Virus record (IMG/VR): IMGVR_UViG_3300025917_000061
Span: 1 to 22,165 of that record
Strand: one strand, 5' to 3'
DNA: 22,165 bases
From: a virus
This document shows positions 1-22,165 of the stretch, one piece after another (position 1 is the stretch's first letter; each line of letters begins with the position of its first letter). Under the pieces are notes generated by a model, which was given only the letters and a program-made list of their open reading frames with translations, did not search any database and had not been told where the DNA came from. A program made the position numbers and the translations under genes.

Positions 1-1
1 G

Positions 2-394
2 ACCTCCGGCATCGATCGCCTGAAGGCGGCGTTCGACAAGGCAGCGGCCTACACTGCGGCCAAGGCGACCGGCCTCACCGTCCGCAACCCGAAGATCACA
101 ATGGGCGGCGTGACGATCTCTCCGGCCAAGGCAACCTCGAAGAACCCCGGCGCGCTCTACGTCAAGAGCGGCGAGACCTACCTCGGCAAGATAGCCGACG
201 GCAAGTTCTTCGCCACTGGCGACTGCACGCCGGAGCAGCAAGCGCAGGTTCTCAAGTTTGTCGCCGACCCGGCGGAGGCCGCGAAGGTCTACGGGCAGGA
301 GACCGGCGTTTGCTGCGTCTGCAACGCAACACTCCGCAGCGAGTGGAGACTGCGCGGCATCGGTCCCATCTGCGCTGAAAAGTTCGGGTGGTGA
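2..394 (+). CDS. DUF6011-like phage protein, 5' end outside the window
   Basis: The reading frame is open from the left edge, so the true start lies upstream; at least 130 residues are visible. An internal ATG at 101 is unlikely to be the start, because the codons before it continue smoothly (T-S-G-I-D-R-L-K-A-A-F). The last 30 residues hold a Cys-x-x-Cys pair (GVCCVCNATL), then G-I-G-P-I-C-A-E-K-F-G, which is the typical end of DUF6011-type phage and plasmid proteins. Such cysteine pairs usually bind zinc, but the family's function is not known to me. The stop is seven bases before the dyad at 401-432. The gene may belong to an early or replication operon that continues to the left. The family call is from memory of the C-terminal signature. 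Confidence 0.72.
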   Translation, partial: TSGIDRLKAAFDKAAAYTAAKATGLTVRNPKITMGGVTISPAKATSKNPGALYVKSGETYLGKIADGKFFATGDCTPEQQAQVLKFVADPAEAAKVYGQETGVCCVCNATLRSEWRLRGIGPICAEKFGW

Positions 395-400
395 AGAATG

Positions 401-432
401 GTGCCACTCTGTCACTGTTGACAGGGTGGCAC
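401..432. promoter_or_regulatory. 32-bp dyad overlapping the early promoter, candidate operator
   Basis: The arms are GTGCCACTCTGTCA (401-414) and TGACAGGGTGGCAC (419-432). They are complementary over 14 bases with one mismatch (a G-U pair in RNA) and are separated by CTGT. The right arm contains the -35 hexamer of the promoter at 418-446, so a bound dimeric repressor would block RNA polymerase. The same element would form a hairpin six bases after the upstream gene's stop. No U-tract follows it, so an intrinsic terminator is less likely. Operator function is inferred. Confidence 0.6.
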
Positions 433-446
433 TACTCTGATAGAAT
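418..446 (+). promoter_or_regulatory. Sigma70-type promoter for the 479-1376 operon
   Basis: TTGACA at 418-423 is a perfect -35 box. It is followed by exactly 17 bases and TAGAAT at 441-446, one mismatch from TATAAT. Transcription would start near 453. The leader carries an AGAGGAG Shine-Dalgarno sequence at about 463-469, ahead of the ATG at 479. This is the only near-consensus promoter noticed in the window. Confidence 0.72.
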
Positions 447-478
447 ACTTTTCGTCCATCACAGAGGAGTTATCGGAC

Positions 479-706
479 ATGAGTAATACCAGCACCAAGC
501 GATACGTCATCCAGCTTCACAAGAACGATGACGGCTCCGTCGGCGGCTATGGCGTGCATGCCCGCGACGGCCAGATCATCAGCGGGCACCCGACGCTGGC
601 GCAAGCCGAAGCGGCGATGGCCCGTTACGTCGAAGGCGACAAGCGACGTCAGGCCCAGCGCCTCGCGCTCGCCGAAGGCCGTGCCAAGTCGGGGTTCGTG
701 TCATGA
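479..706 (+). CDS. Small hypothetical protein, first gene of the early operon
   Basis: This 75-residue protein is not recognised. Its N-terminal half (K-R-Y-V-I-Q-L-H-K, then G-G-Y-G-V-H-A-R-D-G-Q-I-I) reads as alternating beta strands. It is followed by a helix (T-L-A-Q-A-E-A-A-M-A-R-Y-V-E-G) and a basic tail (D-K-R-R-Q-A-Q-R). The start is supported by an AGAGGAG ribosome-binding site nine bases upstream and by the promoter at 418-446. The stop overlaps the next start as ATGA (703-706), so the two genes are probably translationally coupled. No signal peptide or membrane segment is seen. Being the first gene behind a regulated promoter suggests an early phage role, but no function can be assigned. 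Confidence 0.75.
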   Translation: MSNTSTKRYVIQLHKNDDGSVGGYGVHARDGQIISGHPTLAQAEAAMARYVEGDKRRQAQRLALAEGRAKSGFVS

Positions 707-1182
707 CAGTCGTCCTCATCACACCCCGGCGCTCGCCCAAGACCATCTACAACGATGGAGGGCGGCTTGCCGCCGGTTTCAAGGGCGACGCCGGTGATTG
801 CGTTGCCCGCTCGATTGCGATCGCAGCGCAGCTTCCCTACCGGCAGGTCTATGACGAACTGGCGACCATCAACGCCATCACGCCCAAAAGCAAGCGCCGC
901 CGCAGCAGCAGCCTCGGCAAGGTCACGGCCTCGCACGGTATCTATACCAAGTCTGCCGTGTTCAAGCGGTACATGGCCTGCCTTGGCTTTGTATGGACGC
1001 CGACAATGGGTATCGGCACCGGCTGCAAGGTTCATCTGCGCAAAGATGAATTGCCTATGGGCCGTATCATCGTTGCCCTGAGCAAGCATTACGCCGCCGT
1101 CATCGACGGCGTCGTCCACGACACTCACGACCCATCACGCTCTGGCACCCGCTGCGTCTACGGCTACTGGAGACTGTCATGA
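703..1182 (+). CDS. Putative papain-fold (cysteine peptidase-like) protein
   Basis: This 159-residue protein carries Cys33 in G-D-C-V-A-R-S-I-A-I-A at the start of a helix. Later come His129 in S-K-H-Y-A-A-V-I-D-G-V-V-H-D and Asp135 or Asp140. A Cys at a helix N-terminus followed by His-x-x-x-V on a strand is the usual arrangement of papain-like and C39-like peptidases and transglutaminase-fold enzymes. Related sequences occur as hypothetical proteins in phages and proteobacteria. A basic stretch (K-S-K-R-R-R-S-S-S) lies near residues 62-70. ATGA overlaps at both ends couple it to its neighbours. Peptidase activity is inferred from motif order only; an inactive structural relative is possible. 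A small early phage peptidase-like protein could target a host factor, which is speculative. Confidence 0.6.
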   Translation: MTVVLITPRRSPKTIYNDGGRLAAGFKGDAGDCVARSIAIAAQLPYRQVYDELATINAITPKSKRRRSSSLGKVTASHGIYTKSAVFKRYMACLGFVWTPTMGIGTGCKVHLRKDELPMGRIIVALSKHYAAVIDGVVHDTHDPSRSGTRCVYGYWRLS

Positions 1183-1376
1183 GGATCAAAGCAGAGCGCG
1201 TCCTTGCGCGAGACCTCAGGCCGGGCGACCTGTTCTCGGCGGCGCCACAGGCGTACTGGGACCACGCGATGGATAAAGGCTCGTGCGGCGAGCAGGTCTA
1301 CATCCGTACGAACGTCAACGCCGATGCCTTCGGGGATGCCGACAGCTACATCAGTCGCATCACGATCGAGCGCTGA
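1179..1376 (+). CDS. Small hypothetical protein with an L-R-P-G-D-L-F-S motif
   Basis: This 65-residue protein starts at the ATG that overlaps the preceding stop (ATGA at 1179-1182). The N-terminal phrase V-L-A-R-D-L-R-P-G-D-L-F-S-A is a short beta segment common in small phage and rhizobial proteins of unknown role. The rest (E-Q-V-Y-I-R-T-N, then D-S-Y-I-S-R-I-T-I-E-R) reads as further beta strands, so a small beta-barrel is plausible. It is the last gene of the plus-strand operon and is followed within ten bases by the terminator hairpin at 1386-1411. No catalytic residues or membrane segments are visible and no function is proposed. Confidence 0.72.
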   Translation: MRIKAERVLARDLRPGDLFSAAPQAYWDHAMDKGSCGEQVYIRTNVNADAFGDADSYISRITIER

Positions 1377-1385
1377 AAACAAAAA

Positions 1386-1411
1386 ACCGCCCCGGCGCAA
1401 ACCGGGGCGGT
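1386..1411. terminator. Intrinsic terminator between convergent operons
   Basis: ACCGCCCCGG (1386-1395) pairs perfectly with CCGGGGCGGT (1402-1411) across a CGCAAA loop. For minus-strand transcripts the stem is followed by a U-tract (T6 then G then T4 on that strand), giving a textbook rho-independent terminator for the long late operon ending at 1504. For plus-strand transcripts the following bases are CTCTTGCC, so termination of the early operon would be weaker. From 1412 to 1503 nothing else convincing is seen, only a 5-bp hairpin at 1480-1494. Confidence 0.88.
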
Positions 1412-1503
1412 CTCTTGCCACCTCAAACTCTCACAAGGAACTACGCTCGTCCATCACAACGAAGCGTGCCGCAATAGTAGGGCCTCGCTGGCCCCCGGTC
1501 AAA

Positions 1504-1866
1504 TCACCGGCGCTTCGGCCCCGCTTCGGTCGGGCCGGGTGCGTAGTACCAGCCCTCGTCGAGGTTCATACCCCAGCCGCCGCTGGCGGGAGCCTCCTTA
1601 ATGGTAAGCGTGACCTCGACGCCGCTGCCTTCGACCGGCGGCGGCTTGTCGACCGGCGGCAGCACGATCGGATGCTCCGGGTGCGGCAGGTCACCGGGCA
1701 GCGTGTGGTCTGGGCGAGGCGGCGCACCGGGTCCACCCGGCATCGGGCCACCACCGGGTGCAAGTCCAGTAATCCAAGCGTAGCCGACGATCGTTGCCGG
1801 ATATGGCTTGACGCTCTTGTCACGCGGGTAGACGACGACCTGCATCGAAATAGGTACTTGCGACAT
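1504..1866 (-). CDS. Proline/glycine-rich hypothetical protein, last late gene
   Basis: This 120-residue protein has an N-terminal folded-looking segment (V-P-I-S-M-Q-V-V-V-Y-P-R, then I-V-G-Y-A-W-I-T-G-L). A Pro/Gly/His-rich linker follows at residues 36-79 (repeats of P-G-G, L-P-P and P-P-V). A beta-like segment (G-V-E-V-T-L-T-I-K-E-A-P) and a basic tail ending in K-R-R complete it. The start has a GGGAG ribosome-binding site with normal spacing and is preceded by a stem-loop at 1898-1916. The protein has no signal peptide or membrane helix. It closes the minus-strand operon, and the terminator lies about 90 bases further on. The family is not recognised. Confidence 0.72.
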   Translation of the reverse strand: MSQVPISMQVVVYPRDKSVKPYPATIVGYAWITGLAPGGGPMPGGPGAPPRPDHTLPGDLPHPEHPIVLPPVDKPPPVEGSGVEVTLTIKEAPASGGWGMNLDEGWYYAPGPTEAGPKRR

Positions 1867-1897
1867 CTGCGATCTCCCTTGCTTTGTTTTTAGCTAC

Positions 1898-1916
1898 GCT
1901 GGCGTACCACGCCAGC
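1898..1916 (-). promoter_or_regulatory. Intercistronic stem-loop before the proline-rich gene
   Basis: GCTGGCGT (1898-1905) and ACGCCAGC (1909-1916) are perfectly complementary around a three-base loop. In the minus-strand message the hairpin is followed by an A-rich stretch and then the GGGAG ribosome-binding site of the gene at 1866-1504. There is no U-tract, so it is not an intrinsic terminator. It may stabilise the message or tune translation. A third copy of ACGCCAGC lies at 1950-1957, at the end of the preceding gene. Confidence 0.5.
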
Positions 1917-1947
1917 ATGTCAGCGGCATCTCAAAACGTCTTGCACG

Positions 1948-2172
1948 TCACGCCAGCAGAGGCAGCAAGGCTCCGGCCAGTCTGATCCCCATATGCGGAA
2001 GTACCACCCGCAAAATCATGAGAACGACGACAAGCATGACGATCACCCAGATGATCTGCACCACCTTGGGCGGCAGCACGACGCCGATGACACCAAGAAC
2101 GTAGATCACCAAGTAAACGGCGAGCGCCAAAAGGCAGACGTAGATGAGCAGCGTGATGACGCCTTCGATCAT
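1948..2172 (-). CDS. Small two-helix membrane protein, holin candidate
   Basis: This 74-residue protein is almost entirely hydrophobic. One membrane helix covers about residues 4-32 (I-T-L-L-I-Y-V-C-L-L-A-L-A-V) and a second covers about 37-61 (I-I-W-V-I-V-M-L-V-V-V-L-M-I-L). A short L-P-P-K turn joins them. It starts at an ATG with GAGGAGA nearby, only three bases after the preceding stop. Size, two helices and position near the end of a late operon fit a class II-like holin, but no sequence signature proves this and similar small membrane proteins of unknown role occur widely in bacteria. The charged C-terminal tail typical of many holins is missing. The lysis role is an inference from context. 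Confidence 0.68.
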   Translation of the reverse strand: MIEGVITLLIYVCLLALAVYLVIYVLGVIGVVLPPKVVQIIWVIVMLVVVLMILRVVLPHMGIRLAGALLPLLA

Positions 2173-2175
2173 GGC

Positions 2176-2484
2176 CTATCTCCTCGGTTGAGCCGCGCAC
2201 TCCTTACGGAAGATCGCCGGGATAATAAAGTTCCCGGTTTTCGGCCCGTTCGGATCAAAGCCGGGATCGCCGGGTCCGGTGCTGACGGCGATCCTCGGGT
2301 CGCACGAGGTGCGACGGATGATGTCGAACGCCACTGCTGCTGGCACGACCGCCATCAGCGCGACGTCGGCTGGCTGCTGCGCCGGAGCCGACGGCTTGTA
2401 GATGCGGACCTTGGTGCGCTTGGCGTCGGCGACCGACGGGATCGCCAGTGCAGCGGCAACGAACGCGAACAAAAACTTTTTCAT
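2176..2484 (-). CDS. Small secreted (signal-peptide) hypothetical protein
   Basis: The first 21 residues are a clear Sec signal peptide: M-K-K, a hydrophobic core F-L-F-A-F-V-A-A-A-L-A-I, and a likely cleavage site at A-D-A before K22. The mature part of about 80 residues contains a mildly hydrophobic stretch (A-L-M-A-V-V-P-A-A-V-A-F-D-I-I), two cysteines and many prolines and glycines. There is no lipobox. The start overlaps the previous stop as ATGA (2481-2484), with AGGAGG upstream. The protein should be periplasmic. Next to a small membrane protein and a barrel-like protein, it could help disrupt the envelope (a spanin-like role), but it lacks the transmembrane or lipoprotein anchor that spanins have. 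The family is not identified. Confidence 0.72.
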   Translation of the reverse strand: MKKFLFAFVAAALAIPSVADAKRTKVRIYKPSAPAQQPADVALMAVVPAAVAFDIIRRTSCDPRIAVSTGPGDPGFDPNGPKTGNFIIPAIFRKECAAQPRR

Positions 2485-2906
2485 GCAATCAACTCCTCCT
2501 CTTCACCCTGCTTGTAGATTTCGGCCTCGACAAAATCGTCAGTAGTCAGACCCAGATCGCGGGCGAGTGACGGCGAGAGATCGAGCGCCCGGCCGGTCTG
2601 CTCTCCCGGCCCCCAGTCAGCACAGAAGCAACCCTCCATCAGGATTTTTGTTCTGGGATTGTAGAGCGTCGCCGTCGCCACCAGCAATTCCTCCTTCGAG
2701 ATTTGCGAGTAGTCAAAGCGGGCCGCGATGTAGTGTACATGAGGATTGAGCCGACGGGCCAATCCGGTGGTACCTTCAGGCTGGTAAGGAAGGAACAGAT
2801 GTGGCGCGTCCATGATCTCATAGACGAATGCGAGACCTTCGCTTTCGGACATTCCAAGGTCATCGGGGCCTCCGAAGGTACTGCACAGACCGGAAATTTT
2901 TATCAT
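2481..2906 (-). CDS. Double-psi beta-barrel (RlpA/DPBB-like) protein
   Basis: The start was placed at 2906, not at the in-frame upstream ATG at 2984, because AGGAGG lies seven bases before it; this gives 141 residues. Residues 77-130 follow the DPBB pattern of RlpA and related proteins: L-Y-N-P-R-T-K, then D97-W-G-P100, then T-G-R106-A-L-D109-L-S-P-S-L-A-R-D-L-G-L-T-T-D-D. The usual family text is D-R-G-P followed by R-x-x-D-L-S. The N-terminal G-L-C-S-T-F-G-G-P-D-D is shared with other phage proteins of this type as I recall them. DPBB proteins often act on or near peptidoglycan or glycans, so a lytic or cell-wall role is possible. No catalytic residues can be assigned with certainty. Confidence 0.66.
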   Translation of the reverse strand: MIKISGLCSTFGGPDDLGMSESEGLAFVYEIMDAPHLFLPYQPEGTTGLARRLNPHVHYIAARFDYSQISKEELLVATATLYNPRTKILMEGCFCADWGPGEQTGRALDLSPSLARDLGLTTDDFVEAEIYKQGEEEELIA

Positions 2907-2922
2907 GGCCGCGCCTCCTATT

Positions 2923-3123
2923 TCACTTTGCGCTCCTGACCTTTTCTCTGACTTCGTCGGGTGTCTCGCGCACACACAGGCCAATGCCGCTGAGCCGGAT
3001 GGCGGAGCCGTGCGGCACTTGGCAGTGGCTGCGGATCGCCGGTCTGATCGCTTGCACCGCCGTACTCTCGACCCACACCGGGTTGCCGTCGAGTTGCGTC
3101 AGCATGACCAGCGCGAGCATCAT
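2923..3123 (-). CDS. FlbD-like small protein
   Basis: This 66-residue protein reads M-L-T-Q-L-D-G-N-P-V-W-V-E-S-T-A-V-Q-A-I early. It ends in S-A-I-R-L-S-G-I-G-L-C-V-R-E-T-P-D-E-V-R-E-K-V. This matches the layout of flagellar FlbD-like proteins: a strand with L-x-G, a strand with N/V and I, then a strand ending V-x-E-x-x-x-E-V. Two cysteines are present. It starts at the first of two adjacent ATGs, three bases after the stop of the polyglycine protein. FlbD-like proteins are small factors linked to flagella in bacteria, and similar short proteins occur in phages with unknown purpose. The fold match looks good; a flagellar link is not shown. Confidence 0.6.
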   Translation of the reverse strand: MMLALVMLTQLDGNPVWVESTAVQAIRPAIRSHCQVPHGSAIRLSGIGLCVRETPDEVREKVRSAK

Positions 3124-3126
3124 TCG

Positions 3127-4059
3127 TCAGCCCCATGTGATGCGGATGATGCCCTGCGCCCCCACACCATAGCCGACTGTGCTGCCGCTGTGTTGGCCGG
3201 ACCCGCCGCCGCCACCGCCGTAAAGACCGCCGTTGCCGCCCTTCCCGCTGGGGTTGACGCTTTGCGACGTCCCGCCGCCGCCACCACCGGCGCCGTGCGA
3301 GGCGTCCCAATGAGTGCCGTTGCCGCCATTGCCGCCCCTGCCGGAAATGTCACTCTTGGTCAGAAAGCCGCCGCCGCCTCCGCCGCCGGTGACGGCGTCC
3401 TTGCCGTCAGCCCCGGCTTGCGTCCCGTCATCGATGCCGCCCGCACCGGCGCCCGGCCCGCCGCCAGCCCCTGCGCCGCTCGCGGTGGCAGAATAGCCGC
3501 CGTTGTAAACGCCACCGGCGCCGCCGCCGCTGCCGCCAACAACTCCGGTAGCCCCGGCACCGCCGGGACCGCCCGCTGAACTTGGCCCGGCCGCACCACC
3601 GGCGCCGCCGCCGTTATAGCCTCCGCTGTTGCTGCCGCCGGTGCCGCCATCCAGCCTGACGTCGCCAACGCAGTTGGAGGCAAAGCCGGGATTGGTGCCG
3701 CCGCCGCCCTGCGCGAGGCACAGGACGGTACCCGCTTGGTTCTTGAGCCAGCTATCGCCGCCGACGCTCTGCCACGCCCCGCCATTGCCGATGTTGACCA
3801 GACAGACCTGACGCGGAATGAGCGCGACGTTGCTTTTCTTGGCATAGGCTCCGCCGCCGCCGCCGTAACCGCCGCCAGCAGGGCCACCGCCGTAGCTGCC
3901 ACTGCCGCCGCCAATACACTCGATGGTGTTCTTGTCGTCGGTCCAGTCGTCGGGGACCGTCCAGTTGGCGGCGCCCACCGCCGTCAGGTACACCAACTGC
4001 TGCGTCAGCGGCCGTTTGCGAGCGCCGCCCAGCAACGGTGGTGTGATCCCGGCAAACAT
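3127..4059 (-). CDS. Polyglycine tail adhesin / receptor-binding protein
   Basis: This 310-residue protein has a short N-terminal motif M-F-A-G-I-T-P-P-L-L-G. A beta domain follows (T-A-V-G-A-A-N-W-T-V-P-D-D-W, near residues 26-39). The long Gly-rich body (about 50-300) is built from runs such as G-G-G-G-G-A-Y, G-G-N-G-G and G-G-L-Y-G-G-G-G-G-G, and the protein ends in G-I-I-R-I-T-W-G. Polyglycine bodies of this type form stacked helices in phage adhesins such as T-even gp38. The ATG directly follows the previous stop (TAGATG). Its first 11 residues match those of the LamG protein at 6110-4707, which suggests both are carried on the same kind of base protein. The likely role is host-surface recognition at the tail tip. 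Confidence 0.78.
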   Translation of the reverse strand: MFAGITPPLLGGARKRPLTQQLVYLTAVGAANWTVPDDWTDDKNTIECIGGGSGSYGGGPAGGGYGGGGGAYAKKSNVALIPRQVCLVNIGNGGAWQSVGGDSWLKNQAGTVLCLAQGGGGTNPGFASNCVGDVRLDGGTGGSNSGGYNGGGAGGAAGPSSAGGPGGAGATGVVGGSGGGAGGVYNGGYSATASGAGAGGGPGAGAGGIDDGTQAGADGKDAVTGGGGGGGFLTKSDISGRGGNGGNGTHWDASHGAGGGGGGTSQSVNPSGKGGNGGLYGGGGGGSGQHSGSTVGYGVGAQGIIRITWG

Positions 4060-4698
4060 CTAGCTGACATCCGCCAAGAACACGCACGCTATGAGCGTCG
4101 GGTCAAATACCGAATACGAGATGATGTCGAGCGCACCGGCTCGAGCAGTCAGCACCGGCTTCACCGCATTCGGAAATTTCCACGCCGACCCCCACGTTGT
4201 GATCGTGAAGGTGGCGACGCTGGGGTTCAGGTAGATCAATCCCTTCTGGCCGCGCTTGGCATTTTGCGGGTTCGCCAGCGTCTTGCCGCCGCCGGTCGGC
4301 TGCCAAAGAAAGTCGAGGCCCAGCGCCATGTTCGGCGTGGCGACGTTCGTCGCCTCCACCAAGGCAGTCCAGTTCAGCACCGCCGCCCACATCGTGCCCG
4401 ACGTCATCATCTTGTCGGGCTGCGAGTTGGCGATGAACTCCTGATAAGTCGCCGCCACCGGCAGCACGAGATGCTCCGGGTGAACGTGATCCTCGCGGGC
4501 GAACTTGTCGGAAGTGCCGACAACGGCTGCTGCTCCGTCCGGCAGCGGCGGAGTAGCGGCGCCGCCGGAGGTGATGATGCCGGGGCCTGACGTCGTCCAC
4601 TTTTCTCCGTCCCAAGTGTAGGTCGGAATGCCCGCAACTGGCGGGATCGGATAACGGTCGCCGACGAGCGGCGTGCCGGGGAAATCAAGTGCAGCCAT
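4060..4698 (-). CDS. Short tail-fibre-like protein with conserved C-terminal domain
   Basis: This 212-residue protein begins with M-A-A-L-D-F-P-G-T-P and has a D-G-E-K-W-T-T-S-G strand. At residues 67-74 lies A-R-E-D-H-V-H-P, a phrase common in phage tail fibres. Residues 84-212 align closely with residues 345-470 of the fibre at 7522-6110: both contain G-L-D-F-x-W, K-x-G-Q-K-G-x-I-Y, F-x-I-T-T-W-G-S-A-x-K-F, V-K-P-V and A-G-A-x-D-I-x-S-Y. AGGTGA precedes the start. It abuts the polyglycine adhesin, so the pair looks like a shortened copy of the fibre plus LamG pair upstream. It is probably an attachment or trimerisation protein holding that adhesin. Confidence 0.72.
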   Translation of the reverse strand: MAALDFPGTPLVGDRYPIPPVAGIPTYTWDGEKWTTSGPGIITSGGAATPPLPDGAAAVVGTSDKFAREDHVHPEHLVLPVAATYQEFIANSQPDKMMTSGTMWAAVLNWTALVEATNVATPNMALGLDFLWQPTGGGKTLANPQNAKRGQKGLIYLNPSVATFTITTWGSAWKFPNAVKPVLTARAGALDIISYSVFDPTLIACVFLADVS

Positions 4699-4706
4699 AG
4701 GTCACC

Positions 4707-6110
4707 TCATGAGTACGGCGCGGTTGGCGGTGTGAAGGCTGCCCTCCATCGCGCTACGTCGGAAAATCTCACCTCGTCGAGATAGCCGATGAAGCCGGGG
4801 CCACTGACATACCCGCCGATGGAAAACGGATTGGCAAGAGGAGAGAGGATCGCGTTAGGGAAATTGGCTGACGCCGAAGGGCTGCCGTTGATGTAGAACA
4901 TAAAGTTCTGGCTGAGTGCGGCACAGCGGACAACAGCGATGTGGACCCACTGGTTCGACGGAGTTATGCCGAAGTTGAAACCGTTGAAAATGTCCCACGC
5001 CGCACCGTTCTGAGATGCATACATTGCTAGGTGGCCGTCAGGATAATCGTAGATGATCCAAGCCCCGTATACTCCGGTGGCGCGTGGTCCGATGATCTGT
5101 CCGGTGTTTGCGACGGTGCGGTACATCCAGAAATCAACGGTGAAGTCGCCACTGTACGGACATAGATCGACGGCGGTTGTAAATGGCGTCTGAATGCATG
5201 AGCCGTTCGCACCGTCAAAGAAGGCAGCACCCGTACCGAATTTTCCGCCAGCGGTGAGTTGCGCCGCACCGCTCGCGGTGAACACATGCGGTGTTTTCAG
5301 CGCAGCGCCAACAGCACTGTCGGTCCAGTTGCCATCAAAATGCATCAGCAGCTTGGTGGCAGCGTCGTTGCTGCCGTTCAAGCTGCCGTAATAAGGGAAC
5401 GATTGCGGCGTGAAACTTGCGGCCTCGTCGTAGCGGGCGCACGATGAAAACCGCAACTCGTCGATAAAGCCTGCCAGCGGTTGATTTGAGGTGGGCCAGT
5501 TATTGCCAATACAGACGCGCCCCAAGCCTGACGACATGGGATTAGCACTGGTCGTCCATGTCGCGTGCTTGACGCCGTTGCGCCACGTTGACCACACGTT
5601 GCCCCGGCGCTGCAGTGCATGGTGTGACCACACGTTAACAGTAACGCCGCCCGCAGCAAGGTTGTTGGCGATATCCCACGCCGTACCGTTTGAGCTTGAA
5701 TAAAAAGCCAGCGAACCTGCCGACTGATAAAATTCCCACGGCGAATAGGTGCCCGCATTGCTTTCTTTGGCCAACACGCATCCTGACGACGTGTTGACGG
5801 GATACCACCAAAAATCAACGGTGAAATCCTGTCCCGGCACGATCTGATAGTCAGGATCGTTGGGGTCAGGCGAGATAACATTAGCGCCGGTGACATAGCA
5901 GCAGGTGCCAGCAAATCTCTGCCCGTTTGATAGTTCTGTGGCACCCCCACTGACCCAAACACGCGACGGCTTGATGGTGTCAGTGAGTGCGTTGCCAGTG
6001 AGCGCGGCACCATAAACGCCGTCGAATTTCATCAGCCCTTTGGTGAACGCATCAATGCCGTAGGTCGGCGGCGGCTTGCCAAACAATGCTGGTGTGTTTC
6101 CCGGCAGCAT
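4707..6110 (-). CDS. Tandem LamG-like (concanavalin A-type) tail adhesin
   Basis: The start is placed at 6110, where TGATG joins it to the previous gene; upstream in-frame codons belong to a shadow of that gene. The 467-residue product has two repeats, about 21-240 and 250-467. Each repeat has the LamG landmarks F-D-G, D-F-T-V-D-F-W, N-G-x-A-W-D-I, L-A-x-Y-x-S, W-x-H and a closing G-F/Y-I/L-D-E-L/V-R-F-S. Such beta-sandwiches bind glycans or hydrolyse them; no glycosidase residues are obvious, so glycan binding is the likelier role. The N-terminal M-L-P-G-N-T-P-A-L-F-G resembles the start of the polyglycine adhesin. It probably recognises surface polysaccharide. Confidence 0.8.
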   Translation of the reverse strand: MLPGNTPALFGKPPPTYGIDAFTKGLMKFDGVYGAALTGNALTDTIKPSRVWVSGGATELSNGQRFAGTCCYVTGANVISPDPNDPDYQIVPGQDFTVDFWWYPVNTSSGCVLAKESNAGTYSPWEFYQSAGSLAFYSSSNGTAWDIANNLAAGGVTVNVWSHHALQRRGNVWSTWRNGVKHATWTTSANPMSSGLGRVCIGNNWPTSNQPLAGFIDELRFSSCARYDEAASFTPQSFPYYGSLNGSNDAATKLLMHFDGNWTDSAVGAALKTPHVFTASGAAQLTAGGKFGTGAAFFDGANGSCIQTPFTTAVDLCPYSGDFTVDFWMYRTVANTGQIIGPRATGVYGAWIIYDYPDGHLAMYASQNGAAWDIFNGFNFGITPSNQWVHIAVVRCAALSQNFMFYINGSPSASANFPNAILSPLANPFSIGGYVSGPGFIGYLDEVRFSDVARWRAAFTPPTAPYS

Positions 6111-7522
6111 CACTTTGCGTCCGCGATGTAAGTGCAGTAAATCTGCGTCGAACTGTAAACGACATAGGAGAGAATGTCGCAAGCACCCGCTGCCGCCGTC
6201 ATCACCGGCTTCACACCCCCGGCAAATTTGTAGGCGCTGCCCCACGTCGTAATGTTGAAGCCGCCGTTTTGCAAAATGTAGATGACGCCCTTCTGTCCCT
6301 GCTTGGTGTTTGTTGGATTGTTGATCGTGCCGGTCGCGCTGGACGGCAACCACTGAAAGTCGAGGCCAGCGCCAAAATCCGGCGTGATGCTTGCGACTGA
6401 TCCAAGATTAACCAATATCGCCGCGCCCCACGCCGCTCCCGGCGTGAGCATCTTTGTCGGCGCGGAGTTGGCGACGTATTCGGCGGCGGTCGCGGCGGCT
6501 GGTGCCCTGCCATCGACGTACTGCTTGGTGGCGACACCGAGTGCAGCAGTTGGATCGGCCTTGACAGTCAGTAATCCAGTGTCGCGAAGGCCAACCAGAA
6601 CGCCGTCGATGAAAGCACCTGCGTCATTGTAACGGTAAATGCCAAAACCAGACCCAGAGTTGCCGCCGCTTTCAGCTTGCGTGTCAGTAAGAATGAAGCC
6701 CCACCGCTTTAGACCCCCAACAGTGCCGTAAAACGCTGCGTTCGTCCCCGGTGACGGCTTATCCAGATTGAATGATGGAGTAGCCTTACTGATCGTCAGA
6801 TCGCCCGTCATCGTGTCGCCGTTTTTCATCACAAAGACGGCAGTGTCCGGCTGCGGGCTGGCGATCACCCACTGAATTGAATTTCCGTCGTCATAGAGAA
6901 CGTACAGCAGACCCGTTTCACTCTCCCACCAGAGCGTGCCGGGTTCGACGCCGGTCGGCGGCGCCGGGCTGATGATGACGGGCGGCAGGTCATCGACATA
7001 TTTTTTCGTAGCCGCATGCAAGTCGGCTGTCGGCCCGCCTGACAGGGTGAGAAGCCCGGTCATGACATCGCCGGACTTCTTCACGAACTGGCTGGTGTTA
7101 TCGACACCCCAAGTGCCCCAGACGCCACCGGAATGAATGCGGATGTAGTTCACGCCGGTCGTCAGATCGCGAGCCTCGACGACCATGTCGCCAGCGAGGT
7201 TGGCCTGATAGATGATGCCAGCGAAGGCGTGCCCGGCGACCGGCGGCGCAGTTGCCGCAGCGTCGGCGTAGAACGAACCGGGGATGTACGGATGCGTGTC
7301 GAAGTTGGTGACGACCTGATAGGCCATCTCGCCGCTCAAATTGAACAGCGCTTCCTCTTCAGTCGAGCCGCCGGTGCCGCCAGCAACGATCGGGCGCGGA
7401 TGGTTTAAGTCCTGCTCGACGTCATGAATGAACTCGTTGTACTTGATGCTCTCGATGGTGCTGTCGGGAATGCCTTCAGTACCCGGCGGGATGTAATAAA
7501 TCTCTGAGCCGTCGCGCGGCAT
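6110..7522 (-). CDS. Phage tail fibre protein
   Basis: This 470-residue protein contains two phage-fibre repeats. The first runs K-S-G-D-V-M-T-G-L-L-T-L-S-G (about 149-162) and ends in A-D-L-H-A-A-T-K-K-Y-V-D-D. The second runs N-G-D-T-M-T-G-D-L-T-I (about 234-244) and ends in A-A-L-G-V-A-T-K-Q-Y-V-D. Between them lie strands such as G-T-L-W-W-E-S-E-T-G-L-L-Y-V-L-Y-D-D-G. Residues 345-470 form the domain shared with the protein at 4698-4060. AGGAG precedes the ATG. N-terminal residues probably attach to the tail, and the C-terminal domain may dock the LamG adhesin encoded immediately downstream (TGATG overlap). Fibre identity is well supported; the docking role is inferred. Confidence 0.85.
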   Translation of the reverse strand: MPRDGSEIYYIPPGTEGIPDSTIESIKYNEFIHDVEQDLNHPRPIVAGGTGGSTEEEALFNLSGEMAYQVVTNFDTHPYIPGSFYADAAATAPPVAGHAFAGIIYQANLAGDMVVEARDLTTGVNYIRIHSGGVWGTWGVDNTSQFVKKSGDVMTGLLTLSGGPTADLHAATKKYVDDLPPVIISPAPPTGVEPGTLWWESETGLLYVLYDDGNSIQWVIASPQPDTAVFVMKNGDTMTGDLTISKATPSFNLDKPSPGTNAAFYGTVGGLKRWGFILTDTQAESGGNSGSGFGIYRYNDAGAFIDGVLVGLRDTGLLTVKADPTAALGVATKQYVDGRAPAAATAAEYVANSAPTKMLTPGAAWGAAILVNLGSVASITPDFGAGLDFQWLPSSATGTINNPTNTKQGQKGVIYILQNGGFNITTWGSAYKFAGGVKPVMTAAAGACDILSYVVYSSTQIYCTYIADAK

Positions 7523-7531
7523 TGCAGTCTC

Positions 7532-9382
7532 CTATGGATAGACGGCGGAGCCGCCGCCAATGACACCGCGTGTGACCATGTCCCGCACCATCTGCTGACG
7601 TTTGGTACGGGCATCTGCGGCAGTCAGAAGCCGGTCAATGATCTCGCGCTGCTGCTGCGGATTTTGTTCTGCCAGCATTCTCGCAATGCGGTCGCGGGTG
7701 TTCTGCGCGGCGTCGCGACGAAAGAGGTCTGCGCCTTCTTGAAGTCCCCGGCCAACAAGTCCAGCTATACCAGCGCCGACAGGTATCTTGCCTTGGGCGC
7801 CCTCAAGCTGCTCTTTTGCAGCGGTGCGCTGCGCCGTCTGCGGACCAAGCACCACGTTCTGATAAGTCTCACGAAACATGCGTTCGCGAGCAAGCGTGTC
7901 GATAAGTTGCTGGGCACGCTCAGGCCCAAACATGATCGCCAGCTTCTGCGCGTTCCAGTCAGCCGGTTGACCCAATACCCGCTCGAGCGCCGCCAGATCA
8001 TTGCGGTTCGTGCCGACGATGCGATCGAGTTCTGCTCTGGTCGCTTCGCGCATCCGCAGTGGCTCCGCCGACGGGCCGATATTCACGCCCTTCGGCTGCG
8101 CCGCCTCTGTCATCGTGTCCTGCATCTCGGCCGGTCGCGTGACGGCTGGGCGGCTGGTCTCGAACACGCGGGCACCGGGACTGCTGGGCTGGATGGCGCG
8201 TTCCTGTGAACCCAGTTCGGCGTACTGGCTGTCGAGTTCTCGAAGGCCCGGCACCTTGTCTTGCAACTCGCGCGTAAGCCGCCGCTCGGTCTGCTGGAGA
8301 GCAGCGGCCGTCGCCGGGTTCTCTTCGGTCTCCAGCATGCCGCGCACGGCGGTGCGGGCTTGTTGCAGCACTCGCGGATGCGGGTCGAGCGTGCCGGGGT
8401 TGCCGGTGATGTCGAGCATTGCTCGCACTTGCTGCAATGCCGACTGGGCCGGGCCGCGCGAGTTTCCTATCTGGCCCTCCAGCCAGAGCGCCACCGGGGC
8501 AGTATCGACAGCGCGAGCATTGTTCAGCGCCTGATCATAAGCCGGGCCAAGGCCCTGCATGCGGTCGCGCACGCCAGCCTCGACATAGCTGGGCGTCGGC
8601 GCCGGGCCGAAAGTCTGCTCGGTGGTGTCAGCGATGCGCTCGCCGGTGCCCGCGTCGCGGGCGCGTAGGCGGCTTTCCAGCAGGGTCTTGCCTTCACCGC
8701 CGGTACCCAGCGTGGCGCCCTGCGCCACGCCCTGCATCGACGGTCCCGCGTCCGGCAGCATGGCTCCCGGCGTGTCTGGGATGGTCCGCAGACGAGCGGC
8801 GTCAGCTTGCGCCGCATTAGTAACAGGCCCCGGTGGTCCGCCAAACCAGCCGCGATTTGCGAGACCGCGATAGGCGGCACCGGCGGCAGTCCCGATAAAA
8901 GGCGCAGAGGCGCCAATGGCGCCGCCAATAATCGTCCCCATCCCGGCATTCTTGGCATAGTCCTCTGGCTTCTCGGTGTAGGTGCCGCCAGCGCCCTGTA
9001 GACCTCCATAAAAACCGCCCTCTGCGGCAGCGGCGCCCATTCGCTCCAAAAGCGGCGCACCAGCCCGCATCAACGTCACGCCGCCCCGCGCCATTCCCGC
9101 AATAGGGACCATGCCGCCAGCGGCAGCGGCGGTGCCAGACATAAACGGCCCAAGACGTTTGCGAGCCGCCTCGCTTTCAGCGACGCTCTCATCGACGCCT
9201 TGGCTATAGGTTTTGTCGGTACCGATCGTCCTGATGCCGCCGCGCAGCCGGTCGAGAGTGTCGAAGCTGGCCTTATTGCCAGCCTCCCGCGTCAGGTCGC
9301 TGAAGAACTGTGACCACGATGTCGGAGCGTCGTCCGCTTTGGGCTGCTCAGGTCGAGAAACTATCGTCCAGTCCTCTTCCAT
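7532..9382 (-). CDS. Large helical virion protein, ejection/internal-core candidate
   Basis: This 616-residue protein is mostly helical. Residues 81-170 are rich in Gly and Ala with weakly hydrophobic stretches (M-S-G-T-A-A-A-A-G-G-M-V-P-I-A-G-M and G-T-I-I-G-G-A-I-G-A-S-A-P-F-I-G). Such stretches are common in proteins that phages inject to cross the inner membrane. Later parts are charged helices (T-E-R-R-L-T-R-E-L-Q-D-K, and Q-Q-R-E-I-I-D-R-L-L). The start overlaps the preceding stop as TGATG at 9380-9384. Lying between the lysozyme-bearing virion protein and the tail fibre matches the position of internal virion or ejection proteins in podoviruses. No enzymatic motif is visible, and it could be a tail-tube structural protein. 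Confidence 0.66.
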   Translation of the reverse strand: MEEDWTIVSRPEQPKADDAPTSWSQFFSDLTREAGNKASFDTLDRLRGGIRTIGTDKTYSQGVDESVAESEAARKRLGPFMSGTAAAAGGMVPIAGMARGGVTLMRAGAPLLERMGAAAAEGGFYGGLQGAGGTYTEKPEDYAKNAGMGTIIGGAIGASAPFIGTAAGAAYRGLANRGWFGGPPGPVTNAAQADAARLRTIPDTPGAMLPDAGPSMQGVAQGATLGTGGEGKTLLESRLRARDAGTGERIADTTEQTFGPAPTPSYVEAGVRDRMQGLGPAYDQALNNARAVDTAPVALWLEGQIGNSRGPAQSALQQVRAMLDITGNPGTLDPHPRVLQQARTAVRGMLETEENPATAAALQQTERRLTRELQDKVPGLRELDSQYAELGSQERAIQPSSPGARVFETSRPAVTRPAEMQDTMTEAAQPKGVNIGPSAEPLRMREATRAELDRIVGTNRNDLAALERVLGQPADWNAQKLAIMFGPERAQQLIDTLARERMFRETYQNVVLGPQTAQRTAAKEQLEGAQGKIPVGAGIAGLVGRGLQEGADLFRRDAAQNTRDRIARMLAEQNPQQQREIIDRLLTAADARTKRQQMVRDMVTRGVIGGGSAVYP

Positions 9383-12273
9383 CAGAAGTCCTCCCAGCGC
9401 CCGTTGCGGACACGCTGCTTCCGCCCCGCGTTATTCTGACGAACGGTGCCCTCAGGCTCCGTCGTTGCGCGGGCATTGAACTGCTCAAGGAACTGGTCTG
9501 CTACCGGCTTTGCAGCACCCAACGCATCCACGAGGCTTCGCGTGGCGTTTTCACGCCGCGCATTTTTGTCGGCAATGACCTCCGGCCTGTCGCCCGGCAG
9601 CGGGAAGTAGACAGGGTAGAACTGCGGCAGTTCGTTGATGCCAATGACCGCGCCGCTTTCGTCGCGCAGCACGGCGAGCATCCACGCATCGGCGGCAGAC
9701 TTCGCCTTCTGGTACTGCGGCGAAGTCCAATAATTGCCGACCATCGGCACCTTGCCAGCGGCGCTGTCCTTCAGCCCGGCGAGAATGGAGGTGTCGCCAA
9801 GCTGGGCCTCGGCATATTTCGCACGCTCGAAGAACTTGAGTGTCTTGGCCTGTGTCTCGGTCAACTTGATGTTGCCAACCTTCGAGCCGGGTGTGACGTC
9901 AACCCAAGTGCCATCTTTCTGCCGCTCGAACAGCAGGTCACCAATCTTCTCGCGTGGCGGAGCCTTGCCAACTTCAACTTCCTGCTCAGTTTTTTTAATG
10001 TTGAGTTCGCGTTGACGCTCTTCCTGCGCCCGCTGCGTCGTTGACTTGTAGCGCAAGTCCTCAAGATTTTGTTCGGCAATCTGACGGTCGGCTTTCAGCT
10101 TCAGCGCCTCTTCTGGCCGGTTCTGAGCCTTGGCGATTGCCTCTTCGATCGTCAGTCGATCAATGCGCGTTTTCAGGTCGCGCTCAGGCGCCTTCAAATC
10201 CCATTCGCGCTTCGCTTTGACGTTTGCCTCGTAGGTCTCGCGAGCATTTTTGTAGCGCTCCTGCTGGATAGTCTCCAGATGCGCCCGGTATCTCTCCTCA
10301 TTGTCATACTCACGCTTCGCCTTTGCCTGAAGTTCTGGGCTGACATTCGGGTTGTTGATGAACTGCTCCCAATATCGCTGGGCCTTCGACGGGCCAAGTA
10401 TTCTTGGCTCAGGCGGCGGCTTGCCGGGGTCAGGGAACTCACGCGCTATTTCCGGCGGGATAGGCTGCGACGACGGCGGCGCGTCAGGCGCTGGCACAGG
10501 TCTGATGCCCTGAGAAGTGTCAGTCTGTGGCGCTTGCGCCACCACCCCGCCATAACCGACCGGGGGCGCGAGCGGAATGCCAGCTTGCGCCGTTGCCCCC
10601 ATAGGAGGCGCCGTGACGGCGTCAGAAGAAACCACCGGAGAAGTCGGCGGCAGCGAAGCGCTCGTCGTCGGGGACGATGAAGTCCCCGCTTGGGTAGGGT
10701 CCGGCTGCGGCACCACCGGGGCCGTTGGCTGCTGGCTCTGGAGTGCGTCGGTGATGGCGTTGCGCCGGTCCTCGATGCTCTGGTCTACGCCGGTGCCGCC
10801 CAGCGTCCCCATCGGGTTGAGGCCTGTTGCCGGAGCGTCGCTGACGACGCCAGTCCTGCCAAGCGCCGCAGTCGGCGCATAGAACGGCGAACCCGGCCGA
10901 CGGCCGACAATGTCCTGCAAGCGAGTGTCGGCGACCGCGTCCTCCTGCGTCGGCGGCTGCTGCGCTTGCTGGCTCATCAGCGCCAGCGTCACCGCGTCAC
11001 GCTGCGCCGCCAGTTCGTCCGGCGCCGGAGCGCCGCCTGTGCGGCCATCGCCGCCAACTCTGGCTCCAGCTACCTGCTCGCCACCGCCGCCGCCGGGCTG
11101 CACCTCGCGTGAGGCATAAGTCGGGTCACCGCCACCGCGCAGATAGCTGGCGCTGCGGGTTGCCAGATGCTCTGCCGCTGGCTTGAGGTAGCCGCGCAGG
11201 AACTGGTCGGCGGCGACGCCGGAGTTGGGCGCCGTGTTCATTCCGGCAAAAGTGCGGTTGTAGTCCGGCCGGGTTGGGTCTTGCAGCCGCTCGACCGTGT
11301 ACTGCGTTTGCAGCTTCGGGTCGCGCCAGTCGCTGCCGGGATGGTTCTGGTCGATCCACTTGACGAAATTATTCCACTCGGCGCCGCCCTCCTGAAACAG
11401 GCCGTGCGCATAGTGGGCCTCGCCGGTGTAGCCGGGCTGATCCGGGTGGCGCAGGTTGTAATTGAAGTTGCTCTCGTCGCGGACATTGCGCTCCAGACCG
11501 GCGATCGCGTTCGGGGTCATGCCGCCGCGTGCGGCGACGGCCTCCATTGTCGATCGCACGCCGCTGGTAGTGCGCGGGTCGCCCATAGGCAGCGGGACGT
11601 CAGGCGCTGGCACCGGCTCTTGCGGCTCTTGCGGCGCTTGCGGCTTCACCTCGGCGACCATGTTCGCCATGTCCGGCACGGTGTTGCCGCCAACCAGATC
11701 GGACTTCGCCATCTGCGGGCTGAAGAACATATTCTGCACTTCAGGCGGTGACACCGACGCCGTCTGCACCGGCGTAGCATCCGGTTGCGGCTCGCTCACC
11801 GCAGAGAAGCGCTGGTCGAATGTGGGCGCCCCTGTATCGGCCTCGCTCACCGGCCACGGCTCGACTGGAGCCACCGTCGGCCACCCCGTCAGATCAGGAG
11901 ACTGTGGCGCTGGCGTTACCGGAGCAGGAGGCGGCTGGGAAGTCGTAGTCGTCTGCGGCTGATCGACTTTTGTCGTCGGGCGATCGCGATTGTATTCTTC
12001 GTCGCTCGCTGCGGGCGCGTATTCTCCTTTTGGCGCACCTTTGACAAAACCGGCTTCCTTCTCCTTCTGTCTCCGCTCCGCCATGCGGAGACCAAGGTCA
12101 CTCAGCGCGTCGCCGATCGCTTCGCCCAGATAGGTCATCCCCTCGCCCTTGGTCTTGGGGAAGCCCTTCTGTCGGCTCGCCAGCGCTGCGGCAATAGCGC
12201 GGCGCTGCTTGAGTTCCTCATAATTCAGGCCGGTACCACCGCCGAAGATGAAGCCGCCATCTGTGAGTGCCAT
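9382..12273 (-). CDS. Virion-associated lysozyme-domain protein (963 aa)
   Basis: The N-terminus (1-75) is helical. A Pro/Thr/Gln-rich linker spans about 90-235. Residues 240-375 resemble the phage tail lysozyme domain: M-T-P-N-A-I-A-G-L-E-R-N-V-x-x-E267-S-N-F, then A-H-G-L-F-Q-E-G-G-A-E-W and L-Q-T-Q-Y-T-V-E-R-L. Glu267 is the likely catalytic acid. A second low-complexity linker rich in Q, P and T follows. Then come long charged helices (E-R-Y-R-A-H-L-E-T-I-Q-Q-E-R-Y) and a C-terminal module with A-V-L-R-D-E-S-G-A-V-I-G and Y-F-P-L-P-G-D-R-P, frequent in alphaproteobacterial phages. It probably opens the peptidoglycan during genome entry. This is the clearest peptidoglycan hydrolase in the window. 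Confidence 0.78.
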   Translation of the reverse strand: MALTDGGFIFGGGTGLNYEELKQRRAIAAALASRQKGFPKTKGEGMTYLGEAIGDALSDLGLRMAERRQKEKEAGFVKGAPKGEYAPAASDEEYNRDRPTTKVDQPQTTTTSQPPPAPVTPAPQSPDLTGWPTVAPVEPWPVSEADTGAPTFDQRFSAVSEPQPDATPVQTASVSPPEVQNMFFSPQMAKSDLVGGNTVPDMANMVAEVKPQAPQEPQEPVPAPDVPLPMGDPRTTSGVRSTMEAVAARGGMTPNAIAGLERNVRDESNFNYNLRHPDQPGYTGEAHYAHGLFQEGGAEWNNFVKWIDQNHPGSDWRDPKLQTQYTVERLQDPTRPDYNRTFAGMNTAPNSGVAADQFLRGYLKPAAEHLATRSASYLRGGGDPTYASREVQPGGGGGEQVAGARVGGDGRTGGAPAPDELAAQRDAVTLALMSQQAQQPPTQEDAVADTRLQDIVGRRPGSPFYAPTAALGRTGVVSDAPATGLNPMGTLGGTGVDQSIEDRRNAITDALQSQQPTAPVVPQPDPTQAGTSSSPTTSASLPPTSPVVSSDAVTAPPMGATAQAGIPLAPPVGYGGVVAQAPQTDTSQGIRPVPAPDAPPSSQPIPPEIAREFPDPGKPPPEPRILGPSKAQRYWEQFINNPNVSPELQAKAKREYDNEERYRAHLETIQQERYKNARETYEANVKAKREWDLKAPERDLKTRIDRLTIEEAIAKAQNRPEEALKLKADRQIAEQNLEDLRYKSTTQRAQEERQRELNIKKTEQEVEVGKAPPREKIGDLLFERQKDGTWVDVTPGSKVGNIKLTETQAKTLKFFERAKYAEAQLGDTSILAGLKDSAAGKVPMVGNYWTSPQYQKAKSAADAWMLAVLRDESGAVIGINELPQFYPVYFPLPGDRPEVIADKNARRENATRSLVDALGAAKPVADQFLEQFNARATTEPEGTVRQNNAGRKQRVRNGRWEDF

Positions 12274-12274
12274 G

Positions 12275-13702
12275 TCACGCCGCCTTCAAAATGCTGCCCA
12301 TGACCATGCCGGGATTGATGTGCTTGCGACCGGCGATAGTCTTGACTGCCCGCTTGTCGATCTTCTCGACGTCCTGCGCCATCGGGCCGACATGGCGCTC
12401 GCTCTCCGGGTCGCGCTTGTAGCTGTACTCGTAGATCGGCAGTTCTTTCGCCTCGCCTTCCGGGTTGGCGGCGAATACGGTGGCGAGCGGAACGACGTTC
12501 TCCTTCTCGCGAACGTCCGACATCATCATCCCCATGCCGCCGCGCAGCAGACCGCCAGCCAAGCCAAAGATGCCGCCCATCTGCGCGTTGTAGTTCGCGC
12601 TCTCCTGCTTGTAGATGTCCATGTCCTGCGAGAAGCGGGTGTTGATCAGGCCAGCGACATCGGTGGTCGGGATCTGATTGTTCGGCGTGTTGACGAAGTT
12701 CGGGTTGTTGATCTGCGAGCCGGAGAGTAGCGAACTGATTTCATTGATCGGCTGGTTGCGAAGAGCGTACTGCTCGTTCATGTACTGGTTACGCGCCATG
12801 TTCTGCGCGTTGAACGACGTCTGCTGCTGCGCCAGTTGCTGCGCCAGACCGGCGTTGGCGAACTCGCCGCGTGACGCCGCTTGCGTGAAGGTGTCGCGCT
12901 GCGCCTGATTGGCGAAAGTGCCGCTCTGTAGCAACTCCTGATACTTCTGCTGCTGCGCAGCGTTCTCGAACCCGGCCTTCTGCGCGGCCATATCCATCAT
13001 GCGCTGCTGCTCTTGGCCCGCTTGCGCGGTTACACCCAAGCGCAGATCGTTGGCTTGACGACTATAATCGTCCATCGCCGCCTTGTAGGCGGTCGAGCCG
13101 TAGCGGATGCCTTGGTCCTGCAAGCGCTGCTCGATGTTCGAGCGCTCGCGGCTTAACTGCGGGTTAAGGCGACCGTACAGCGCCTCCTCCACGCGACTGC
13201 GGTCTGAACTGAAGTCGTCGGCGGGACCATAGGTTCGGGTGATCTCGCCAGCGTCCCCCAGCGTCGTTTGCTGCTGGCCCGCATCGCCGAATGTGGTCGC
13301 TGCACCCGGCACGCCGCTGATCCTGCTTGGGTCGGCCGCATCCGGTGCGCCGGTCAGGTCGATGCTGTCGGCCAGATGCTCGGACAGCCGCGCCGACTGC
13401 GCATTCGCCATGCCAGCCAAGTTAAACTTGGCAGCTTGGTTCTGGTCCTCGATGGCTTGCGCTTGCGGCGATCGTATCTGTGTTGCACTGAACCTCGGGA
13501 TCTGGACGTTCAGTCCGGTGTACGGATCGTTCCAAGTGTAGTTGTCGGTTACGTCGTAGCGGAGTTCACCCTCGGGCGTTACCTGATTGGTGTTGTTCAA
13601 AAACGCATTGGCGATCGACGTCGCGACGTTGGTTGACGTCGAGGCACGCGCCGTGTCCTGCGGATTTGGTGCCGGAGGCGGTGACGGTGAACTCTTGCCC
13701 AT
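12275..13702 (-). CDS. Structural protein with C-terminal S74 intramolecular chaperone
   Basis: This 475-residue protein has a Ser/Pro/Asn-rich N-terminus, then a long helical Gln/Ala-rich region (about 170-320) with E-E-A-L-Y-G-R-L-N-P and I-E-Q-R-L-Q-D-Q-G. A Gly/Met-rich hinge lies at 376-394. From residue 395 it carries the S74 self-cleaving chaperone: S395-D-V-R-E-K400 contains the Ser and Lys of the usual dyad, then Y-E-Y-S-Y-K and G-P-M-A-Q-D-V-E-K. These domains help tail spikes or fibres trimerise and then cut themselves off. Here the domain is short (81 residues) and follows a helical protein rather than a beta-helical spike. The gene is preceded by AGGT and by a three-base gap. Confidence 0.8.
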   Translation of the reverse strand: MGKSSPSPPPAPNPQDTARASTSTNVATSIANAFLNNTNQVTPEGELRYDVTDNYTWNDPYTGLNVQIPRFSATQIRSPQAQAIEDQNQAAKFNLAGMANAQSARLSEHLADSIDLTGAPDAADPSRISGVPGAATTFGDAGQQQTTLGDAGEITRTYGPADDFSSDRSRVEEALYGRLNPQLSRERSNIEQRLQDQGIRYGSTAYKAAMDDYSRQANDLRLGVTAQAGQEQQRMMDMAAQKAGFENAAQQQKYQELLQSGTFANQAQRDTFTQAASRGEFANAGLAQQLAQQQTSFNAQNMARNQYMNEQYALRNQPINEISSLLSGSQINNPNFVNTPNNQIPTTDVAGLINTRFSQDMDIYKQESANYNAQMGGIFGLAGGLLRGGMGMMMSDVREKENVVPLATVFAANPEGEAKELPIYEYSYKRDPESERHVGPMAQDVEKIDKRAVKTIAGRKHINPGMVMGSILKAA

Positions 13703-13705
13703 GAT

Positions 13706-14149
13706 CTAGTACCTGAGTTGGCTCCCGCCCGGCGGCTGCATCTGCGAACCGGGCTGCTCGATCGGCAACGGCTGTCCGACAAGGTTTGGCGTCTTTGGCA
13801 TCGGCCCTTGCGGCAGACCGGCGCGTCCCATGCCGGGCATGCCGGGCATCGACTGCGGCGGCGCTCCCGGTGCTGGCGGACCTTGCACGCCGCCTCCCAT
13901 TGGCTGGCTCTGCACCGGCGACGGCCCGGTCGGCGCATAACCCTGCTGCGGTGGCGCCATTCCGGTCATGGCGCCGCCACCGGCGGGCGGCACGATCGGC
14001 CCGGTTACCGATGGCGCCGCTGTCGCGCCGTACTGCATGTCCGCCCCCGGCATGCCGGTAGGCGGCGGCGGATTGGCGATACCCATCAGCGCTTGCACGA
14101 TGGCATTGCGCTGCGAGTTGACCATGTTGGGGTCTGAATAATTTGGCAT
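13706..14149 (-). CDS. Pro/Gly/Met-rich low-complexity virion protein
   Basis: This 147-residue protein has a short helical N-terminus (N-S-Q-R-N-A-I-V-Q-A-L-M-G-I-A). A long disordered region follows, built from P-P-P, P-G-A, G-G-G-A-M and M-P-G-M-P-G-M. Nothing in it suggests an enzyme. The start codon directly follows the previous stop (TAGATG at 14147-14152), and the gene lies between the GNAT-like gene and the S74 gene. The composition fits a flexible linker or a protein packed in the virion, and similar short low-complexity genes are common in this part of alphaproteobacterial podovirus-like genomes. The family was not recognised. Confidence 0.7.
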   Translation of the reverse strand: MPNYSDPNMVNSQRNAIVQALMGIANPPPPTGMPGADMQYGATAAPSVTGPIVPPAGGGAMTGMAPPQQGYAPTGPSPVQSQPMGGGVQGPPAPGAPPQSMPGMPGMGRAGLPQGPMPKTPNLVGQPLPIEQPGSQMQPPGGSQLRY

Positions 14150-14629
14150 CTACGCGGCCTCCTCCAGCCCAGCATCAATCTCGTGATGTCTGAACCTTTT
14201 GTTGAAGCGGTTACCGGCCCAAGCCTCTTGCGTCAGCAGACACAGCACGCCGTCTTTGCCGCGCCCAAACATCCTCGGTATCTTGATGAAGGTGTAGTCG
14301 TAGACCGCAAGCTGACGCAGCAGCCGCTCGTTCTCGATCGGCGTGCGCTGCACGAGCATCTGCACCCCGCACTGAATGAACGGATAGCGATACATGCGCT
14401 CGATGGTGCCGCGCATCAGCCAGTGCGGGTCGATCGCGGCACCACTCATCTCGATCAGTCCGGCGTCGGGGTCGTAGTTGTGATAAACCAGCCCGCCGAT
14501 AAGGATGCCGTCCTCGTTGATCACGCCAATCGTCGCGAAGTTGCCGCCAAAGCCGTTGCGGTTGTGCGGGATCATGCTGGCAACGAAGTCGCCGACGATC
14601 TGGTCTTGCCCGTAGACGTAGCGCAGCAT
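14150..14629 (-). CDS. GNAT-like acyltransferase-fold protein
   Basis: This 159-residue protein has the strand-turn-strand core of a GNAT fold: A-T-I-G-V-I-N-E-D-G-I-L-I-G-G-L-V-Y-H-N-Y (32-52), then a strand with I-E-M-S-G-A-A-I-D (59-67). It also has Q-M-L-V-Q-R-T (90-96) and the motif N100-E-R-L-L-R-Q-L. The usual acyl-CoA phosphate loop (Q/R-x-x-G-x-G/A) is not obvious, so activity is uncertain. GNAT-like genes are frequent in podovirus tail regions, as with T7 gp13-type proteins, and may be structural or modify virion or host proteins. The start overlaps the previous stop as TGATG at 14627-14631. Confidence 0.7.
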   Translation of the reverse strand: MLRYVYGQDQIVGDFVASMIPHNRNGFGGNFATIGVINEDGILIGGLVYHNYDPDAGLIEMSGAAIDPHWLMRGTIERMYRYPFIQCGVQMLVQRTPIENERLLRQLAVYDYTFIKIPRMFGRGKDGVLCLLTQEAWAGNRFNKRFRHHEIDAGLEEAA

Positions 14630-15180
14630 CAGTAGATGAACCTTCCGTTGATGTTGTCATTGTCGAGCCTCGGGTCGCGCAGATACCCGGCTGGCCTCGG
14701 CTTCTCGTCCAGCGCAACCGGGGCCACTGCCGCTGGCTGACCCTGCGCCGCCGCGTTTGCTGCAAGTCTTGCAGCAATAGCGGCGCGGCGGGCTTCCATG
14801 TCATAGGGTCGCCCGCCCTGCGCCGCTGCGCGGAGAGCGTTAGGGTCGATCATCCCTCGCGGGTCGCCATAGGTCTGCGTCATGGGAAGCGGCCCGCCAT
14901 AGACGCCATCGCCACGACTGTACGTTGTCGGCCGGTACTCCGCTGGCATACGGGTCATGTCGAGTTCGTCGGATGACAATCGATGGCCCGGCCCGCTCTG
15001 CGAATAATACTGCGAGACCGCATCCTCCGACGGCGCGAAGCCACGGATGTAAGCGGGAGCAAACAGGCCGCTCAGCGCCCCTTCAGGATTGTAGGTCTCG
15101 AACAGACTGCCCATCGCCGGGGCGGCTTGCTCAGCCGGTGGCGGCGGTGCGAACTCGGGTACTGGCGGTGCGGATGGCAT
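14629..15180 (-). CDS. Hypothetical virion-region protein
   Basis: This 183-residue protein begins with a Pro/Ala-rich stretch (P-P-V-P-E-F-A-P-P-P-P). It continues with P-E-G-A-L-S-G-L-F-A-P-A-Y-I-R-G-F and a Tyr/Ser-rich middle, and then an Ala/Arg helix (M-E-A-R-R-A-A-I-A-A-R-L-A-A-N-A-A-A). Asn/Asp-rich residues end it. A GAGGG ribosome-binding site precedes the ATG. It lies between the large tail protein and the GNAT-like protein and is coupled to the latter. No conserved domain was recognised. Position suggests a minor tail or ejection component. Confidence 0.66.
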   Translation of the reverse strand: MPSAPPVPEFAPPPPAEQAAPAMGSLFETYNPEGALSGLFAPAYIRGFAPSEDAVSQYYSQSGPGHRLSSDELDMTRMPAEYRPTTYSRGDGVYGGPLPMTQTYGDPRGMIDPNALRAAAQGGRPYDMEARRAAIAARLAANAAAQGQPAAVAPVALDEKPRPAGYLRDPRLDNDNINGRFIY

Positions 15181-15187
15181 GGTGCCC

Positions 15188-16810
15188 TCAGACGTTTGCG
15201 CCCAGCTTCTCGTACATTGCGGCGATCGAGATCAGTTCGACGTTCGGCTTGCCCTGCTGCGCGACCGCGACCTGCACGATCGGCGCGTGCGAGAAGCCGG
15301 TCTCGCCGATCGACACCCAGCCGGTGTTGCGGACCACTGGCGTGACCAGCGCACTCTCCTGATCCCACAGCGCCTGATCCCACAGGCCCTGATCCCAGAC
15401 GTCCGGCACGCCGGGGTCCGCTGCTGGCACCGGCGGTGTCGGCAAGCGCAGGACGTAATCCGTGCATGCCGCAAGTTGCGGCTGGAACGGTTCGCCGGAC
15501 GACGATGTGAAAGTGGCGCGAGCCTGACGCCAGACCACCGACACCGGCGGGGTCTGGAACATCTCCCAGCCGCCGACCAGTATAGCGGTGTAGGGAAGGC
15601 CGTCATCAAAGCCGGTGCGGTCGGCTTGCATGATGACGCCGCCCTGCGTTCCGAAAAACAAACTGTTGCGCGAGTACAGGAAGCAGGTGGCGTCGTAGCC
15701 GACGAACCGGCACCACGCAGTGGTCTGCGTGTTGACGACAAGGCAGTAGCGTTTGCCGACCGGCCCTCCCGGCGTCGTCACGAATGCGCCGCCGTACTGG
15801 TCCCACTTTTTCATCGTCCACGGCAGATTGTTTTTGTCGGCGACCTCGGCCCGCCACATCGGCTTGATGTTGCGCGTGAGCATTGCGAGTTCGAGTTGGT
15901 CGGCTGTCTTGGTGATCGCTTGCGACAGCGGCGCGATGCCATCCACGGTGGCGATCAGCAAATCACCGCCGATCGACATATGCGCGTTCATGCCCATCGG
16001 CTTGCTGACCTGATAGCGACCCTCTTGCCGCCAGTTCGCTGCGTCGCTCGGATTGCTGCCGGTGAAGATGATCGCCTCGCCTTCGCTGGTGTAGAACACG
16101 CACTTGTCGTCAGTGCCATCACCGGCGTCGATCGACCATGTGGCGCCAAACACCAGCTTGCCGCCCTTGTTGGCGGCGCCAGAAAGCGGAATGACCTGAA
16201 GGGCGCCCTGTATCGAGTTCACATCGAGGTACCAAGCATTCATGCTATCGGCCTCGATGAAGAACAGGCGGCTGCGATACTTCCAGACGTAGACGAGGTT
16301 CTCCCCGGCAGCGACCGGCGTACCGGCTGGTCCAGTGATCTGCCCGCCGTTGAGAACGGTCCACGCCGTGCCGTCGAAGCGCAGCGGCGGGTCGCCGCGA
16401 TCGTTGACGGCGATCAGGAAGTCACCACCGGCATTCGCCATCTGGGTAGCGGCGTAGTTGCCGGACGATTGCCCGCCCTTGACCAGCACCGGCACGCTTG
16501 TGGTTACGTCGTACAGCTTGGTGTCGTTAGCAGCGAACATCCTCTCGGCAGTGGCGCTCTTGTACTCAAAACCTGAAACGACCGGCAGTTGCTCAGGCAG
16601 GGCGCACCAGCGTGTGCAGCCGCCGCGCAGCTTGACGCCGCGCATGGTCGGCACCCAGTTGTCGCAGATGATGGCGGCGCCCGGCTGCATGAAGGTGTAG
16701 TTCTCGCTCTGCACGATGCCGCGTGTCGGCGCCGGGATGATGTACGGCGTCGAGCGTTGTGCCATCTGCGGCGGCACCGGCACCCTGCGAAATGCTTGGT
16801 GAAGGCTCAT
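15188..16810 (-). CDS. Large tail (nozzle/stabilisation-type) structural protein
   Basis: This 540-residue protein starts with a Pro-rich segment, then P-G-A-A-I-I-C-D-N-W-V-P-T-M-R-G-V-K-L-R-G-G (43-64), typical of podovirus tail nozzle or P22 gp10-like stabilisation proteins. The body is a series of beta strands with aromatic turns (P-L-R-F-D-G-T-A-W and A-M-Y-E-K-L-G at the end). It begins with ATGA overlapping the adaptor stop at 16807-16810. A three-unit W-D-Q repeat occurs late in the protein. It probably binds below the adaptor to close or extend the tail. The exact family is from memory, and other tail-tube assignments are possible. Confidence 0.72.
   Translation of the reverse strand: MSLHQAFRRVPVPPQMAQRSTPYIIPAPTRGIVQSENYTFMQPGAAIICDNWVPTMRGVKLRGGCTRWCALPEQLPVVSGFEYKSATAERMFAANDTKLYDVTTSVPVLVKGGQSSGNYAATQMANAGGDFLIAVNDRGDPPLRFDGTAWTVLNGGQITGPAGTPVAAGENLVYVWKYRSRLFFIEADSMNAWYLDVNSIQGALQVIPLSGAANKGGKLVFGATWSIDAGDGTDDKCVFYTSEGEAIIFTGSNPSDAANWRQEGRYQVSKPMGMNAHMSIGGDLLIATVDGIAPLSQAITKTADQLELAMLTRNIKPMWRAEVADKNNLPWTMKKWDQYGGAFVTTPGGPVGKRYCLVVNTQTTAWCRFVGYDATCFLYSRNSLFFGTQGGVIMQADRTGFDDGLPYTAILVGGWEMFQTPPVSVVWRQARATFTSSSGEPFQPQLAACTDYVLRLPTPPVPAADPGVPDVWDQGLWDQALWDQESALVTPVVRNTGWVSIGETGFSHAPIVQVAVAQQGKPNVELISIAAMYEKLGANV
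15358..15402 (-). repeat. 15-bp tandem repeat encoding W-D-Q units
   Basis: Three consecutive 15-bp units start with CCTGATCCCA on the plus strand at 15358, 15373 and 15388. The first two differ at only two bases. On the minus strand they encode V-W-D-Q-G, L-W-D-Q-A and L-W-D-Q-E within the large tail protein. Related tryptophan-repeat strips are known in podovirus tail proteins. Confidence 0.85.
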
Positions 16811-17517
16811 GGCGTCGGCGCCGGGAATGGATAGGCAGTGGCGGCGTTGGCGGAGATCGGTGTGCGGCCAATGTAGATCGGCGCTGGCTGGTCAGTCCCC
16901 ATCGCCATCGTGAGGGCGTCGCCGTACGTCCCCATGTCCTCGGTGTAAGGCGTGCCCTTGTACGCTTTCCACTGCCAGATCATGCCCAGCTTCAGCAGCC
17001 GGTCGCCCAGCACGAAGCTGTCGCCGTCGGCCATGAAGGCGTCACCGGCGCCTCCGGCGGCGAGTGTGATGCAGTTCTTGTGCAGGTAGGCAAACGTCGC
17101 AGTCTGGCCGACCTTCAGCACAGGCTGGATGTGCATCTTCCCGCCCATGATCGTCCACTCGCCGCGAGTGTCGTAGTTGCCCTGCGCCCGGCGCTGTATC
17201 CACTCATCGGTGTCAACGATGAAGCGCATCGGGAACTGCGTCTGCGTGGAGCGCCAGACGTTCGCCGTGAGCAGCATGCGCTTGTAGTCTGCCGGGAGGT
17301 CGAAGGCGGTCTTGATACCGTCGCCGGTCATGACCGCCATCACCTTCAGCACTGTCCACTCGCGGGTGTCGTACGAGATGCGCTGCGCCATCTCGTTGGC
17401 GAGCGAAAGCATCTCCTGCATCGTGCGGTTGCCGGTGATACTGGTAAATACGGAAGTCGGCGGGATCAGAACGCCGACTGCCGCGCAGACATCCTTCGTC
17501 ACCGACAGTAACGTCAT
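16807..17517 (-). CDS. Head-to-tail adaptor (SU10/P22 gp4-type)
   Basis: This 236-residue protein opens with M-T-L-L-S-V-T-K-D-V-C-A-A-V-G-V, then M-L-S-L-A-N-E-M-A-Q-R-I-S-Y-D-T-R-E-W. This is the helical start typical of SU10-like adaptor proteins, where a tryptophan closes the helix. A beta part with F-D-L-P-A-D-Y-K-R-M follows (the D-L-P-x-D-Y-x-R phrase is a family hallmark). The C-terminus has W-Q-W-K-A-Y-K-G. These proteins form a ring under the portal and connect head to tail. Position directly after capsid genes and before the tail protein agrees. The start overlaps the previous stop as TGATG at 17515-17519. Confidence 0.8.
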   Translation of the reverse strand: MTLLSVTKDVCAAVGVLIPPTSVFTSITGNRTMQEMLSLANEMAQRISYDTREWTVLKVMAVMTGDGIKTAFDLPADYKRMLLTANVWRSTQTQFPMRFIVDTDEWIQRRAQGNYDTRGEWTIMGGKMHIQPVLKVGQTATFAYLHKNCITLAAGGAGDAFMADGDSFVLGDRLLKLGMIWQWKAYKGTPYTEDMGTYGDALTMAMGTDQPAPIYIGRTPISANAATAYPFPAPTP

Positions 17518-18209
17518 CAGGTCACCTTGGATTGTGCCTCCGTCGCCATCCGCACGAGCGTCTTGCGATTGAGCGAACCGTGGGGTGCGCGTCCGGTATT
17601 GGTCGCAATGAAGTCACGCAGCATATCGAGCGTCATGTTCTCGAAAGGATCGCCACCTTCGCTCTGCCGCACTTTGGCATCCTCTTCGAGGATGGCATTG
17701 CGGGCCTTGAGCGCCTCGACCTCGGCGAGCAGCGCCGCATTCGGAGCGCCCTGTCGGCTCTCGGCGATGAACTCCTGCGCCTTGTTTTTTAGGTCGCGAC
17801 CTCCCTGACCAAGGTTCTTCAGTTCCTGCCCATCGACAGATGCCAGCGCCTCCACAGTGTAGATGTTGAGAGCGCGAAGTTCAGCCCGGCGGGCCTCGGT
17901 GAGAAAGGGCACATGCTGGAGCGGCGTGCCGCTCTTGGTCTGCGCGGTGTGCGACTTAAATTGCTGATACTGGCGCGAAAACCGTTCGGCATAGGTGACG
18001 CGGGTCTGCTCGCCAGTCGTCGGGTCGTTCATCCAGTGCGAGAATGCCGTCGCCGGAAATACCGACACGCTGCGCGAGCCGGGAAAACGGATCTCAACGA
18101 TCTCCATGTCGTCATAGATCGGTCGGCCTTCCTTCGCCGACCTGTCCTCGTTCTTGATCGCGTGATGCTTGAACAGCGCGACTACTGCTTCATCGGGATC
18201 TTTTGGCAT
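17517..18209 (-). CDS. Helix-hairpin-helix protein between capsid and adaptor
   Basis: The ATG at 18209 was chosen because GGAG lies eight bases upstream; a GTG at 18266 would add 19 residues but starts inside a stem-loop. The 230-residue protein has a beta part (I-Y-D-D-M-E-I-V-E-I-R-F-P-G) and then T-Y-A-E-R-F-x-R-Q-Y-Q-Q-F-K. A helix-hairpin-helix-like segment follows at 107-148 (L-R-A-L-N-I-Y-T-V-E-A-L-A, then L-K-N-L-G-x-x-G-R-D-L-K). A short coiled coil lies at 157-182 and a SAP/HeH-like end at 192-222 (L-D-M-L-R-D-F-I-A-T-N-T-G). The family recurs beside capsid genes of related phages with no known function. The motifs hint at DNA contact inside the head. Confidence 0.7.
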   Translation of the reverse strand: MPKDPDEAVVALFKHHAIKNEDRSAKEGRPIYDDMEIVEIRFPGSRSVSVFPATAFSHWMNDPTTGEQTRVTYAERFSRQYQQFKSHTAQTKSGTPLQHVPFLTEARRAELRALNIYTVEALASVDGQELKNLGQGGRDLKNKAQEFIAESRQGAPNAALLAEVEALKARNAILEEDAKVRQSEGGDPFENMTLDMLRDFIATNTGRAPHGSLNRKTLVRMATEAQSKVT

Positions 18210-18237
18210 TTTCAATTCTCCGTCTGAGGGAATGGGG

Positions 18238-18300
18238 CTGGAGCCGTCATCGGGGGTTAGGGACACCTGTTTTCGGGACTGGTGACGATGACGGCTCCAG
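18238..18300 (-). promoter_or_regulatory. Perfect 15-bp inverted repeat after the capsid gene
   Basis: CTGGAGCCGTCATCG (18238-18252) and CGATGACGGCTCCAG (18286-18300) are exactly complementary across 33 bases. Inside the loop, CACC (18264-18267) and GGTG (18281-18284) could extend the structure. No U-tract follows on either strand, so it is not an intrinsic terminator. It sits in the only sizeable gap of the late operon, directly after the capsid gene, and could act as an RNase III site or a 3'-end stabiliser that raises capsid mRNA. Confidence 0.72.
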
Positions 18301-18304
18301 TTTT

Positions 18305-18322
18305 TTCGGAGTGACCTCCGAA
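18305..18322 (-). promoter_or_regulatory. Second stem-loop directly behind the capsid stop
   Basis: TTCGGAG (18305-18311) pairs with CTCCGAA (18316-18322) around a four-base loop, ending two bases from the capsid stop codon at 18324-18326. On the minus strand the stem is followed by an A-run, not a U-run, so it does not look like a terminator. Together with the repeat at 18238-18300 it makes this gap strongly structured. Confidence 0.62.
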
Positions 18323-18323
18323 G

Positions 18324-19343
18324 CTAGGTGGCCGGGTTGCTGTCGTAGAAGCGCCAGTTGAAGAGCGGGTTGACCTGCGTCAACTCACCCATCCAGCCAA
18401 TGAACTGCGCGATGGCGTCCTTATCGATGGGCATCTGGCCCTCGCCGTCGAACAGGTTGTCGAAGTTTCTGTTCGGGTGGTACCGCAGCCGGAAGCTGTC
18501 GGTGTTCAGCCCAAAGGTCGTGTTTGCTGGCATGTTGGAGCCAATGCCGCCGTCGAGGACGATCTCGGCCCGCTTGCCGCCACCGATATACTCGACTGAA
18601 GAAAAGCCCAGCTTGCCCAGAGAAGTCTCGTTGGTCTGCCGCTGGATGGCGACAGTCGCCGCGTCGTAGGCCGCGTAATGCTCGGGCGACATGATCAGCA
18701 GGTCGGCGTAGTCCTTGCCGCGAGACTGCTTGGTCATGATGTAGTTGAGCATCGGGCGGATAGTCGTTGACAGCACCTGCGTGCCGATAGCCGTCGCCAT
18801 CGTCTGCGCATCGTACGCCTTGGTCTGCCAGATCGCGTTGGTGCGATCGATGCCGCCGTACAATCCGCTGTTGGTGACGATCGGCACCGCAGTCGCGAGG
18901 CCGGTGAGTTGCTTGCCGCCGTTGGCGGTGCCGTCGGAGTACAGCGCGGCGTCCATGACATCTTCCAGCGAGCGCTCGGCGGCGTCGATGTAGCTGTCGT
19001 AGACGTCCATCAACTGGGCCTCGCCCTCGTTGTTCAGGATTTCCTGCATCGAAAGGATGACAGGAACGACGACCATCTTCGGGTCGAAGTAGGCGTCGTT
19101 GAACAGGTCGATGGCGGGGTTCAGCAACTGGTCGTAGCCGCTGTACCACTGCGCGACTTGCTTGGCGATCTGGAGTGTCTGTCGAATGCGCGGACCCGAA
19201 TATGTCTGCCAAAGGCCCTTACGCCGCATGACGGCGAGCAGAGCGTTGTTCGCCGACACGAGATCTTGGTATCCGCTCGAACGATCTTCGAGCGCCATCG
19301 AAAGTATCTGCTGATAAGCAGCATTAGCGTTGATGTTCGGCAT
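18324..19343 (-). CDS. Major capsid protein
   Basis: This 339-residue protein is the size of a typical HK97-fold coat protein. It has a helical N-terminus (A-A-Y-Q-Q-I-L-S-M-A-L-E-D), then M-V-V-V-P-V-I-L-S-M-Q-E and a long helix D-A-A-E-R-S-L-E-D-V-M-D-A-A-L-Y. The phrase S-D-G-T-A-N-G-G-K-Q-L-T-G-L-A with a following Y-G-G-I-D-R-T is a hallmark of a common phage coat-protein family. The end (Q-F-I-G-W-M-G-E-L-T) is also typical. GAGGA precedes the ATG. It directly follows the scaffold-like gene, as in many podoviruses. It should form the icosahedral shell. Confidence 0.9.
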   Translation of the reverse strand: MPNINANAAYQQILSMALEDRSSGYQDLVSANNALLAVMRRKGLWQTYSGPRIRQTLQIAKQVAQWYSGYDQLLNPAIDLFNDAYFDPKMVVVPVILSMQEILNNEGEAQLMDVYDSYIDAAERSLEDVMDAALYSDGTANGGKQLTGLATAVPIVTNSGLYGGIDRTNAIWQTKAYDAQTMATAIGTQVLSTTIRPMLNYIMTKQSRGKDYADLLIMSPEHYAAYDAATVAIQRQTNETSLGKLGFSSVEYIGGGKRAEIVLDGGIGSNMPANTTFGLNTDSFRLRYHPNRNFDNLFDGEGQMPIDKDAIAQFIGWMGELTQVNPLFNWRFYDSNPAT

Positions 19344-19359
19344 CTGCCGTCCTCAGAAT

Positions 19360-20607
19360 TTAGACGCTGCCATTCACCCGCTTTATTGCGTTTGAAATGG
19401 CTTCGCGTCGGCCAATCGGTTTATCGCTTTTCCGCCGCTGCCCTTCTGAGGGGCCAGCATCTGGAGCGCCGGAAATCGACTTGTCTGATCGGGTCTGAGC
19501 CGGTGTGCCGTTGCGGGTCTGAGCCGCTCGTCCTGAAGCGGGGCGGAGCCTTTCGGCTCTCAGGTACGCGGTCTCGAGGTCGAAACCGAATTTAAGTTCC
19601 TGTTCTATCAGGTCGCCCAATTCGTCAAACCTCGGATGCGTGTCAGCGAACTGATCCACGGCTGACCGTGTTTGACCGAATACTTTCTCAGTCTGCATTG
19701 CTTGGACGTTTTGCGCAAGAGACTGCACGATCTGGTGCAGTTGGCCGATCTGATGCGTCTGCGCCTGTTGCGCGTTGCCCTGCTGGATGAGCCGGTGCTG
19801 ATCGGGGTTCTGCTGGAGAATATGATAGGCGACGTCGCGCAGCGTCAGCTTGTGCCCCTCGTTCGTCCGCAGGTTCAGGTTGCTGATGATGACGTCGAGA
19901 CCACCGACGACATCCTGCCGCAGCTTCTGCTCCATGCCGACGTAGTTCGTGAGCGCCCGCGCCAGCGTCGTGCCATGCTGGCTCGCCATCTGGTGGAAAT
20001 GGCGTATGGTGTTCATCTCCTCATGGTCGCCACGGTACTGCCGGTATGCGCCATCGAACTCCTTCGCCATTCGATAGACCTCGCCGCGCACTCCTTCTGG
20101 TGCCGACGCCCACTCCTGCTTACCGCGCTCGGAAAATCGCGGTGGCGGCTCTCTATAAGGCGCATTTTCGGGAAGCGGCGCGGATGGTTTACCGGCGTCT
20201 GGCGCCTGACGCGCTGATTGACGCCCCGCCTCCGCCTGATCCGGCGCCTTCGCAAAGCGGCCACCCTCCCGATACCGCTCCGGCTTCTTCGCCTCCGGCT
20301 TCTCGCCCTTTTCCTTCTCCATAGTCTCGGGCGGGTTGTTGTCGCCCATGCCGCGCTTGACCACTTTCTTATGCTCGGGCTGCTCCTCGACGTTGGCCCG
20401 CTCGAAAGCCTTCTGGATGGCCTCACGGCGACTGGGCGGACGTCCCTTGCCGCCCTCCAGATCTCCGACCGGCGCGTCCGGCGCCTGTGGCCCAACCGGC
20501 TTGGGTGCGCTGGCCGGGTTCTGGTCGATCACCACCTCGCCAGTGGACGGTGCCGGTGCTGACGGTGCTGACGCCGGTGCTGGAGGCGCAATGTTGGTGT
20601 CGGACAT
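19360..20607 (-). CDS. Scaffolding-like protein upstream of the capsid gene
   Basis: This 415-residue acidic/basic helical protein has a disordered Pro/Ala-rich N-terminus. A charged stretch follows (K-K-V-V-K-R-G-M-G-D-N-N-P-P-E-T), with helices at 150-340 (including H-Q-M-A-S-Q-H and Q-I-G-Q-L-H-Q-I-V-Q-S-L-A-Q-N-V). The C-terminal end is basic. Size, composition and place immediately before the coat gene fit a capsid scaffold. The motif R-R-E-A-I-x-x-A-x-x-R occurs at residues 60-70 and again near the C-terminus, where scaffold proteins often bind the coat protein. GGGAG precedes the ATG, and a perfect palindrome lies upstream at 20637-20650. Confidence 0.8.
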   Translation of the reverse strand: MSDTNIAPPAPASAPSAPAPSTGEVVIDQNPASAPKPVGPQAPDAPVGDLEGGKGRPPSRREAIQKAFERANVEEQPEHKKVVKRGMGDNNPPETMEKEKGEKPEAKKPERYREGGRFAKAPDQAEAGRQSARQAPDAGKPSAPLPENAPYREPPPRFSERGKQEWASAPEGVRGEVYRMAKEFDGAYRQYRGDHEEMNTIRHFHQMASQHGTTLARALTNYVGMEQKLRQDVVGGLDVIISNLNLRTNEGHKLTLRDVAYHILQQNPDQHRLIQQGNAQQAQTHQIGQLHQIVQSLAQNVQAMQTEKVFGQTRSAVDQFADTHPRFDELGDLIEQELKFGFDLETAYLRAERLRPASGRAAQTRNGTPAQTRSDKSISGAPDAGPSEGQRRKSDKPIGRREAISNAIKRVNGSV

Positions 20608-20636
20608 TTGAAACTCCCTGCCGGTCTGAGCGGCTG

Positions 20637-20650
20637 TTGATCTAGATCAA
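20637..20650. promoter_or_regulatory. Perfect 14-bp palindrome resembling an FNR/FixK box
   Basis: TTGATCTAGATCAA is identical on both strands. It matches the FNR-type consensus TTGAT-N4-ATCAA and the alphaproteobacterial FixK-type TTGA-N6-TCAA. It overlaps the stop codon of the small gene at 20817-20647 and is centred about 37 bases before the scaffold start codon. No convincing -35/-10 pair is visible beside it, so control by such a regulator is only a possibility. Confidence 0.5.
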
Positions 20651-20817
20651 TTCCCGTTTCGTACTTTGCGGATCGCCTTCCTGATCGTGTCGCGTCGCTT
20701 GTCGGCGCGGTAGAAGTCCCGCGCCACCGACTGGCTGATGCCAGCCTTGGCGGCGAACCCGGCGTCATGCGCCGCAATCCGCATGAACTTCTTCTGTCTA
20801 GGCGAGGTGCTTGGCAC
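20647..20817 (-). CDS. Small GTG-start phage protein (56 aa)
   Basis: The frame reads M-P-S-T-S-P-R-Q-K-K-F-M-R-I-A-A-H-D-A-G-F, then A-A-K-A-G-I-S-Q-S-V-A-R-D-F-Y-R-A-D-K, and ends R-R-D-T-I-R-K-A-I-R-K-V-R-N-G-N. The pattern S-P-x-Q-x-x-F-M, F-A-x-K-x-G-I-x-Q-x-V-A and F-x-x-A-D-K is that of a widespread family of short phage proteins of unknown role. The GTG at 20817 keeps this whole pattern; the later ATG at 20784 would cut it. A purine-rich AAGGCAGG precedes the GTG. It overlaps the previous gene by 20 bases. Its end carries the RR-x-x-I motif also seen in the scaffold. Confidence 0.72.
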   Translation of the reverse strand: MPSTSPRQKKFMRIAAHDAGFAAKAGISQSVARDFYRADKRRDTIRKAIRKVRNGN

Positions 20818-21124
20818 GATGCCCTGCCTTATAGCGCTCGAGCGCCTTCTTCAGCGTTGCTCGTCTGGCCTCTTTTTCTTTCCGGCCCGCCGTCGCGCGT
20901 TCTTTGGGCCTGAACTTCTCAGTTCCGACCTCGATGAGGCCGTGCGCTCTGCCGACGGCGCGGAAGGTGGCCTTTGAAGTGTAAAACCGCCCATCCACCT
21001 GCTCAGTCGGCTCCATAGTGTCGCTAATGACATAGGGCACCGCCAGATCACTTCGCGCTGGGGCGATTTGCCTTTTGTCGATGCGCCACTTTCCCGGCGC
21101 CACTTCGGTCAGCTTCGCTGTCAT
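20798..21124 (-). CDS. Small basic phage protein upstream of scaffold
   Basis: The ATG at 21124 is chosen because the family normally starts M-T-x-K-L; a TTG at 21142 in the same frame is an alternative. The 108-residue protein reads L-T-E-V-A-P-G-K-W-R, then V-P-Y-V-I-S-D-T-M-E-P-T-E-Q-V-D-G-R-F-Y-T-S-K-A-T-F-R-A-V-G-R. This central phrase recurs in a phage protein family located near capsid genes, with unknown function. The C-terminus is strongly basic and holds R-R-A-T-L-K-K-A-L-E-R. The gene overlaps the preceding gene by 77 bases and the next by 20. The family resemblance is from memory. Confidence 0.66.
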   Translation of the reverse strand: MTAKLTEVAPGKWRIDKRQIAPARSDLAVPYVISDTMEPTEQVDGRFYTSKATFRAVGRAHGLIEVGTEKFRPKERATAGRKEKEARRATLKKALERYKAGHRAKHLA

Positions 21125-21311
21125 TTGTTTCTCGTGAAACAAGCGGCGGCGCCACGAAGGTCACCGGCAGTCCGTAGACCGCGACCTTGGTCACCGCCAC
21201 GCCATACTTGTTCGCCGCCTCCGTCACCGGCATTCCAAGACCCGGCTTGGTTGCTGTGACATCGACAACAGGCATGCCGCCCGCTGCTACCGTAACGACC
21301 GGCATGCCCAT
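21048..21311 (-). CDS. Small phage protein with repeated M-P-V-V/T phrases
   Basis: The first 55 residues are built from repeats: G-M-P-V-V-T-V-A-A, G-M-P-V-V-D-V-T-A-T, G-M-P-V-T-E-A-A, then V-A-V-T-K-V-A and G-L-P-V-T-F-V. The repeated G-x-P-V-x-x-V unit looks like a small beta structure and is found in short proteins of related phages, function unknown. AGGAG precedes the ATG at 21311 with good spacing. The last 30 residues (rich in Asn, Asp, Lys and Arg) overlap the next gene by 77 bases in another frame, so a shorter functional core is likely. Confidence 0.68.
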   Translation of the reverse strand: MGMPVVTVAAGGMPVVDVTATKPGLGMPVTEAANKYGVAVTKVAVYGLPVTFVAPPLVSRETNDSEADRSGAGKVAHRQKANRPSAK

Positions 21312-21320
21312 GTCTGTCTC

Positions 21321-21491
21321 CTACTTCTTCGATCGCTTGTCGTCCGGCTTCTGATCGTCCGGCTTCTGATCCTCCGGCACCGCTCCCGATCCCGGCGGCT
21401 CGTTGATGCTCACCGGGGTGTTGGTGGTGTCCGGTGTTTTCGGCGCCTCCGTCTTAGGCTCCGGCGTCTTATGCTCTGGCTCCCTTGCCAT
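21321..21491 (-). CDS. 56-aa Pro/Lys/Asp-rich linker protein
   Basis: The frame from the ATG at 21491 gives M-A-R-E-P-E-H-K-T-P-E-P-K-T-E-A-P-K-T-P and ends D-Q-K-P-D-D-Q-K-P-D-D-K-R-S-K-K. It is supported by GAGGAG seven bases upstream, a stop at 21321-21323, and the next gene's AGGAG immediately behind. The product is disordered and strongly charged, with the repeat D-Q-K-P-D. It carries V-S-I-N-E-P-P-G, a phrase also present twice in the preceding TIG protein. It overlaps that gene by 23 bases. A tether or linker in the head region is plausible; nothing more can be said. Confidence 0.66.
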   Translation of the reverse strand: MAREPEHKTPEPKTEAPKTPDTTNTPVSINEPPGSGAVPEDQKPDDQKPDDKRSKK

Positions 21492-21885
21492 GTCTCGCTC
21501 CTCTGGTTGTCGGCGCAGCGAACGTGAACGGCAGTTCGTTGCTCATTTTGCTGCCGTTCTTGACGCTGACCTGCACGGTGTCTGGCCCATGCCAGACGTC
21601 CATGTTGATGCCGGTCGAGAGCGTTCCGTCGGCGTTGAGCGTCGTCGGCTCGTCCTGCCCGGCAAACACGATAACGCTCTGGGCGAACAGGTTGGTGCCG
21701 GAGACGAACATCGTGAAGCTGGGTTCGCCCAACACTGCGCCGTCCGGTGACAGCGAAGTGATGGTCGGCTCGGGGATTGCGTCCGGCGGCAAATCGTCAA
21801 CCGACGGCGGCTCGTTGATGGAGGCAGGGAGGACCATCGTCGTCCGGCCCGGCCCCGTCGGCTCATTGATGCTTTTGATGCTCAT
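21469..21885 (-). CDS. IPT/TIG (Ig-like) domain protein
   Basis: This 138-residue protein begins with two short Pro-rich stretches, each containing S-I-N-E-P (residues 5-9 and 22-26). An Ig-like domain follows from about residue 38: P-E-P-T-I-T-S-L-S-P-D-G-A, F-T-M-F-V-S-G-T-N-L-F, S-V-I-V-F-A-G, then H-G-P-D-T-V-Q-V-S-V-K-N and a closing L-P-F-T-F-A. This is the layout of IPT/TIG folds used in phage head or tail decorations. The last 14 residues are basic. The start overlaps the previous stop as ATGA at 21882-21885. It may decorate the capsid surface, but the site in the virion is unknown. Confidence 0.74.
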   Translation of the reverse strand: MSIKSINEPTGPGRTTMVLPASINEPPSVDDLPPDAIPEPTITSLSPDGAVLGEPSFTMFVSGTNLFAQSVIVFAGQDEPTTLNADGTLSTGINMDVWHGPDTVQVSVKNGSKMSNELPFTFAAPTTRGARHGKGARA

Positions 21886-22154
21886 GTGAACGCCCAGTTC
21901 GTTGCCGCAGTAGAGTAGGAGCCGGTCGTCACAATAACCGGCAAGTTTCCTGCGCTGCTCCTCCTCGGCGCATTCAGCACCTTGAGTTGCGTGGCGCTGT
22001 TGAACTGCGTCGTCTGCGGCACGCCGTTGACGCTGACCACGGACTGCGGCGTGAAGCCGGTGCCGTTAACCGTGAGCGGCCCTGAGCCGCCAACTCCTAC
22101 CTGCGTTGCCGGTACGAGGCCGGTGATGGTGGCGTTCACCGCAGGTGCCGCCAT
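21882..22154 (-). CDS. IPT/TIG (Ig-like) domain protein, start near the window edge
   Basis: The visible 90 residues form one TIG domain: A-T-I-T-G-L-V-P-A-T-Q-V-G-V-G-G, L-T-V-N-G-T-G-F-T-P, S-V-V-S-V-N-G-V-P and A-T-Q-L-K-V-L. They end in N-L-P-V-I-V-T-T-G and N-W-A-F-T. The ATG at 22154 is only 11 bases from the edge and no ribosome-binding site fits in that space. The frame is open to the edge, so the protein might begin further upstream. It is coupled to a second TIG protein by ATGA. Such tandem Ig-like proteins are often found as optional virion surface parts. Confidence 0.7.
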   Translation of the reverse strand: MAAPAVNATITGLVPATQVGVGGSGPLTVNGTGFTPQSVVSVNGVPQTTQFNSATQLKVLNAPRRSSAGNLPVIVTTGSYSTAATNWAFT

Positions 22155-22165
22155 CGTGGCGTGGC

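Follow-up and report, generated by a model that had tools for sequence, protein, structure and literature searches.

Coat-binding ends are already known from several scaffolding proteins. The element is C terminal in P22, HK97, phiBB1, and the herpesviruses, and a recent account places such ends at one end (PMC12005531); in phi29 the element is N terminal (PMC6813328). In SPP1, density of the scaffold gp11 touches the amino end of the spine helix of the coat protein gp13 (D109 to Q112) along with the coat N-terminal helix, the gp13 changes D109N and P110A impair assembly, and the two hooks of a gp11 dimer link two coat subunits (PMC6813328). Docking inside an HK97-fold shell is also known from encapsulins, where short terminal targeting (cargo-loading) peptides are carried by unrelated cargo proteins (PMC8346489). 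We found no papers on an Mx8 scaffold in the open-access literature, to which our search was limited, and a description elsewhere is possible.

Here, we analyzed a 22,165-base virus record from a soil phage (IMGVR_UViG_3300025917_000061), referred to below in its entirety as the window. Its gene order is that of the p46-p47-p48 region of Mx8 and Mx9, in which the scaffold ends read SLRESLAAA and SVRGSLEAA and the end of the upstream protein reads RRQDIARAIER. The window differs in having RR at motif positions 4 and 5 and in the addition of a 56-aa protein that carries the motif. What differs from the coat-binding ends described above is that the scaffold carries matching elements at both ends.

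Head genes and the repeated motif

All head genes described here lie on the minus strand. The major capsid protein (positions 18324 to 19343; phrog_9953), assigned to the HK97 fold by family match and Foldseek, is 62% identical to the capsid of Rhizobium phage RHph_I3_18 and 32 to 37% identical to those of Mx8, Mx9, BUCT555, and ppBjS10J-1. Immediately upstream of the coat gene, both in the window and at 475 loci, lies the gene that we take to encode the head scaffolding protein (19360 to 20607; 415 aa). This identification rests on position and family: the protein occupies the position of its relative Mx8 p47 and matches phrog_25516 (“virion structural protein,” E value of 1.9e-26), with no Pfam match. 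Farther upstream are a 56-aa gene (20647 to 20817), which matches phrog_16759, and an accessory gene (20798 to 21124) encoding 108 aa from an ATG at 21124 or 114 aa from a TTG at 21142. The accessory protein is a relative of Mx8 p46 by position and profile and matches phrog_21669, a family of unknown function; its fold has no PDB match with an E value below 0.9. The gene order in annotated relatives is portal, small genes, scaffold, coat, and the portal gene of the window lies past the window end. A search of genome contigs for prophage relatives found none.

The pattern RR..[IL]..A..[RK] matches four times in three of these proteins: RRATLKKALER near the C terminus of the upstream protein (M1, 20834 to 20866), RRDTIRKAIRK at the C terminus of the 56-aa protein (M2, 20665 to 20697), and RREAIQKAFER and RREAISNAIKR at residues 60 to 70 and 400 to 410 of the scaffold (M3, 20398 to 20430, and M4, 19378 to 19410; all on the minus strand). 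The initial annotation had reported these 11-mers, and we confirmed each as an exact translation. It had also placed the genes in different frames, which is true only of the 108/114-aa open reading frame (ORF), since the scaffold is in the same frame as the 56-aa ORF (their ends are 1,287 bases apart). Its argument that overlap cannot explain the likeness nevertheless stands: the shared residues mostly use different codons (M3 and M4 have identical codons at two of seven), which rules out both overlap and recent duplication as the source. The annotation had suggested a shuffled-sequence test and a search of the proteome and of relatives as checks, and the motif passed both. Residue shuffles gave 0.012 expected matches against the 4 seen, with at least 4 in 0 of 20,000 shuffles, which excludes chance, and the pattern is absent from the 18 other proteins of the window. 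Because the pattern was derived post hoc from its own matches, we placed the weight on relatives, in which the motif is kept family-wide.

Twin scaffold helices and other carriers

Our initial search for relatives used patterns that contained the motif; capsid-anchored searches were added to counter this bias. Loci collected by capsid were pooled with scaffold-anchored loci, and the scaffold was defined as the long ORF directly upstream of an Mx8-like capsid, so that most were not selected by motif. This gave 379 unique capsid-anchored scaffolds, which fell into 99 clusters when their middle parts were grouped at 60% identity. Motif discovery on the C termini alone returned the consensus [S/D]-[I/L/V/R]-R-[D/E]-A-[L/I]-x-x-A-[hydrophobic], and the resulting profile detected an N-terminal copy within the first 110 residues in 90% of the clusters (P < 0.05), compared to 25% for mid-protein control windows. 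Direct comparison of the N and C copies was significant in 41 of 99 clusters; the copies of locus L236, for example, are KTRRELLSEAFDK (N) and MSRREMLSEAWDE (C). The two copies also covary, with a BLOSUM similarity of 18.6 within the same phage versus 12.8 when partners were swapped within the clade (0 of 2,000 permutations). Among 85 close relatives, the N motif forms a conserved island (identity of 0.69, flanks of 0.51 and 0.30), scaffold R61 is 96% conserved, and R401 is invariant (85/85). Relatives also carry versions such as SLDDSIDRA, SIDEAIAAA, and SIRDSLKAA, which are neutral or acidic. These data establish the repeat, its conservation, and the covariation of its N and C copies.

For structure prediction we used the near relative L077, in which a natural in-frame read runs from scaffold through stop to capsid; stops were read as Gly to join both proteins in one AF2 chain (48 alignment rows). 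Some alignment rows were omitted whole from the structure predictions. The predicted scaffold has a helical core (residues 162 to 356) and two isolated helices (60 to 73 and 402 to 415) within regions of pLDDT below 50, that is, predicted disorder. Almost every relative has, ahead of the C-terminal arm, a conserved segment resembling KSISGAP (residues ~377 to 384 in L077 numbering), with a nearly invariant S379.

Homologs of the upstream gene were found with profiles that omitted the last 30 residues. In 62% of their 84 clusters, the motif occurs within the last 42 residues (P < 0.05), versus 11% for the preceding 42, and genes downstream of the capsid score 3 to 18%. The upstream-gene helix covaries with the scaffold C-helix (1 of 3,000 permutations); its covariation with the scaffold N-helix was not significant. 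In the AF2 model of the 108-aa form, M1 is contained in a C-terminal helix (residues 81 to 99, pLDDT of 92 to 96). The p46-like protein of several clades is extended by an N-terminal Cys-rich, zinc-ribbon-like segment ahead of its conserved DG..+SK/R...NG core (L237, 3313 to 3732; L239, 3364 to 3780; L374, 3333 to 3686; and L477, 3358 to 3741).

The 56-aa protein carries the tag at P < 0.05 in all 14 homologs of the window clade versus 3 of 15 in the Mx8/BUCT555-like clade. M2 was accordingly rejected as a family-wide tag, being missing from most 56-aa relatives in the latter clade, and we infer that it is a clade-specific gain. As a separate observation, the first 49 residues of the 56-aa protein also match the starts of families of large virion structural proteins, phrog_22033 (845 aa) and phrog_25121, and this small domain therefore exists fused to bigger head proteins.

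Charge covariation with the coat protein

Capsid positions 113 to 116 lie close to the N-terminal end of the HK97-fold spine helix, which AF2 places at residues 531 to 557 of the read-through chain, corresponding to capsid residues 108 to 134 (18942 to 19022, minus strand). When mutual information was calculated between helix positions and capsid columns, capsid 112, 113, and 116 were among the top four, coupled to position 5 of both scaffold copies (Arg-5, the second R of the RR). Phylogenetic charge contrasts covered all helix-by-capsid pairs, approximately 2,000 to 2,500. Position 5 against capsid 116 ranked first for the N copy and for the C copy, whether cluster representatives or all sequences were used. 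Capsid 113 ranked second for N, third for C, and first or third for the upstream gene (first among cluster representatives), so that D113 ranks no lower than third for any of the three helices, with the opposite-charge covariation at 113/116 being weaker for the upstream gene than for the scaffold copies. Family-wise permutation P values for the top charge pair are modest (0.006 to 0.054), as the number of independent charge swaps is small. In the same phages, the correlation of C-copy position 5 with capsid 116 was −0.66 to −0.68, versus −0.36 at best among 1,289 columns of the three control proteins (portal, tail, and head closure). The data show that helix and coat covary with opposite charge; that D113 and D116 (codons within 18996 to 19007, minus strand) are salt-bridge partners of Arg-5, and that the amino end of the spine helix is the docking site, is inferred from this coupling and the AF2 model.

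Natural charge swaps follow the same direction. A gain of K or R at capsid 112, 113, or 116 is accompanied by an acidic C-helix in four of five independent gains, including all 20 sequences of those four. L311 combines SLDDSIDRA and SLDEALDRA, along with GIDQAVERA in the upstream protein, with capsid K112-P113-K116. L461 has SIDDAI and SIDEAI with capsid N113 and K116, and L152 and L361 have SLEDEI with capsid K113. There are exceptions: the upstream helix of L461 did not flip, the N-helix in the K113 clade (L152 and L361) is neutral at position 5, L500, L464, L442, and L446 have an acidic C-helix although no basic residue faces it on the capsid, and L306 combines capsid K112 with Arg helices.

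Competing explanations and the proposed coat-docking role

The likeness of the two scaffold copies could reflect pairing instead of a common coat site if the helices bound one another or brought about self-association of the scaffold, such as N-helix with C-helix. Their strong covariation is what such pairing would produce, but both copies tend to keep equal charge at position 5 and flip together, like repelling like, while the opposite charge is found on the capsid, where residue 116 forms the most anticorrelated charge pair with each scaffold helix; we consider this explanation unlikely. We give still less credence to generic helix capping and composition, by which Arg/Ala-rich disordered tails would converge on S-x-R-E-x-x-x-x-A helices without any shared partner. 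Tails of high-GC phages are often rich in R, A, and E, and the mid-protein controls are not silent, yet composition-preserving shuffles fail to reproduce the motif, covariation within a phage beats within-clade permutations, the motifs are conserved islands within variable flanks, and the capsid coupling is specific, being absent from the three control proteins.

Docking on the portal rather than the coat has a precedent, in that P22 scaffold loops occupy portal clefts (PMC12005531), and the genes in question adjoin the portal gene in relatives. No portal column, however, tracks position 5 above background: the best of 564 gave −0.25, whereas capsid 116 reached −0.66 in these phages, and we judge this option very doubtful. 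The least credible of the alternatives is a basic helix that binds DNA or RNA. The initial annotation had offered DNA as a possible target, and the versions in the window are net basic, but basic character is limited to the window clade, the corresponding sites of relatives being occupied by acidic or neutral versions, which leaves that part of its proposal unsupported.

Its other proposed target, the coat protein, is supported by conservation, by within-phage covariation, and by the opposite charges of Arg-5 and capsid 113/116, with binding itself being inferred. We put a probability of roughly 0.77 on the motif being a coat-docking peptide that the two-ended scaffold uses twice and that small accessory proteins have in common with it, a reading for which there is no structural or binding datum. 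The helix probably serves as a common plug-in tag by which proteins dock inside the head as it grows. As proposed, it would be an amphipathic helix of 10 to 13 residues on flexible arms, with the form [S/D]-[I/L/V/R]-R-[D/E]-x-[I/L]-x-x-A-[hydrophobic]. Each helix would pack against the N-terminal end of the spine helix of the coat protein, placing Arg-5 opposite the acidic residues 113 and 116; this physical docking is an inference, and no predicted interface was inspected. Since the scaffold chain has one copy near its N terminus and another at its C terminus, it could hold two coat subunits, a bivalency that is likewise inferred. The p46-like upstream protein may be recruited to the same coat site through its C-terminal helix, as an internal head protein or co-scaffold, and the 56-aa protein of the window clade may also use the tag to enter the growing head, although the fate and role of both small proteins are conjectural.

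The scaffold contact in SPP1 involves the same coat region as that inferred here. Unlike the window scaffold, gp11 has one N-terminal hook per chain, with no twin reported at the other end, and no further SPP1 protein is reported with the same hook. The coat-binding element of P22 gp8, T7 gp9, Sf6, and phi29 gp7 is a single site at one end, and our twin-end test was negative for the T7 gp9, P22 gp8, and Sf6 scaffolds (P values of 0.55 to 0.94), so twin ends were rejected as a general property of scaffolds. Encapsulin peptides are the nearest functional parallel, and the upstream-gene helix resembles them in its terminal position and coat coupling, without binding data. This is resemblance and not membership, with no evidence of descent: encapsulins differ in sequence and pocket details, have enzyme cargo, and lack a scaffold, and our consensus does not meet the published targeting-peptide consensus (PMC8346489). 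A broader proposal, on which we see the odds as even, is that Mx8-like phages have a common address tag: a single receptor patch on the spine helix of the coat would recognize one short helix carried by several otherwise unrelated proteins, namely both ends of the two-handed scaffold and one or two small head proteins. This would be the phage equivalent of cargo loading in encapsulins, and the tag would have spread to further proteins clade by clade.

If the coat-docking reading is true, matched hooks at both scaffold ends would cross-link coat subunits unaided, and a hook common to neighboring small proteins would account for the entry of minor proteins into a phage head. The helix and coat patch would form a testable peptide-receptor pair for which nature supplies charge-swapped versions, offer a tag to load cargo into phage shells, and possibly link scaffold docking to cargo loading in HK97-fold encapsulins.

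Two further features lie at the upstream edge of this region. An 87-aa ORF (21048 to 21311, minus strand) contains repeated G-[M/L]-P-V-x-x-V units (GMPVVTV, GMPVVDV, GMPVTEA, and GLPVTFV), and a 303-aa protein of Microcystis phage Mwe-JY13 (L149, 2343 to 3254) starts similarly. Upstream of the head genes, two adjoining ORFs (21469 to 22163, minus strand) resemble IPT/TIG-type beta-sandwich proteins, with one weak Pfam match (PF01833, E value of 0.013).
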